A stretch of 64,000 nt of DNA from positions 191,001-255,000 of the forward strand of contig NZ_CP039646.1 in assembly GCF_004923315.1 (NCBI RefSeq), given 5' to 3'. The DNA is from Azospirillum sp. TSA2s (GTDB lineage Bacteria; Pseudomonadota; Alphaproteobacteria; Azospirillales; Azospirillaceae). Positions 1 through 64,000 of the stretch are shown piece by piece. The first letter of the stretch is position 1. Each line of letters begins with the position of its first letter. The notes under the pieces are model-generated. The model was given only the letters and a program-made list of their open reading frames with translations. It did no database searches and was not told the DNA's origin. The position numbers and the translations under genes were made by a program.

Positions 1-494
1 CAGTCCACCACATAATCCATGATGGTGTAGACGATGAAGTCCTCGCCATGCTTCAGCAGATGCGGCGCGCTTTCCGCCCGCGCCCGCACCGGCGAATAGC
101 TGGTCGAGGCGCCGTGCCGCACGGTGACGACATAGCCGCGGCCGGCGAAGACATGGGTCTCGCCCAGCACCAGCTCGCCCTTTTCCAGCCGGGCGGTGCG
201 CAGGACCATGAACAGGCTTTCGCCATAGATGTCCACCTTCGGCCGCTGGTGGGCGTGCAGCGCGTCCTCCACCGCCAGTTCATGCAGGCCGAACTGCTGC
301 TTCACCTCCATCAGCAGCGCCTCGTCCGGCTCCCACAAGCCGATCCAGACGAAGTGGCCTTCTTTCGCGGCCCAGGCGCCGGCCTCGGCGATGGGCACGT
401 CGGCGATGCGCCGGCCCTGGCAATAGGCGGCGCTCGCCACCACCGCATTGTGCGGGGCGTTGTGGGCGGGGGTGGGTTCAGGCGGCAGCGTCAT
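1..494 (-). CDS. corA: CorA family magnesium/cobalt transporter, N-terminal part
   Basis: This is the first 164 codons of a CorA-type inner-membrane divalent cation channel; the rest lies beyond the left edge. The reverse-strand reading starts at the ATG ending at 494. It shows the soluble N-terminal alpha/beta domain, with the typical FVWIGLWEPDE stretch near residue 48, HELAVEDALHAHQRPKVD near residue 70 and a strand-rich FAGRGYVVTVRHG segment near residue 117. The C-terminal transmembrane helices and the GMN selectivity motif are not in the window, so the CorA assignment rests on the N-terminal domain alone. It is divergent from the membrane protein at 648 with about 150 bases between them. 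Confidence 0.85.
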   Translation of the reverse strand, partial: MTLPPEPTPAHNAPHNAVVASAAYCQGRRIADVPIAEAGAWAAKEGHFVWIGLWEPDEALLMEVKQQFGLHELAVEDALHAHQRPKVDIYGESLFMVLRTARLEKGELVLGETHVFAGRGYVVTVRHGASTSYSPVRARAESAPHLLKHGEDFIVYTIMDYVVD

Positions 495-647
495 GGAAAT
501 GAAAACCGGGTGGGAGGCGGCAGGTCGGCGTCACTCTAAAGAGGTTCCCCGGCAGCGTCGACGGATCCGGCGGCATCGCCGGGGCTGACCGGCCGCCTCA
601 AGCGTTGTTGCTGCCAAGGACCAGCTTCGGAAGTGGGGGAAAGGGCG

Positions 648-1157
648 ATGTTCCAGTCGGCGGCGCGCGGGATGTATCTGCTGGCGGCGGTGACGCTCAG
701 CCTGTTCTCCCTGCTGTTCATCGGCCTGTCCGCCCTGACGGTGTTCGAAGGGATGGTGGCGCTGGACAGTGCCGCCCTGACCTCGGCCATGCTCGACGGG
801 GTGGGGATGATCGTGCTGGCCATCGCCGTGTTCGAGATCGCCAAATACCTCTACGAGGAAGAGATCGTCCGCGAACGCGAGCTGCGCCGCGCCGACGAGG
901 CCCGCCGCACCCTGACCAAGTTCCTGACCACCATCATCATCGCCGCCAGCCTGGAAGGGCTGGTCCTGGTGTTCGAAGCGCGCACCAGCGAGATTTCCGC
1001 CATCATCTATCCGGTGATGCTGCTGGGGGTGGTCACGCTGCTGGTGGTCGGGCTGGGCGCCTTCCAATGGCTGGCACGCCGGGCCGAGAGCATCCATGTC
1101 GACCCCCGAGTCTCCGAAGCCGACGAGGCGGAGGAGGACAAGCGGTCGGAGGCGTAG
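648..1157 (+). CDS. Four-helix integral membrane protein, uncharacterised
   Basis: A 169-residue protein with four hydrophobic segments (about residues 10-32, 47-67, 92-112 and 118-140). A charged stretch rich in E, R and K joins helices 2 and 3, and the C-terminus is acidic. I do not recognise a catalytic motif; it resembles small conserved GNAT-adjacent alphaproteobacterial membrane proteins of unknown role. The start at 648 is preferred over an in-frame GTG at 633 because a purine-rich GGGGGAAAGG ribosome-binding site precedes it. It stands alone, followed by a paired inverted repeat. Confidence 0.7.
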   Translation: MFQSAARGMYLLAAVTLSLFSLLFIGLSALTVFEGMVALDSAALTSAMLDGVGMIVLAIAVFEIAKYLYEEEIVRERELRRADEARRTLTKFLTTIIIAASLEGLVLVFEARTSEISAIIYPVMLLGVVTLLVVGLGAFQWLARRAESIHVDPRVSEADEAEEDKRSEA

Positions 1158-1169
1158 GCGGCTGAATTG

Positions 1170-1271
1170 CCCTCTCCCGTCCCGGGAGAGGAAGGGGTGA
1201 GGCAAGAATCCCGAACCGCATGGTTGCTTGGTTCACCCCTCACCCTTCCCTCTCCCGGGGCGGGAGAGGGA
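1170..1271. repeat. Paired inverted GC-rich intergenic repeat, copy A
   Basis: Two arms, each a small palindrome of the form CCCTCTCCC...GGGAGAGG followed by GGGTGAG, face each other around a loop of about 35 bases. The same two-arm design recurs at 47471, 50067, 52284 and 54881. The layout is like REP/BIME elements. It lies after the membrane protein gene and may also act in RNA 3'-end formation. Confidence 0.75.
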
Positions 1272-1396
1272 GCCATCGCTACAGCCCTGGGTTCCCGCCT
1301 GTCCGCCTATGGCCATGCCGCCTTTTGCCACAATTGACCCGCCCATACTGCCTGCGCCAAGCTTGCCGCCGTCCAAAGTGGTGAGGGAGAAGGGGC

Positions 1397-2308
1397 ATGG
1401 CCCGCGATACGGGCAACTACACGGCCGTCTACGGCTTTCCGGAATCGGCCGATGCCGCGCGCCGTCTTGCCGGGGTGCTGGACATCCCCTGCCACATTGC
1501 CGAGCTGCACCGCTTCCCCGACGGCGAGAGCCTCGTCCGCCTGCCGGAGCCGGTGGAGCGCGCCATCGTCTACCGCTCGCTCGACCGGCCGAACGACAAG
1601 CTGGTGGAGCTGACGCTGGCCGCCTCGGTCCTGCGGCGCCAGGGGGCGACCGACCTCTGTCTGGTGGCGCCCTACATGGCCTACATGCGCCAGGACGCCG
1701 TCTTCCGGCCCGGCGAGCCGGTCAGCCAGGCGGTGGTCGGCGAATGGCTCGGCCGTTGCTTCGACCGTTTCGTCTGCGTCGAGCCGCATCTGCACCGCAC
1801 CCACACGCTGGACGAGGTGTTCGTCGGCCGCCCCTCCGTCGCGCTGAGCGGTGCCGCGCCCATCGCCGCGCATCTGCGTGCCGCCGGCGTGGCCCCCGGC
1901 ACCGTCGTCATCGGTCCCGACGAGGAATCCGCCCCGCTGGTGGAGGCGGTGGCCGGGCCGCTCGGCCTCACCGGCATCGTCGGCCGCAAGGAACGGCGCG
2001 GCGATCGCGACGTGACGGTGGCTCTTCCCCCCGACGCGCCGATCCATGGCCGGCCGGTGGTGATCGTCGACGACGTCATCAGCTCCGGCGAGACGATCTT
2101 CTCCTGCGCCCGCGCAGCGCGGGTATTGGGGGCGGAGCGGGTGCAGGTCTACGGCGTCCATGCCCTGTTCAGCGACATCGTCGCCGAACGCTTCGCCGCG
2201 GAAGGACTCGGCCGCCCGCTGTCCTGTGACGGCGTGCCGCATCCGTCCAACGCCCTGTCCCTCGGCAGCCTGATCGCAGACGCCATCAAGTCTTTCGCAA
2301 TCCAATGA
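1397..2308 (+). CDS. Ribose-phosphate pyrophosphokinase family protein
   Basis: A 303-residue protein related to PRPP synthetase, which transfers pyrophosphate from ATP to ribose 5-phosphate in the cytoplasm. The PRPP-binding loop is clear near residue 220 (VVIVDDVISSGET), and a basic flexible-loop motif KERRGDRDV lies near residue 197. An N-terminal FPDGE stretch and PYMAYMRQD near residue 94 match the ATP/ribose-phosphate subdomain of the family. The length is slightly under the usual 310-320 residues of the housekeeping enzyme. This could be the divergent second Prs-like protein found in many proteobacteria rather than the main prs. It is monocistronic, with a hairpin terminator candidate behind it. 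Confidence 0.8.
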   Translation: MARDTGNYTAVYGFPESADAARRLAGVLDIPCHIAELHRFPDGESLVRLPEPVERAIVYRSLDRPNDKLVELTLAASVLRRQGATDLCLVAPYMAYMRQDAVFRPGEPVSQAVVGEWLGRCFDRFVCVEPHLHRTHTLDEVFVGRPSVALSGAAPIAAHLRAAGVAPGTVVIGPDEESAPLVEAVAGPLGLTGIVGRKERRGDRDVTVALPPDAPIHGRPVVIVDDVISSGETIFSCARAARVLGAERVQVYGVHALFSDIVAERFAAEGLGRPLSCDGVPHPSNALSLGSLIADAIKSFAIQ

Positions 2309-2315
2309 GAAAGAA

Positions 2316-2344
2316 GGCGGGTGCGACCATTGTGCCCGCCCTTT
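2316..2344 (+). terminator. Hairpin terminator candidate after the Prs-like gene
   Basis: GGCGGG (2316-2321) pairs with CCCGCC (2335-2340) across a 13-base loop and is followed by CTTTC. The position just behind the stop codon fits intrinsic termination, although the U-tract is short. Confidence 0.45.
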
Positions 2345-2470
2345 CGCCGCCATTCGTCGGATTCTATGACCATGGTGGGTTGCGCTTTATGACAATTTTT
2401 ATATAACTGTCGCAAATTCAGTGCGGCGTCATGCTGATTGTGCGCCGCGTCATCTGTATGGGTGGGCGAC

Positions 2471-4222
2471 ATGGCGGGCGATGGGCGGACGGACGGGCGG
2501 ATGGGGGCCGATGCGGGCTTCTTCGGGCTCGAGGCTGAGGAGCGCGGGCTTCTGGCCAGCATGGGGCGGCTGATCGACCGCAGCCTGCCGGACCTGTCGG
2601 AGCGTTTCTATGCCCACCTGTCCCGCTGGCCGGAAACCCGTGCCCTGCTGGACGCCCACGGCGATCTGTCCGGGCTGAAGCGCCGGCAGGCCGATCACTG
2701 GCGCCTGATGTTCCAGGATGCCGGCTCGCCCGAGCATGAGGCGCGCTGCCGCGCCGCCGGGGAGGCGCACAGCCGCATCGGTCTCGACTCCTCCTGGTAT
2801 ATCGGCGCCTATGGCATGGTGCTCAGCGATCTGCTGGCCCTGGTCCAGGGGGCGCTGCGCTGGCGCCCGGCCATGGCGCGGCGCGCGGTGGCGGCGGTGG
2901 CCCGCGCCGTTTCCTTCGACATGGACCGGACGCTTGCCGGTTATGGCCTGCCGGCGGCGGGTGCGGGTGGGCAGGGTTGCGGCCGCGTGCTGGGTGACTT
3001 CGCGTCGTCGCTGATGGACCGGACCATCGAGGTGGCGATGGCGATCAACGACGCGGCGGTCGCCAATGCCCAGATGGTCGGGCAACTGCGCGCAGTCGAT
3101 CACGAATCCCAGGGCATCGCCGCCGCGACCGAGGAGACGGTGACCGGCATCCAGGAGATCTGGGCGCGCAGCCGCGACGTCGCCGCCCTGGCGGGGGAGG
3201 CGCAGGCGGTGACCGACGACGGTGGCCGCACCGTGCACGAGGCGGTCGCCCGCATGGAACAGATCGCCGGCGCGGTGGAAGGCGCGGCGATGCGGGTGGG
3301 CGAGCTGTCGGTCGCCTCCGAACGCATCGCGGAGATCGTCTCCACCATCGAGGCGATCGCCAAGCAGACCAACCTTCTCGCCCTCAACGCCACCATCGAG
3401 GCGGCCCGCGCCGGGGAGGCTGGAAAAGGCTTTGCAGTCGTGGCGAGCGAGGTGAAGAGCCTGTCCAACCAGACCGCCCGCGCGACCGAGGACATCCGCC
3501 TGCGCATCGACTCCCTGAAGGCGGAGATGGGCGCCATCGTCGCCTCGATGGAGGACGGCACCCGCGCCGTCGCCGCCGGGCAGGCGGCGATCCGCGCGGT
3601 CAGCGACCGGATGAGCGACATCGGCGACCATATCGGCCGCACCGAACAGCGCATGTCCGACATCGCCAGCATCCTGACCCAGCAGTCGGCCGCCGCCAAC
3701 CAGGTGGCCTCCGGCACCTCCCGCATCGCCGAGAGCAGCGCGTCGAACAGCGCCGCCATCCTGCGCAGCGTGCAGGCGACGCGCGGGGTGGAGACGCTGC
3801 TGGGCAACCAGCTGAAACAGCTGATGGAGCAGGACATCCCCGGCAAGATCGTCAAGATCGCCAAGGTCGACCACGTCATCTGGAAGAAGCGGCTGGCCGA
3901 CATGCTGGTCGGGCTGGAGACCCTGCGCCCGGACGAGTTGGCGAGCCACGAGGCCTGCCGGCTGGGCAAGTGGTATTACGGCCCGTCGTCGATGGCCTAC
4001 CGCGCCCATTCGGCCTTCGTCCGGCTGGAGGCCCCGCACCGCCGGGTCCACGACCATGGCAAGGCCGCCGCCCGCGCCTTCGCCGACGGCGACATGGACC
4101 GCGCGCTGGCCGGGGTGGCGGAGGTGGAGCGCGCCTCCCAGGAGGTGATCGCCCTGCTCGACGAGCTCGACAAGGCCGGGCTGGCGGGCGGTGCGACGCC
4201 GGCTGCGGCGGTGGGCTTCTGA
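2471..4222 (+). CDS. Globin-coupled methyl-accepting chemotaxis protein with C-terminal CZB domain
   Basis: A 583-residue soluble chemoreceptor with no transmembrane helix. Residues about 10-165 form a protoglobin heme sensor with the HemAT-like [16 protein letters not shown] segment that carries the proximal His. Next come the coiled-coil signalling helices, with the conserved hairpin near residue 300 ([24 protein letters not shown]). The last 120 residues are a chemoreceptor zinc-binding (CZB) domain with [10 protein letters not shown] and downstream HRRVHDH, the family zinc ligands. The expected role is aerotaxis or redox taxis through CheA/CheW; oxygen binding by heme and zinc-based sensing are family knowledge. 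An upstream TTG (2438) and GTG (2462) are in frame, but the ATG at 2471 fits the globin start. It precedes a small protein and a c-di-GMP enzyme. Confidence 0.9.
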
Positions 4223-4358
4223 CCGGGCCGCCGGTAACACTAACGATCGGGGGAGGAACTGGTGTAGTCTGGCGGGGCAGCCGCCACGGGAGGCGGTCCG
4301 GTGTTGGCGAAGCGGTGATGACGATGCGCGGGGGCGGTCCGTTGAGCGGAGGCGTGTG

Positions 4359-4865
4359 ATGTCGAAGGTGACGGACGTCGTGCTTCGGATGTCCCGCAAG
4401 CTGACCGAGGACATCGCTGCCCTGGGCCGCCAGCGCGCCGCTGGAAAACCGAAGACCTTTCCGCGCTTCCGCGAGATCCGGGCGGCCTATCTGGACATCC
4501 AGGGGCTGATCTTCTCGATCCAGGAAAGGCTGGAGGCCGCCGGGAAGGAGCTGCCGCCGAACTTCCCGCAATGGGTCATCCGGCAGAAGCTGAGCGCCAT
4601 CGCCATCTTCACCGACATCAGCCACTCCTTCGTCAGCGACCCGCCGCTGGCACTGACCGCCTCGCTGGGCGCCTTCGACGTGCTGGTGGCGGAGCAGAAG
4701 GCTTTCAACGAAACGCTGCACACCTTCGACACCATGCTGATGGAAGCCGGCATCGACGACAGGATGGCCGACGAACTGGACGCCACCCGCACCAAGATCG
4801 AGCAGATCCTGGGCATGATCGAACAGCTCCTTCTGACCAGCCCGAAGATCCTAGAGGAGTTCTGA
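4359..4865 (+). CDS. Small helical protein of unknown function between chemoreceptor and c-di-GMP enzyme
   Basis: A 168-residue, largely alpha-helical protein with no signal peptide or membrane segment. It has a basic N-terminus and a C-terminal helix ending in LLLTSPKILEEF. I do not recognise the family. The start at 4359 is supported by a GGAGG site eight bases upstream; a longer in-frame reading from 4191 overlaps the region just behind the chemoreceptor and looks like a shadow. Its stop codon overlaps the next start (TGATG at 4863-4867), so it is probably translationally coupled to the CHASE-GGDEF-EAL protein and may serve it as a partner or regulator. Confidence 0.7.
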   Translation: MSKVTDVVLRMSRKLTEDIAALGRQRAAGKPKTFPRFREIRAAYLDIQGLIFSIQERLEAAGKELPPNFPQWVIRQKLSAIAIFTDISHSFVSDPPLALTASLGAFDVLVAEQKAFNETLHTFDTMLMEAGIDDRMADELDATRTKIEQILGMIEQLLLTSPKILEEF

Positions 4866-7684
4866 TGCCGGAGCCGGCAGCCGAGTCCAAGGCCGATCCT
4901 GGGCGGGATCGCCTTGCGGAAAGCCCGCCGGCCGCTGCTCCGGAATCCTCCTTTCGCCGCTTCCTTCGCAATCTGAACTTGCCGGTGGCCGTTCCTGTTC
5001 TGGCTTTGATTGCCGGTGCGGGTCTGTCCGTGGTGGCCATGCTCCACTCCGGCCGCCTGCTGCGCCTGGAGGAGGAGCATCGCTTCGCCGCAAGGGTCGA
5101 GGAAATCCACGGCCAGTTTGCCGACCGCCTGCGGGTGTACGAACAGGTGGCGCGCAGCGCCGCCTCGCTGGCGATGACCTTCCCCGACATGCACTGGACG
5201 CAGTGGAACCGCTTCGTCGAGGCGCTGGACATGCCGCGGCGCTATCCCGGCATCATCTCCATCGCCTATGCCCGCGCGGTCGCGGCCGACCGGGCCGGCG
5301 ATCTGGTGGCGTCGATGCGGGCGGCCGGCCTGCCGGACTTCCGCATCTGGCCGGAGACGGCGGGGGCGGAGCGTGTGGTCAACATCTTCGCCGCCCCGGT
5401 CAACGAAGGCAACGCGCGGGCCATCGGCTTCGACATGATGTCGGAGGCGATCCGGCGCTCCGCCATCGAACGGGCGCGCGACAGCGGCGAGCCCGCCGCC
5501 ACCCGCGCCATCACGCTGAAGATCGACCAAGCGGCCGGGGGTGGGCCTTCCTTCATCCTCTATCAGGCGACCTACCGCGGCGACCCGCTGCCGCCGTCGC
5601 TGGAGGCGCGGCGTGCGTCCTTCACCGGCGTGGTGCTGACCCCGGTCAGGATCGGCCCGCTGGTGAACGGGCTGATTGACGCGACCCGCCAGGACGCCGG
5701 CATCGAGATCTACGACGTGCCGCCGGCGGATGCCGAGTTTCCGCTGTATCGCAGCCGCCGCCCGCTGGACGCCACGCCCGCCATCAGCCTGACGCGGGAA
5801 CTGCCGGTCGGCGGCCGGGTGTGGACCGTGCGGTACGACAGCCTGCCCGACGGCCTGTTCACCGCGCAGCACTGGGTGCCCGGCGCGCTGCTGGCCGGCG
5901 GGCTGGCTCTCAGCATCGCGCTGTCGCTGGTCCTGCGCATGGCGCTGGTGACCCATTCCCGCGCGGTGGTGCTGGCCGGGGAGATGACGGCCTCGCTCCG
6001 CCTGCAGGAGGCGGAACGGCAGCAGCTGTTCACCCAGGCTCCGCTGGGGATCGCGCTGGTCGGCACCGACGGGCTGGTGATGGACTGCAACCCGGCCTTC
6101 GCCGCCGCCGCCGGCCTGCCCCGGCAGGAGCTGCTCGGCACCGACCTGCGCCTGCGCTTCGGCGATCAGGCGTCGGTCTTCGCGCTGGAGGCGGCGCTGC
6201 AGGGGGAGAGCGGCAAGCTCGAATCCGACCAGCCCCTGCTGCTGGGCGGCCGGCGCAGCCATTTCAGCCTGCATTTCCAGCCGGTCACCGCCGACGGCGC
6301 GCTGAAATTCGTCCTGGCATTCGCCGAGGACATCGGCGAGAAGCGCCGGGCCGAGCAGCACATCCAATATCTGGCCCATTTCGACGCGCTGACCGGCCTG
6401 CCCAACCGCGTCCTGCTGTACGACCGCATCGCCCAGGCCCTGCGCGAGGGGCGGCGCGACGGCACCAAGGTGGCGGTGCTGTTCATCGACCTCGACCGCT
6501 TCAAGGTGATCAACGACAGCCTGGGCCACAGCTTCGGCGACGAGGTGCTGCGGTCGGTGGCGCGCCGCCTCCAGGCCGGCCTGCGCGAATCCGACACCGT
6601 TGGCCGGCTGGGCGGCGACGAGTTCCTGATCGTCGTCCGCCGGGTGACGGAGCCGAACGACGCGGCCCGCGTCGCCGAAAAGGTGGTGGCGCATCTGGCC
6701 AGCCCCTTCGCGGTCGGCGGCCAGAATTTCGTGGTGACGCCCAGCATCGGCATCAGCCTCTACCCCGACGACGCCGAGGATGCCGAAGGTCTGATCCGCT
6801 GCGCCGACATCGCCATGTACCATGCCAAGGAGCAGGGCCGGAACGGCTTCCGCTTCGTCACCAGGGAGATGGGCGCCCGATCGCGCGAGCGCATGGACCT
6901 GGAGGGCAGCCTGCGCCAGGCGATCCGCGACGGCCAGTTGTTCCTGGTCTACCAGCCGCAGGTCGACACCCTGACCGGCCGCATCGTCGGTCTGGAGGCG
7001 CTGATCCGCTGGCGCCATCCCGACGAGGGGCTGATCTTGCCCGGCCGTTTCCTGCCGGTGGCGGAGGAGACCGGTCTGGTCCTAGCGATGGGCGATTGGG
7101 TGCTGTTCGAGGCCTGCGCCCAGATCCGGCGCTGGCGCGCGCGTTTCGACCTGTCGATCCCGGTTGCGGTGAACGTCTCCGGCGCCCAGTTCCGCGACGG
7201 CCAGCTGCCGGCCAAGGTCGCCCGCGCGCTGGACGCCAATGGCCTGAGCGGCCCGGAATTGGAGATCGAGGTGACGGAAAGCACTCTGATCGACGACGTC
7301 GAATCGGCGGCGGCGACCCTGGCGGCCTTGAAGCAGCGCGGCGTTCTGATCGCGCTGGACGATTTCGGCACTGGCTATTCCAGCCTCAGCTATCTGCACC
7401 GTCTGCCGATCGACAAGCTGAAGATCGACCGGTCCTTCATCCACGACCTGTCGACCGGCGCCAGCGACTCCTCCGTCCCCCGCGCCATCGTCGGCCTTGG
7501 TCGCAGCCTGGGCCTGTCGGTGATCGCCGAGGGGGTGGAGACGCAGGAGCAGCTTCAATTGCTGCGCGACCTCGCCTGCGAAAGTTACCAGGGCTTCCTG
7601 TTCAGCCGCCCCATCCCGGTCGAAGAGGTGGAGCGGCTGCTGGAGAAGATGACGGCCGTGGCGCAGCCGGTTTCAGCGGAGTGA
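4865..7684 (+). CDS. CHASE-PAS-GGDEF-EAL cyclic di-GMP turnover protein
   Basis: A 939-residue inner-membrane sensor enzyme. After a short cytoplasmic N-terminus comes a transmembrane helix (about 40-60), a periplasmic CHASE domain (about 75-260, with RRYPGIISIAYARAV), a second helix (about 340-362), a PAS domain (about 385-500), a GGDEF domain and an EAL domain. The diguanylate cyclase signature RLGGDEF is intact, and a RESD I-site lies five residues ahead of GGDEF, so product inhibition is expected. The EAL signature EALIRW and the downstream DDFGTGYSS loop are intact, so phosphodiesterase activity is also possible. Which activity dominates cannot be read from the sequence. The start overlaps the stop of the preceding small gene by one base. 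Confidence 0.92.
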   Translation: MPEPAAESKADPGRDRLAESPPAAAPESSFRRFLRNLNLPVAVPVLALIAGAGLSVVAMLHSGRLLRLEEEHRFAARVEEIHGQFADRLRVYEQVARSAASLAMTFPDMHWTQWNRFVEALDMPRRYPGIISIAYARAVAADRAGDLVASMRAAGLPDFRIWPETAGAERVVNIFAAPVNEGNARAIGFDMMSEAIRRSAIERARDSGEPAATRAITLKIDQAAGGGPSFILYQATYRGDPLPPSLEARRASFTGVVLTPVRIGPLVNGLIDATRQDAGIEIYDVPPADAEFPLYRSRRPLDATPAISLTRELPVGGRVWTVRYDSLPDGLFTAQHWVPGALLAGGLALSIALSLVLRMALVTHSRAVVLAGEMTASLRLQEAERQQLFTQAPLGIALVGTDGLVMDCNPAFAAAAGLPRQELLGTDLRLRFGDQASVFALEAALQGESGKLESDQPLLLGGRRSHFSLHFQPVTADGALKFVLAFAEDIGEKRRAEQHIQYLAHFDALTGLPNRVLLYDRIAQALREGRRDGTKVAVLFIDLDRFKVINDSLGHSFGDEVLRSVARRLQAGLRESDTVGRLGGDEFLIVVRRVTEPNDAARVAEKVVAHLASPFAVGGQNFVVTPSIGISLYPDDAEDAEGLIRCADIAMYHAKEQGRNGFRFVTREMGARSRERMDLEGSLRQAIRDGQLFLVYQPQVDTLTGRIVGLEALIRWRHPDEGLILPGRFLPVAEETGLVLAMGDWVLFEACAQIRRWRARFDLSIPVAVNVSGAQFRDGQLPAKVARALDANGLSGPELEIEVTESTLIDDVESAAATLAALKQRGVLIALDDFGTGYSSLSYLHRLPIDKLKIDRSFIHDLSTGASDSSVPRAIVGLGRSLGLSVIAEGVETQEQLQLLRDLACESYQGFLFSRPIPVEEVERLLEKMTAVAQPVSAE

Positions 7685-7826
7685 GGAGCGTCGCCGGGAG
7701 CAACGGCGTCGGCGGCGTCCCAGGCGACGGTGAGGCGCCAGTTGGCGGTGACCCACAAGAACCAGCGCGGCGGCGCGGCTTCCAGCCCATGGACGTGGAA
7801 GCCGGGCAAGTTTTCGCGACAGCCGT

Positions 7827-8207
7827 TCAGTGGCGTACCAGCAGGTCCAGCGGCACCTGGAGCGCGCCGGCGATGCGGGCCATCGCGTCGAAGCTGCCGG
7901 GCTTTTTCCCGTTCTCAATCTCGGACAGGTAGGACGGAGCCACGCCTGCGGCGTCCGCCAGCCCGCGGGCGGTGAAGCCGCGATGCTCGCGGAGCACCGT
8001 GACCGGATGCTCCCCATCGAGGATGCGCTCCGCCACCTCGAACGGAAATGCCTCCGTCTCTCCCGCCGCGAGCCGTGCCTTTACGGCTTCGGCGTCGGCC
8101 AAGTCCTGGGCGTCCGTCACCAGATCGGCCAGGGCCTCGAAGTCGGCCCGGCTGAGGGTGACGCTGTCCGCCGTCTCGGCAATCGGCGTGATGGGCAGAG
8201 CGTTCAT
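7827..8207 (-). CDS. XRE-family antitoxin
   Basis: A 126-residue protein with an N-terminal segment (about 1-60) that probably wraps the toxin and a C-terminal Cro/C1-type helix-turn-helix (about 70-120, including GLADAAGVAPSYLSEIENGKK). It is the second gene of a two-gene module: its ATG overlaps the toxin stop by four bases (ATGA), the toxin-first order seen in HigBA-like systems. It should neutralise the toxin and repress the promoter at the inverted repeat 8473-8504. It marks the left side of the mobile island. Confidence 0.85.
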   Translation of the reverse strand: MNALPITPIAETADSVTLSRADFEALADLVTDAQDLADAEAVKARLAAGETEAFPFEVAERILDGEHPVTVLREHRGFTARGLADAAGVAPSYLSEIENGKKPGSFDAMARIAGALQVPLDLLVRH

Positions 8208-8455
8208 CGATAGACCTCCTTGCGGTTCCCGACCTTCAGCACCGTGACCAACAGCGCATCGCCGTCGATCTGGTAGACGGCCCGCCAGTCGCCGTGGCGA
8301 ATGCGGCCTTGTCCGCCGCCAAACGCCTTCGCCCAGGGATGCGGGTCAAAAGGAGCGGCGGCGAAGGTCTTCAGCTTCTCCCGCAGCCCGGCCGCATCGC
8401 CCTTCGGCATGCGAAGCAGAACCTTCAGCGCAGTGGCTTCGATCACGAGCTTCAT
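8204..8455 (-). CDS. RelE/ParE-family toxin
   Basis: An 83-residue basic protein with the RelE-fold core: RIRHGDWRAVYQID near residue 50 and a C-terminal VGNRKEVYR, the positions where family mRNA interferases carry catalytic basic and tyrosine residues. The expected action is translation-dependent mRNA cleavage, although ParE-type gyrase inhibition cannot be excluded from sequence. It is upstream of and overlaps its antitoxin. No Shine-Dalgarno sequence precedes the ATG. A promoter-like TTGACG-N17-GATCAT lies immediately ahead, so the message may be nearly leaderless. Confidence 0.85.
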   Translation of the reverse strand: MKLVIEATALKVLLRMPKGDAAGLREKLKTFAAAPFDPHPWAKAFGGGQGRIRHGDWRAVYQIDGDALLVTVLKVGNRKEVYR

Positions 8456-8461
8456 GCAGCC

Positions 8462-8773
8462 ATGATCGCTGATAGCGAATTTCCCGTCAAGCTACTATTC
8501 GCTAGTGGCGAACCGTTCCTGCGCGCGCTACCCGCCGCCGACTTTGTCCGAGAGGCGGCCCATGTTCTGGCGGAGTTGAACGCGATTCACCCGTTCCGCG
8601 AGGGCAACGGCCGCACGCAGCTGAGCTATCTGACCCTGCTGGCGGACCAAGCGGGGCACCCTCTGGCGCTGGAGCGCCTGGACCCGGCCGCCATGCTGGC
8701 GGCGATGGTCGTGAGTTTTGCTGGTGATGAGAAACCACTGGCGACGCTGATTGCCGGGATGATCGAGGCATGA
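8462..8773 (+). pseudogene. Fic-domain protein, C-terminal remnant
   Basis: The reading frame encodes only the C-terminal part of a Fic/DOC fold, with the nearly complete active-site loop HPFREGNGRTQ near residue 42 of the remnant. Fic enzymes transfer AMP or other nucleotides to target hydroxyls. The N-terminal half expected of the family is missing. Upstream of 8462 the frame runs through the antisense of the toxin gene, so that part is a shadow. The module probably replaced the 5' half of fic. An ATG at 8462 could still give a 103-residue protein, so expression is not excluded. Its end overlaps the start of the recombinase remnant by four bases. Confidence 0.65.
8473..8504. promoter_or_regulatory. 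Operator candidate of the RelE/XRE module
   Basis: A perfect inverted repeat TAGCGAAT-N16-ATTCGCTA lies just upstream of the toxin start on the minus strand and overlaps a sigma-70-like -35 element (TTGACG). This is where an XRE antitoxin would bind for autoregulation. It also sits within the first codons of the fic fragment read on the plus strand. Confidence 0.55.
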
Positions 8774-9728
8774 CACCATTCGTCCCCCGCCTGTCGCAGA
8801 CGGTGCCCACGCTGATTGCCGCCGCCGGTGAGCAGGCCAGCCTGCGGTTTCTGGAGTTCTTCGCGGCCGAGATCCGCAACCCGCACACCCGCCGGGCCTA
8901 TGTGCGGGCCGCTGGCGAGTTCCTGGCCTGGTGCGAGGTCGCTGGGGTGGCGTCGCTCACCGCGGTGCAGCCGTTGCACGTCGCGACCTGGATCGAGGGA
9001 CTGACGCGCAGCCACACGGCCCCGACGGTCAAGCAGCGGCTGGCGGCGGTGCGGCATCTGTTCGACTGGCTGTGGTGGTGGGCCAGGTGATGGCGGTGAA
9101 CCCGGCCGCCTCGGTGCGGGGGCCGCGCCATGTCGTGCGGGTGGGCAAAACCCCGGTGCTGGATCCAGCCGAGGCGCGGGCGCTGCTCGACAGCATCGAT
9201 GTCGGGACGGTGATTGGCCTGCGCGACCGCGCGCTGATCGGGCTGATGGTCTACAGCTTCGCTGGCGTCGGCGCCGCCCTGGCGATGCGGGTGGAGGACG
9301 TCTATCCCCAAAGCCGCCGGCTGTGGGTGCGGCTGCGCGAGAAGGGCGGCAAGGCCCACGCGCTGCCCTGCCACCACAGGCTCGAAGACTATCTGGTGGC
9401 CTACCTGGACGGCGCCGGCTTGCGGGACGACCCCAAGGGGCCGCTGTTCCGGACGATCGGCCGCGGCACCGGCCGGCTGTCAGACCGGCCGCTGCCGCAG
9501 GCGAGCGCCCACGCCATGGTGCGCCGGCGGGCCATCGCCGCCGGCATCGCCACGCTGCTCGGCTGCCACAGCTTCCGCGCCACCGGCATCACCGCCTACT
9601 TGGCCAACGGCGGCACGCTGGAGACCGCTGCCGTCCTGGCCAACCACGCCTCCACCCGCACCACCCGACTCTATGACCGCTGTAGCGATCGGGTCAGCTT
9701 GGACGAGGTGGAGCGTATTCGCATTTGA
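8770..9728 (+). pseudogene. Tyrosine recombinase (phage integrase family), frameshifted
   Basis: Two frames together make one integrase of about 318 residues. The first (8770-9090) gives the N-terminal SAM-like core-binding domain; the second (from about 9075 to 9728) gives the catalytic domain. The break is in a TGG-rich run near 9070-9085, where removing two bases restores continuity. In the catalytic domain the HxxR box (CHSFRATG), the late His (ANHAS) and the Tyr (RLYDR) are present. The first catalytic Arg, expected in a segment of the form FARVGA, is Gly here (FAGVGA). Two independent lesions argue for a long-dead gene. It follows the fic remnant with a four-base overlap. Confidence 0.8.
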
Positions 9729-9869
9729 GGGGCAGATCTGGGGAATGCTGGCCGGACTTGGTCCAATGCCGGCATAGCGGCCCCTCCAGGGCAGGCAGTT
9801 GGCACATTCCGCCGCAGGGAAGGGTGAGCGGCCGCTGCCTTGTTCCCAGCAATAGATTGGGACATAATC

Positions 9870-9900
9870 CAACTTACAGCGGAGAATCCGAGATAAGTTG
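9870..9900. promoter_or_regulatory. HipB operator candidate
   Basis: A perfect inverted repeat CAACTTA-N17-TAAGTTG lies directly upstream of the hipB start. Its spacing and place fit autoregulatory binding by the HTH antitoxin. An AT-richer stretch, TAGATTGGGACATAATCC, lies just ahead and could hold the promoter. Confidence 0.5.
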
Positions 9901-9904
9901 CCTG

Positions 9905-10216
9905 ATGATCCCATACAGTCTCATGACCCCTGGGGATGTGGCGCGGAGTGTGGCCGCGCGCGCTCGTGCCCGGCGGGTTGCCCTTGGGCTCACCCAGCAA
10001 GAGGTCGCCGAGCGCAGCGGGGTGAACATCTGGACGCTGCGGCGGTTCGAGGCCAGCGGCAAGCTGGCGTTCGATGCGCTGATCCGCGTCGCCGTCGTGC
10101 TCGACGCGATCGAGGCGTTCGGTGCGCTGTTCCCGGAACCGGAATTCCGCAGCCTCGATGAGGTGATCGAGCGGCCGAAGCGCCAGCGGGGCAAGCGTCG
10201 GACGGTGGTCCGATGA
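9905..10216 (+). CDS. hipB: HipB-type XRE antitoxin
   Basis: A 103-residue protein with a Cro/C1 helix-turn-helix (about residues 13-70: ALGLTQQEVAERSGVNIWTLRRFE) and a basic C-terminal tail (RPKRQRGKRRTVVR). It is expected to bind HipA and repress the operon through the inverted repeat at 9870-9900. The stop overlaps the hipA start by four bases (ATGA). Starts at 9905 and 9923 are both possible; 9905 is taken because it keeps more sequence, and neither has a strong ribosome-binding site. Confidence 0.85.
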   Translation: MIPYSLMTPGDVARSVAARARARRVALGLTQQEVAERSGVNIWTLRRFEASGKLAFDALIRVAVVLDAIEAFGALFPEPEFRSLDEVIERPKRQRGKRRTVVR

Positions 10217-11469
10217 AGCATGTCGGCGTTCTGGCGGTGTCGCTGCGTTGGGGAGAAGGCGACGAGGAGCCCGTCGGCCGCCTCGCCACCCGCGACGGGA
10301 AAACCTATGTCGAATTCGACGATGCCTTCCTCGCCTCCGGGCGGGTGCTGTCCTGGTTTCTGCGAACCCCGCGCCCAGGCGTTCTGCAAGGGCCGTACGC
10401 GCCGTTCTCCGGCCTTCATGGTGTGTTCGACGACAGCCTGCCCGACGGGTGGGGGCGGTTGCTGATCCATCGCCGAGCCGCTGCCAGCAAGATCAATCCC
10501 CTCTCTCTGACGCCCCTCGACATGCTGGCCTGCATGGGGGAGTGGGCGATGGGAGCCCTGGTCTACCGGCCGGAGACCGAGGAGCCCGTGGATACTGGCG
10601 CCATCGATCTCGACCGGATCGCCGCACAGAGCCGCCAAGTGCTCAAAGGGGCGCCCGAGGCGCTCTTTCCCACCTTGCTGCGGGTGGGCGGCTCCCCCGG
10701 CGGCGCCCGGCCGAAGGCGGTGGTTTGCCACGACGATCGCAGCGGCGATCTGATCCATGGCGCCCTGGTGGCGCCGGAGGGCTGGTCGCACTGGCTGGTA
10801 AAGTTCCGCGGCAAGGAGGATCCGGCGGACATCGGTCCGATCGAGCAGGCCTATGCCGAGATGGCGCGCGCCGCCGGTTTGACCCTGCCGCCCACCCGCC
10901 TGCTGCTGAGCGGAAGCCCAAAGACGCCCGCCTACTTCGCCGCGCAACGGTTCGACCGTGTCGGTCCGGCCGGCCGGCTCCATCTCCATTCCGCTTGCGG
11001 GCACCTCCATGCCGACTTCCGGCAGCCGAGCCTGGACTATAAGACGCTGATGATCCTCACCTTCCAGCTCACCAAGGATCATCGGCAGGTGGTCGAGATG
11101 TTCCGGCGCGCCGCCTTCAACCTGTTCGCCCACAACCGGGATGATCACGGCCGCCAGTTCGCCTACCTGATGGACCGGACGGGCAGCTGGGCGTTGGCGC
11201 CGGCCTACGACCTGACCTATGCGGACGGCCCCGGAGGCGAGCATTCCACCGCCATCCTGGGCGAAGGGCGGGATCCGGGCGAGCGGCAGCTGCGGGCGAT
11301 GGCGGCGGAGTTCTCCGTTCCGCCGGCCGACGTCACCAGCATTATTGACCAGGTGCGCGGCGCGGTGGACCGCTGGCGCGATTTCGCCGAGGACAGCGGG
11401 GTGGGGCGGACGTCACGCAGCCGGATCGGGTCTGTGATCGCGCCGCGGCGGACCGGTCGGAAACCCTGA
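10213..11469 (+). CDS. hipA: HipA-family serine/threonine kinase toxin
   Basis: A 418-residue kinase of the HipA family; the E. coli member phosphorylates glutamyl-tRNA synthetase and causes persistence. The N-terminal subdomain (about 1-105) is followed by the phosphate-binding loop GGSPGGARPK near residue 158. The catalytic-loop segment NLFAHNRDDHGRQ lies near residue 300 and the metal-binding LAPAYDLTYADG near residue 330. All these motifs look intact, so the toxin is probably active. The last 35 residues are basic and Ser/Arg-rich and may not be ancestral, because the gene ends abruptly against the traL-like remnant. It is coupled to hipB. Confidence 0.88.
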   Translation: MKHVGVLAVSLRWGEGDEEPVGRLATRDGKTYVEFDDAFLASGRVLSWFLRTPRPGVLQGPYAPFSGLHGVFDDSLPDGWGRLLIHRRAAASKINPLSLTPLDMLACMGEWAMGALVYRPETEEPVDTGAIDLDRIAAQSRQVLKGAPEALFPTLLRVGGSPGGARPKAVVCHDDRSGDLIHGALVAPEGWSHWLVKFRGKEDPADIGPIEQAYAEMARAAGLTLPPTRLLLSGSPKTPAYFAAQRFDRVGPAGRLHLHSACGHLHADFRQPSLDYKTLMILTFQLTKDHRQVVEMFRRAAFNLFAHNRDDHGRQFAYLMDRTGSWALAPAYDLTYADGPGGEHSTAILGEGRDPGERQLRAMAAEFSVPPADVTSIIDQVRGAVDRWRDFAEDSGVGRTSRSRIGSVIAPRRTGRKP

Positions 11470-11613
11470 CCGGAGGTGCCGCGACAGGCTGTCCCGCTGT
11501 CCTGCGGTGTCGACGCAGGGGACGAGCCGGCCGTTGGCGATGAGGTCCTGGGCTAAGCCAGACGAGATCATCGACTTTCCGCCCCCCGTTTTTCCCTGGA
11601 GTATCCTGTGAAT
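11470..11613 (-). pseudogene. TraL/ParA-like conjugation ATPase, N-terminal remnant
   Basis: The minus strand reads IHRILQGKTGGGKSMISSGL then AQDLIANGRLVPCVDTAGQR. This is the Walker A segment and first helix of a small MinD/ParA-like ATPase of the TraL type that sits behind traK in P-type transfer regions. There is no start codon (a TGA directly precedes the isoleucine codon), and similarity is lost at the hipA end, so only about 45 codons remain. Gene order with the traK-like gene supports the identification. Confidence 0.5.
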
Positions 11614-11686
11614 TCAAACAGGCGGTTTGGGGAACGCCGGGACCTCCTCTGCGGCCTGCTTGACCTTCAGAGTCATCCGTCGCTTC

Positions 11687-12031
11687 TTAAATCAGGTCTG
11701 CAGGGTTCTTCGCGCGAGGATTGTAGGTGAACTGCTTGATTTTGGGCTCGCCAGCGTCCGGTTTGGAGACCTGCGGCGCGTGTGCTGGCGGGTCGGGCAG
11801 CGGTGCCACAGGGGGCGTGCGCAGGCGCTCCTTCGGGTCCCTGGCCAGGATCAGCGAGGACACGTAACGCCAGAATTGTGAATAGGACATATCCAACTTT
11901 GACGCGTGTCTGCTGTAGACGGTCTTCACCGGCCAGCCCTGCTGCAGCTCAGTGCGGATCGTGTCGATCCTGGCTAGGAAGAGGGCGCGTCGATCACCCT
12001 TCCGCCGCTTTGCGGACTGCTGCTCAGCCAT
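11687..12031 (-). CDS. TraK-like relaxosome/conjugation protein
   Basis: A 114-residue basic protein with an N-terminal helical DNA-binding-like part (ELQQGWPVKTVYSRHASKLD, then YSQFWRYVSSLI) and a proline-rich C-terminus. It resembles IncP TraK-type accessory proteins, which bind the transfer origin. It is transcribed away from the oriT-like region and towards the traL-like remnant, the order found in P-type systems. A GAGG site precedes the ATG. The family call rests on one helical segment plus context, so other small HTH proteins remain possible. Confidence 0.6.
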   Translation of the reverse strand: MAEQQSAKRRKGDRRALFLARIDTIRTELQQGWPVKTVYSRHASKLDMSYSQFWRYVSSLILARDPKERLRTPPVAPLPDPPAHAPQVSKPDAGEPKIKQFTYNPRAKNPADLI

Positions 12032-12398
12032 TCTTGCCTCGTCATTGTGCCGAGGAGGAGAACGCTAGCAACCCATGAAACTGTCTGCAACCACAAGAAA
12101 TTTTCTGCAGTTATATGATATCGTATGAAATTATATGAAATGGAGTCTGCGAAACTCTGCGAACCTTTGCGAATGTCTGCGATTTTGACTCGGTTGGGAT
12201 ATGCCTTCGCAGAGTCTTGCTCATAATTTCATACGATTTCATGTTTTGTGCTTGCAAGATGTGTGTTGTTGGCCAACACGGGGAAGCCGTGTCGTCCCCC
12301 ACCACCCGCGCTTACTCGCCCATCGGGCTCGACACTGCTCTTGCTCTGCGAGGCCTACGGCGGCTGCCGCCGCTTTGAACGCCAGGGAGGAAATCACG
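12032..12398. other. oriT-like intergenic region with phased repeats
   Basis: This gene-free, AT-rich stretch lies between divergent traK-like and traJ-like genes, the place of oriT in P-type systems. It holds four tandem 10-base repeats of TCTGCGAANN (12146-12185) and an inverted copy TTCGCAGAGT at 12206-12215. A 15-base inverted repeat, ATCGTATGAAATTAT (12120-12134), has its complement at 12223-12237. There is also a palindrome TGTTGGCCAACA (12267-12278) and a hairpin ACACGG-GGAAG-CCGTGT (12276-12292). No nic consensus could be assigned with confidence. Confidence 0.5.
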
Positions 12399-12749
12399 AT
12401 GCCGAGATCGGGAACTGCAGAGACGAGGGAGCGGAACCGCCCGTTGCGGGTGGTGGTGTCGCCCAGCGAACGGGCACGCATCGAGGCGCAGGCGGCGGCG
12501 GCCGGACTGTCGGTGTCGGCCTATCTGCGGAACGTCGGGCTAGGGTATCAGCCACGCAGTGTGGTGGACCTCGACGCGGTCGAGCGCCTGGCGAAAGTGA
12601 ACGCCGACCTTGGCCGGCTGGGCGGCCTCTTAAAGTTGTGGCTGACCGACACGCCAGGGCGGGGTGTGCCCGTCGCGGACATCCGTGATCTGCTGGGTCA
12701 GATCAAAGACACCCAGGAAGACCTTCGCCATGCGGTGACCCGATTATGA
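12399..12749 (+). CDS. TraJ/MobC-like relaxosome accessory protein
   Basis: A 116-residue ribbon-helix-helix-type protein. The N-terminal part reads RPLRVVVSPSERARIEAQAA, followed by LSVSAYLRNVGLG, the usual pattern of MobC/TraJ proteins that help the relaxase open oriT. A strong AGGGAGGAAA site precedes the ATG at 12399. Its stop overlaps the relaxase start by four bases (ATGA at 12746), so the two are coupled. It is intact although the relaxase behind it is not. Confidence 0.8.
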   Translation: MPRSGTAETRERNRPLRVVVSPSERARIEAQAAAAGLSVSAYLRNVGLGYQPRSVVDLDAVERLAKVNADLGRLGGLLKLWLTDTPGRGVPVADIRDLLGQIKDTQEDLRHAVTRL

Positions 12750-12854
12750 TCGCCAAGCGGGTCAGGCGGACGGCGGCGACCTCCGATTTCGCAAGATTGG
12801 GCCGTTATATTCTGGCGGCCAAGACCGAGACAGCGGCGCAGTTATGGACGCGGA
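12746..12854 (+). pseudogene. MOB-P relaxase (TraI/VirD2-like), 5' fragment cut by IS21 element
   Basis: The first 36 codons (MIAKRVRRTAATSDFARLGR...) are the start of a P-type relaxase, which nicks oriT and pilots the transferred strand. Translation then runs into the IS21-family element at 12855. Joining base 12854 to base 15495 keeps the frame and gives a continuous ...LWTRTADYILDAKGGG... reading, so the original protein was about 656 residues. This short piece alone has no catalytic residue beyond the early N-terminal part. Confidence 0.85.
12849..12854. repeat. Target-site duplication, left copy
   Basis: CGCGGA here and at 15489-15494 directly flank the element ends. A 6-bp duplication is within the range known for the IS21 family. 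Confidence 0.8.
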
Positions 12855-12948
12855 TATGGCGCGACAATCAGGATGGAGAGCGCGACAATCAGGATGAGAC
12901 GGTCTGGGGTCGCGGCAGGAGCATGATTGACGCTGCAGTAGGCGGGTT

Positions 12949-15302
<2,354 letters not shown>

Positions 15303-15384
15303 TCATTGGCGTGAAGACCCTCGATCCTGGCTGCGTTCACCGCTTCCGCCAGCAGCGCCTTTCCCAAACAGAAAGACGCCGATG

Positions 15385-15437
15385 CCGCCGTCGTGCCTCC
15401 GGTCGGGCTACGCCCGACCTCCGACACGACGGCGGCA
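15385..15437. promoter_or_regulatory. Large palindrome near the right end of the IS21 element
   Basis: GCCGCCGTCGTG (15385-15396) pairs with CACGACGGCGGC (15426-15437), and an inner GGTCGGG-CTACG-CCCGACC continues the stem, giving a hairpin of about 53 bases. It lies between the right terminal repeat and istA. It could block read-in transcription or translation from outside, as known for other insertion sequences. Confidence 0.55.
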
Positions 15438-15488
15438 TTCCATTCTCATCCTGATTGTCGCCATTCTCACCGTGATTGTCGGGCCATA

Positions 15489-15494
15489 CGCGGA
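15489..15494. repeat. Target-site duplication, right copy
   Basis: The CGCGGA copy immediately outside the right end of the IS21 element matches 12849-12854. Confidence 0.8.
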
Positions 15495-17356
15495 CGGCGG
15501 ACTACATCCTCGACGCCAAGGGCGGTGGGGAAAAGCTGGCGTGGTCGCGCATCACCAACTGCCATTCCGAAGAACCGGGTTGGGCGATCCGTGAGCTCCT
15601 GGCGACCCAGGACCGCAACACGCGCTCCAAGGGGGACAAGAGCTATCACCTGATCGTCAGCTTCCCCGAGGGGGAGGTGCCGACCAGGGCGCAGCTGGAG
15701 GACATCGAGGACACGCTGTGCGCCGGCATCGGCTTTGCCGAGCACCAGCGGATCAGCGCCGCCCACAGCAACACCAAGCACTTCCATCTCCACATCGCGA
15801 TCAACCGGGTGCATCCCCGTAGCTTCCGCTGCATCGAGCCGTTCTACGATTACAAGGAGCTGTTCAAGCTGTGCCGGGCGCTGGAGCAAAAGCACGGGCT
15901 TCAGCTTCACCCGATGGACGGCCCAACACTGCCCGGCCGGCCCGGCGACCTGGAGGCGCACGCGGGCGAGGCGTCGTTCCTGCGGTGGGTGAAGGAGACG
16001 GCCGGCGCCGAGCTGGTGGAGGGGGCGGTCAAAGCGGCGAACTGGGGCGAGCTGCACGCGGTGCTGGAGCGCTATGGGCTGGCGATCCGGCCGAAGGGCG
16101 CCGGTCTGGCCATCGTGCAGGAGGCGACAGGGCTCGGTGTGAAGGCGAGCAGTGTCGACCGCAGCCTGTCGGCCAAATCGCTGACGAAGCGGTTGGGGGT
16201 TTATGAGCCACCCTCGGCACCGACCCAGCGCCAGTTGAACGGGGTGGCCGGCGACGGTGCCCAGGTCAGCACTCCCGCACAGCCAGGGCGCGGCTACCAG
16301 AGGGTGCCGCTGCATCGGCATGGCGACAGCAAAGCGCTGTACGCGCAGTACCAGGCGCAGCGGGAAGCGCTGCTCAAGGCGCGGGCCGCTCAGCGAGCTG
16401 CCCAGCGGCAGGCCCAGGCGGAACACGCCAAGGAGCTGGCGGGGTGGTATGCGGCCCGGCGGACGGAGATCAAGCGCAGTCCAGTGCTGACAGCGGCCGA
16501 GCGCCGGCACGCCTACACGATGCTGGCGCATCAGCGCCGGGCCGATACAGCGGCGTGGCGGCAGGAGCGAAGCCGACAGCGCCAGGGTGCGGCCGAGCTG
16601 GGTTTGCCGACATGGCAGGAGTTCCTGACAGCGGAGGCGAGCCGAGGCAATGAGGGCGCGGTGGCGGTGCTGCGCAGCCGGTCCCGCCGGCAGCACCGCA
16701 TGGCGGAGACCCTGCTGACCGCAGCCGACGCCGATGTGGCCCGGCACATCGTCTATGAGCGGCTGCGCCCGAAGGCCGGTAAGGACGGCGCGCTGGTCTA
16801 CCGGGTGGAGGATGGCGGGGTGGTGAGCGACGAGGCAACCCAGGTGCGGGTGACCGAGATCACCGCCGGGGCGGCCTTCCTCGCCCTGTCGCTGGCCGAT
16901 GACCGCTTCCGCGGTCAAGCCCTGGTGGTTGAGGGCACCGACGCCTTCAAAGCGCAGGTGGTGCAGCTCGCGGCGATGAAGGGGTTGGATGTGCGCTTTG
17001 CCGATCCCGAGCTCGAGCGGGAGCGCGCCCAGCTGGCCGACCGTATAACCCAGACCGAAGGATCGACATCGCTTTCAGATTTCATCTCCCGCCGGAACAG
17101 GAAGAGAGAAGCCGTAACGTCGATAGACCATACGCGCCTCTGGATGGCGAGCGACGCCGGCCCGGTGGTCTACCAGGGCCGCCGCAGGTTGCCAGACGGC
17201 GCCGAGGTGGTGCTGCTGCATCGAGGTGGCGAGACGCTGGTCAAGCCGGTCACCCCCGCCCAGGCCGCCAAGGCGAGCACATGGCGGGTGGGGCAGACGG
17301 TCGAGATGGACAGCCGGGGCCGCCTCCTTTCCCCATCGAGAGGGCGCAAGCGATGA
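15495..17356 (+). pseudogene. MOB-P relaxase, 3' fragment with LPD7/KfrB-like tail
   Basis: This is the large remainder of the relaxase cut by the IS21 element. It carries the conserved GDKSYHLIVSFPEGE motif and the metal-binding histidine box HSNTKHFHLHIAIN with the spaced histidines of relaxase motif III. A long helical middle follows, then a segment resembling LPD7 (GQALVVEGTDAFKAQVVQLA) and a C-terminal KfrB-like strand domain (GPVVYQGRRRLPDG). The N-terminal 36 codons lie on the far side of the insertion. An in-frame TTG at 15476 inside the IS end could start a truncated product. Whether such a product nicks DNA is unknown. Confidence 0.85.
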
Positions 17357-17483
17357 CGACGGCCGGTCCCTTGATTCCGACGCACCTTGCCTCATCAAGG
17401 GCTCCTCAAAATGCACCGGGTTGGCACTCGTTGGTGACCCTCGTCATATGATAGAGCCAGCCGGAACTTGTGGAGGTGCCGAC

Positions 17484-17714
17484 ATGCCAACAACAATGAC
17501 CTGGACGACACGGCACGCGGTGACGCGGATGTCCGGGTGCGATCTGGCGGTGGTTTGGCGCGGGCCGGATCTGTGGATCTGGACCGTCACCGTTGCTGGG
17601 GAGCAGGTCCGCTCTGGAAGTGCCCGGACGATGACCGGCGCTCAAGACGCCGCGGTGCGCGCCGCCAAAGCCCATACGGACGATGGCGGGCGCATCCAAC
17701 TCCCCCTGTTCTGA
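17484..17714 (+). CDS. Small hypothetical protein
   Basis: A 76-residue protein (MPTTMTWTTRHAVTRM...) with a central DLAVVWRGPDLWIWTVTV strand pair and a C-terminus ending in IQLPLF. I do not recognise it. The start at 17484 has a GGAGG site seven bases upstream. It lies behind the relaxase remnant and ahead of a good intrinsic terminator, so it may be the last gene of the transfer operon. Its small size makes the call uncertain. Confidence 0.5.
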   Translation: MPTTMTWTTRHAVTRMSGCDLAVVWRGPDLWIWTVTVAGEQVRSGSARTMTGAQDAAVRAAKAHTDDGGRIQLPLF

Positions 17715-17841
17715 TCGAATACAGAGCGCCTTTTGCAAAATGGGAGTAGATGCACAGATCTGTGGCGCCGTTCACAGGTCATTAAGGTGGAGAGCCCTAC
17801 TCTGATTTTAGGTTCTCATCCTCCCCGAACCGAAGTCTGAA

Positions 17842-17870
17842 GGCCGCATCTACTTGGATGCGGCCTTTTT
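17842..17870 (+). terminator. Rho-independent terminator
   Basis: GGCCGCATC (17842-17850) pairs perfectly with GATGCGGCC (17857-17865) over a six-base loop and is followed by five T. It would end transcription of the mobilisation region. The opposite strand lacks a good U-tract. Confidence 0.85.
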
Positions 17871-17923
17871 CTTGCCGATAATTTCGGCTGTCTGCCGCAC
17901 CGTCGTTGCGATCCTCTCCACCC

Positions 17924-19021
17924 CTACAGCAGGTCGGCGGCCGGGTTCTGGTGCACGGCGCCGGTCTGGAAGTAGCGGGCGGCGATGCGGTGGCTCTTGT
18001 GGCCGGAGAGCTGCATCAGCAGGTCGAGCGGGATGCCGTCGCGCCCGCCGGTGGTGAGGAATCCCGAGCGCAGGGAATGCGCGGCATAGGCAGCCGGATC
18101 CAGGCCGGCGGCCCGGGCGGCGCGCTTCACCACCTCGGCCACCACCCGGCCGTCCAGTGCCTTCGCTCCCCCATTTTCTCCCCGGCGCCGCACCACCCGG
18201 CCGCGCCGCGACAGCTCGCGGAACAGCGGCCCGTCACTGATGCCCTGGTCGGCGAGCAGCCGCAGCCAGCGGCGCAGGGCGTCGGCGGCGGCGCGCTTCA
18301 CCGGCACGTCGGTGCCCGCACCCTGCTGGTCAGTCTTCGAACGCCGGATCCGCAGGGTGAAGTCGCGCCCGGCCGCGGTGACGTCGGCCAGGCGCAGCGC
18401 CACCAGCTCGGAGCGCCGGCGGCCGCCGCTGGCGAAGGCGACGGCGAGGAGCGCACGGTCGCGCAGGCCGCGGGCGTCGTCCGGCAGCGCGTCGAGCATC
18501 GGCCCGAGCACCTCGTCACGGGTGGCGGCGCGTTTGGCCCGCGGGGTGATGCCGCGGGCGGCCAGGGCGCGGCGGGCCTGGCGCAAGAGGTCGCGCACGC
18601 CGGGATGCAGGGTGGGGCTGGGCAGGCCGCGGGCGCGGTGCAGGGCGGCCAGGGTGGCCAGCCGCCGTTCGGTGGTGGCCAGACCGAGGGGCCCCGGCCG
18701 GCGCTTCACGCCGGCGGCGGCCAGGGCAGCGTCGATGGCGGCCGGCAGGCTGATGCCGTCGCCGGTCAGGTCGACATGGTCGAGGACGAAGCTCACCACC
18801 GCCTCGGCCGGCAGCGGCAGAGCCGCCGGGTCGGTCAGGTCGAGGCCGAGCCGCCGCCCGGCCCAGGCGGTGAGGTAGCGGGTGTCGCTGCGCTGGGCCC
18901 GCGCGGTGTTGGCGGCGGTCGCCTGGGCGCGCAGCCGGCGCAGCCGCTCGGCGGCATCGGCGTCGAGGGCGATCGCCGGTGCCGGGGTGGTGCCCGGGGG
19001 CAGCGGAGCGGGAAGCGGCAC
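17924..19021 (-). CDS. Tyrosine recombinase, apparently intact
   Basis: A 365-residue integrase. The core-binding domain (about 20-160) precedes a catalytic domain with all expected residues: Arg in GGRRRSELVALR near residue 202, HSLRSG near residue 318, SGHKS near residue 340 and the nucleophile Tyr in AARYFQ near residue 348. It is a candidate for the integrase of the island. The first residues (PLPAPLPPGTTPAP) are proline-rich, and the gene begins directly against the truncated ISL3-type transposase on the same strand, so the annotated start could be internal to a fusion. Confidence 0.85.
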   Translation of the reverse strand: MPLPAPLPPGTTPAPAIALDADAAERLRRLRAQATAANTARAQRSDTRYLTAWAGRRLGLDLTDPAALPLPAEAVVSFVLDHVDLTGDGISLPAAIDAALAAAGVKRRPGPLGLATTERRLATLAALHRARGLPSPTLHPGVRDLLRQARRALAARGITPRAKRAATRDEVLGPMLDALPDDARGLRDRALLAVAFASGGRRRSELVALRLADVTAAGRDFTLRIRRSKTDQQGAGTDVPVKRAAADALRRWLRLLADQGISDGPLFRELSRRGRVVRRRGENGGAKALDGRVVAEVVKRAARAAGLDPAAYAAHSLRSGFLTTGGRDGIPLDLLMQLSGHKSHRIAARYFQTGAVHQNPAADLL

Positions 19022-19089
19022 GGGCGGCGTCTCGAGCAGGGGGGAGCGGGGGCGCCAGGGTCGCCGAGGGCGTCGGCGCCGTCAATCGC

Positions 19090-19857
19090 CGACAAGAGGC
19101 AGCGGTCGGCCACCGCCACGGCCTGGGGTGCGCCGCGGCGGGCGGCATCAACATAGACGGCTCCACGGTCGCCGCTGACCACGGCGATGTCCGGGCGCTT
19201 CTCCAGCCACCGGGCGGCGGTGTCCGCGTCGCGGTCTGGAAGCAGGTCAATGACTGCATGCCGTTCCAGGTCCACCAAGATGGCGCCGTACCGGTTGCCC
19301 TTGCGCCACGCGAAGTCATCAATCCCGACGATAAGCGGGGCAGGAGGCGGAGCAGCTTCGGTCCGGCGGAGCAGGCGGAGGAGCGTGTCTCCGCTGGCCG
19401 GCATCGTCAATTGTTGTGCCAGCCGAGCGCCGGCCTCGCCGCACAGCGCCAGACCGATTTGGCGGTGGAGATTGCCCAGCCGTGCGGTGCGGCGAGACCA
19501 CGTTCCGGCTGTTATCTCCGGCAGGCGTTCAGCGAAAATCCGTCGCGGGCAGGCCGCCATCTGGCACCGGAAACGCCGCGCGGCGACCCGAACGGCAACT
19601 GTTCGTCCCTGCCAAGGCAGATCGGCCAGGGTGCGGGTGTAGCGGCTGTGCACACACGCCGACGGAGTGCCACACAGCGGGCAACACGCCGTACGCGCTT
19701 CGGAAGCGGTCAGGATAAGGACACGATCCAGACCGGGCTGAACCTGCTGGACCAGAAGACCGGGGGGCAGGAGAGGAAGGATGCGTTTGGCCAAAGCAGA
19801 AACACGACTTGATAGGACTGTTCCCTCTATGTGCTCATTCGCCCCCACAAATCCCAC
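19090..19857 (-). pseudogene. ISL3-family transposase, truncated at the 3' end
   Basis: The reading shows the family's N-terminal zinc ribbon (CCPLCGTPSACVHSRY), the QGRTVAVRVAARRFRC segment and the start of the DDE core (LIVGIDDFAWRKGNRYG, then VVSGDRGAVY). Similarity stops soon after GAPQAVAVADR, where a tryptophan-led WHLL segment is expected. From there the frame runs out of phase into the recombinase gene. About 250 of roughly 400-500 residues remain. The start near 19857 is uncertain. It defines the right end of the recognisable mobile DNA. Confidence 0.75.
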
Positions 19858-20097
19858 GTCGTCATCAAATCTGAGGAAGAGCCGTTATTGGACGCCGATT
19901 GACAGCCGGCGGCCTTTGCCGCTTCCGGGGCATGGGTCGACCGTTCAGTGTACCCTCTGCGCCGTTCTACTGTTGGCGCCCTTCAAGCTGTCCGATCCCG
20001 CCAACCCACCGCCCCTCCACACTTTTACAAAACCCCGCCACAAAAGGAAAATATTCCTGTATTCTCCCCACAAGTCCCCCGCTTGTGGAGTTCCGCC

Positions 20098-20811
20098 ATG
20101 CCCGTTGATCCCCGCACCCTCGCCAACGACCGTTTCCCCTGCTGGGCCGAAGAACCGCCGGTTCCCGCCGAAGGCTCCCTCGTCCCCGGATCCCAGTTCC
20201 ATGACGAGCAATGGATTATGGCCGCCGGCATGCTGGCGCGCGGCAACAGCTTCCTTCATGTCTCGCGTGCCGTGGGGTGCAGCCGCACCACGCTCTAGCG
20301 CGCCTATTCCGGCTCCAAGGAATTCCGTCACAGGGTGTGGTGGGAGCGGCAGGCGCTGAACCGCGAGGCCGAGCTGCGCCTGTCCTCGATCCGCGCCCTG
20401 GTGGCCGAGCAGATCGAGCGGCTGGTCTCCATGGGCGATCCGGCGACGGTGCGCTGGCTGGCCGAGCGGCTGGGGCTGTTCGCCGGCCTCGACATGCCCA
20501 TGGCCAAGCCGCATGCCCCCCGGCCCGACCTTGCGTCCGCCCCTGAAACGCCCGCTCCCGGACTCTCCGCCCCCAGGCCCGAAGACCCGCCCGCCGTTAC
20601 CGTCCCGGAACTCGACGACAATCTCCCCGGCGCGCTTCGCGAGCGCATGCCTCCCGATCCGCACGCCGTCGCCGCCATCCTCGCCCGCCCGGAATCCGCC
20701 GGCCCGAAGGGTGTTTTCCCCTGGACCGCCAACGAGTATGAGCACTACCCCAACCTCAACCCCGGCCCGGTGAGCCGCCGCGCCGCCGGTGCATTCTCCG
20801 GTCGCCGGTAG
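20098..20811 (+). pseudogene. HTH-like conserved protein interrupted by an in-frame amber codon
   Basis: A single frame of about 238 codons is broken only by TAG at 20296-20298, in the context SRTTL-stop-RAYSGSK. A tryptophan (TGG) would fit there, so one G-to-A change explains the break. The first half holds a homeodomain-like helix-turn-helix (MLARGNSFLHVSRAVGCSRTT), and the second a helical segment (RLSSIRALVAEQIERLVSMG) and a proline-rich linker. The function is unknown; small terminase-like DNA-binding proteins have a similar start. The start codon at 20098 has a GTGGAG site. It follows the mobile island. Confidence 0.65.
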
Positions 20812-20864
20812 ATGGAACATCCGCCGGAAACTGTTCCACGCCGTTCCATCAGCCCTTCCGCCGG

Positions 20865-22169
20865 TCAGAACCGCACCCCGTCGTCGCCCCCCATCAGGTC
20901 CAGCGTCGCCAGCGCCATCACCTGGGCCGATTGCACCATGTCGTCGATGCCGACCCATTCGTCGGGCTGGTGGGCAAGGTCGAGGATGCCGGGGCCGTAG
21001 GCGATGCAGTCTTTCAACTGCCCGACGCGCACCACATGCTTCTGGTCATAGGTGCCGGGTGAAACCACATGCTGCGCCGGGCGGCCCAGCACCGTTTCGA
21101 TGGCGGCGGCCACCGCACGCACCACCGGCGCGTCGGCGTCGGTCATCGTCGGCAGGAAGGCCAGCACCTCGCGCAGCTCATACGCGAAGCCGGGGCGGGT
21201 GCGGCGCAGATCCTCCAGGATGGCGACGATCTCGCCGCGCACCGCCTCGGGGTCCTCCTCGATCAGGTAACGGCGGTCGATCACCATGCGGCAGCGGTCG
21301 GGCACCATCGGGCTGGGCAGGCCGCCATGGTCCTCGCGCTGGCCGCCATGGATGGCGTTGATGTTGATGGTGGATTGGCGTGCGCCCTCCGGCACCACCG
21401 GCATCTCGGTGCGCTTGGCGGCAAGGCGGGGGATCAGCTCGGTCTCGATCCGGTGCAGCACGGCGCCCATGTGGCGCACCGCGCAGTTGCCGAGGAAGGG
21501 CATGGAACCGTGGGCGACGCGGCCCTTGGTCTCGATCTCCGCCCACCAGACTCCGCGATGGCCGATGCAGACGCGGTCGACGTTCAGCGGCTCCGGAATG
21601 ATGACGTGATCGACGCGGGGGCGGGAGAAATAGCCGAGCTTCGCCAGATGTCCGACCCCACCATAGCCGCCGGATTCCTCGTCCACCGTGCCGGAGATCT
21701 CCAGGGCGCCCGCCGTCAGCAGCCCTTCCTCCAGCAGCGATTCCACGGCGATGATCGACGCGGCGATGCCGCCCTTCATGTCGCAGGCGCCGCGGCCATA
21801 GACCCGGCCGTCCTTCACCTCCCCGCCGAAGGGATCGACGGTCCAGCCCTGGCCGGCCGGCACCACGTCGATGTGGCCGTTGAAATGGACGCAGGGTCCC
21901 GGACGCGGTGCCTCGATACGGGCGACGACGTTGGTGCGAGGGTAGCGGTCGCTGTCGCCGGCCGCCCCCTCCGCCCGCACATACTCGACAGCGAATCCGC
22001 GCGCAGCCAGCCGCCGGCCGATCAGCTCGGCGCAGTCGGTATAGACGTCGCCGGGCGGGTTGACGGTGGGGATGCGGATCAGATCCTGGGTCAGCGCGAC
22101 CAGATCGTCGCGCCGCGACTCGATCCGGCGGAACAGCAGCTTCGTTGCGGCGTCGGTGTCGGAACGCAT
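20865..22169 (-). CDS. M20-family ArgE/DapE-like deacylase
   Basis: A 434-residue zinc hydrolase of the M20 peptidase family, which removes acyl or succinyl groups from amino-acid derivatives. The metal site appears as FNGHIDVVPAG, GRGACDMKGG and TVDEESGG, in the usual order near residues 90-150. The dimerisation domain contains RVAHGSMPFLGN. The substrate cannot be told from sequence; ArgE-like enzymes act on N-acetylornithine. The ATG ending at 22169 with a GGGAGAGG site is preferred to the longer frame from 22226. It is divergent from the hydratase-family gene at 22319. Confidence 0.85.
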   Translation of the reverse strand: MRSDTDAATKLLFRRIESRRDDLVALTQDLIRIPTVNPPGDVYTDCAELIGRRLAARGFAVEYVRAEGAAGDSDRYPRTNVVARIEAPRPGPCVHFNGHIDVVPAGQGWTVDPFGGEVKDGRVYGRGACDMKGGIAASIIAVESLLEEGLLTAGALEISGTVDEESGGYGGVGHLAKLGYFSRPRVDHVIIPEPLNVDRVCIGHRGVWWAEIETKGRVAHGSMPFLGNCAVRHMGAVLHRIETELIPRLAAKRTEMPVVPEGARQSTININAIHGGQREDHGGLPSPMVPDRCRMVIDRRYLIEEDPEAVRGEIVAILEDLRRTRPGFAYELREVLAFLPTMTDADAPVVRAVAAAIETVLGRPAQHVVSPGTYDQKHVVRVGQLKDCIAYGPGILDLAHQPDEWVGIDDMVQSAQVMALATLDLMGGDDGVRF

Positions 22170-22318
22170 GGCCTCTCCCGCGGCAAGGACGGGTTCAGTG
22201 TCTCCGCAAGCGGATGGTTCGTCCACCCCGCCTTTCGGGGGCCGTTATTGTGCGGCGCACTTTCCCGGACCGGCCGGGACCGCTACAGTCGCGGCGCCCC
22301 TCAGCGGAGAAGCTTCCC

Positions 22319-23170
22319 ATGACCGTCACGCACCCCATCGGGCTGAGCGCCCCGACCCTGGCCGACCCGGTGATCGCCGAGGCCGCGGCCCGCTTCGTCG
22401 CCGCCCGCCGCAGCGCGGCCGGCCTTGCCGACTTCCCCGGCCCGCTGCCGGCCGACCTCGCCACCGCCTACGCCATCCAGGCGACGGCGACCGCCTCCTG
22501 GCCCGACGAGGTCGCCGGCTGGAAGGTGGCGCGGGTGCCCCCGGCGCTGGAGGAGACGCTGGGCGCCATGCGCTACATCGGCCCGATCTTCGCCCGCACG
22601 GTGTCGGCCGCCGATGGCGGGCCGCTGAGCTTCCCGGTCATTCCCGGCGGTTTCGGCGCGGTGGAGGCGGAGTTCGCGGTGCTCATCGCCGCCGACGCCC
22701 CCGCCGACAAGCTGGACTACAGCCCGGCGGAGGCCGCCGCCTTCATCGCCGCCGTCCATGCCGCCATCGAGGTGGCCGGCGGACCGCTGGCGCCAGTCAA
22801 CACGCTCGGCCCCACCGCCTCGACCTCCGTCTTCGGCAACAACAACGGCCTGATCGTCGGCGAGGAGATCGTCGGCGGCGTCGAGGGCGCCGATGCCCTG
22901 CGCGCCGAGGTGCTGATCGACGGCCAGAGCGTCGGCGTCGGCAGCGCCGCCAAGCTGCCGGGCGGCATCGCCGCCGCGGTCGCCGTGGCGCTGAGCATGG
23001 CCGTGCGGCTGGGCCGGCCGCTGAAGGCCGGGCAGTGGGTCTCCACCGGCGCCCTGACTGGTGTTCACTCCATCGCCATCGGCCAGCAGGCGCGGGTGAC
23101 CTTCACCGGGCTGGCGCCGATGTCCGGCACCGCCGTCGCGGCCGGGGCGTTGGATGAGGCGTCCGCCTGA
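22319..23170 (+). CDS. 2-keto-4-pentenoate hydratase / fumarylacetoacetase-fold protein
   Basis: A 283-residue protein of the MhpD branch. The pattern GWKVARV near residue 62, the metal-ligand-like AVEAEFAVLIA near residue 118, HAAIEVAGG near residue 144 and a C-terminal GALTGVHSIAIGQQARVTF match hydratases and decarboxylases of aromatic meta-cleavage pathways. No other meta-cleavage gene is nearby, so the natural substrate is open. The start at 22319 is the only good ATG; the upstream in-frame part overlaps the divergent gene's leader. Confidence 0.8.
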   Translation: MTVTHPIGLSAPTLADPVIAEAAARFVAARRSAAGLADFPGPLPADLATAYAIQATATASWPDEVAGWKVARVPPALEETLGAMRYIGPIFARTVSAADGGPLSFPVIPGGFGAVEAEFAVLIAADAPADKLDYSPAEAAAFIAAVHAAIEVAGGPLAPVNTLGPTASTSVFGNNNGLIVGEEIVGGVEGADALRAEVLIDGQSVGVGSAAKLPGGIAAAVAVALSMAVRLGRPLKAGQWVSTGALTGVHSIAIGQQARVTFTGLAPMSGTAVAAGALDEASA

Positions 23171-23211
23171 CGCAATCCAGGGTATGGCGGCGGTCATGGC
23201 CGGCCGCCGCC

Positions 23212-24225
23212 TTGGTGGAAGCCAAAAGGCGGCGGGGATGCTTGAATGGCGGCCCCACTCCAGCCGCCGGAACCGCCGCCTTGTCCCAGTCCAGCCTGTC
23301 CCCCGAAGCCGCGGCGACGCGGTTCCTGCCGCCGGTCCAGATCCTGGTCGGGCTGGGACTTGCCGTCGCCGGGGTGATCGCCTTCTCGCTGCGGCCGGTC
23401 ATCATCAAGCTGGCCTACCGCTACAACGTCGATCCGATCACGCTGATCATGCTGCGCATGGTCTTCGCGCTGCCCTTCTTCCTGGCCATGGCGCTGTGGT
23501 CGAGCGGCCGGAAGGGAGAGCGGGCGCCGATCGCCGGACGCGACCTCGCCCTGACTGTGGTGTTGGGCGTCACCGGCTATTACGCCGCCAGCTTCTGCGA
23601 TTTCCTGGGCTTGCGCTATGTCTCGGCCGGGATGGGGCGGCTGCTGCTGTTCCTCTACCCGACCATCGTCGTGATCCTGTCGGCCCTGTTCCTCGGCAAG
23701 CGGATCGGCCTGCGCGAGGTGGTGGCGCTGGTGGTCTCCTACGCCGGCGTCGCCCTGGTGGTGTGGTCGGAGGTTGGGACCGGCCATCCCGACTTCATGA
23801 CCGGGGCGGGATTGGTCTTCATGGGCGCCTTCCTCTATTCGATCTATCTGGTCGGCAGCAGCCGGGTGGTGCAGCGGATCGGCTCCATGCGCTTCACCGC
23901 CTATGCGATGACGGCGGCCTGCCTGTGCTGCATCCTGCAGTTCCTGGTGCTGCGCCCCCTGTCGGCGCTCGACCTGCCGCTGCCGGTCTATTGGCTGTCG
24001 GTGGTGATGTCGGTGGTCTGCACCGTGCTGCCGGTTTTGATGACGGCGGAGGCGCTGCGGCGGGTCGGTCCCAATCTGGTGGCGTTGAGCGGCGCCATCG
24101 GCCCGGTCGCCGCCGCTGTCTTCGGCTATCTGGCGCTGGCCGAACCGATGGGCTGGCTGCAGTTGGCCGGTGCCGCCCTGACCGTCGCCGGCGTCATGAT
24201 CATCAGCCTGTGGAGGACCGCCTGA
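23212..24225 (+). CDS. EamA/DMT-family transporter
   Basis: A membrane protein of up to 337 residues with ten hydrophobic helices arranged as two EamA repeats (about 40-180 and 190-335). The family signature region LGLRYVSAGMGRLLLFLYP closes the first repeat and LALAEPMGWLQLAGAALT the second. The family exports amino acids or other small metabolites; the substrate is unknown. No in-frame ATG lies before the first helix, so it must start at TTG (23212 or 23281) or GTG (23215); 23212 is provisional. Confidence 0.8.
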   Translation: MVEAKRRRGCLNGGPTPAAGTAALSQSSLSPEAAATRFLPPVQILVGLGLAVAGVIAFSLRPVIIKLAYRYNVDPITLIMLRMVFALPFFLAMALWSSGRKGERAPIAGRDLALTVVLGVTGYYAASFCDFLGLRYVSAGMGRLLLFLYPTIVVILSALFLGKRIGLREVVALVVSYAGVALVVWSEVGTGHPDFMTGAGLVFMGAFLYSIYLVGSSRVVQRIGSMRFTAYAMTAACLCCILQFLVLRPLSALDLPLPVYWLSVVMSVVCTVLPVLMTAEALRRVGPNLVALSGAIGPVAAAVFGYLALAEPMGWLQLAGAALTVAGVMIISLWRTA

Positions 24226-24298
24226 TCCCGCATTTTTCATGGAATAACCGCCGCCCCGCCGCCGTCCCATTCCAAAGCCCTTGGGAAAGAGACAAGCG

Positions 24299-24751
24299 AT
24301 GACGAACCAAACCACCGCCTACGAGACCGGCGCCGGTGCCGCCACCGCCGGACAGGACGCGCTGCTGCTGGCCGCCCGCATCCTGCTGGGCGCCATCTTC
24401 GTGCAGAGCGGCTTCGGCAAGCTGATGGCGCTCGGCGGCTTCATTGCGGGGATGGAGAGCCAGGGCGTGCCGATGGCCACCATCGTCGCTCCCATCGGCG
24501 CGCTGATCGAGGCGTTCGGCGGGCTTGCCATCGTGCTGGGCGCCTGGACCCGGCTGGCGGCGCTGGCGGTCGCGGCCTTCACCGTCGCCGCAACCCTGAT
24601 CGCCCACCGCTATTGGGACGCCGCACCCGACGCCATGAAGATGCAGCAGATCCAGTTCATGAAGAATCTCGCCATCATCGGCGGCTTCCTGTCGCTGGTG
24701 GCGTCGGGGGCCGGGCGCTTCAGCGTCGACGGCTGGCGCGCCCGGCGCTGA
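24299..24751 (+). CDS. DoxX-family membrane protein
   Basis: A 150-residue protein with four transmembrane helices. The family pattern RILLGAIFVQSGFGKLMAL lies near residue 28, followed by GALIEAFGGLAIVLGAWTR. DoxX-like proteins are linked to redox stress and quinone-dependent oxidoreductases, but their reaction is not settled. A GAAAGAGA site precedes the ATG. It is convergent with apt, leaving only two bases between the stop codons. Confidence 0.85.
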   Translation: MTNQTTAYETGAGAATAGQDALLLAARILLGAIFVQSGFGKLMALGGFIAGMESQGVPMATIVAPIGALIEAFGGLAIVLGAWTRLAALAVAAFTVAATLIAHRYWDAAPDAMKMQQIQFMKNLAIIGGFLSLVASGAGRFSVDGWRARR

Positions 24752-24753
24752 CC

Positions 24754-25269
24754 TCACTCGTCATACGCCATCAGCGAGATGCTGGGCACATCGATGCGGT
24801 CGCGGCCGTTCAGGAAGGTCAATTCCACCAGGAAGGCGGCGGCGCGGACGTCGGCGCCGACCTGACGCAGCAGGTTGATCGCGGCCACCATGGTGCCGCC
24901 GGTTGCCAGCAGATCGTCCAGCACCACAACGCGCTGGCCGGGCTTCACCGCGTCGGCCTGCACCTCGATGGTGTCGGTGCCGTATTCCAGGTCATAGGAA
25001 TGGGCGATCTTGTCGCCCGGCAGCTTGCCGTGCTTGCGCACCATGATGAAGCCGATGCCAAGCGCCAGCGCCAGCGGGGCGGCGACCAGGAAGCCGCGCG
25101 ATTCGATCCCGACCAGCAGGTCCGGCTTGTGCGGGCGCAGCGCCTCGGCCAGTTCGTCGATGGCGGCCTTCCAGGCGGCGCCGTTCGCCAGCAGGGGCGA
25201 GACGTCGTAGAACAGGATGCCGGCCTTCGGGAAATCCGGGACGCCGCGGATATGGTCTTTGAAGTTCAT
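24754..25269 (-). CDS. apt: Adenine phosphoribosyltransferase
   Basis: A 171-residue cytoplasmic salvage enzyme that makes AMP from adenine and PRPP. The PRPP loop [14 protein letters not shown] lies near residue 117, and [14 protein letters not shown] and RKHGKLPGD match the family. The length is exactly that of typical Apt when the ATG ending at 25269 is used; a longer frame reaches 25305. Together with the adenine deaminase at 33899 it offers two fates for adenine. Confidence 0.95.
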
Positions 25270-25365
25270 CGGAAGTCTTGCCCGTAAAGAATCGTATGCC
25301 GGCATGAACGGCCCGGTCGGCCGCCCGGCACTCTAGCGGCTGCCCACCCCGGCGCAAAGCCGGGA

Positions 25366-26652
25366 ATGGACGCTTTGGCGGTGCCGCCATTTTACCGCAT
25401 GGGGTTGACCATCCGACGATGCTCCGCCACGTTCCAGGCGCACCGGCAAGACGTACCGGTGAATGTGCGGATGCGTGCGGCGGAGCCTGTGGCTGGGACT
25501 TTAGCGAAGCATGGAACGGCGGACGAGGCCCGGATCGATGCCGGTCCGGAGGACGGCGGGTGGCGGATCGCCGCCGCCGGACGCTGGACCCTGGATGCTG
25601 CCGCCGCAGCGTCCGATGCGCTCGACCGCGCGCCGAAACCCCATGAGGGTGCCGCGGTGCGTCTCGACATGGCGCGGGTGGAGGCGCTCGACACCGTCGG
25701 CGCCTATCTGCTGAACCGGCTGGCCGACCGGTTGGGGGCGGCGGGCCACACGGTTGCGGTGGTCGGGCTGCGGCCGGACCACGCCGCCCTGTTCGATGCC
25801 GTGCGCGATGCCGGCAAGGCGCCGCCCCATCCGATCGAGCGCGAGCATCACCCGATCCTCGACATGATCGTCCGCACCGGCGAGACAACGGTGAGCGCCG
25901 CCAAGGAAATCCTCGACCTCGTCGGCTTCCTCGGCCTGGTCACCTTCACCTTCACCCGGCTGATCCTGCGCCCGTCGCGCCTGCGCCTGACCTCCGTCCT
26001 GTTCCACATCGAGCAGACCGGGCTGAACGCCCTGCCGATCCTTGGGCTGCTGTCCTTCCTGATCGGCGTCGTGCTGGCCTTCCAGGGCGCGGACCAGCTG
26101 AAGCGCTTTGGGGCGGAGCTGTATGTCGTCAACCTGCTGGGCATCTCCGTCCTGCGCGAGATCGGCATCCTGATGACGGCGATCATCGTCGCCGGCCGCT
26201 CCGGCTCCGCCTTCACCGCCCAGATCGGCACCATGAAGGTGAACCAGGAGGTCGACGCCATCGGCACCATGGGCCTCGACCCGGTGGAACTGCTGGTGGT
26301 GCCCCGGGCGCTGGCACTGATGATCACCCTGCCGCTGCTGGCCTTCTACGCCGACGTGATGGGGCTGTTCGGCGGGGCGGTGATGGCCTATGCCACGCTG
26401 GACATCACTTTCGGCCAGTTCATCCGACAGCTTCACAGCGCAGTCGGCATCAACACGGTGATCGCCGGGCTGATCAAGGCCCCCGTCTTCGCCCTGGTGA
26501 TCGCCATGGTGGGCTGTTACGAGGGGCTGAAGGTCTCCGGCAGCGCCGAGAGCGTCGGCATCATGACCACCAAGGCGGTGGTGGAGGGCATCTTCCTGGT
26601 GATCGTCATCGATGCGGTCTTCTCTGTCCTCTTCTCCATGCTGGGGGTGTGA
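25366..26652 (+). CDS. mlaE: MlaE-type lipid ABC permease with N-terminal STAS domain
   Basis: The product is up to 428 residues. Residues about 60-150 form a STAS-like domain (RLDMARVEALDTVGAYLLNRL). The rest is the MlaE permease: GVVLAFQGADQLKRFGAE, LGISVLREIGILMTAIIVAG and the cytoplasmic coupling segment MKVNQEVDAIGTMGLDP. In Mla systems the STAS subunit MlaB is usually a separate protein; here it is fused. The system moves phospholipids or related lipids between the two membranes. Starts at 25366, 25399 and 25471 are possible. The stop overlaps the next gene's ATG (GTGATGG at 26649-26655). Confidence 0.88.
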   Translation: MDALAVPPFYRMGLTIRRCSATFQAHRQDVPVNVRMRAAEPVAGTLAKHGTADEARIDAGPEDGGWRIAAAGRWTLDAAAAASDALDRAPKPHEGAAVRLDMARVEALDTVGAYLLNRLADRLGAAGHTVAVVGLRPDHAALFDAVRDAGKAPPHPIEREHHPILDMIVRTGETTVSAAKEILDLVGFLGLVTFTFTRLILRPSRLRLTSVLFHIEQTGLNALPILGLLSFLIGVVLAFQGADQLKRFGAELYVVNLLGISVLREIGILMTAIIVAGRSGSAFTAQIGTMKVNQEVDAIGTMGLDPVELLVVPRALALMITLPLLAFYADVMGLFGGAVMAYATLDITFGQFIRQLHSAVGINTVIAGLIKAPVFALVIAMVGCYEGLKVSGSAESVGIMTTKAVVEGIFLVIVIDAVFSVLFSMLGV

Positions 26653-27470
26653 TGGCCGGATCTCCCGTCATCCGCGTGCGTGGGCTGGTCACCCGCTTCG
26701 GCCCGCAGACCGTCCATGACGGCCTCGACCTCGACGTCGAGCGGGGGGAGGTGCTGGGCGTCGTCGGCGGCTCCGGCACCGGCAAGTCGGTGCTTCTGAA
26801 GGAAATTCTAGGCCTGATCGACCCCGCCGCCGGTCGGATCGAGCTGCTGGGCCACGACACCGCCGAACTGGACCGGGCGGAGCGCACGACGCTGCAGGCC
26901 CGCACCGGCGTGCTGTTCCAGAACGGTGCCCTGTTCAGTTCCATGACGGTGGCGGAGAATGTGATGCTGCCGCTGAAGGAGCACACCGACTTGTCCCCGT
27001 CGCTGATCGCCGAGGTCGCGCGGGTGAAGATCGCCATGGCCGGCCTGCCGCCCGATGCCGGGACCAAGCACCCGGCGCAACTGTCCGGCGGCATGATCAA
27101 GCGCGCCGGCTTGGCCCGCGCGCTTGCGCTAGACCCCGACATCCTGTTCCTGGACGAGCCGACCGCCGGCCTCGACCCCATCGGCGCCGCCGCTTTCGAC
27201 ACGCTGATCCAGGGGTTGCAGCGCAGCCTGGGACTGACCGTCTTCATGGTCACCCACGATCTGGACAGCCTGACCTCGATCTGCGACCGCATCGCCGTGC
27301 TGGTCGACAAGAAGATCCGGGTGGGGACTTTGGCCCAGCATCTGGCCGATCCGCACCCGTGGATCCACGATTACTTTCACGGACCGCGCGGCCGCGCGGC
27401 TCTCGACGCGAAAGAGCGCAATGACGCTCGGCGACATGAAGAAGACGCCAGGCGTCTTGCGAAAGGGTAG
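26652..27470 (+). CDS. mlaF: Mla-type ABC transporter ATPase
   Basis: A 272-residue ABC ATPase. Walker A GGSGTGKS lies near residue 38, the signature LSGGMIKR near residue 142, Walker B DILFLDEPTAGLDP near residue 158 and the switch His in VTHD near residue 200. The C-terminal extension (GPRGRAALDAKERND...) is charged, as seen in MlaF proteins that grip their permease. It overlaps the permease gene and is nine bases from the MCE gene, so the three form one operon. Confidence 0.93.
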   Translation: MAGSPVIRVRGLVTRFGPQTVHDGLDLDVERGEVLGVVGGSGTGKSVLLKEILGLIDPAAGRIELLGHDTAELDRAERTTLQARTGVLFQNGALFSSMTVAENVMLPLKEHTDLSPSLIAEVARVKIAMAGLPPDAGTKHPAQLSGGMIKRAGLARALALDPDILFLDEPTAGLDPIGAAAFDTLIQGLQRSLGLTVFMVTHDLDSLTSICDRIAVLVDKKIRVGTLAQHLADPHPWIHDYFHGPRGRAALDAKERNDARRHEEDARRLAKG

Positions 27471-27479
27471 GGGCACGTC

Positions 27480-28439
27480 ATGGAAACCCGCGCCAGCTAT
27501 ATCCTGGTCGGCAGCTTCGTGCTGGCGCTGGTCGCCGGCCTGCTGGTCTTCACCGCCTGGATCGCCAAGGTCCAGCTGGATGAGACGCGCGAGACCTACC
27601 GCATCTATTTCACCGGTTCCGTCACCGGGCTGCAGCAGGGAAGCCCGGTGCGCTATCGCGGCGTGCCGGTGGGCACCGTGTCGGACATCCGGCTCGACCC
27701 CGACAACGTGACGCGGGTGCGGGTGACGATCGAGGTGCAGAACGGCACGCCGATCATGTCCGATTCCATCGCCTCGCTGGAGGTGCAGGGCATCACCGGC
27801 GGCGCCTATGTCCAGATTTCCGGCGGGGCGATGGGGGGCAAGCGGCTGACCGCCACCGATGCCGACGGGGTGCTGACCATCCCGTCGCGGCCCAGTTCGC
27901 TGACCGCGGTGGTGGACAGCGCGCCGCAGCTGGTCAACCGCTCGCTGGAGGTCATCACCAAGCTTGGCGAGATGCTGAACGGCGAGAACCAGAAGGCGAT
28001 CGGCGACATCCTGGCCAACGCCCGCACCATCAGTGCCGAACTCGCCCGTGCCAGCGCCGGTCTGGAGGAAACCATGGCCCAGGCGCGGCGGACACTGAAC
28101 GGGTTCGAGGCGGTGGGGCCGCAGCTTGACCGCACGCTGGCCCAGACGCACGATACGCTGGCGACGGTGGATGGCACCGCCAAGCAGCTGGGTGGCGAGG
28201 CGCGCGAGCTGCTGCGGTCGCTGAAGCGCACGTCGGACACGCTGAACGGCCTCGTCGCCGAAAACCGCGAGCCGGTGCGCGACTTTACCGCCACGGGACT
28301 GTATGAACTGACATTGCTGATCACCCAGCTGCGCGATCTGTCGGGTCAGCTGTCGCGGGTGGTCACCCGGATCGAGAACGACCCGTCGAACTTCCTCTTC
28401 GGCGGGACGCGGCAGGGCGTGGAGGTGCGTGGGAAATGA
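27480..28439 (+). CDS. mlaD: MlaD/MCE-domain lipid-binding protein
   Basis: A 319-residue protein with one N-terminal transmembrane helix (about 7-27) and a periplasmic MCE domain (about 38-120: SVTGLQQGSPVRYRGVPVGT, then ITGGAYVQI). A long coiled-coil part follows and ends in a helical region rich in Leu. MCE proteins form hexameric rings that shuttle lipids for the ABC core. The stop overlaps the lipoprotein start by four bases (ATGA). Confidence 0.93.
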   Translation: METRASYILVGSFVLALVAGLLVFTAWIAKVQLDETRETYRIYFTGSVTGLQQGSPVRYRGVPVGTVSDIRLDPDNVTRVRVTIEVQNGTPIMSDSIASLEVQGITGGAYVQISGGAMGGKRLTATDADGVLTIPSRPSSLTAVVDSAPQLVNRSLEVITKLGEMLNGENQKAIGDILANARTISAELARASAGLEETMAQARRTLNGFEAVGPQLDRTLAQTHDTLATVDGTAKQLGGEARELLRSLKRTSDTLNGLVAENREPVRDFTATGLYELTLLITQLRDLSGQLSRVVTRIENDPSNFLFGGTRQGVEVRGK

Positions 28440-29092
28440 GGCGGGCGACGATGGGGCGGGGCGAGGTCACGGGGCCAATGGTGCGCAGGATGTTGGGGGC
28501 CGCCCTGATGCTGGGGCTGGCCGCCTGTTCGACGCTGAACCCGACGGCGCCGCATCTCTACACCCTGACCCCGCAGGCCACCGTCGCCCCCGGCCCCAAG
28601 GCCGACTGGCAATTGCTGGTGGAAACGCCGGCGGCTGCGGCGGGGATCGACACGCCGCGCATCGCCCTGGCCCGCACGCCGACCTCGCTCGACTATTTTG
28701 CTGACGTGTCCTGGGCCGACCGGGCGCCAAATATGGTGCAGGGGCTGATCGTCCAGACCTTCGAGGACAGCGGCCGCATCGTCTCGGTCGGGCGCGACAC
28801 GGTGGGGCTGCGCTCCGACTACGTACTAAAGTCGGAACTGCGCGATTTCCAAGCCGAATACGCCACGCCGGGTGCCGCCATGCCCGACCGGGTGCATGTG
28901 CGCCTGTCGGCCAAGCTGGTCGCGATGCCGCGCCGGACCATCGAGGCCGGCGAGACCTTCGAGGCGTCGGCACCGGTGCGCGGCCGCTCCTTCACCGACG
29001 TGATCACTGCCTTCGACGAAGCGCTGGGCAAGGTCACCGGAGAGCTGGTGACATGGTCGCTGTCGCAGCGTTTCCGCCCTTCCGGCAGCTGA
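28436..29092 (+). CDS. ABC-type transport auxiliary lipoprotein (PqiC/LetAB-associated type)
   Basis: The product is up to 218 residues with a lipoprotein signal ending in the lipobox LAAC near residue 33, followed by a domain with YTLTPQAT and ALARTPTSLDYFADVSWADRAP typical of the PqiC-like family. It should be an outer-membrane lipoprotein that completes the MCE lipid pathway. The ATG at 28436 overlaps mlaD; internal ATGs at 28451 and 28481 would shorten the signal peptide to a more usual length. Confidence 0.85.
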   Translation: MRRATMGRGEVTGPMVRRMLGAALMLGLAACSTLNPTAPHLYTLTPQATVAPGPKADWQLLVETPAAAAGIDTPRIALARTPTSLDYFADVSWADRAPNMVQGLIVQTFEDSGRIVSVGRDTVGLRSDYVLKSELRDFQAEYATPGAAMPDRVHVRLSAKLVAMPRRTIEAGETFEASAPVRGRSFTDVITAFDEALGKVTGELVTWSLSQRFRPSGS

Positions 29093-29204
29093 ACGGCCAA
29101 GCGCAGGCCCGGCTGCAACCGCAGGTGCGGCAATCGAAAAGACCTTGCCACGCCCGCATAGCCGCGTACGTAATAGGGGTGTTCGCGCAGCGCAGGATCG
29201 GGCG

Positions 29205-29969
29205 ATGACGGATTTGTCGGACGTGTCCCGGGAAGAGTTGGAGGCGATGGCCGAGGCGGGACGCGAGGTGCGCCTGTGCCAGCGCGTCCTGGCCAAGACC
29301 GGCGACACGGTGGTGGGGGAGCTTCTGCGCGGCCACGGCACGCTGTACGAGTGGAAGCATTATCCGCCGGGTGACGTCTACGACGCCGAATTTCATGCCC
29401 AGTATTACTATCACTGCCATCCCGAAGGCGAACGGCCGAATGGGGAGCATGGGCATTTCCACACCTTCCTGCGCCCGCACGGCATGCCGCCGGGCCTGCG
29501 GCCGGCGCCGCTGGCCGATTTCTCGGCCCCGGACAACGACAATGACGCGTTGTCCCACCTGATCGGCATCGCCATGGATGTGGCCGGCCAGCCGGTGCGG
29601 CTCTTCACCACCAACCGCTGGGTGACCGGGGAGACCTGGTACAAGTCCGACGACGTGATCGCCATGCTCGACGCTTTCGAGATCGACCATGCCAGACCGT
29701 CCTGGCCGGCCAACCGCTGGATCACCGCGATGATGCGGCTGTTCCGCCCGACCATCGTCGAATTGCTGCGCGACCGCGACGCCGCCATCCGGCGCTGGGC
29801 GGAAAGCCATCCCGACGCCTATGTCTACGAAGACCGCGGGTTGGAGGTCGCCTCGCAGCGCCACATCTCGGTGGAGGAGCAGATCGCTACAGTGGCACTG
29901 CATCTGCGCGGGGCACGGCGACGCCGGCCGATCCTGCCGGAGCCGCCCAGCTTCGTCGGGATGCCGTGA
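29205..29969 (+). CDS. Conserved hypothetical protein with a His-rich motif
   Basis: A 254-residue soluble protein that I recall only as an uncharacterised proteobacterial family (DUF6969-like; the number is from memory and not certain). Near residue 72-92 it has a dense His cluster, QYYYHCHPEGERPNGEHGHF then HTFLRPHG, which could bind metal. The middle has LFTTNRWVTGETWYKSDD and the C-terminus is basic. There is no signal peptide. It is monocistronic. The start at 29205 is chosen because conserved-looking sequence begins there; the frame is open to 29145. Confidence 0.75.
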   Translation: MTDLSDVSREELEAMAEAGREVRLCQRVLAKTGDTVVGELLRGHGTLYEWKHYPPGDVYDAEFHAQYYYHCHPEGERPNGEHGHFHTFLRPHGMPPGLRPAPLADFSAPDNDNDALSHLIGIAMDVAGQPVRLFTTNRWVTGETWYKSDDVIAMLDAFEIDHARPSWPANRWITAMMRLFRPTIVELLRDRDAAIRRWAESHPDAYVYEDRGLEVASQRHISVEEQIATVALHLRGARRRRPILPEPPSFVGMP

Positions 29970-30153
29970 GTCGCTCCTTCTCCTGCGGACTTATGGCCAA
30001 AGGCCATGGGCTTATGACCGCAGAACGTTAAGGAAGGTTCAACCGTTTCGGAAGATCCTTGACGGTGTGGACAAGTCTCCGCCCACATTCGCGCGGATTT
30101 TGCGTTCCGCGACCCATATGGAGACGGACCAGGGCAGGAAGGGTCCGGCACCC

Positions 30154-31290
30154 ATGAGTGACGGTTTCAAGTCGGGTCATCTGACCCAACAGGACGTGGC
30201 GCGGCTTCTGGCCGACCCGTCGCCGAACAGCCGGACCGATCTGGCCGCCAAGCTGGCTCAGCAGTTCGACAGCCCGGTGCTGTCGCAGTCGGAGCGTATG
30301 CTGGCGGAGGACATCATCCGCGTGATGGTCACGGACACGGTCCTGCGCGTCCGCCAGACCCTGGCCGAGAATCTGAAATCCAGCCCGTCCCTGCCGCGCG
30401 ACGTCGCCCTGACCCTGGCCCGCGATGTGGAGGCGGTGGCGATCCCGGTGTTGAGCGTCTCCACCGTGCTGACCCCGGCCGATCTGGTCGAGATCGTGCG
30501 GACCGGTGCGGAGGCGAAGAGCACCGCCATCGCCCAACGCCCGACCGTGCCGGCCGTGGTCGCCGACGCGCTGATCGAAAGCGGGTCCGAACACGCGGTC
30601 GCGGCGCTGGTCGCCAACGAGGGGGCGGAACTCGGCGAGCAGAGCCTGGGCCGCGTCATCGACCGCTTCGGCGCCAGCGAGGCGGTGCAGGACCCGCTGG
30701 TCCACCGCTCCAAGCTGCCGATCACCATCGCCGAACGTCTGGTCGCCGTCGTGTCGGAACGGCTGCGCCAGCATCTGGTCTCGCACCACGAACTGCCGTC
30801 GAAGGTCGCGTCGGAGCTGATCCTGCAAAGCCGTGAACGGGCGACCGTCGCCCTGTTCACCGGGGAGAGCGACGAAGGGGCGCTGGACCGTCTGGTGACT
30901 CAGCTTGCCCGCACCGGCCGCCTGACGCCGTCGCTGCTGGTCCGCTCGCTGTGCACCGGCGACATCGCCTTCTTCGAGATGGCGATGTCGCGCATGGCGA
31001 ATGTGCCGCTGACCAACGCCCGTCTGCTGATCCACGATGCCGGACGGCTGGGGCTGAAGTCGCTGTATGACAAGGCGAAGCTGCCGCCGGCCCTGCTGCC
31101 GGCCTGCCGCATTGCCATCGACGTGCTGAAGGAAACTCCCTATGACGGCGAACCCGGCGACCGCGAGCGTCACCGCCGCCGCGTCATCGAGCGCATCCTG
31201 ACCCAGTACGAGGATCTGGCGCCGGAAGATTTGGAGTTCCTGCTGGCGAAGCTGGGCGACATGATGCAGCCGGAAAACGCCGCGGCGTGA
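30154..31290 (+). CDS. DUF2336-domain protein
   Basis: A 378-residue all-helical, repeat-like protein typical of the alphaproteobacterial DUF2336 family (opening QDVARLLADPSPNSRTDLAA, later repeats such as LPRDVALTLARDVEAVAIPVL). The function is unknown; the HEAT-like make-up suggests protein binding. A GGAAGGG site supports the start at 30154 over the ATG at 30118. The stop overlaps the GTG start of the histidine kinase (GTGA at 31287-31290), which suggests the two act in one signalling pathway. Confidence 0.85.
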   Translation: MSDGFKSGHLTQQDVARLLADPSPNSRTDLAAKLAQQFDSPVLSQSERMLAEDIIRVMVTDTVLRVRQTLAENLKSSPSLPRDVALTLARDVEAVAIPVLSVSTVLTPADLVEIVRTGAEAKSTAIAQRPTVPAVVADALIESGSEHAVAALVANEGAELGEQSLGRVIDRFGASEAVQDPLVHRSKLPITIAERLVAVVSERLRQHLVSHHELPSKVASELILQSRERATVALFTGESDEGALDRLVTQLARTGRLTPSLLVRSLCTGDIAFFEMAMSRMANVPLTNARLLIHDAGRLGLKSLYDKAKLPPALLPACRIAIDVLKETPYDGEPGDRERHRRRVIERILTQYEDLAPEDLEFLLAKLGDMMQPENAAA

Positions 31291-32623
31291 CCGATCCGAT
31301 CTTCTTCGCCGAGCCGGCCTCACCGCCGGGAGGTGGCCCGGCCGACATTGTCCGCCGGTTGGAACGCCGCATCGCCGAGTTGGAAGCCGCACTGCGCCAG
31401 AGCGAGGCGCGGGCCGGGGAGGCGCGCTTCCGCTCCCTGCTGCGCACGGCTGCCAGCATCATCCTTGTGCTGGGAGACGATGGCCGCGTGCTGGAGGCCA
31501 ACCGTGATGCCGAACGCGCCTTTGGGCTGGAGGCCGGCACCGCCATCGGCCGCCCCTGGACCGAGATGATGGGGGAGCAGCAGGCCGGCGCCTTCGCCGC
31601 CCAGCTCAAGGTCGCCGCCGAGGGGATGGGGGTCCGCAATTTCGAGCAGGCCCTGCGCGAGCAGGACTGCATGAGCGAGCGGGTGCTTCTGTGGAACCTG
31701 AACCGGTTGCCGGAGGCCGACGGCGCGCCGACGGGCATTCTCTGCGTCGGCCAGGACATCACCCGGCGCAAGCGGGCGGAACTGGCTCTGCGTCAGGCCC
31801 GCGACGAGCTGGAGATGCGGGTGGCGGAGCGTACCCGCGCTTTGATGCAGGAGGTCCAGGAACGCCGCCGCGCCGAACAGGCGCTGATCCAGGCCAAGGA
31901 ACAGGCCGAACTCGCCAACCGCGCCAAGAGCGAGTTCCTCGCAAACATGAGTCACGAGCTGCGCACGCCGCTGAACGCCATCATCGGCTTTTCCTCGATG
32001 ATGGAGAGCGAGATCGTCGGGCCGCTCGGCCATCCCAAATACCTCGACTATGCCAAGGTGATCGGCAAGTCGAGCCAGCATCTGCTGGCGGTCATCAGTG
32101 ACATCCTGGACGTTGCCAAGATCGAGGCCGGCAAGCTGGAAATGCATCCGCAGCCGATGGACGTGCGCGACGCCGTCGAAAGCTCGCTTCTGCTGATCGC
32201 CGAACGGGCGGAGGAAGGCGGGCTGACCCTGACCCAGGACATCGCCCCCGAAACCCCCGCCTGCTGGGCGACCCGGTGCGGGTGAAGCAAATCCTGCTGA
32301 ACCTGTTGACCAACGCGGTGAAGTTCACCCCGACCGGCGGCAGCGTCGCCCTGCGGGTCCGCCCGGAATGCGACCGCATCCTGATCGAGGTCGCCGACAG
32401 TGGGATCGGCATGAATGCGGACGGCATCGCCATCGCCCTGCAGCCCTTCGGTCAGGTCGACAGTCAACTGTCCCGCCGCTCAGGCGGCACCGGGCTGGGC
32501 CTGCCGCTGGTGCGATCCTTCGTCGATCTGCTGAACGGCACGCTGGACATCCGCAGCCGCGAGGGGGAAGGCACGACGGTCAGCGTACGGCTTCCGGTGG
32601 CGCCGCCCTACGACGGGGAATAA
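31287..32623 (+). pseudogene. PAS-domain histidine kinase with a single-base frameshift
   Basis: Two overlapping frames make one kinase of about 445 residues. The first (31287-32285) has a PAS domain (about 45-165), a coiled coil (170-215) and HisKA with the phospho-acceptor box FLANMSHELRTPLNAI. The second (about 32261-32623) has the ATPase domain with N box QILLNLLTNAVKF, DSGIGM and GGTGLGLPL. They are out of phase by one base at 32250-32261, where one C restored before CTGCTGGGC gives ...LLGDPVRVKQ. As written, the first frame ends at a TGA at 32283. A sequencing error in the C-rich run would leave a functional kinase. Confidence 0.8.
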
Positions 32624-32635
32624 TCAGGGAATGAC

Positions 32636-33832
32636 ATGTTCATGAGACAGGGACCGGTTGCGCAGGACGGCGACCGGCAGGATGAACCGTTGTCGGTCGC
32701 GATGGTGTTCGGGATTTCCGGGGTCGATCCGCTGGAATGGGATGCCTGTGCCGCCGGCAAGGGGCCGTTCCTGCGCCATGCCTATCTGAGCGCGGCTGAA
32801 GACAGCGGACTGGCCGGCCCGGACAATGGCTGGCGGCCTGCCCATATGATCGTAAGGAATGCGTCTGGCCGGACGGTTGGCGCAGCGCCCCTCTATCTGC
32901 GCGACCGGTCCACGGACGAGTTCTGGCCCGATCAGGCCTGGGTCGACGGCTTTCAGGCCTCGGGCGGTCGCTATTTTCCGAAGCTGGTCATGGAGATCCC
33001 CTACACGCCGGTGACCGGCGCGCGGATTTTGCTGCGGGAGGGAGCGTCGTCCGGCGTTGCCGATGCCATGATCGGGTCGATGCGTTCGCTGGCCCACAAT
33101 CATGGCCTGTCTTCCATCCATGTGAGCTTTCCGGACGAAGAAGACCGTGCCCGTTTCGAGGAGGCGGGATGGTTGACCCGCCATGCCGTCGATTACGAGT
33201 GGCGGAACGCGGGATATGGCGACTTCGCCGATTTCACCGCCGCCCTGTCGAGCCGTCGGCGTAGCGTGATGCTGTGGGAACGCCGCAAGATCATCGAGAG
33301 CGGAGTACGCATCCGCGACGTGCCGGGCAGCCGGATCGGGGAGGCCGATGTCGTGGTGTTCCTGGATTTGCTGGCCGACCTCCATGCCCGCAAGGGACGG
33401 CGCCAAGCGCTGACCTTTGATTTCATCATGCGGCTCTGCGCCGCTTTCGGTGACGCCATTACATTGACTTTCGCAGAAATAGGCGGTGATACGATTGGCG
33501 CCTTGCTGACCATGGAAGGAGATGGCTGCCTCCATGTCAGAAACTGGGGGGCGAGGGAGGGCGCGCAGCTGGTCCATTTCGAGATCTGCTATTACCGCAT
33601 TGTCGAACGGGCGATCGCCCGGGGTTTGAACCGGGTGGACGGCGGGCGCGGCGGCCCGCACAAGCTGGCGCGAGGGTTCCTGCCGAAACTCTCCCATGCC
33701 TGCCACTGGTTCCTGCACACCAACATGCGCCGCGCGGTGGCGGAAGGGCTGGAACTGCACAACGCCAAGGTTCTCGCCGCCTTCGCGCAGGAGCAGGCCC
33801 GCTCGCCGTTCCGCCGGCACGCCGGCCGATAG
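32636..33832 (+). CDS. FemAB-like / GNAT-superfamily acyltransferase
   Basis: A 398-residue protein of the FemAB_like group (once called peptidoglycan biosynthesis/recognition proteins). It starts with EWDACAAGKGPFLRHAYLSA. The second GNAT-like half has KGRRQALTFDFIMRLCAAF and HVRNWGAREGAQLVHFEICYY, followed by GPHKLARGFLPKL. The acyl donor and acceptor are unknown. It starts 13 bases behind the kinase and may share its transcript. Confidence 0.75.
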   Translation: MFMRQGPVAQDGDRQDEPLSVAMVFGISGVDPLEWDACAAGKGPFLRHAYLSAAEDSGLAGPDNGWRPAHMIVRNASGRTVGAAPLYLRDRSTDEFWPDQAWVDGFQASGGRYFPKLVMEIPYTPVTGARILLREGASSGVADAMIGSMRSLAHNHGLSSIHVSFPDEEDRARFEEAGWLTRHAVDYEWRNAGYGDFADFTAALSSRRRSVMLWERRKIIESGVRIRDVPGSRIGEADVVVFLDLLADLHARKGRRQALTFDFIMRLCAAFGDAITLTFAEIGGDTIGALLTMEGDGCLHVRNWGAREGAQLVHFEICYYRIVERAIARGLNRVDGGRGGPHKLARGFLPKLSHACHWFLHTNMRRAVAEGLELHNAKVLAAFAQEQARSPFRRHAGR

Positions 33833-33898
33833 CCGCTTGCGCGGGGCGGGGCGGCGGGCCACTTTGCCTCTTTGTATAGACGACAGGCGGAGTGGGAC

Positions 33899-35620
33899 AT
33901 GACGGTCAGCCGGGCAGTGGGGCGGGACGATCTGAAGACGCGCATCGGGCAGGCGCTGGGTGAGGCGAAGGCCGATCTGGTCATCAAGAACACGCGCTTT
34001 CTTAACGTCGTCACCGGCGAGATCGCGGAAGGCGACATCGCCGTTTGCGGCGAGGTCATCGTCGGCACCTACGAGTCCTATGACGGGGTGGAGGAGATCG
34101 ACGGGCGTGGCCTGACCGTGGTTCCGGGCTTCATCGACACTCATGTCCATTGCGAATCCACCTGCGTCACCCCGCAGGAGTTCGACCGCTGCGTCCTGCC
34201 CCGCGGCACCACCACCGCCATCTGCGATCCGCACGAGATCTGCAATGTGCTGGGCGAGCAGGGCCTCAACTATTTCCTCGACAGTGCCGGGGGTACGGCG
34301 CTCGACCTGTTCGTGCAGCTGTCCTCCTGCGTCCCGGCGACGGAGTTGGAGACCTCCGGCGCCCGGCTGGAGGCGCCGGACCTGATCCGCCACATGGATC
34401 ATCCGCGCGTGCTGGGGCTGGCGGAATTCATGAATTTTCCCGGCGTCTTCCACAAGGTGGACGGCGTGCTGGACAAGCTGGCCGCCTTCGACGGGCGCCA
34501 CATCGACGGCCACGCTCCGCTGGTGACGGGGAAGGAACTGAACGCCTATCTGTCCTGCGGCATCCGCAATTGCCACGAGACGACCAGTGCGGATGAGGCG
34601 ATGGAGAAGCTGCGCAAGGGCATGCAGGTGCTGATTCGCGACGGATCGGTGTCGAAGGACGTCCATGCCCTTGCCGAAGTCATCGGGCCGGAGACCTCGC
34701 CATTCCTGGGCTTCTGCACCGACGACCGCAACCCGCTGGACATCGCGGAGGAGGGGCACATGGATCATCTGATCCGCAGCGCCATCCGCCTCGGCGCGCC
34801 TGTCGCCCATGTCTATCGTGCCGCCACATGGTCGGCCGCCCGCGGCTTCCGCCTGTACGACCGCGGGTTGGTGGCGCCGGGACATCGCGCCGATCTGGTC
34901 CTGCTGGACGATCTGGAGGACTGCGCGGTCAACCGCGTCATCCGCAACGGCAAGATCGTCGGGCCGCACAGCTTCGACGGTCGCCCGGCGGTGACGCCGG
35001 TGGGCCTTGATTCGGTGAAGCTGGAGCCGGTTGCCGAGGAGGATTTCGCCGTGCCGGCCGGTGGTTCGGTCCAGTCGGTGATCGGGCTGGAGCCGGGCAA
35101 GATCCTGACCGAACACCGGCGGATCGAGGTGCCCGTGGTGGGCGGCCGGATGGTGGCCGATCCGTCGCGCGACCTGTTGAAAATCTGCGTCTTCGCCCGC
35201 CACGGCAGCAACCGCAATATCGGCCGCGGCTTCGTCCAGGGGTTTGGTTTCGCGGAAGGTGCGCTGGCCTCGTCGGTCGGTCATGACAGCCACAACATCT
35301 GCGTGGTCGGGGCGAGCGACGCCGACATGCGCGTCGCGGTCAACCGCCTGATCGAACTGCAGGGCGGCTTCGTCGCCGTGCGCAACGGGCAGGTGGTCGG
35401 CGAATTGGCCCTGCCTCTGGCCGGGCTGATGAGCCTGGAGCCGTTCGAGACGGTGGAGGTGAAGCTGCGCTCCCTGCGCGCCGCCGTCCGCGCCATGGGC
35501 TGTCCGCTTGCCGAGCCCTTCCTGCAACTAGCCTTCCTTCCCCTGCCGGTCATCCCGCACCTGAAGATCACCGACCGCGGCATGGTCGATGTGGATCGTT
35601 TCGAGCTGATTGCCGCCTGA
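33899..35620 (+). CDS. ade: Adenine deaminase
   Basis: A 573-residue amidohydrolase converting adenine to hypoxanthine. The metal site is visible in VPGFIDTHVHCEST near residue 80, then RGTTTAICDPHEICNVLG. Later segments EGHMDHLIRSAIRLG and KICVFARHGSNRNIGRGFV match the catalytic and C-terminal parts of AdeC. The length is normal. A GGCGGAG site supports the start at 33899. With Apt it competes for free adenine. Confidence 0.94.
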   Translation: MTVSRAVGRDDLKTRIGQALGEAKADLVIKNTRFLNVVTGEIAEGDIAVCGEVIVGTYESYDGVEEIDGRGLTVVPGFIDTHVHCESTCVTPQEFDRCVLPRGTTTAICDPHEICNVLGEQGLNYFLDSAGGTALDLFVQLSSCVPATELETSGARLEAPDLIRHMDHPRVLGLAEFMNFPGVFHKVDGVLDKLAAFDGRHIDGHAPLVTGKELNAYLSCGIRNCHETTSADEAMEKLRKGMQVLIRDGSVSKDVHALAEVIGPETSPFLGFCTDDRNPLDIAEEGHMDHLIRSAIRLGAPVAHVYRAATWSAARGFRLYDRGLVAPGHRADLVLLDDLEDCAVNRVIRNGKIVGPHSFDGRPAVTPVGLDSVKLEPVAEEDFAVPAGGSVQSVIGLEPGKILTEHRRIEVPVVGGRMVADPSRDLLKICVFARHGSNRNIGRGFVQGFGFAEGALASSVGHDSHNICVVGASDADMRVAVNRLIELQGGFVAVRNGQVVGELALPLAGLMSLEPFETVEVKLRSLRAAVRAMGCPLAEPFLQLAFLPLPVIPHLKITDRGMVDVDRFELIAA

Positions 35621-35722
35621 TTGGGCGGCCTGCCCGTGAAAGCGGCATCGGCCCGGGGAATGGGCGATTGGAATTTGGCCTCGCGCTGATTGGCACAGAC
35701 CACGAAATGGCCGTGAAACCTG

Positions 35723-35758
35723 GGAAAGCCCGTTCTCCGCAAGGAGCGCGGGCTTTCC
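35723..35758. terminator. Strong hairpin between ade and the CocE-like gene
   Basis: GGAAAGCCCG (35723-35732) pairs perfectly with CGGGCTTTCC (35749-35758). There is no U-tract, so it may be a Rho-independent-like stop for ade or a leader structure of the next gene. Confidence 0.5.
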
Positions 35759-35871
35759 ATGCCTGAATTTGCGACCCTGAAATTTAGGCCGATTGCCGTC
35801 CCTCCTCTGGCATGGGCTTTGCCACGACGACACATCATCTGTTGTTCGTCATCGAGCGAGCCCGATCAGCC

Positions 35872-37527
35872 ATGACCCATCTGGCCCCGGTGATCCACCA
35901 CTCCCACAGCCTGCTGCCGGTCCGGCCGCCGGAAACCGTGTCGATGCGGACACGGGACGGCGTGCGGCTGGATGCCGATCTCTACCGGCCCGACGCGGCC
36001 GGCACATGGCCGGTGCTTCTCCTGCGCGTCCCCTGTGGCCGGCGCACCGCACTGACCAGCCACTACGCCCATCCGCGCTGGTATGCGGCGCGCGGCTATG
36101 TGGTGGTGGTGCAGGACATGCGCGGCCGCGGCACCTCCGACGGCCGCTTCCGTCCCTTCGAGGCGGAGCGGGAGGATGGCGCCGATGCCGTTGCCTGGGC
36201 CGCCTCCCTGCCGGGATCGTCGGGATCTGTGGCGATGTACGGCTGCGGCTATGCCGGAATGGCGCAATGGCTGGCGTTGGCGGAAGCGCCCTCGGCCCTG
36301 CGTGCGGTGGCGCCGGCCTTCGCCGGGTGGGACGTCTTTTCCGACTGGGCCTATGAGGGCGGGGCTTTCCGGTTGGCCGACGCCATGGGCTGGGCCTTGC
36401 GCACCGCGGCCGACGCCGCGCGGCGGGTCGAGGACGGAACCGGGCATCGGCTGCTGTCGGACGCGGCGTGCAGCCTGCCCATCGACGACGAGATCCCGTC
36501 GCGGCCGCAGGCCCTGCGCGATTACGCCCGCTACACCCATTACGACGACTGGTTGACCAATCCGGTGCCCGGCCCGTCCTGGGCCGCGCTGTCGCCCAAG
36601 GCGATGCAGGACGCCATGTCGGCCGACGTGTCGGTCCTGCAGATCGGCGGCTGGTACGACCCGCGTCTGGCCGGCATGCTGGATGCCCATGATCGTTTCG
36701 CCGCAAGCCAGAGGTCACCGGTGCGGCTGGTCGTCGGCCCCTGGGGCGCCGATGGACCCGCCGCCGCGCCGGGACAGGCGCCGACGCTCGACACGCTGCA
36801 ACTGGCGTGGTTCGACCGGGTGCTGAAGGGCGAGGGAGGCGACCGCGGCGGTCCGGTCCGCCTGCACGATGTCGAAACCGGACGCTGGCACGACCTGTCC
36901 AACCTGTCGGCGGCCAAAACTGTCCTGCATCTGGCCAGCGACGGCCTCGCCAACCGTCAGGGTGGGCGGCTGGAGTTGGAAATGCCCGATCTGGAGGCGC
37001 TCGACGTGGTGGTGCACGACCCGCGCACGCCGGTGCCGACGGTGGGTGGCCATGCGGTGCCGGATGCTGCCGGGCGTCCCGACCGCGCCACCGTCGACCG
37101 CCGCCCGGACGTCGCGACCTACACCAGCCTGCCGCTGGACGAGCCGCTGATGCTGGCCGGGCGGGTGGCGCTGGATGTGTGGGTGGAGGCCGATGCGCCA
37201 TCCTTCGATGTCAGCGCCGTTCTGTCGGTCCTACGGCCCGACGGGCAGGTGCTGCCGTTGACCCAGGGCCATGCGCGGGTGGAGCCGGGCGATCCGACCC
37301 GTCCGCTGACCATCGCCATGCGGGCGGCCTGCGCCACGCTCGCGCCGGGATCAGCCTTGCGCCTCAGCCTTGCCGGGTCCTGTTTCCCGGCCTATCCGGT
37401 CAATCCCGGCACCGGGGCGGAGCCGGGCGAGACCCGCCGCGTCGATGCGCTGCCGATCACCCTGCTGATCCACAGCGGTCCAGACCGGCCGTCGCGCCTG
37501 CGCCTGCCGGCCGGACCGGCGGTTTAG
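35872..37527 (+). CDS. CocE/NonD-family hydrolase homologue lacking catalytic Ser and His
   Basis: A 551-residue protein of the X-Pro dipeptidyl-peptidase (S15)/cocaine-esterase family. It has the alpha/beta-hydrolase part (MRTRDGVRLDADLYRP, then VVQDMRGRGTSDGRF) and the C-terminal jelly-roll (PSFDVSAVLSVLRPDG). The nucleophile elbow, normally Gly-x-Ser-Tyr-x-Gly, reads GCGYAG near residue 124, so the serine is glycine. The catalytic His expected in GPWxH is absent (GPWGADG). The Asp in GGWYD remains. It may bind without hydrolysing or use other residues. Starts at 35812 and 35872 are both open; 35872 is favoured by the family start. Confidence 0.8.
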   Translation: MTHLAPVIHHSHSLLPVRPPETVSMRTRDGVRLDADLYRPDAAGTWPVLLLRVPCGRRTALTSHYAHPRWYAARGYVVVVQDMRGRGTSDGRFRPFEAEREDGADAVAWAASLPGSSGSVAMYGCGYAGMAQWLALAEAPSALRAVAPAFAGWDVFSDWAYEGGAFRLADAMGWALRTAADAARRVEDGTGHRLLSDAACSLPIDDEIPSRPQALRDYARYTHYDDWLTNPVPGPSWAALSPKAMQDAMSADVSVLQIGGWYDPRLAGMLDAHDRFAASQRSPVRLVVGPWGADGPAAAPGQAPTLDTLQLAWFDRVLKGEGGDRGGPVRLHDVETGRWHDLSNLSAAKTVLHLASDGLANRQGGRLELEMPDLEALDVVVHDPRTPVPTVGGHAVPDAAGRPDRATVDRRPDVATYTSLPLDEPLMLAGRVALDVWVEADAPSFDVSAVLSVLRPDGQVLPLTQGHARVEPGDPTRPLTIAMRAACATLAPGSALRLSLAGSCFPAYPVNPGTGAEPGETRRVDALPITLLIHSGPDRPSRLRLPAGPAV

Positions 37528-38285
37528 GGAGCCTCGTCCCCGTTCGCGTCGTCTTCGCCTTTGCCCGCCGATTCCAGGCAGAAATCCAGGCTCTGGGACA
37601 GGAATCGCATCATCAGGTCGCGAAAGGGCGTCTTGTCGCCGACCGACCAGGCCCGCTCGACGAGGTCCAGATACAGGCCGCGGTCGTCGGCCTGGACCAC
37701 AACCGGCGGGTAGCCGGCGCGGTTCAGGATCAGATTGCACAGCAGCAGCGCCGTCGCCCGGTTGCCGGCATGGAAGGGGCGGATGGCGCTCAGCCGGTGA
37801 TGAGCCTCGAAGGCGGTGTCGGGGCCGGCGTCCGACTTGCGCATCCAGGTCGACAGCGCCGACATCGACACGCGCAGCTTGGCCGGGTCGGGTGCGGTCT
37901 CCGCCGGGTCGTCCTTCGGCGGACCGTCGCGGTACTTCCCGGCCTCATCCTCGATCCCGCGATAGAGCACGCTGTGGAAGGCGGTGACGGTGCGTTCGGT
38001 GACGGCGCCCGACGGATCGAAGGACAGCCGGGCCATCAGTTCCAGCGCCGCGCGGTGGTTCAGGACGAAGCGCTGCTCCTCCACCCCGCGGTGGCGCAGG
38101 ATGCTGCCGCGCTCCAGGATCGCTTTGACGTCCGCGCGCTTGAGCGGAATTTCCTCCAGCGCCGCGGCGGCGACGGTCAGATCCAGCTCGAACCGGTCGG
38201 CGATGCCATGCACGACCTCCTGCGGCAGGGGACGCGCGGCGTCCAGCGCCCGTTTCTTCTCCGCGATCTCGTCGAGCAGGGCCAT
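37524..38285 (-). CDS. Fic-like protein with degenerate active-site motif
   Basis: A 253-residue protein with a complete Fic fold. An inhibitory-helix-like segment AALEEIPLKRADV lies near residue 40, and the core runs from about 95 to 215. The active loop, normally HPFx(D/E)GNGRxxR, reads RPFHAGNRATAL near residue 168. The catalytic His, the acidic metal ligand and both arginines are replaced, while GN is kept. AMPylation is therefore unlikely. It overlaps the CocE-like gene tail by four bases on the opposite strand. The fragment at 8462, in contrast, keeps the motif. Confidence 0.8.
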   Translation of the reverse strand: MALLDEIAEKKRALDAARPLPQEVVHGIADRFELDLTVAAAALEEIPLKRADVKAILERGSILRHRGVEEQRFVLNHRAALELMARLSFDPSGAVTERTVTAFHSVLYRGIEDEAGKYRDGPPKDDPAETAPDPAKLRVSMSALSTWMRKSDAGPDTAFEAHHRLSAIRPFHAGNRATALLLCNLILNRAGYPPVVVQADDRGLYLDLVERAWSVGDKTPFRDLMMRFLSQSLDFCLESAGKGEDDANGDEAP

Positions 38286-38491
38286 CGGTCACTCTGTCGC
38301 TGGGCAGGGGGCGGTTTGGCGCGATGCGCATCTTGCCGCGCCCCCTGCGGGGATTTGCCGCTTGGACGGGCACGGTTGCCGGTTTTAGGATCCCTGTCAA
38401 GATGTCCACAACCCAGCCATGGCCGGCCGCAACCGCCTCAGTTCGCGGGATGTGCCTGCAATCGCGGGTCGCGAGGGGGGAGATCGTTGCG

Positions 38492-38896
38492 ATGAGCTAC
38501 GTCGTTTGGGACAAGTCCATGAGCGTCGGCGTGCCCGTGCTCGACGACGAGCACCGGCGCCTTCTCGACCTGTTCAACGGTCTGCTGGAAAGCGGCATCA
38601 CCCCCGCCAACCGGGAGGAGCTGTCCAGTCTGCTCGCCAGCCTCCGCGACTATGTCGCCGTCCATTTCGCACGGGAGGAGGCGATGATGGAACGCTGCGG
38701 CTATCCCGAACTGGACGGCCACCTCGCCGCCCACCGCTATTTCGCCGACGAGGTGGAAAAGCTGGCCCGCGATTTCGACGGGGACAATCCCACGATGCTG
38801 CGCATGGACCTGATCCTGCTGCTGAAGGACTGGTTCGTGGAGCACATCCAGCAGACCGACAGCCTGTACAAGCCCTATGTGGTGGAGAAGGTGTAG
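38492..38896 (+). CDS. Bacteriohemerythrin
   Basis: A 134-residue single-domain hemerythrin, a non-heme diiron oxygen-binding protein. The ligands are visible in order: LDDEHRRL, VHFAREEAMM, DGHLAAHRYF, and C-terminal VEHIQQTD, giving the five His plus Glu and Asp set. The start at 38492 has a purine-rich GGGGGGAGA site; the longer frame from 38324 is less likely. Such proteins store or deliver oxygen or sense it in microaerobes. Confidence 0.93.
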   Translation: MSYVVWDKSMSVGVPVLDDEHRRLLDLFNGLLESGITPANREELSSLLASLRDYVAVHFAREEAMMERCGYPELDGHLAAHRYFADEVEKLARDFDGDNPTMLRMDLILLLKDWFVEHIQQTDSLYKPYVVEKV

Positions 38897-38908
38897 GGCA
38901 CGAAAGCA

Positions 38909-38931
38909 CCCTCTCCCACCCGGGGAGAGGG
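38909..38931. terminator. Hairpin between convergent genes
   Basis: CCCTCTCCC (38909-38917) pairs with GGGAGAGGG (38923-38931). It sits in the 42 bases between the bacteriohemerythrin and TPR-protein stops and could terminate both. It resembles a single arm of the paired repeats elsewhere in the window. Confidence 0.55.
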
Positions 38932-38938
38932 CGTTCAC

Positions 38939-40657
38939 TCACTGCTTCGCGGCGGCCTTCTGCTCCGGCAGACCCTTGTCCAGCTTGGCCTGGATGGCGG
39001 CCTTGTCGGTGTCGTCGTCGGCGCTGCGCAACGCGCGCATCCACTGGAATCGGGCTTCATTGCGGCGGCCGGCCCGCCAATAGGCATCGCCGAGATGGTC
39101 GTTGATGGTCGGATCGACCGGCTTCAACTCCACAGCACGCTCCAGCTTGGCGACGGCGGCCTCATAGTCGCCCAGCGTGTAGAGCGCCCAGCCCAGGCTG
39201 TCGACGATGTAGCCGTCGCGCGGGCGCAGTTCCACCGCGCGCTCCACCATCGCCCTGGCCTTGTCCAGATGCTCGCCGCGGTCGATCCAGCTGTAGCCGA
39301 GGAAGTTGAGAAGCGACGGTTCGTCCGGCCGCAGCTTCAGCGCCGTCTGCAGGTCGGCTTCGGCCTGCGGCCACTGCTTGGTCTTCTCGTAGCACATGGC
39401 GCGGGCGTACAGCAGCGGCCAATGCCGCTCCTGCGGCGTGCCGATCCGCTCCAGCGCCGTGGTGTAGGCGGGGATCGCCTCGGCATAGCGCTTGGCGTAG
39501 CGATAGATGTCGCCCAGGCGGGTGATGGCGTCGGTGCGCTCCGGCCGTTCGGCGGCCAGATCCTTGAGGATCGCGATGGCCTCGTCGTTGCGCTCCACGC
39601 GGGCGAGGCTGTCGGCCTCGCGCATGCGGGCGGTCCAGCCCAGCAGCGGGTCCTTCTCCAGCTTCTTGTAGGCAGCCAGCGCCTCTTCATGGTGGTCGCG
39701 TGACGCGGTGATGTCGCCGATCATCAGATGGGCGAGCGCCAGATCGCCGCGCAGGTGCAGCGCGATGCGGCCGAACAGCAGCGCCGGCTCGTCGGCATTC
39801 TCATGATGCAGCGCGCTGCCCAGATCGAACAGCGCCTCGGCAAGGCCGGAACGGGCATCCGGGACCGGGTGGGTGTCCGACGGGGCGTTCGCCATCGCGG
39901 CCAGCGCCGGCTCCACCAGCAGCCCGTCGGGGTTGCTGCCCTGGAAGGCCTCGTAAAGCTTGCGCGCCTCGTCCTTGCGGCCGGTGCGGGTCATGAAACT
40001 GCCGACGATCTGCACGACGCGCAGTGGCGCGTCCGTCTCCGTCACCTTGGCGTAGCGGGCCGCCGCCTCGTCGTTGCGGCCGGCAAGATCGAGGATCAGC
40101 CCGGCATGCAGGTTGTAGAGCGCTTCGAAGCCCTGCACGCCGGACAGCGGCTGCAACGCCGTCAGCGCCTCGTCCGTCTTGCCGCGGGCCGTTGCCAGCC
40201 AGGCGCGGGTCAGCGGTGTCAGGAAGCGGCCGAGTCCGTCGGTCGGCAGGCGGGCGGCATAGCCGTCGGCTTCGTCCAGCTTGCCCTTGGCCAGCGCGTC
40301 GGCGGCCAGCAGGGTCAACGCCATCTGCGGCTCGCCTTTTTCATCAAGCAGCCGGCTGGCGTAGCCGATCGCCGTGTCGATCCGGCCCTCGCCCAACCGC
40401 AGCAGGAAGGTGCGGCGCAGCAGGGCGGGGTCGTCCGGATCGGCGTCTAGAGCCTGTGCGGTGAAGCGCGCCGCCGCCGTCCAATCATCCTGGTGCTGGG
40501 CGTAGCGGCCGGCCAGATAGCTGCCGGTGGCGGAACCGGTGCCGTCATCCGCAGCCGGGCCTGCCCCCGGCCCGGCGGCAAAGGCCGGCACCAGGGTGGT
40601 CCCGGCCATCAGAACGGCCAGGGAGATCGGCTGCAACCGGCGTCGCACACTCGTCAT
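38939..40657 (-). CDS. Exported tetratricopeptide-repeat protein
   Basis: A 572-residue protein with a signal peptide (about 1-27, AVLMAGTTLVPAFA) and at least ten TPR units. The C-terminal ones are clearest (EPSLLNFLGYSWIDRGEHLD, then DPTINDHLGDAYWRAGRRNE). It probably acts in the periplasm or at the outer membrane as an assembly scaffold. Similar proteins are common next to housekeeping genes in Rhodospirillales, with no known function. It is monocistronic. Confidence 0.85.
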   Translation of the reverse strand: MTSVRRRLQPISLAVLMAGTTLVPAFAAGPGAGPAADDGTGSATGSYLAGRYAQHQDDWTAAARFTAQALDADPDDPALLRRTFLLRLGEGRIDTAIGYASRLLDEKGEPQMALTLLAADALAKGKLDEADGYAARLPTDGLGRFLTPLTRAWLATARGKTDEALTALQPLSGVQGFEALYNLHAGLILDLAGRNDEAAARYAKVTETDAPLRVVQIVGSFMTRTGRKDEARKLYEAFQGSNPDGLLVEPALAAMANAPSDTHPVPDARSGLAEALFDLGSALHHENADEPALLFGRIALHLRGDLALAHLMIGDITASRDHHEEALAAYKKLEKDPLLGWTARMREADSLARVERNDEAIAILKDLAAERPERTDAITRLGDIYRYAKRYAEAIPAYTTALERIGTPQERHWPLLYARAMCYEKTKQWPQAEADLQTALKLRPDEPSLLNFLGYSWIDRGEHLDKARAMVERAVELRPRDGYIVDSLGWALYTLGDYEAAVAKLERAVELKPVDPTINDHLGDAYWRAGRRNEARFQWMRALRSADDDTDKAAIQAKLDKGLPEQKAAAKQ

Positions 40658-40749
40658 GCTCTCGTCACCTCGTTTTCCGAGTCGCTATCCCATCATTTTC
40701 GGCAGGGCGCGGGCAAGAGACTTTCGTGCGAGTCCCCTTTTCGCAACCG

Positions 40750-41781
40750 CTACCGCCACTCCCGCCGCACCTGTTCGATCCGCTCCGGGCGCAGGATGTC
40801 GGTGGCGTGGGCGTCCATGTGGGCACGGAGATGTTCCGGCATGCCGGGCGAAAGGGTGGCGCCCTCCACCGACCAGCGGACCATCCAGGACAGGGTGCGC
40901 AGCCATGTCAGCCGGCGCAGCGGCTTCAGCCAGGGCCGCACCTCGTCGGCGAGGTCGCCCGGAACCGCGATGGCCCAGGCTTCGATGAAGGCGTCGACAT
41001 CGGCCGGGGCCAGTTCCGCATTCACCTCCGGATCCCATTTGGTCGAGGTGTAGAGGCTGGCATGGGCGAGATCGCTGGCCGGGTGGCCGTATTGCAGCTT
41101 TTCCAGGTCGGTGAACCACGCCTTGCCGTGGGTGTCGATCAGGAAATTGCCGGGATGCACGTCCACCCCCACCGCGGTCAGCGGCATCGGGGTTTCTCGC
41201 GGCGGGGCAAGGTCGCCGGCGCGGGCGGCGCCAAGCTCCTCCGCGATCAGCGCGCGCGCCCCGGTGGACAGATCGGCGCGGTCGAACCATTCCGCCTGTC
41301 GTTCGACCTGGGCCAGCAAGGCGGCGACCGGATCGGGCGGGGCGGGCAGCGGCTCGTAGAAGTCCGGCGGCGCCATGCGGTGCAGGGCGGCAAGGGCGCG
41401 GGCGATGGCAGGCATGTCGTCGGGCAGGGTGGGGGTGCGTCCCTCCACCTCGCCCACCACCAGGGCGCCGAGCGGCAGCCCCTCTCCAGGCGGCAGCAGG
41501 CCGGCGAAGCGCGGGGTGTGGCCCGACGGCTCGGCCCGCTGGAAGGCGGTGGCCTGCCGCTCCAGCGCCGTCCAGGCGTCGAGGCCGAGTTGGCTCCAGC
41601 GCGGGATGCGGGCGACCAGCCGCCGGCCGCGCAGCCGCACATGGTCGTGGGCGACGCCCTTCAGCGGCATAGGCTCCAGCGCGTCGGCGGGCAGGTCGGC
41701 AAGGCGCGGAAGCCTGGTCAGCGCGGCGTGCAGGGCCGTCAGCGAAAAGCCGGCCAATCCGCTCATGCCAACTCCGCTCAC
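40750..41781 (-). CDS. Aminoglycoside-phosphotransferase-fold kinase
   Basis: A 343-residue protein of the APH/choline-kinase fold. The catalytic loop VGVDVHPGNFLID near residue 205 and the metal-binding WFTDLEKLQYG near residue 220 are present. The usual His before the catalytic Asp is replaced (HGD becomes GVD). The substrate is unknown; resistance should not be assumed. The GTG at 41781 overlaps the moaB stop by four bases, and an ATG at 41766 is an alternative. It is coupled to moaB. Confidence 0.75.
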   Translation of the reverse strand: MSGVGMSGLAGFSLTALHAALTRLPRLADLPADALEPMPLKGVAHDHVRLRGRRLVARIPRWSQLGLDAWTALERQATAFQRAEPSGHTPRFAGLLPPGEGLPLGALVVGEVEGRTPTLPDDMPAIARALAALHRMAPPDFYEPLPAPPDPVAALLAQVERQAEWFDRADLSTGARALIAEELGAARAGDLAPPRETPMPLTAVGVDVHPGNFLIDTHGKAWFTDLEKLQYGHPASDLAHASLYTSTKWDPEVNAELAPADVDAFIEAWAIAVPGDLADEVRPWLKPLRRLTWLRTLSWMVRWSVEGATLSPGMPEHLRAHMDAHATDILRPERIEQVRREWR

Positions 41782-42314
41782 GCCATATGCTCGCGCAGGC
41801 GGGGCATCAACTCCACGAGGTTGCAGGGACGGTGGCGGTTGTCGAGCTGCCAGACCAGGATGTCGTCCCAGGCATCGCGGCAGGCGCTGGGCGAGCCGGG
41901 CAGGGCGAAGATGTAGGTGCCGTTGGCGACGCCGCCGGTCGCCCGGCTCTGGATGGTGGAGGTGCCGACCTTGGCATAGCTGAGATAGCGGAACAGCTCG
42001 CCGAAGCCGGGGATCGCCTTTTCATAGAGCGCCTCGACCGCTTCCGGCGTCACATCGCGGCCGGTGACGCCTGTGCCGCCGGTGGTCAGCACCACGTCGA
42101 TCTGCGGATCGGCGATATAGGACTGGACCTGCGCGCGGATCGCCGCGATGTCGTCCTTGACGATGGTCCGGGCGGCGACCTTGTGCCCGGCGCCGGCGAT
42201 CCGCTCCGCCAGCGCATCGCCGGAACGGTCGTCGGCGGCGCTGCGGGTGTCGGACACCGTCACCACGGCGATGTTCACGGGAATGAAGGGGCGGTTCTTG
42301 TCGATCTTCGGCAT
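41778..42314 (-). CDS. moaB: Molybdenum cofactor biosynthesis protein MoaB
   Basis: A 178-residue molybdopterin adenylyltransferase-fold protein. The motifs VLTTGGTGVTGRDVTPEAV near residue 75 and IFALPGSPSACRDAWD near residue 133 match the MoaB/MogA family; the length fits MoaB. It acts in the cytoplasm in molybdopterin adenylation. The APH-like gene follows with a four-base overlap. Confidence 0.93.
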   Translation of the reverse strand: MPKIDKNRPFIPVNIAVVTVSDTRSAADDRSGDALAERIAGAGHKVAARTIVKDDIAAIRAQVQSYIADPQIDVVLTTGGTGVTGRDVTPEAVEALYEKAIPGFGELFRYLSYAKVGTSTIQSRATGGVANGTYIFALPGSPSACRDAWDDILVWQLDNRHRPCNLVELMPRLREHMA

Positions 42315-42368
42315 GGCGGCAGACGTGTCCTCATGTCGGGCCGGAGCCCGACAAGGGGGCGCCGGCGG

Positions 42369-44588
42369 TCAGGGTGTCGGGCTGGCCTCTCCCCGCTCCG
42401 CCACCGTTTCCACCGCGACGGGGGTCGCCGGCTTCACCGCGGGCAGCGAGTCCGGACGGGTCGCCACCTCGGTCGGTCGGGCCTCCACCGGGGTGTAGGT
42501 CGGCCATTTTCCGTCGGCGACGGCGGTGAGCGACGCGGTCTCCTGGCCCAGCCGCAGCCGGTAGATCCAGAAGTTCGCCATCACCTTCTCCACATAGTCG
42601 CGTGTCTCGCCGAAGGAAAGGCTTTCGATGAACAGCAGCGGGTCGGTGATGTCGCTCAAGTCGCGCCGCCAGCGCGCCAGATTGCCCGGGCCGGCGTTGT
42701 AGGCGGCGGCGGCCAGGAACAGGTTGCCGTCGATTTCCGGCATGCCCAGCAGTTCCGACAGGTAGCGCTGGCCCAGCTCCATGTTGCGGGACGGATCGAA
42801 CAGCGCGTCGCGGCTGGCGTCGTCGCTGCCGATGTCGGCGTTGCGTTCACGCACATGCTGGGCGGTGCTGGGCAGGATCTGCATCAGCCCGGTCGCCCCG
42901 GCGGAGCTGACCAGACGCGGATCGAAGCGCGATTCCTGGCGCATCACCGCGAAGACCAGCGCGCGGTCCAGCGCGAAGCCGTCGCGCGGCTTCCAGTGCG
43001 GCAGCGGGTAGAGCGCCGCGGCATAGGGCGCGCCGTCCGGCCCCGCCACCGCATTGCCCAGCCGCAGGGACAGCGAGGCGACGCCGGCGAGGTCGGTCAG
43101 CGCCACCATCGCCTGTTCGACCAGCTGGTCGCCCTGCGGATCGATGCGTTGCAGCTCCATTCCCGCCAGCTCGCGCTGACCGGCCTGGAGCAGGGCGATG
43201 GCGCGGGATCCTGCCGGCTTGGCCGCCATCGCCGCCAACTGGCGTCCGGTCAATTCCGGCGCCTGCCAGTGCACCTTTTCCAGCCCGTCCATGGTGCGCA
43301 GCGCGATCAGGCCATAGAAGGTGTGCGGGTAGCGGGCGGCCGCGGCCAGATGCTCGGCCGCCTCCTTCTCCTTGCCCGGCTTGCGGGCCAGCGCCCGGGC
43401 CGCCCAATAGTCGGCCGCCGCGGCTTTCCAGGGGGAACGGGGGCCGGCCGCGGCCATGCCTTCGAAGTGGCGGGCGGCGCGGTCGGTCTGCTTCAGCCGC
43501 CAGGCGGCGAGCCCGGCGATCCAGTGCGCTTCCGGCAGCATGTCGCCCGACCGCGCGGCGCTGGCCGAGGCGAGAGTCAGCGCCTGCGCCGTCTCGCCGG
43601 AATAGAAGAGGGATGCCGCGATGCGGGCGCGGGCGGCGTCATACTGCACGGTGTCGAGCTTGCCGCCGAACTCGTCCTGGCCCAGCAGGCTCAGGGCGGC
43701 GGCGGTGCGGCCGGAGCGCAGCAATTCCTCCACCCGGGCCACCGCCGCGCGGTCGCTGCGGGCGCGGGAAACGGTGCGGCTGCGCGGAGCGACGGTGACG
43801 CTGTCGTCATCGTCGTCTTCGTTGCTGGCGACGGTGCGCAGGCCGCCCAGCCTTTCCAGCGATCCGACGAGGCGCACGCGCTCCTCGCCCCGCGGCGGCT
43901 TCGGCGCACGCTGGCCGGCGGGCTGGCGCTTTTGGGCCAGGCTGTGGACCCGCTCCGCCCCGGCGAGGTCGCCGTAATCCTGCATCCAGCGGGCGAGTTC
44001 CTCGTAGCTGGCGCGCCGGTCGGGGTGGAGATAGCGCTGGCGCAGGACGTAACCGACCAGACGGCGGTCCTTCAGCTTCGCCATCTCGGCATCGGCGGCG
44101 TCCCAGTCCGCCCGCTCCTGCGCCGCGAAGATGCGGCGGTAACGGGCGGCATCCTCCTCGTCCAACTGGACGGCGCGGGCATCGGCATCGGTCGCGAGCA
44201 GAAGCGGGACGCCGGCAGGGTCGGGGGCCTCATTCACCGTGGGGGCCGCCAACGGGGTGCCGTCGGCGGGCTCGGGGGCTGCAATTTCGGGGAGCCCCGC
44301 GGCCGGATCGCCAAGCGATTCGCCGAAAACGGGGCTGTCGGGGTCAGGCACGGAATCCCCGCCGGGCGGGACGACGGCGTGACCGTCCGGCGCGTGGATG
44401 ATGAGGGCGGCGCAAGCGGGCCGGAACCCGACCGCGCCGTCGGGTCCCAGGGTGAAAGCCACCGTGAGACCCAGCACCCCCAGAAGGTTCCGCCGCAGCG
44501 GGGCCGCGCTCGCGGCCCGGTATGCTGCACTGCAAAATATCCGGAGCATGGCTCCGGGATACCCCACGACCGCGCGAACCGCAAGCAA
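42369..44588 (-). CDS. slt: Soluble lytic murein transglycosylase
   Basis: A product of up to 739 residues. The N-terminus has a hydrophobic export segment, then a long helical superhelix (about 150-520) of the Slt70 U-shaped type and a C-terminal goose-type lysozyme domain with the catalytic Glu in FAVMRQESRFDP, followed by GATGLMQILPSTA. It cleaves peptidoglycan to anhydromuropeptides in the periplasm. The first 150 residues include an unusually proline- and alanine-rich linker. An ATG at 44549 is a likelier start than 44588. Confidence 0.9.
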   Translation of the reverse strand: MLAVRAVVGYPGAMLRIFCSAAYRAASAAPLRRNLLGVLGLTVAFTLGPDGAVGFRPACAALIIHAPDGHAVVPPGGDSVPDPDSPVFGESLGDPAAGLPEIAAPEPADGTPLAAPTVNEAPDPAGVPLLLATDADARAVQLDEEDAARYRRIFAAQERADWDAADAEMAKLKDRRLVGYVLRQRYLHPDRRASYEELARWMQDYGDLAGAERVHSLAQKRQPAGQRAPKPPRGEERVRLVGSLERLGGLRTVASNEDDDDDSVTVAPRSRTVSRARSDRAAVARVEELLRSGRTAAALSLLGQDEFGGKLDTVQYDAARARIAASLFYSGETAQALTLASASAARSGDMLPEAHWIAGLAAWRLKQTDRAARHFEGMAAAGPRSPWKAAAADYWAARALARKPGKEKEAAEHLAAAARYPHTFYGLIALRTMDGLEKVHWQAPELTGRQLAAMAAKPAGSRAIALLQAGQRELAGMELQRIDPQGDQLVEQAMVALTDLAGVASLSLRLGNAVAGPDGAPYAAALYPLPHWKPRDGFALDRALVFAVMRQESRFDPRLVSSAGATGLMQILPSTAQHVRERNADIGSDDASRDALFDPSRNMELGQRYLSELLGMPEIDGNLFLAAAAYNAGPGNLARWRRDLSDITDPLLFIESLSFGETRDYVEKVMANFWIYRLRLGQETASLTAVADGKWPTYTPVEARPTEVATRPDSLPAVKPATPVAVETVAERGEASPTP

Positions 44589-44765
44589 CGGATTCGCACG
44601 GAATGTGTCATGGCTGGTATTCGGCAGATGTTACAACGGCTTAACAAGCCTGGAAAAAAGGCTCTAGCCCGTTGGGAAGGTGCCTTTCGGCATGGGTTGA
44701 TGGCATTTGTGCTGCGCGGCGACCGCAGTCATACGAACGATTTAGCCGGCGCTGCCACATCGCTT

Positions 44766-45659
44766 TTAGTCTTGGGAATACTTGATGCCTTCTTCGCCGA
44801 TCCTTTGCTGCAACGCAAGCATGTCCCGCCACGCTTCCCGCTTTGCGATAGGATTGCGCAAGAGGTACGCCGGATGGAGCATCGGCATCAGCGGAACCTC
44901 TGTTCCCGCGACTTCATAGGTCTTCCACTGCCCGCGCAGGCGGGTGATCCCTTCTGCCCGGTTCAGCAGGGTCTTGGCCGACACCCCGCCCAGCGCCACC
45001 AGCAGCTTCGGCCGCACCAACTCGACATGCCGTTCCAGAAAGGGCAGGCAGGCGGCGATTTCCGCCTGGGTCGGGCTGCGGTTGCCAGGCGGGCGCCAGG
45101 GCAGGATGTTGGCGATGTAGACCTTGCCGCGGTCCAGCCCGATCTGGGCCAGCATGCGGTCCAGCAGCTTGCCGCTGACCCCGACGAAGGGCTTGCCCTG
45201 CCGGTCCTCGTCCTCGCCCGGCGCCTCGCCGATCAGCATGACCGGCGCCTGCGGGTTGCCGTCGGCGAAGACGGTGTTCATCGCCGTGGCTTTCAGCGGA
45301 CAGCCGTCGAAGCTGCGCAGGGCCGCTTCCAGCGCCTCCAGCGTCTGCGCCTCTCCGGCCCTGGCACGGGCCTGGATGCCGGCCTCGCTGGCGCCTAGCG
45401 GCTGGTCGGGGGAGGCGAAGAGGGCGGCCGGACGTGCGGCGGCGGGGGGCGCAGGGGCGGGTGCCCGAGTCGGTGCGGGGGCGCGCGCCATGGCGGCATC
45501 GGGTGCCATGCCGGCCGCGGGTGCGCCCGAAGGCAACGCCCGCGCCGCCGGCCGGGCGGTGAGAGTGGCCCAGTCAGTCGGCTCGTCACCGATGGCCTCG
45601 TCGCAGCCAATGTCGGCATGCCAGCGCAGCGCGTCTAGGATGTCGCATACGTCAATCAT
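44766..45659 (-). CDS. Family-4-like uracil-DNA glycosylase
   Basis: A 297-residue protein. A low-complexity Ala/Pro region (about 35-90) precedes the glycosylase core with motif [19 protein letters not shown] near residue 142 and motif [12 protein letters not shown] near residue 258. It removes uracil from DNA. Two of the four iron-sulphur Cys of classical family 4 are absent (GCPLK for CxxC, PWRPP for CRPP), so a cluster is not expected. It is divergent from etfQO. Confidence 0.88.
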
Positions 45660-45810
45660 CGTTTGACCTTACCACAGATCGTGTGGTCTTACATGTCCAG
45701 ATACCCAATTTGGGTGCGGCGCAAACCGTGCTACAAGCACGCGCCCGCAAAACACCATAGGGCGTCCCGAGGGAAACAGTACCAAAACAAGACGGTGGGG
45801 GAGTGTGGTG

Positions 45811-47460
45811 ATGGAACGCGAACCGCGCGAGGTCATGGAATACGATGTTCTGATCGTCGGCGCCGGCCCGTCGGGCCTGAGTGCGGCGATCCGTCTGCGG
45901 CAGCGCGCGGTCGAAAGCGGCCAGGAGCTTAGCGTCTGCGTGATCGAGAAGGGGTCGGAGGTGGGCGCCCACCTGCTGTCCGGTGCCGTCTTCGAACCGC
46001 ATGCGCTGGACGAACTGATCCCGGACTGGAAGGAAAAGGGTGCTCCCCTCACCACCAAGGCCCAAGAGGATCATTTCCTCTTCCTGACGGAAACGAAGGC
46101 CTACAAGTCGCCTTTCGCCCCGCCGCAGATGAACAACCACGGCAACTACATCATCAGCCTGGGCAATCTGGCCCGCTGGATGGCGACCCAGGCCGAGGAG
46201 CTGGGGGTGGAGATCTACCCCGGCTTCGCCGCCGCCGAGGTGCTGTATGACGACAAGGGTGCGGTGAAGGGCGTCGCCACCGGCGACATGGGCATCGGCA
46301 AGGATGGCGAGAAGACCGGCAACTACACGCCGGGCATGGAGCTGCACGCCAAGCAGACCATCTTCGCCGAGGGCTGCCGCGGCTCGCTGACCAAGACCCT
46401 GTTCGAGAAGTTCGACCTGCGTCGCGATTGCCAGCCGCAGACCTACGGCATCGGCATCAAGGAACTGTGGGAGGTCGACCCGTCGCAGTCGAAGCCGGGC
46501 CTGATCGTCCACACCATCGGCTGGCCGATGGACCCCAAGACCTATGGCGGGTCTTGGCTGTATCACATGGAAGGGAATCTGGTGTCGGTCGGCTTCGTCG
46601 TCGGCCTCGACTACTGGAACCCGCACATGAGCCCGTTCGAGGAGTTCCAGCGCTACAAGACCCACCCGGCGATCCGCCCGACCTTCGAAGGCGGCCGGCG
46701 TCTGGCCTATGGCGCCCGCGCTTTGTCGGAGGGCGGCTTCCAGTCGATCCCGAAGCTGACCTTCCCCGGCGGCCTCCTCATCGGCGACGGCGCCGGCTTC
46801 CTGAACGTGCCGAAGATCAAGGGCAACCACACCGCAATGAAGTCGGGCATGGTCGCGGCCGAGGCGGTGTTCGACCACCTGACCGGCGGCAACGACAATG
46901 GCCCGGAGGTCATCGCCTATCCGGAGCGGCTGAAGCAGTCCTGGGTCTGGCCGGAGCTGTATGCGGTGCGCAACATTCGCCCCGGCTTCCAGAAGGGCCT
47001 GTGGGCCGGTCTGGCCAATGCCGCCTACGAGACGGCGCTGAAGGGCAAGTCGCCCTGGACGCTGAAGCACCATGCCGACCACACCACCCTGGTGAAGGCC
47101 AGCGAGGCGCCGAAGATCGCTTACCCCAAGCCGGACGGCAAGGTCAGCTTCGACCGCCTGTCCTCGGTCTACCTCTCCAACACCAACCATGAGGAAGACC
47201 AGCCGCCGCACCTGACGCTGAAGGACAAGTCCGTCCCGATCAGCGTCAATCTGGCGCTCTACGACGCGCCGGAGCAGCGCTATTGCCCGGCCGGCGTCTA
47301 CGAGATCGTCCGCAACGACGACGGCAGCGATCCGCGCCTTCAGATCAACGCGCAGAACTGCGTCCACTGCAAGACCTGCGACATCAAGGACCCCACCCAG
47401 AACATCAACTGGGTCGTGCCGGAAGGCGGCGGGGGGCCGAACTATCCAGGCGGGATGTAA
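45811..47460 (+). CDS. etfQO: Electron-transfer flavoprotein-ubiquinone oxidoreductase
   Basis: A 549-residue membrane-associated FAD/4Fe-4S enzyme passing electrons from ETF to ubiquinone. The N-terminal GxGxxG FAD fold is [17 protein letters not shown], a second FAD segment is [20 protein letters not shown], and the C-terminal cluster site is [13 protein letters not shown] with an earlier Cys in RYCPAGVYE. The start at 45811 follows a GGGGGAG site; GTG codons lie three and six bases upstream. The length is normal. Confidence 0.95.
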
Positions 47461-47470
47461 AGGGCTTTTG

Positions 47471-47592
47471 CCCCCTCCCTCCCACGGCTTCGCCGCGGGT
47501 CCCTCCCGCCCCCGCTTCGCGGGAGAGGGGAAGATTTGCGATGCCGCCGCAGCTCCCTCTCCCGCGTGAGCGGGGGAGGGTTGGGGAGGGGG
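47471..47592. repeat. Paired inverted GC-rich intergenic repeat, copy B
   Basis: Arms of the form CCCTCCCTCCCA...GGGAGAGGGG and CTCCCTCTCCCGC...GGGGGAGGGTTGGGGAGGGG face each other directly behind etfQO. It belongs to the same family as the copies at 1170, 50067, 52284 and 54881, but has an extra internal GC-rich hairpin (CGGCTTCGCCG). Confidence 0.7.
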
Positions 47593-47673
47593 CACAGCCG
47601 CGCCGCCGGTGTCGGTTGCGCCGGGGGCCACTCCTATCTATAAGGCAGGGGGTAACCTTTCTGCGACGGCGCG

Positions 47674-48486
47674 ATGATCGTTTCCTGTCCGACCTGCTCG
47701 ACGCGCTACACCCTGTCCGACGAGTCGCTCGGCCAGGACGGCCGGAAGGTTCGCTGCGCCCGCTGCGGCCACACCTGGTGGCAGATGCCCGACCGGCCGG
47801 AACCCGATGAGGTGGTTCCCGACGCCCTGACGGAAATCCGGCTGGCCAATCCCACCAAGCCCGCCGCGAAGACTGCAGCGAAGACCAAGGTCAAGCCGCC
47901 CAAGGCCCCGCGCGCCAAGCCGGCGCGCAGCACGGTGATCGGCTTCGCCCTGCTGGGATTGCTGGTCGCCGGGGCCGCTGCCGGCGCCTATTTAGGCCGT
48001 GACGCCATCGTCCGCAGCTGGCCGCCCGCAGCATTGCTCTATGACACCCTCGGCATGCCGGCCGAGCCGCCGGGCTTCGGGCTGGAGTTGCGCAACATCC
48101 GTTCCGAACAGAAGATCGAGGGCGGAACCACCGTACTGCTGCTCGACGGCGAGGTCGCCAACGGCACCGAGGTCGAGCGGACCTTGCCGCCGCTGCGCGT
48201 CATCACCTTCGGTCCCGAGCACAAGCTGCTGCAGAGCTGGACCATCGAGCCGTCGGCCGAGACGCTCGGCCCCGGCGCATCGGCGAACTTCCACCACAGC
48301 CAGCCCGATCCCGGCCCGGTGACCGAGGTGACCATCACCTTCGGCGGCCCGCCCCCCGGCCTGGAACCCCCTGCTGCCGAGAAACCGGCCGAGAAGGCCC
48401 CGGAGAAGGCAGCCGGCCACGCCAAGCCGGCGGCGGACAGCCATGCCGCTCCGGCCAAGGCATCAGGGCACGCCAGCGGCCACTGA
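47674..48486 (+). CDS. MJ0042-type zinc-ribbon membrane protein (DUF3426-like)
   Basis: A 270-residue protein. The N-terminal zinc ribbon reads IVSCPTCSTRYTLSDESL then VRCARCGHTWWQMP, giving the four Cys. A basic linker, one transmembrane helix (about 91-112) and a periplasmic beta-sandwich domain (about 135-235, LELRNIRSEQKIEGGTTVLLL) follow. The C-terminus is an Ala/His/Lys low-complexity tail. The role of the family is unknown. Confidence 0.88.
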   Translation: MIVSCPTCSTRYTLSDESLGQDGRKVRCARCGHTWWQMPDRPEPDEVVPDALTEIRLANPTKPAAKTAAKTKVKPPKAPRAKPARSTVIGFALLGLLVAGAAAGAYLGRDAIVRSWPPAALLYDTLGMPAEPPGFGLELRNIRSEQKIEGGTTVLLLDGEVANGTEVERTLPPLRVITFGPEHKLLQSWTIEPSAETLGPGASANFHHSQPDPGPVTEVTITFGGPPPGLEPPAAEKPAEKAPEKAAGHAKPAADSHAAPAKASGHASGH

Positions 48487-48507
48487 CCCGTACCCCTGAC
48501 CGGTGGG

Positions 48508-50061
<1,554 letters not shown>

Positions 50062-50066
50062 ACTTG

Positions 50067-50172
50067 CCCCACCCCAACCCTCCCCCGCTGGGCGGGAGAG
50101 GGAGCGAGTGTTTGGGCGGGAGAGCGGCGGCAGTCCCCTCCTCCGCCCAGCGGGGGAGGGTTAGGGTGGGGG
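50067..50172. repeat. Paired inverted GC-rich intergenic repeat, copy C
   Basis: Arms CCAACCCTCCCCCGCTGGGCGG and CCGCCCAGCGGGGGAGGGTTAGG are near-perfect complements around a short loop, just upstream of the tyrR-like gene. It is closest in sequence to copy E at 54881. Confidence 0.75.
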
Positions 50173-50187
50173 CTTCGAAGCTATCAC

Positions 50188-50205
50188 TGTACACAATTCG
50201 TTACA
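50188..50205. promoter_or_regulatory. TyrR-box-like site 1
   Basis: TGTACA-N6-GTTACA agrees with the TyrR consensus TGTAAA-N6-TTTACA at 10 of 12 positions. It lies about 140 bases upstream of the -24 element, an enhancer-like distance. A weaker neighbour, CGTATC-N6-TTTACA (9 of 12), lies at 50207-50224. Confidence 0.55.
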
Positions 50206-50275
50206 CCGTATCAAAATCTTTACACCACCCGAACCCTTTGATCATCAACACTACAGACCCACACCCCCCTCCCCC

Positions 50276-50293
50276 TGTAAACATCTGAATACA
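50276..50293. promoter_or_regulatory. TyrR-box-like site 2
   Basis: TGTAAA-CATCTG-AATACA matches the TyrR consensus at 10 of 12 positions with a perfect left half. It is about 55 bases upstream of the -24 element. Its position on the promoter side suggests activation of dadA. Confidence 0.55.
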
Positions 50294-50346
50294 CCCCAAT
50301 CCCCGCCACTCCCCCCGCACCACAGCAAATCCGCCATTTTTGCCTC

Positions 50347-50361
50347 TGGCACACAGTTTGC
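50347..50361 (+). promoter_or_regulatory. Sigma-54 promoter of dadA
   Basis: TGGCAC-N5-TTGC gives the invariant GG and GC with exactly ten bases between them, matching the -24/-12 consensus. It would start transcription near 50373, leaving a leader of about 37 bases before the dadA ATG. The divergently encoded activator is of the sigma-54 type. Confidence 0.8.
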
Positions 50362-50409
50362 GATCCACTCCCCCAAGCGAAGTCATCCATCCCCTTGGGA
50401 GCCAGTCTC

Positions 50410-51711
50410 ATGCGCGTGATCGTTCTGGGCAGCGGCGTCATCGGTGTCACCACCGCCTATTATCTGGCGCGCGCCGGGCATGAGGTGACCGTCATCGACC
50501 GTCAGGCCGGTCCGGCGCTGGAGACCAGCTATGCCAACGCGGGCGAGGTGTCGCCGGGCTATTCCGCTCCCTGGGCGGCGCCGGGGCTGATGCTGAAGGC
50601 CGCCAAGTGGATGATGATGAAGCATTCGCCGCTGGTGATCCGGCCGAAGCTGGATCCGGCGATGTGGTCCTGGTGCCTGAAGCTGCTGGCCAACGCCAAC
50701 GAGGCGAGCTACCAGCTGAACAAGAGCCGCATGGTCCGCGTCGCCGAATACAGCCGCGACTGCCTGAAGGCTCTGCGCGCCGAAACCGGCATCACCTATG
50801 ACGAGCGCACCCAGGGCACTCTGCAGGTCTTCCGCACCCAGAAGCAGATGGACGCCGCCGGCTACGACATGGCGGTGCTGGAGCGCTATGGCGTTCCCTA
50901 CAGCCTGTTCGACCGCGACGGCCTGACTTCGGTCGAGCCTGCTCTGGCCCATGTGAAGGACAAGCTGGTCGGCGCGCTGCACCTGCCGGGCGACGAGACC
51001 GGCGACTGCTTCCAGTTCACCAGCAAGCTGGCCGCCTATGCCGCCAAGCGCGGGGTGGAGTTCCGTTACGGCGTCTCCATCCGCGGCCTGGAGAGCGACG
51101 GCCGCAAGATCACCGGCGTGCTGACCGACCAGGGCACGCTGACCGCCGACAGCTATATCGTCGCCATGGGCAGCTATTCGCCCAAGCTGGTGAAGCCGCT
51201 GGGCATCGACCTGCCGGTCTATCCGGTAAAGGGTTATTCGTTGACCTTGCCGATCACCGACGCCGCCCACGCTCCGGAATCGACGGTGATGGACGAGACG
51301 CACAAGATCGCCGTCACCCGCCTGGGCGACCGCATCCGCGTCGGCGGCACGGCGGAGCTGTCCGGCTTCGACCTGACCCTGCGCGAAAGCCGCCGCGGGC
51401 CGTTGGACCATGTGGTCAGCGACCTGTTTCCCAACGGCGGCGACCTGTCGAAGGCGGAGTTCTGGACCGGCCTGCGCCCGAACACGCCGGACGGCACGCC
51501 GATCCTGGGGCCGACCCACATCCGCAACCTGTATCTCAACACCGGCCACGGCACGCTGGGCTGGACGATGTCCGCCGGCTCCGCCCGCGTGCTGGCCGAC
51601 GTGGTCAGCGGCCGCCGGACCGAGATCGACATGGACGGGCTGAGCGTCGAGCGCTACGGCCGCAAGCCGTCGGTGGCGGTGTCCCGCCCGGCCACTGTCC
51701 GCCCGGCCTGA
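50410..51711 (+). CDS. dadA: D-amino-acid dehydrogenase small subunit
   Basis: A 433-residue FAD enzyme oxidising D-amino acids (mainly D-alanine) to keto acids and feeding quinone. The FAD fold is [25 protein letters not shown] at the N-terminus, followed by [18 protein letters not shown] and the C-terminal [21 protein letters not shown]. The length is typical. The start at 50410 has a GGGAG site; a TTG 15 bases upstream is less likely. It lies behind a sigma-54 promoter, and its 3' end overlaps an antisense small gene. Confidence 0.95.
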
Positions 51712-51911
51712 CCTGAATACGACACCCGCGCCGCCCGGCGGACGCGGGTCATCGCCAGCTCAAGAAGGGCGGCGTCGGTGATCTCGGCCCCATCCAGCCG
51801 ATGTCGCCCGCGCCGCCCTTCGCATTTCTCCACCCGGTGACCGAGGCGCCTGAGATGCAGGATCGCCTCATAGAGCCGGGTCGCCGGCTCGTTGGTTGAG
51901 CGGGTGGTCAT
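51654..51911 (-). CDS. Small hypothetical protein coupled to lutC
   Basis: An 85-residue basic protein ([20 protein letters not shown]...) with a helical first half and an Arg-rich middle. Its ATG overlaps the lutC stop by four bases (ATGA at 51908-51911), a strong sign of translational coupling. Its last 58 bases overlap the end of dadA on the opposite strand. I do not recognise it. The overlap with lutC argues that it is real, while the antisense overlap keeps confidence moderate. Confidence 0.55.
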
Positions 51912-52696
51912 GGTTGGACCACCAGAACGACCAGCCGTTTTGGGCCGTGGACGCCGTAGGCCAGCGTCTGCTCGATGTCGGCGGTCTTGCTGGGACCGGA
52001 CACCAGCAGCACGTTGGTCGGCATGGCATCCGCCCACCCCTGCTCGCGCATGGCCTGCAGGAACGTGTCGAAGAGCGCGTCGGTGCGCAGGATTGCGATG
52101 TGGATGTGCGGGACCAGCGACAGGGTGCGCGGCTCGTCGGCGGTCGGCCACAGGATCAGGCTGCCGGTCTCGGCGATGGCGCCGCGGGTGGTGGTGAGGC
52201 CGGCCTCGATGGACTCGAACAGCTGCGGCTTGAGGTCTTCGAGAGGACGGTCGTAGGGGATGAGAACCGGACCCGGCGCAGATCCCCTCTCCCCCCCGGG
52301 GAGAGGGTTAGGGTGAGGGGGATTCGTGGCGGGACCTTCGGGAGAATCATGCGATGCTTCCCCCTCACCCCGACCCTCTCCCCGGGGGGGAGAGGGGGAT
52401 TCAGCCTTCCACCCCTCGACCAGCCGCTTCCCCGCCTCCGTTGCCGGAGCGTAGAGCAGCGACCCCACACCCTCCCGCGCCAGGAATTCCCGCAGCACCA
52501 CCGGCCAGTCGGCCTCCGTCGCGTCGAGGAACTCCGTATGCACCGCCTCCATCAGGCGGCGGATGCGGGGCAGGCGCTCCTCAGGTGCCCAGTGCTTCGC
52601 CTCGATCGGCGCGAAATCCGACACGGGCGGGGTCAGCGGGTGGGCGTCGCGCGTCGTGCGCAGCTTCGTCAGGATCGAGTTGCGGGAGTCAGACAT
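51908..52696 (-). CDS. lutC: LutC/LUD-domain lactate-utilisation protein carrying an in-frame repeat insertion
   Basis: A 262-residue LUD-domain subunit of the LutABC L-lactate dehydrogenase complex. The core is clear: APATEAGKRLVEGW, then VLIPYDRPLEDLKPQLFESI, TRGAIAETGSLILWP and TNVLLVSGPSKTADIEQTL. Between residues about 98 and 139 lies a run of Pro, Gly, Arg and Glu (PSPPRGEGRGEGE...HPNPLPGGERG) that is encoded by repeat copy D and has no place in the family. The frame stays open across it. Without it the length is close to the usual 220. The ATG overlaps the end of lutB by eight bases. Confidence 0.88.
   Translation of the reverse strand: MSDSRNSILTKLRTTRDAHPLTPPVSDFAPIEAKHWAPEERLPRIRRLMEAVHTEFLDATEADWPVVLREFLAREGVGSLLYAPATEAGKRLVEGWKAESPSPPRGEGRGEGEASHDSPEGPATNPPHPNPLPGGERGSAPGPVLIPYDRPLEDLKPQLFESIEAGLTTTRGAIAETGSLILWPTADEPRTLSLVPHIHIAILRTDALFDTFLQAMREQGWADAMPTNVLLVSGPSKTADIEQTLAYGVHGPKRLVVLVVQP
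52284..52399. repeat. Paired inverted GC-rich repeat, copy D, inside lutC
   Basis: The left arm CCCCTCTCCC...GAGAGGGTTAGGGTGAGGGG faces the right arm CCCCTCACCCCGACCCTCTCC...GGAGAGGGGG across about 38 bases. It has the same design as the intergenic copies, but lies wholly within the coding frame of lutC and adds about 42 codons. Confidence 0.85.
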
Positions 52697-54113
52697 CGGG
52701 AATCCCCTTGGCGCGGGCGAGGTCGTGCAGGGTGCGGCCGGCGAAGCGCGGCTTGGTGCGGACGTTCGTCCACTCCTTCAGCATGGGCAGCGACGACGGC
52801 GCCGCGTTGCCGAGCTTGCTCATTGCCAGCGTGGCGATGCGGTAGGCGGTTGGGGAGGCGTTCATCGCCGCCCAGCCGCTCCACACCATCGATTCCGCAC
52901 GGCTGGCCTTGGCGCCGCCGTCCTTCACCGCCCCGCCGGGTTTCACCGCCTCGACCCGCAGACGCCCCATGATCTCGACGATGGGGATCTTCACCGGGCA
53001 AATCTCGACGCAGGCGTTGCACATGGTGCAGGCGTGGGGCATGGCGCCGCGCTTGGCCAACCCCTCGATCTGCGGCACCAGGATCTTGCCGATCGGGCCG
53101 GGATAGGGCGCCTCATAGGCATGGCCGCCGACCTGGGTGTAGACCGGGCAATGATTCATGCAGGCGCCGCAGCGGATGCAGCGCAACGTGTCGCGCAGTT
53201 CCGGGTCGGCGTAGATGCTGGAGCGGCCATTGTCGAGGATGACCAGATGCACCTCGCGCGGGCCGTCCTTCTCGCCGTCCTTGCGCGGGCCGGAGATCAT
53301 GTTGACGTAGGTGGTGATCGGCTGGCCGGTGGCGGAGCGCGGCAGCAGGCTGATGACCGGCGGCACGTCCTCCAGCCTTTCCACCACCTTCTCAAGACCC
53401 ATAAAGGCGATGTGGACCGGCGGCACCGTGGTGCACATGCGGCCGTTGCCCTCATTCTCGATCAGGCAGAGGGTGCCGGTCTCCGCCACCGCCGCGTTGA
53501 CGCCGGACATGCCGACGTCGGCGGCCTGGAACTTGGCGCGCAGCACCCGGCGGGCGAGGTCGGTCAGATAGGCCGCGTCCTCCCGGCTTTCGGCATCCTT
53601 GATCTTGCGCTTGAACAGATGGGCGATCTGCTTCGTGTTCAGGTGGATCGCCGGCATGATGATGTGCGACGGCATGGTGCCGTCCAACTGCACGATGTAC
53701 TCGCCGAGGTCGCTTTCCAGAACCTCAATGCCGTCCTTTTCCAGCACGGCATTCAGATGCATCTCCTCGGTCACCATCGACTTGCCCTTGACCACCAGCT
53801 TGGCGTTGGCCTTGTGCAGGATGTCGAGCGCGATGGCGTTGGCCTCCTCCGTCGTGGCGGCCCAATGGACGGTGATGCCGTTGCGGGTGCAGTTCTCCTC
53901 CAGCTTCTCCAGCAGTTCTGGCAGTTTCGACAGGGCGCGCAGCCGGACCGAGGCGGCCAGCGCCCGCACGCCATGCCATTCGCCCGTGTCAGAGAACTGG
54001 GCGGCGCGCTTGGTCATCAGCCCGTCCATGGCGCGGCGGAAATTGCCGCGCAGCTGCGGGTCGGCCAGCGCCGCGCGCGATGCGGCGGCGAAATCCGGTG
54101 CATTACCGTCCAT
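52689..54113 (-). CDS. lutB: LutB iron-sulphur subunit
   Basis: A 474-residue protein with an N-terminal LUD domain (about 60-290, KLVVKGKSMVTEEMHLN and SGVNAAVAETGTLCLIENEG) and two 4Fe-4S motifs, CIRCGACMNHCP near residue 306 and CTMCNACVEICP near residue 358. It carries electrons within LutABC. It overlaps both neighbours, lutA by about 11 bases and lutC by eight, so the three genes are tightly coupled. Confidence 0.95.
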   Translation of the reverse strand: MDGNAPDFAAASRAALADPQLRGNFRRAMDGLMTKRAAQFSDTGEWHGVRALAASVRLRALSKLPELLEKLEENCTRNGITVHWAATTEEANAIALDILHKANAKLVVKGKSMVTEEMHLNAVLEKDGIEVLESDLGEYIVQLDGTMPSHIIMPAIHLNTKQIAHLFKRKIKDAESREDAAYLTDLARRVLRAKFQAADVGMSGVNAAVAETGTLCLIENEGNGRMCTTVPPVHIAFMGLEKVVERLEDVPPVISLLPRSATGQPITTYVNMISGPRKDGEKDGPREVHLVILDNGRSSIYADPELRDTLRCIRCGACMNHCPVYTQVGGHAYEAPYPGPIGKILVPQIEGLAKRGAMPHACTMCNACVEICPVKIPIVEIMGRLRVEAVKPGGAVKDGGAKASRAESMVWSGWAAMNASPTAYRIATLAMSKLGNAAPSSLPMLKEWTNVRTKPRFAGRTLHDLARAKGIPDV

Positions 54114-54852
54114 GGATGCGCTCCTTCAGGAACTGGGCGATGTGCTGGCCGCGCGCGGCCTTGGCGCCGGCCTCCAGCGCGCCGGTGATGTTCAGCAGGC
54201 ACCCACAATCGCCCGACACCACGCGGGCGGCGCCGGTGCCCTCGATGTCCGCGACCTTGTCGCCGACCATCGCGGCGGAGATCTCCGGATGGCGCACGGC
54301 GAAGGTGCCGCCGAAGCCGCAGCATTCCTTCTCCCGCTTCAGCTCCACCAGTTCGACGTTGGCGAGCTGGCGCAGGAGCGCCTTCGGCTCCTCCACCACG
54401 CCCATCTCGCGCTGGGCATGGCAGGAGGCATGCCAGGTGACGCGCACCGGCTCTCCCTGGTCGGTGAGTTGGACGTCCAGCACATGGACCAGGAACTGGG
54501 TCAGCTCCCACACGCGGGACGCCACCTGCACTGCCTTGGCCTCGTCCGGTTCGCCGCGGAACAGGTCGGGCCAGTGCTTCTTCATCATGCCGGCGCAGGA
54601 GCCCGACGGCACGACGATGGGATCGTCGCCGGGGAACAGGTCCAACTGCGCGCGGGCAACCTTCAGGGCGTCGGCGCGGTAGCCGGAATTGTAGGCCGGC
54701 TGGCCGCAGCAGCTCTGCCCCTGGGGGAAGACGACGGTCAGGCCCTGGGATTGCAGCAGCTCGATCCCCGCCATACCGGCGTCGGGGAAAAACAGGTCGA
54801 CGAGACAGGTGCCGAAGTAATAGACGCGGGTGGGTTTGGGGGTGGCGGGCAT
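54103..54852 (-). CDS. lutA: LutA Fe-S oxidoreductase subunit (CCG domains)
   Basis: A 249-residue protein with the two cysteine-rich CCG repeats of the GlpC/HdrB type: FPQGQSCCGQPAYNSGY with CAGMMKKHWP, and ECCGFGGTFAVRHPEIS with ASCHAQREMG. It is the first gene of lutABC. A GGAAACCCC stretch precedes the ATG. The paired repeat at 54881 separates it from the upstream D-lactate dehydrogenase gene. Confidence 0.94.
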   Translation of the reverse strand: MPATPKPTRVYYFGTCLVDLFFPDAGMAGIELLQSQGLTVVFPQGQSCCGQPAYNSGYRADALKVARAQLDLFPGDDPIVVPSGSCAGMMKKHWPDLFRGEPDEAKAVQVASRVWELTQFLVHVLDVQLTDQGEPVRVTWHASCHAQREMGVVEEPKALLRQLANVELVELKREKECCGFGGTFAVRHPEISAAMVGDKVADIEGTGAARVVSGDCGCLLNITGALEAGAKAARGQHIAQFLKERIHGR

Positions 54853-54880
54853 CGGGGTTTCCTCACCGTCTTAGTTGTTG

Positions 54881-54985
54881 CCCCCACCTAACCTCCCCCG
54901 CTGGGCGGGGGAGGGACTGCCGCTGCCTTATCGAACAAGCGCTTGTCCCCTCCCCCGCCCAGCGGGGGAGGGTTAGGGTGGGGGT
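54881..54985. repeat. Paired inverted GC-rich intergenic repeat, copy E
   Basis: Arms CCCCCACCTAACCTCCCCCGCT and AGCGGGGGAGGGTTAGGGTGGG are complementary nearly end to end, with an inner GGCGGGGGAGGG/CCCTCCCCCGCC pairing. It lies between dld and lutA on the same transcript and could tune their relative expression. Confidence 0.75.
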
Positions 54986-55012
54986 AAGTGTTGTTGGGGG
55001 CAAGTATCCCCC

Positions 55013-57883
<2,871 letters not shown>

Positions 57884-57932
57884 CGGCAGCGCTTCCTGCT
57901 GGTGGTGGGGGAGGTGGCGGGAGGAACCGGCC

Positions 57933-59609
57933 TCAGCGGCCGATCACCATCTGGGTGAAGGGCCACAGATAGGCCTGGGCCATGATCAGCAGGCCGACCA
58001 GCGCCGTCAGCGCCAGCGAGTGCCAGATGACGAAGCGCAGGATCTTGCCCTCATGCCCATGCCACTTGGTAGCGACGGCGGCGACGACGATGCTCTGGGC
58101 GTCGATCATCTTGCCCATCACGCCACCCGAGCTGTTGGCGGCGGCCATCAGCACCGGCGGCAGGCCCAACTGCTCCGACGACACCTTCTGCAGGCTGCCA
58201 AACAGCACGTTGGACGCCGTGTCCGACCCGGTCAGCGCCACGCCCAGCCAGCCCAGGAAGGTGCCGAAGAACGGGTAGAGGAAGCCGGAGTTGGCGAAGG
58301 CGAGGCCCAGCGTGGTGTCCAGACCCGAATAGCGGGTGGTGTAGCCCAGCGCCAGCATCGCCGAGATCGTCAGCAGCGAGTTGCGGATGGCGTAGAGGGT
58401 GCGGCCGTAGGTCTTCACCATCTCGACCGGCGAATAGCCCATCAGGAAGCCGGAGATGACGGCGGCGATGAAGATGCCGGTGCCGGTCGCCGACAGCCAG
58501 TTCAGGACGTAGACGGCGGCCTCCGGATGGGGCTTGGCCACCACCGGCGGAACGCGCATCACCATGTTGTGCAGGCCGTCGATCGGGAACTTGAAGATCG
58601 ATACGCCGTCGAGGAAGGTCTTGACCTCCGGGATGCCCCACAGGAAGACCAGGATGCTGAGGATCGCCCAGGGCATCCAGGCGCGGCGGACCTCGGCGGC
58701 GCTGTAGCCGTGGCTGCGGCGCGCCTCGCCCTCGACCACGGCGGCGCCGACACCCTGCGTGAGCGCGGACGCTCCGCCGGCGGTGTGCCAGATGGTTTTC
58801 GGGTGCCAGACCTTCAGGAACAGGGTGAGCGAGACCAGCGAGACGATGGCGGCGGCGACGTCCACCAGCCAGGGGCCGTGATAGTTCGACACCACAAACT
58901 GCGGGACGGCGAAGGATACGCCGGCGACCAGGATGGCCGGCCAGATCTGGATCATGCCGCGCCAGCCGGCGAAGGCGACGATCAGCCAGAACGGCACCAG
59001 GACGGAGAAGAAGGGCAGCTGCCGGCCGATCATCGCCGACAGGTCCAGCAGCGGCAGGCCGGTGACCGCCGCCAGCGCCAGCACCGGCGTGCCGAGCGCG
59101 CCATAGGCGACCGGGGCGGTGTTGGCGATCAGCGACAGGCCGGACGCCGCCAGCGGGGTGAAGCCCAGCCCGATCAGCATGGCGCCGGTCACGGCGACCG
59201 GCGTGCCGAAGCCGGCCGCTCCCTCGAAGAAGGCGCCGAAGCAGAAGGCGATCAGCAGAAGCTGGAGCCGGCGGTCGTTGGTGATGCCGGTGATGCTTTC
59301 CTGCAGGATCTTGAACTGCCCGCGCTGCTCGGTCAGGTGATAGAGGAAGATGATGTTGACGACGATCCAACCGATCGGCAGCAGGCCGTAAGCCGCACCC
59401 ATCAGCGCGGTCTTTCCCGCCATCGCCACCGGCATGCCGAACACGGCGACGGCCACCGCCAGCGCGGTCGCCAAGCCTGCCAAGGCCGCGCGGTGCGCCT
59501 TCATGTGGAAGATGCCGAGACCGCCCAGCATCACCAGGACCGGCAGCGACGCGAACAGCGTCGACAGCCAGATGTTGTTCATAGGGTCGTAGACTTGCGA
59601 CCAGGTCAT
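57933..59609 (-). CDS. lldP: L-lactate permease
   Basis: A 558-residue inner-membrane lactate/proton symporter of the LctP family with about 13 helices. Family segments include LPIGWIVVNIIFLYHLTEQRG, FCFGAFFEGAAGFGTPVAVTGAML and SSGGVMGKMIDAQSIVVAA. The ATG ending at 59609 is the family start; upstream frame is shadow. It opens the lldP-dld-lutABC series on the minus strand. The divergent lldR-type gene and palindromes at 59908-59945 suggest lactate-responsive control. Confidence 0.95.
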   Translation of the reverse strand: MTWSQVYDPMNNIWLSTLFASLPVLVMLGGLGIFHMKAHRAALAGLATALAVAVAVFGMPVAMAGKTALMGAAYGLLPIGWIVVNIIFLYHLTEQRGQFKILQESITGITNDRRLQLLLIAFCFGAFFEGAAGFGTPVAVTGAMLIGLGFTPLAASGLSLIANTAPVAYGALGTPVLALAAVTGLPLLDLSAMIGRQLPFFSVLVPFWLIVAFAGWRGMIQIWPAILVAGVSFAVPQFVVSNYHGPWLVDVAAAIVSLVSLTLFLKVWHPKTIWHTAGGASALTQGVGAAVVEGEARRSHGYSAAEVRRAWMPWAILSILVFLWGIPEVKTFLDGVSIFKFPIDGLHNMVMRVPPVVAKPHPEAAVYVLNWLSATGTGIFIAAVISGFLMGYSPVEMVKTYGRTLYAIRNSLLTISAMLALGYTTRYSGLDTTLGLAFANSGFLYPFFGTFLGWLGVALTGSDTASNVLFGSLQKVSSEQLGLPPVLMAAANSSGGVMGKMIDAQSIVVAAVATKWHGHEGKILRFVIWHSLALTALVGLLIMAQAYLWPFTQMVIGR

Positions 59610-59907
59610 CCTCGGGGGTCTCCTTCTCGGGGAGTGATGTCGGTCCGAACGGTGTCCCGGGAGAAGGCTGGCCGCATTTGGCTGCACCCGGCCTGCCCGC
59701 ATCCTGACGGGAGGAGCGGGTGGAAGGCCGGACGTTCGGCAAAGCGGAGGCGTTCACCGCCGCCGGGGTCTTGCGGCCCCGATGCTCGCGGTGCGGATGC
59801 GCCCTTGTGGGGCCTGGTCCGTCCTGTCCCGGTACGTGTGGATGCACCTTCCGCCCCGGTTAAGCTTGGAGAAGACCCCTTGCCATTCGGGAAGCGGTGG
59901 ACATCTC

Positions 59908-59945
59908 TTATCCATACGGTGGAACTTGGATAAAATATTTTACCA
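59908..59945. promoter_or_regulatory. Operator candidates between lldP and the GntR regulator
   Basis: Two overlapping symmetries are seen. TTATCCA (59908-59914) and TGGATAA (59927-59933) are perfect inverted repeats 12 bases apart, and TGGATAAAATATTTTACCA (59927-59945) is a near-palindrome. FadR-family regulators of the LldR/PdhR type bind short TGG...CCA palindromes. The remainder of the 456-base gap (59610-60065) shows no gene. Confidence 0.55.
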
Positions 59946-60065
59946 GACTGTGCAACGGCTGAATCGTTTGCCAAGCGGCCCACTTTGGTAGGGGGGTGCG
60001 ACGTTGCCGGCCAGCCACTGCTCTGGACGCCTGTTCCGTCCATCGGTATTGAAGAGGATCAAGAC

Positions 60066-60860
60066 GTGCAGGGAGAGGCCGCCTACCCAATGCAGGGGAC
60101 GATCAAACCGGCCAAGCTGGCCGATGCCATTGCCGAGCATCTGGAGCGGTTGATCCTGGAAGGCGCATTGCGCCCCGGCGAGAAGCTGCTGGCTGAACGC
60201 GAACTGGCGGTGAAGCTGGACGTGTCGCGCCCGTCGCTGCGCGACGCCATCGCCAAGCTGGAGGAGCGCGGCCTGCTGGTCACCGGGCGCAGCGGCACCC
60301 ATGTCGCCACCTTCCTGGCGCAGATCGCCGATCCGCTGATGACGCTGATGCGCAACAAGCCGGACGCGTCGTTCGACTATCTGGAGTTCCGCCGTTCCAT
60401 TGAAGTGGCGGCGGCCGGGTTGGCGGCCCAGCGGGCGACCGACCTCGACCGCGACAGCATCCGCAGCATCGTCGCCCGCATGCAGACCGCCCATGGCAAG
60501 GACGACAGCTCGGAGGAGGCGGACTCGGACGCCGACCTGCATCTGGCGATCTACGAGGCGGCGCACAACGTCGTCATGCTGCACATCATGCGGACGCTGT
60601 CCGACCTGCTGCGCAACGACGTGTTCTACAACCGCACCGACCTCTACTCCCGGCCGGGCGTGCGTGAGCTGCTGCTGCAACAGCATCTCGCCATCGCCAA
60701 CGCGGTTCTGGCCGGCGACGCGGCGGCGGCCAGTGCGGCGGCCGAGGCCCATGTGGAATTCACACTGCAGACCCTGCGCGAGATCCGCGAGCACAACGCC
60801 CGTGTCCAGGTCTCGTTGCGGCGGATCGGACGCACCGACCTGATCGACAGCGGAGCATGA
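60066..60860 (+). CDS. lldR: GntR/FadR-family lactate regulator (LldR-like)
   Basis: A 264-residue regulator with an N-terminal winged helix (about 15-80: LRPGEKLLAERELAVKLDVS, then SLRDAIAKLEERGLL) and a C-terminal FCD domain (about 95-235) with metal-ligand His residues in DADLHLAIYEAAHN and LLQQHLAIANAVL. It is expected to repress lldP-dld-lutABC until lactate binds. The GTG at 60066 follows a GAAGAGGA site; an ATG at 60090 is the alternative. Confidence 0.88.
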   Translation: MQGEAAYPMQGTIKPAKLADAIAEHLERLILEGALRPGEKLLAERELAVKLDVSRPSLRDAIAKLEERGLLVTGRSGTHVATFLAQIADPLMTLMRNKPDASFDYLEFRRSIEVAAAGLAAQRATDLDRDSIRSIVARMQTAHGKDDSSEEADSDADLHLAIYEAAHNVVMLHIMRTLSDLLRNDVFYNRTDLYSRPGVRELLLQQHLAIANAVLAGDAAAASAAAEAHVEFTLQTLREIREHNARVQVSLRRIGRTDLIDSGA

Positions 60861-61011
60861 AGGGGGTGGGGCGCACCCTGCCAGCGCTCTCCGTCAAAAG
60901 TCATATGCAGGTAGGCTCAGCCCGACTGGCGGCAGAGCCTTGGCCGGGTTACACTGCGCGGGCAATCTTGCCTGATCGACGCCCATTCACCGACCGTCAG
61001 AGTGCCGCCCC

Positions 61012-62448
61012 GTGTCCTCTCCCAAGAAGCGCCGCATCCTGCTGATCGAGGATACGGTCCCGCTCGCCAAGCTCTACATCGAGTTCCTGCGCGCGGACGC
61101 CCATGAGGTCGTGCATTGCACCCGCGGGGGGGAGGCGCTGGACGCGGCGGCGGCATCGCCGCCCGATGCGGTGATCCTGGACCTGAAGCTGCCGGACATG
61201 GATGGGCTGGAGGTTCTGCAGGCGCTGCATGCCCGCGACCCCAGCGTTTCGGTGGTCATCATCACCGCCCATGGCTCCATCGATCTGGCGGTGGAGGCGA
61301 TGAAGCTCGGCGCCTTCGACTTCATCGTGAAGCCCTTCAACGCCGACCGGCTGAACCTGACCCTGCGCAACGCGCTGGAACGGCGGACGCTGGCGCGGAT
61401 GGTGGAGGGATACCGCAAGGATCTGGACCGCGGGCGCTTCCATGGCTTCATCGGCAGCTCGCCGGAAATGCAGGCGGTCTACCGGACCATCGAAAGCGTG
61501 GCCGCCAGCCGCGCCAACGTCTTCATCACCGGGGAGAGCGGGACCGGCAAGGAGGTCGCTGCCCAGGCCATCCACCGCGCCAGTCCGCGGCGCGACGGCG
61601 CCTTCGTCGCGCTGAACTGCGCCGCCATCCCGAAGGATCTGCTGGAATCGGAGATCTTCGGCCATGTGAAGGGCGCCTTCACCGGGGCGGCGGGTGACCG
61701 GCCGGGGGCGGCGCTGCTCGCCGACGGCGGCACGCTGTTCCTGGACGAGATCTGCGAGATGCCGTTCGACCTGCAGAGCAAGCTTCTGCGTTTCGTCCAG
61801 ACCGGCACGGTCAGCCCGGTCGGCAGCGGGCGGGAGGAGCGGGTGGACGTGCGCTTCGTCGCCGCCACCAACCGTGATCCGCTGGCGGAGGTGCAGGCCG
61901 GCCGTTTCCGCGAGGATCTCTATTACCGTCTGCACGTCATCCCGCTGGCCCTGCCGCCGTTGCGTGACCGCGGCGACGACGTGATCGAGATCGCCCGCTC
62001 CTTCCTGATCGACTATGCGCGGGAGGAGGGCAAGTCGCTGTCGGCCTTCGCCCCGGAGGTGGAGGCGCGGCTGCGCGCCCATGACTGGCCGGGCAACGTG
62101 CGGCAATTGCAGAATGTCGTCCGCAACGTCGTGGTGCTGAACGACGGGCCGCGGGTCACGCTGGACATGCTGCCGCCGATGGGCGGTCCGGCGATCAGCA
62201 GTCCAGACGCCAGCGCCTCCCCGTGCGCCGCCTGCGGTTCGCCGGCCGCCGATGAGCCGGAGGAGGATGGCGCCGTGCAGCCGTTGTGGCGGGTCGAGAA
62301 GGACATGATCCAGAAGGCGTTGCGGCTGACCGGCGACGATGTGCCGCGCGCCGCCCTGATGCTGGAGATCAGCCCGTCCACCATCTACCGAAAGCTTCAG
62401 CAGTGGCGCGTCGCCGACGCCCGCGGCACCGGGGAGAGTGCCGCTTGA
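61012..62448 (+). CDS. NtrC-family sigma-54 response regulator
   Basis: A 478-residue regulator. The receiver domain (about 8-120) has the phospho-acceptor Asp in AVILDLKLPDMDG and a Lys in FIVKPFN. The AAA+ domain has Walker A GESGTGKE near 178 and an intact GAFTGA near 225. A Fis-type helix-turn-helix ends the protein (DVPRAALMLEISPSTIYRKL). A four-Cys-poor linker with CAACG near residue 404 is unusual. The start is GTG at 61012. Its stop overlaps the start of the sensor gene, so they form a two-component pair. LuxO-like regulators share this layout. Confidence 0.92.
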   Translation: MSSPKKRRILLIEDTVPLAKLYIEFLRADAHEVVHCTRGGEALDAAAASPPDAVILDLKLPDMDGLEVLQALHARDPSVSVVIITAHGSIDLAVEAMKLGAFDFIVKPFNADRLNLTLRNALERRTLARMVEGYRKDLDRGRFHGFIGSSPEMQAVYRTIESVAASRANVFITGESGTGKEVAAQAIHRASPRRDGAFVALNCAAIPKDLLESEIFGHVKGAFTGAAGDRPGAALLADGGTLFLDEICEMPFDLQSKLLRFVQTGTVSPVGSGREERVDVRFVAATNRDPLAEVQAGRFREDLYYRLHVIPLALPPLRDRGDDVIEIARSFLIDYAREEGKSLSAFAPEVEARLRAHDWPGNVRQLQNVVRNVVVLNDGPRVTLDMLPPMGGPAISSPDASASPCAACGSPAADEPEEDGAVQPLWRVEKDMIQKALRLTGDDVPRAALMLEISPSTIYRKLQQWRVADARGTGESAA

Positions 62449-64000
62449 GCGCGGGGGCGGTGCCGGCCGCTCTGCCGCCTGATGAGAGCCGGCGGCAGAG
62501 CGTTCTGGACTCCTACTGCATCCTCGACTCCGCGCCGGAATCGGGCTTCGACAACATCACCCGGCTGGCTGGGCATTTCTTCGGCACGCGCATCGCGCTG
62601 GTCTCGCTGATCGACCGCGAGCGCCAATGGTTCAAGAGCCGGGTCGGGCTGGAGGCGACAGAGACCCACCGCGATCTGGCCTTCTGCGCCCACGCCATCC
62701 TGGACGATGGCGTGCTGGTTGTGCCGGACGCGACCAAGGACCCGCGCTTCGCCGGCAATCCGCTGGTCACCGGAGCGCCGAACATCCGCTTCTATGCCGG
62801 CGCGCCGCTGGTGGCGGATGGGCAGAAGCTGGGAACGCTCTGCGTCATCGACGACGTGCCCCGCGCCGGCTTCGACGACCGCGAGGCGGAGACCCTGGCG
62901 CAGCTCGCCCGGCTGGTGGTGGACGAGATGACGCTTCGCCGCGAGGTGGCCCGGCGCGAGCGGGCGGAAGCGGAGTTGCGCGACCGTTCGCGCCTGCTGA
63001 ACCTCGCCGAGGAGATCGGCCAGTTCGGCCACTGGTACATCGATTTCGTCACCGATGCCCGTCGCTGGTCGGACGAGGTCTACCGCATCATGGGCCTGCC
63101 GCCGCAGCAGGAGCAGCCGACGGTCGAGCTGTCGCGCGCCTGCTACCACCCTGACGACCGGTCGCATCTCGCCGGTCTGGTCGAGCGGGCGCGGACGACC
63201 GGCGAAGGGTTCTCGGTCGAGGCGCGGGTCATCCGGCCGGACGGGTCGCTGCGCCATGTCTTCATCCGCGGCATGGCCGAATGCGGGGCCGACGGTCGGC
63301 CGGTCGGCCTGCTTGGAGTCGTGCAGGACATCACCGACTCCAAGCGGGAAGAGGCGGAACTGCGGTCGAACCGCGAGCTTCTGGACCTGACCGTCCAGGC
63401 GACGCGGGACGGCATCTGGGACTGGAACCTGGAAGGCGGCGGGATCTGGTTCTCCCCCACCTGGAAGGAACAGCTCGGCTATCGCGACGGCGAGCTGGAA
63501 AACAGCCTGGACATGTGGGCTGGCCTGATCTTCGAGGAGGACCGGATCGCGGCGCTGGAGATGGTCCGCGCCTACAATGCCGGGCTGATCCCGAAATTCG
63601 AGGCGGTTCAGCGCTTCCGCCACAAGCAGGGCCATACCGTCTACATCCTCAGCCGCGCCATCCACATCCGCGATGCCAATGGCCGGGTCGTGCGCATGGT
63701 CGGCGCCCATACCGACATCACGCGCGAAAAGCTGGCGGAAGAGGAACTGCGGCTCGCCAAGCAGACGCTGGACGACGCGATCGAGGCGGTGCCGGAGGGG
63801 CTGGCCTATTTCGACGCCGACGACCGGCTGATCCTGTGCAACGAGCGCTACCGCGAAGCTCATCCGCTGACGGCGCCGCTGCTGACCGCCGGCCGTCCGT
63901 TCGAGGACATCCTGCGCGCCGCCATCGCCAATGGCGAGTTCGCGGGCAATCCGGACGGCCCGAGCGATGAAGCCTGGATCCGGGCCGAGCTGGCCCAGCA
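62445..64000 (+). CDS. GAF-PAS multi-domain sensor protein, 5' part (probable histidine kinase)
   Basis: The frame is open from a TTG at 62445 (overlapping the regulator stop) or a GTG at 62460 to the right edge, giving about 518 residues. It shows a GAF domain (about 20-165: ETHRDLAFCAHAILD and FYAGAPLVADGQKLGTLCVID), then PAS/PAC units near 185-310 (RHVFIRGMAECGADGRPVGL) and 315-440, and the start of a third (AVPEGLAYFDADDRLILCNERY). No transmembrane segment is seen. The kinase domain would lie beyond the window, so that part is inferred from pairing with the response regulator. Confidence 0.8.
   Translation, partial: MSAGAVPAALPPDESRRQSVLDSYCILDSAPESGFDNITRLAGHFFGTRIALVSLIDRERQWFKSRVGLEATETHRDLAFCAHAILDDGVLVVPDATKDPRFAGNPLVTGAPNIRFYAGAPLVADGQKLGTLCVIDDVPRAGFDDREAETLAQLARLVVDEMTLRREVARRERAEAELRDRSRLLNLAEEIGQFGHWYIDFVTDARRWSDEVYRIMGLPPQQEQPTVELSRACYHPDDRSHLAGLVERARTTGEGFSVEARVIRPDGSLRHVFIRGMAECGADGRPVGLLGVVQDITDSKREEAELRSNRELLDLTVQATRDGIWDWNLEGGGIWFSPTWKEQLGYRDGELENSLDMWAGLIFEEDRIAALEMVRAYNAGLIPKFEAVQRFRHKQGHTVYILSRAIHIRDANGRVVRMVGAHTDITREKLAEEELRLAKQTLDDAIEAVPEGLAYFDADDRLILCNERYREAHPLTAPLLTAGRPFEDILRAAIANGEFAGNPDGPSDEAWIRAELAQ

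Follow-up and report, generated by a model that had tools for sequence, protein, structure and literature searches.

Palindromic repeats that are read as part of proteins are best known from Rickettsia. Palindromic sequences also occur as BIMEs and as REPs borne by RAYTs, which consist of inverted hairpin units with a spacer and which are found in many copies near the 3' ends of genes. In the available parts of two studies, the Rickettsia palindromic elements (RPEs) are described as repeats of about 100-150 bp that are inserted in frame in unrelated genes, in regions that are solvent-exposed in the protein (PMC3767692, PMC10969869). In 18 Rickettsia genes, different RPE groups were observed to occupy the same site in different species, for which hotspots are discussed, and since every orthologue of these 18 genes contains an insert, gain and loss are hard to follow in this genus (PMC3767692, as far as its text was accessible). 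A further described system comprises the GTAG and CGTC REPs, which the accessible text of Di Nocera et al. 2013 (PMC3733652) portrays as small palindromes that are often arranged as head-to-head pairs and located mainly between convergent or tandem genes, with those of the CGTC family having an 8-9 bp stem, whose first two positions are complementary A-T residues, a loop of 4-5 nt and a tag for which the variants TGTC and CCTC are allowed. The same part of this source lists A. lipoferum as host of a CGTC REP family and reports intragenic REPs in several species, some of them in frame. Many of these reside in genes of DNA repair, DnaE2 among them, and recB of two Xanthomonas species contains different REPs at roughly corresponding positions (PMC3733652). 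Finally, the enterobacterial repeats RU-1/2/3 are, in the available part of their description, MITE-like sequences of 103-168 bp that are translated in annotated genes (PMC2759123, Delihas 2007).

The palindrome investigated in this study resides in the lutC gene of Azospirillum sp. TSA2s (genome G000), within an analysed stretch of 64,000 nucleotides that we refer to as the window (Table 1). In our preferred reading, to which we assign a probability of about 0.8, this segment would be a copy of a dispersed REP-like Azospirillum element in a linker of LutC, where it is read as a disordered loop of a working protein. Like the GTAG/CGTC REPs, as far as these are described in the accessible text, the Azospirillum elements are paired palindromes, some of which are located in frame in genes including dnaE2. 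With the RPEs, in the parts of their description at hand, they share the in-frame location in genes of conserved proteins and the presence of different types at one site, but unlike in case of RPEs, their host is free-living with a large genome and the lutC site is unoccupied in many of its close relatives. The translation of a repeat inside a gene is also found in the available account of RU-1/2/3, although in other hosts and with a likeness at the level of description, and the genome differs from those with RAYT-borne REPs by the absence of a recognised RAYT. The preliminary description of the locus knew of no such case in this group of bacteria; intragenic in-frame REPs outside Rickettsia are already published, and A. 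lipoferum is listed as REP host, in the accessible part of PMC3733652. In-frame insertion of palindromes is thus a known phenomenon and the distinct part of the present case is another element family, in which gains, changes of type and losses can be traced with unusual clarity. The literature searched, which was covered in part and without the additional files of PMC3733652, contains no report of these elements in Azospirillum genes, no mention of the lutC case or of the element at the RuvC-DUF559 junction described below, and no match to the peptide strings of the element; lutC and ruv are absent from the main text of PMC3733652.

Table 1. Coordinates of the lutC element, its host gene and related features in the window.
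Feature	Coordinates	Strand	Basis or remark
Paired repeat of same design, different stem sequence	1170..1270	.	Inverted-repeat listing of window
Paired repeat of same design, different stem sequence, apparently intergenic	50067..50171	.	Inverted repeats and ORFs
lutC, LUD domain protein, insert host, 262 aa	51908..52696	-	Open frame; Pfam LUD_dom; PDB match 2g40
LutC residues 100-139 (approx.), element-derived loop codons	52280..52399	-	pLDDT <50 at 100-118, 120-125, 127-139
3' arm on minus coding strand, read PHPNPLPGGERG	52284..52322	.	39 nt, 95% complementary to 52359-52397
Small head hairpin in one arm, 10-nt stem and 3-nt loop	52285..52307	.	
Inter-arm spacer (loop)	52323..52358	.	Resembles the lutC spacer of three further species
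5' arm on minus strand, read PSPPRGEGRGEG	52359..52397	.	39 nt, pairs with 52284-52322
Small head hairpin in other arm, 10-nt stem and 3-nt loop	52374..52396	.	
lutB, open, 474 aa, upstream of lutC	52689..54113	-	Pfam LUD_dom, LutB_C and Fer4 families
lutA, open, 249 aa, upstream of lutB	54103..54852	-	Pfam CCG
Paired repeat of same design, different stem sequence, in gap between lutA and next gene	54881..54982	.	Inverted repeats and ORFs

The element consists of two arms that are spaced by 36 nt, and the proposed in-frame location of this two-arm repeat is borne out by a lutC frame that contains zero internal stops. The assignment of the host as LutC is supported by a LUD domain (E 4.5e-30 for LUD_dom) and by the lutABC neighbourhood. 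The strands of the head-hairpin stem, CCCTCTCCCC and GGGGAGAGGG, are C/G-rich and pair over 10 bp with 3 nt between them, features that are unlike the stem and loop of CGTC REPs in the accessible description (PMC3733652). Terminal inverted repeats, a trait of MITEs, are present, and the family displays the two inverted hairpin units with spacer and the many copies that are characteristic of BIMEs. For the coding strand of positions 52274-52409, a folding energy of -103.4 kcal/mol was calculated, compared to -64.8 (sd 4.6) for dinucleotide shuffles (z -8.4), none of which was as good in 200 cases. No RNA family was assigned to the element at the gathering threshold in a scan with Rfam, whose sole hit within the window corresponds to a traJ-II RNA (12252-12355, 47.1 bits) that is adjoined by an A+T-rich inverted repeat (arms 12115-12134 and 12223-12242). 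The resemblance to intergenic copies in the window that had been noted at the outset concerns the architecture, which recurs at three places (Table 1), and does not extend to the stem sequences, which differ.

Closer copies are found elsewhere in the genome (8.1 Mb, 10 contigs), with up to 89-90% identity to the lutC element over at least 100 nt. At least 95 pieces match the stretch of the element, as counted from 40 scored of 185 candidates, and its tail motif GAGGGTNAGGGTGAGGGG finds 186 matches genome-wide at two mismatches or fewer, which take in sister types with GGGTGGGGG, compared to one for the reversed control. A longer, related element, termed type B to distinguish it from type A in lutC of TSA2s, constitutes the lutC insert of other species and, with at least 80 match rows in the genome (40 of 124 candidates scored), is therefore dispersed in this genome too. 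Within the 53 type-A and 27 type-B places that were fetched, the element was located in 52 (lutC included) and 27, respectively, which provides 51 type-A copies besides the one in lutC. The exact 16-mer GGGTTAGGGTGAGGGG is present in 39 of 45 Azospirillum genomes, with the reversed control at 0 in each. Judged by the codon usage of their flanks, 20 of the 79 copies lie between convergent genes, 22 between genes on the same strand, none between divergent genes and 4 within genes, with 33 being unclear. A short repeat beginning with GCTTTCGGC sits in the type-A head hairpin at L249 (G013) and in several copies, such as L129, L139 and L169. On average, 2.13 of six frames are open in a type-A copy compared to 3.29 in shuffles, and 2.81 compared to 3.25 in type B, and element lengths leave remainders of 0, 1 and 2 upon division by three in 19, 15 and 18 cases for type A and in 10, 11 and 6 cases for type B; with these fewer open frames and the spread of lengths across all phases, the element shows no adaptation to coding.

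With respect to mobilisation, the search for a RAYT in the genome returned as only Y1_Tnp match one that covers 47 of 121 positions. This partial match, at L127 (G000:C3:199504), is contained in an open frame of 111 aa. Among the 45 genomes, Y1_Tnp matched in 11 and found no match in 34, and no plausible mobilising enzyme was recognised by this search. The genomes without match include G003, G004, G005, G013, G020, G031 and G033, each with at least 43 copies of the 16-mer, and in light of such element-rich genomes a RAYT or another Y1 transposase is unsupported as current partner. No target-site duplication was seen by eye when filled and empty alleles were compared at lutC and at two intergenic loci, whose flanks have diverged. 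The NCBIfam library contains a model of RPEs, and the insert peptides of both types match 0 families of this library at E values up to 1, in a comparison that proceeded via the library models. Strict GTAG and CGTC tags within 8 nt of an end are rare, being found in 1 and 2 of the 52 type-A and in 0 and 1 of the 27 type-B copies, respectively, in a count confined to these strict motifs.

The distribution of the element among relatives was investigated in the same 45 genomes, in 44 of which LutC was read (G030 was excluded since its match runs through the repeat only), with linker DNA read for 24 of these orthologues and insert types assigned by reading the sequence. A full element is present in nine proteins (254-276 aa), which is of type A in G000, G013, G036 and G020 and of type B in G044, G026, G034, G012 and G011, a single type-A arm is found in two (G002 and G041, 229 and 234 aa), and the linker is empty in 33 (218-233 aa), among which G040 and G021 retain apparent element ends. 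At the level of sequence, the comparison thus establishes that differing types, one arm, stubs or nothing may occupy the same site. The net addition in TSA2s amounts to about 42 residues, as initially estimated, because the empty orthologues of its nearest relatives mostly contain 220-221 aa compared to 262 aa. The insert is not unique to this strain, a question raised at the beginning, since the site is filled by a full element or one arm in 10 further genomes of the 44, and all 11 full- or half-insert genes are open with preserved frame. The presence of the same non-palindromic segment throughout the genus, which in the preliminary description would have signified an ancestral linker, was not found. 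Although the short variable linker that occupies the insert position also in empty orthologues would suit an ancestral low-complexity linker of only seemingly palindromic character, the lack of the segment in 33 of 44 orthologues, the similar dispersed copies elsewhere and the occurrence of two different repeat families at one site make this origin exceedingly improbable. A faulty assembly is hardly conceivable either: palindromes are difficult to assemble, an odd poly-Gly/Pro tract is present at the RuvC junction in G028 and the sequence of one further RuvC junction could not be followed to its end, but 11 genomes from different species share the site of their full or half inserts and all of these are in frame.

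The consequences for the protein are reflected in an AlphaFold2 model of LutC based on 36 sequences. In this model, the insert lies between a helix (87-97) and a strand (144-147) and is predicted with mean pLDDT values of 38-44 in blocks, compared to 78-94 across the preceding 50 and 81-88 across the following 40 residues. The model matches 2g40 in a Foldseek search (TM 0.82 by target length), and the empty LutC of G024 is predicted with the same order of secondary structure elements at a mean pLDDT of 82.3 versus 74.0 with the insert. The C-terminal region 235-251 around the near-invariant SGPSKTADIEQTLAYGVHGPK is of low model confidence, which is not caused by the insert since it is observed in filled and empty models. 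Based on these predictions, the insert most likely constitutes a disordered surface loop in a LUD fold, in agreement with the tolerated loop that had been put forward as one of two possibilities. The other possibility, an insert that impairs LutC with the gene being en route to a pseudogene, would be suggested by the addition of about 42 residues and the strong mRNA hairpin, by the frameshifted filled DUF1365 allele in G025 and the presence of the element with a lost frame in RuvC of G009 and G011, and by a pooled pN/pS of 0.37 to the right of the site in the three type-B carriers (3 pairs, 0.27 to the left). Against it stand the in-frame location of all 11 full or half inserts, the open lutA and lutB genes, the order of secondary structure shared by filled and empty models and the pooled pN/pS of the type-A carriers of 0.27 left and 0.14 right of the site (6 pairs), which matches the 0.24 and 0.17 of empty relatives (36 pairs). 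Pooled pN/pS was used as measure of constraint because the contrast between codon positions 1-2 and fourfold sites is weak to the left of the site (0.073 versus 0.06 in one pair). Constraint is not relaxed in type-A carriers and the case of type B is less clear. As purifying selection on the genes with insert equals that on the empty ones, most clearly for type A, we consider impairment very unlikely; judged from its sequence, LutC is most likely made and functional despite the insert.

A pronounced feature of the four type-A inserts in lutC is the conservation of their arms, with 2 of 40 and 0 of 37 columns being variable, compared to 10 of 38 in the loop (Fisher p 2.4e-4). Pooled over pairs, differences amount to 138/691 (0.20) at fourfold sites of lutC and to 35/228 (0.15) at sites of the insert loop, the loop thus drifting about as silent sites and the arms being almost fixed. 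The low variability of the arms in four species and the recurrence of an element-like linker between RuvC and DUF559 in most of the genus would both agree with an element that is retained for a function, either as useful linker peptide or as mRNA hairpin regulating lutC. This explanation appears unlikely in view of the absence of the element at lutC in 33 of 44 relatives, the reduced number of open frames in type-A copies with lengths in all three phases, and the properties of intergenic copies. The latter were followed at two loci that were sought in 11 relatives and that were readable in 10 of them at one and in 11 at the other. In G000, G013 and G036, both loci contain type-A copies that, as compared by eye, share near-identical arms but differ in their loops, and in other species the same loci are either empty or occupied by type B, by a nested element, by stubs of short length or by a further repeat. 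Arm conservation therefore requires no function in LutC and may instead be a consequence of exchange among copies. At L253 (G022), the counterpart of the intergenic locus L132, the same site is taken by a palindromic repeat of another kind.

When compared to the other three type-A inserts of lutC and the 51 other type-A copies of G000, the best match of each lutC insert is another lutC insert, which extends to the two best matches for G000, G013 and G036 and to the three best for G020, in a comparison where all dispersed copies come from G000. The insert of G020 lacks 18 nt and, if viewed from G000, G013 and G036, ranks below several G000 copies. By this measure, the four inserts of the same type look like they share one origin. 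In a tree of lutB and lutC DNA built without the linker, the carriers do not form a clade (AU test of carrier monophyly, p 5.7e-4 for type A and 7e-6 for type B), which excludes a single insertion that was inherited without loss or transfer, and the four linker states require at least 9 changes, with 3 being the minimum possible. The apparent single origin of type A in carriers that are not a clade thus implies that loss or exchange of alleles has followed. In the same tree, the empty G024 is the sister of G000 and G040 that of G013 (SH-aLRT 97). The empty linker of G040 reads GGERG, as does the end of the G013 element, and its sisterhood to G013 together with this retained motif makes loss of the element in G040 the best reading, a step that rests on the DNA tree since the lutBC protein tree sets G013 and G040 apart. 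To the right of the site, the first 150 nt contain 2 differences between G000 and G024, with many more differences on the left. A recombination breakpoint at the lutC site is suggestive at most, as no clear donor emerges from the sequence on the left. In the mechanism that we propose, a dispersed, apparently non-autonomous, paired BIME-like palindromic element would have entered the helix-to-strand linker of LutC, where it would have survived owing to a length and orientation that kept the frame open and to the structural freedom of the linker. Its translation would yield a disordered loop rich in Pro, Gly, Arg and Glu in a LutC that keeps its function, and deletion between short repeats as well as exchange, either with further copies of the element or across species, may have acted later.

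Copies in other coding sequences, for which a search had been suggested in the preliminary description, were found in the genome. Under strict criteria, the codon-usage scan of the 79 copies, which is biased towards in-frame cases, identifies four that are intragenic and in frame (in lutC, a DUF1365 gene, dnaE2 and ruvC), and the reading of ten spanning frames adds two further likely cases, L200 (a histidine phosphatase by Pfam) and L203 (without Pfam family). At L159, the element forms, by reading, the C-terminal tail of an apparent response regulator or hybrid kinase. For DnaE2, 17 of 45 genomes contain one match that spans the linker, and all 12 of these that were fetched carry an in-frame element in the HHH_6 region, which is of one type in G000, G036, G022, G013, G020, G030 and G040, whereas other types are present in G028, in G037 and in G006, G038 and G042. 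The remaining genomes include matches split at the linker, which we take as empty or otherwise filled. In the DUF1365 gene, of which 12 loci were fetched with G020, G021 and G013 being outside the reading, the element is in frame in G000 and G024, the site is empty in G022, G036, G033, G027 and G018, a collapsed stub in which both element ends are apparently joined is found in frame at L223 (G031), and at L222 (G025) the element is present but the frame is lost, demonstrating that insertions or later indels can break genes. Of 44 RuvC genes read (L266-L309; G000:C9:2076356-2077396), 38 continue in frame into a DUF559 domain, and in 37 of these the junction contains a peptide motif that resembles the element and that was defined by eye, with G043 being fused without it. 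Among the six unfused genes, the motif is absent in G014, G016 and G017, the sequence of G033 could not be followed through the junction, and in G009 and G011 the motif is followed by a loss of frame or a stop. An exact inverted repeat of at least 12 nt is present in 25 of the 40 RuvC linkers with motif, the others, which are mostly linkers with a single arm, containing repeats of 9-11 nt. At L302 (G028), a long poly-Gly/Pro tract at the junction resembles an assembly fault of a palindrome.

Taken together, these cases allow for a broader proposal, which we put forward tentatively with odds somewhat short of even. In this proposal, the LutC linker, the HHH_6 region of DnaE2 and the RuvC-DUF559 junction would be standing docking sites, which palindromic families enter, swap, collapse and leave, mostly in frame, with their arms being homogenised by exchange with dispersed copies, and where the element in ruvC would have turned into, or would originally have been, the linker between the domains of a gene fusion that is kept across most of the genus.

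Our work carries a warning for annotation, as stretches rich in Pro, Gly, Arg and Glu of this kind are repeat DNA rather than conserved domains. In Azospirillum, a free-living genus with many sequenced species, alleles that are filled, half-filled, collapsed, frameshifted or empty are found side by side, and this series makes it testable whether small DNA repeats are a source of new disordered loops and linkers in proteins and whether palindromes aid the fusion of genes, as in case of RuvC and DUF559.
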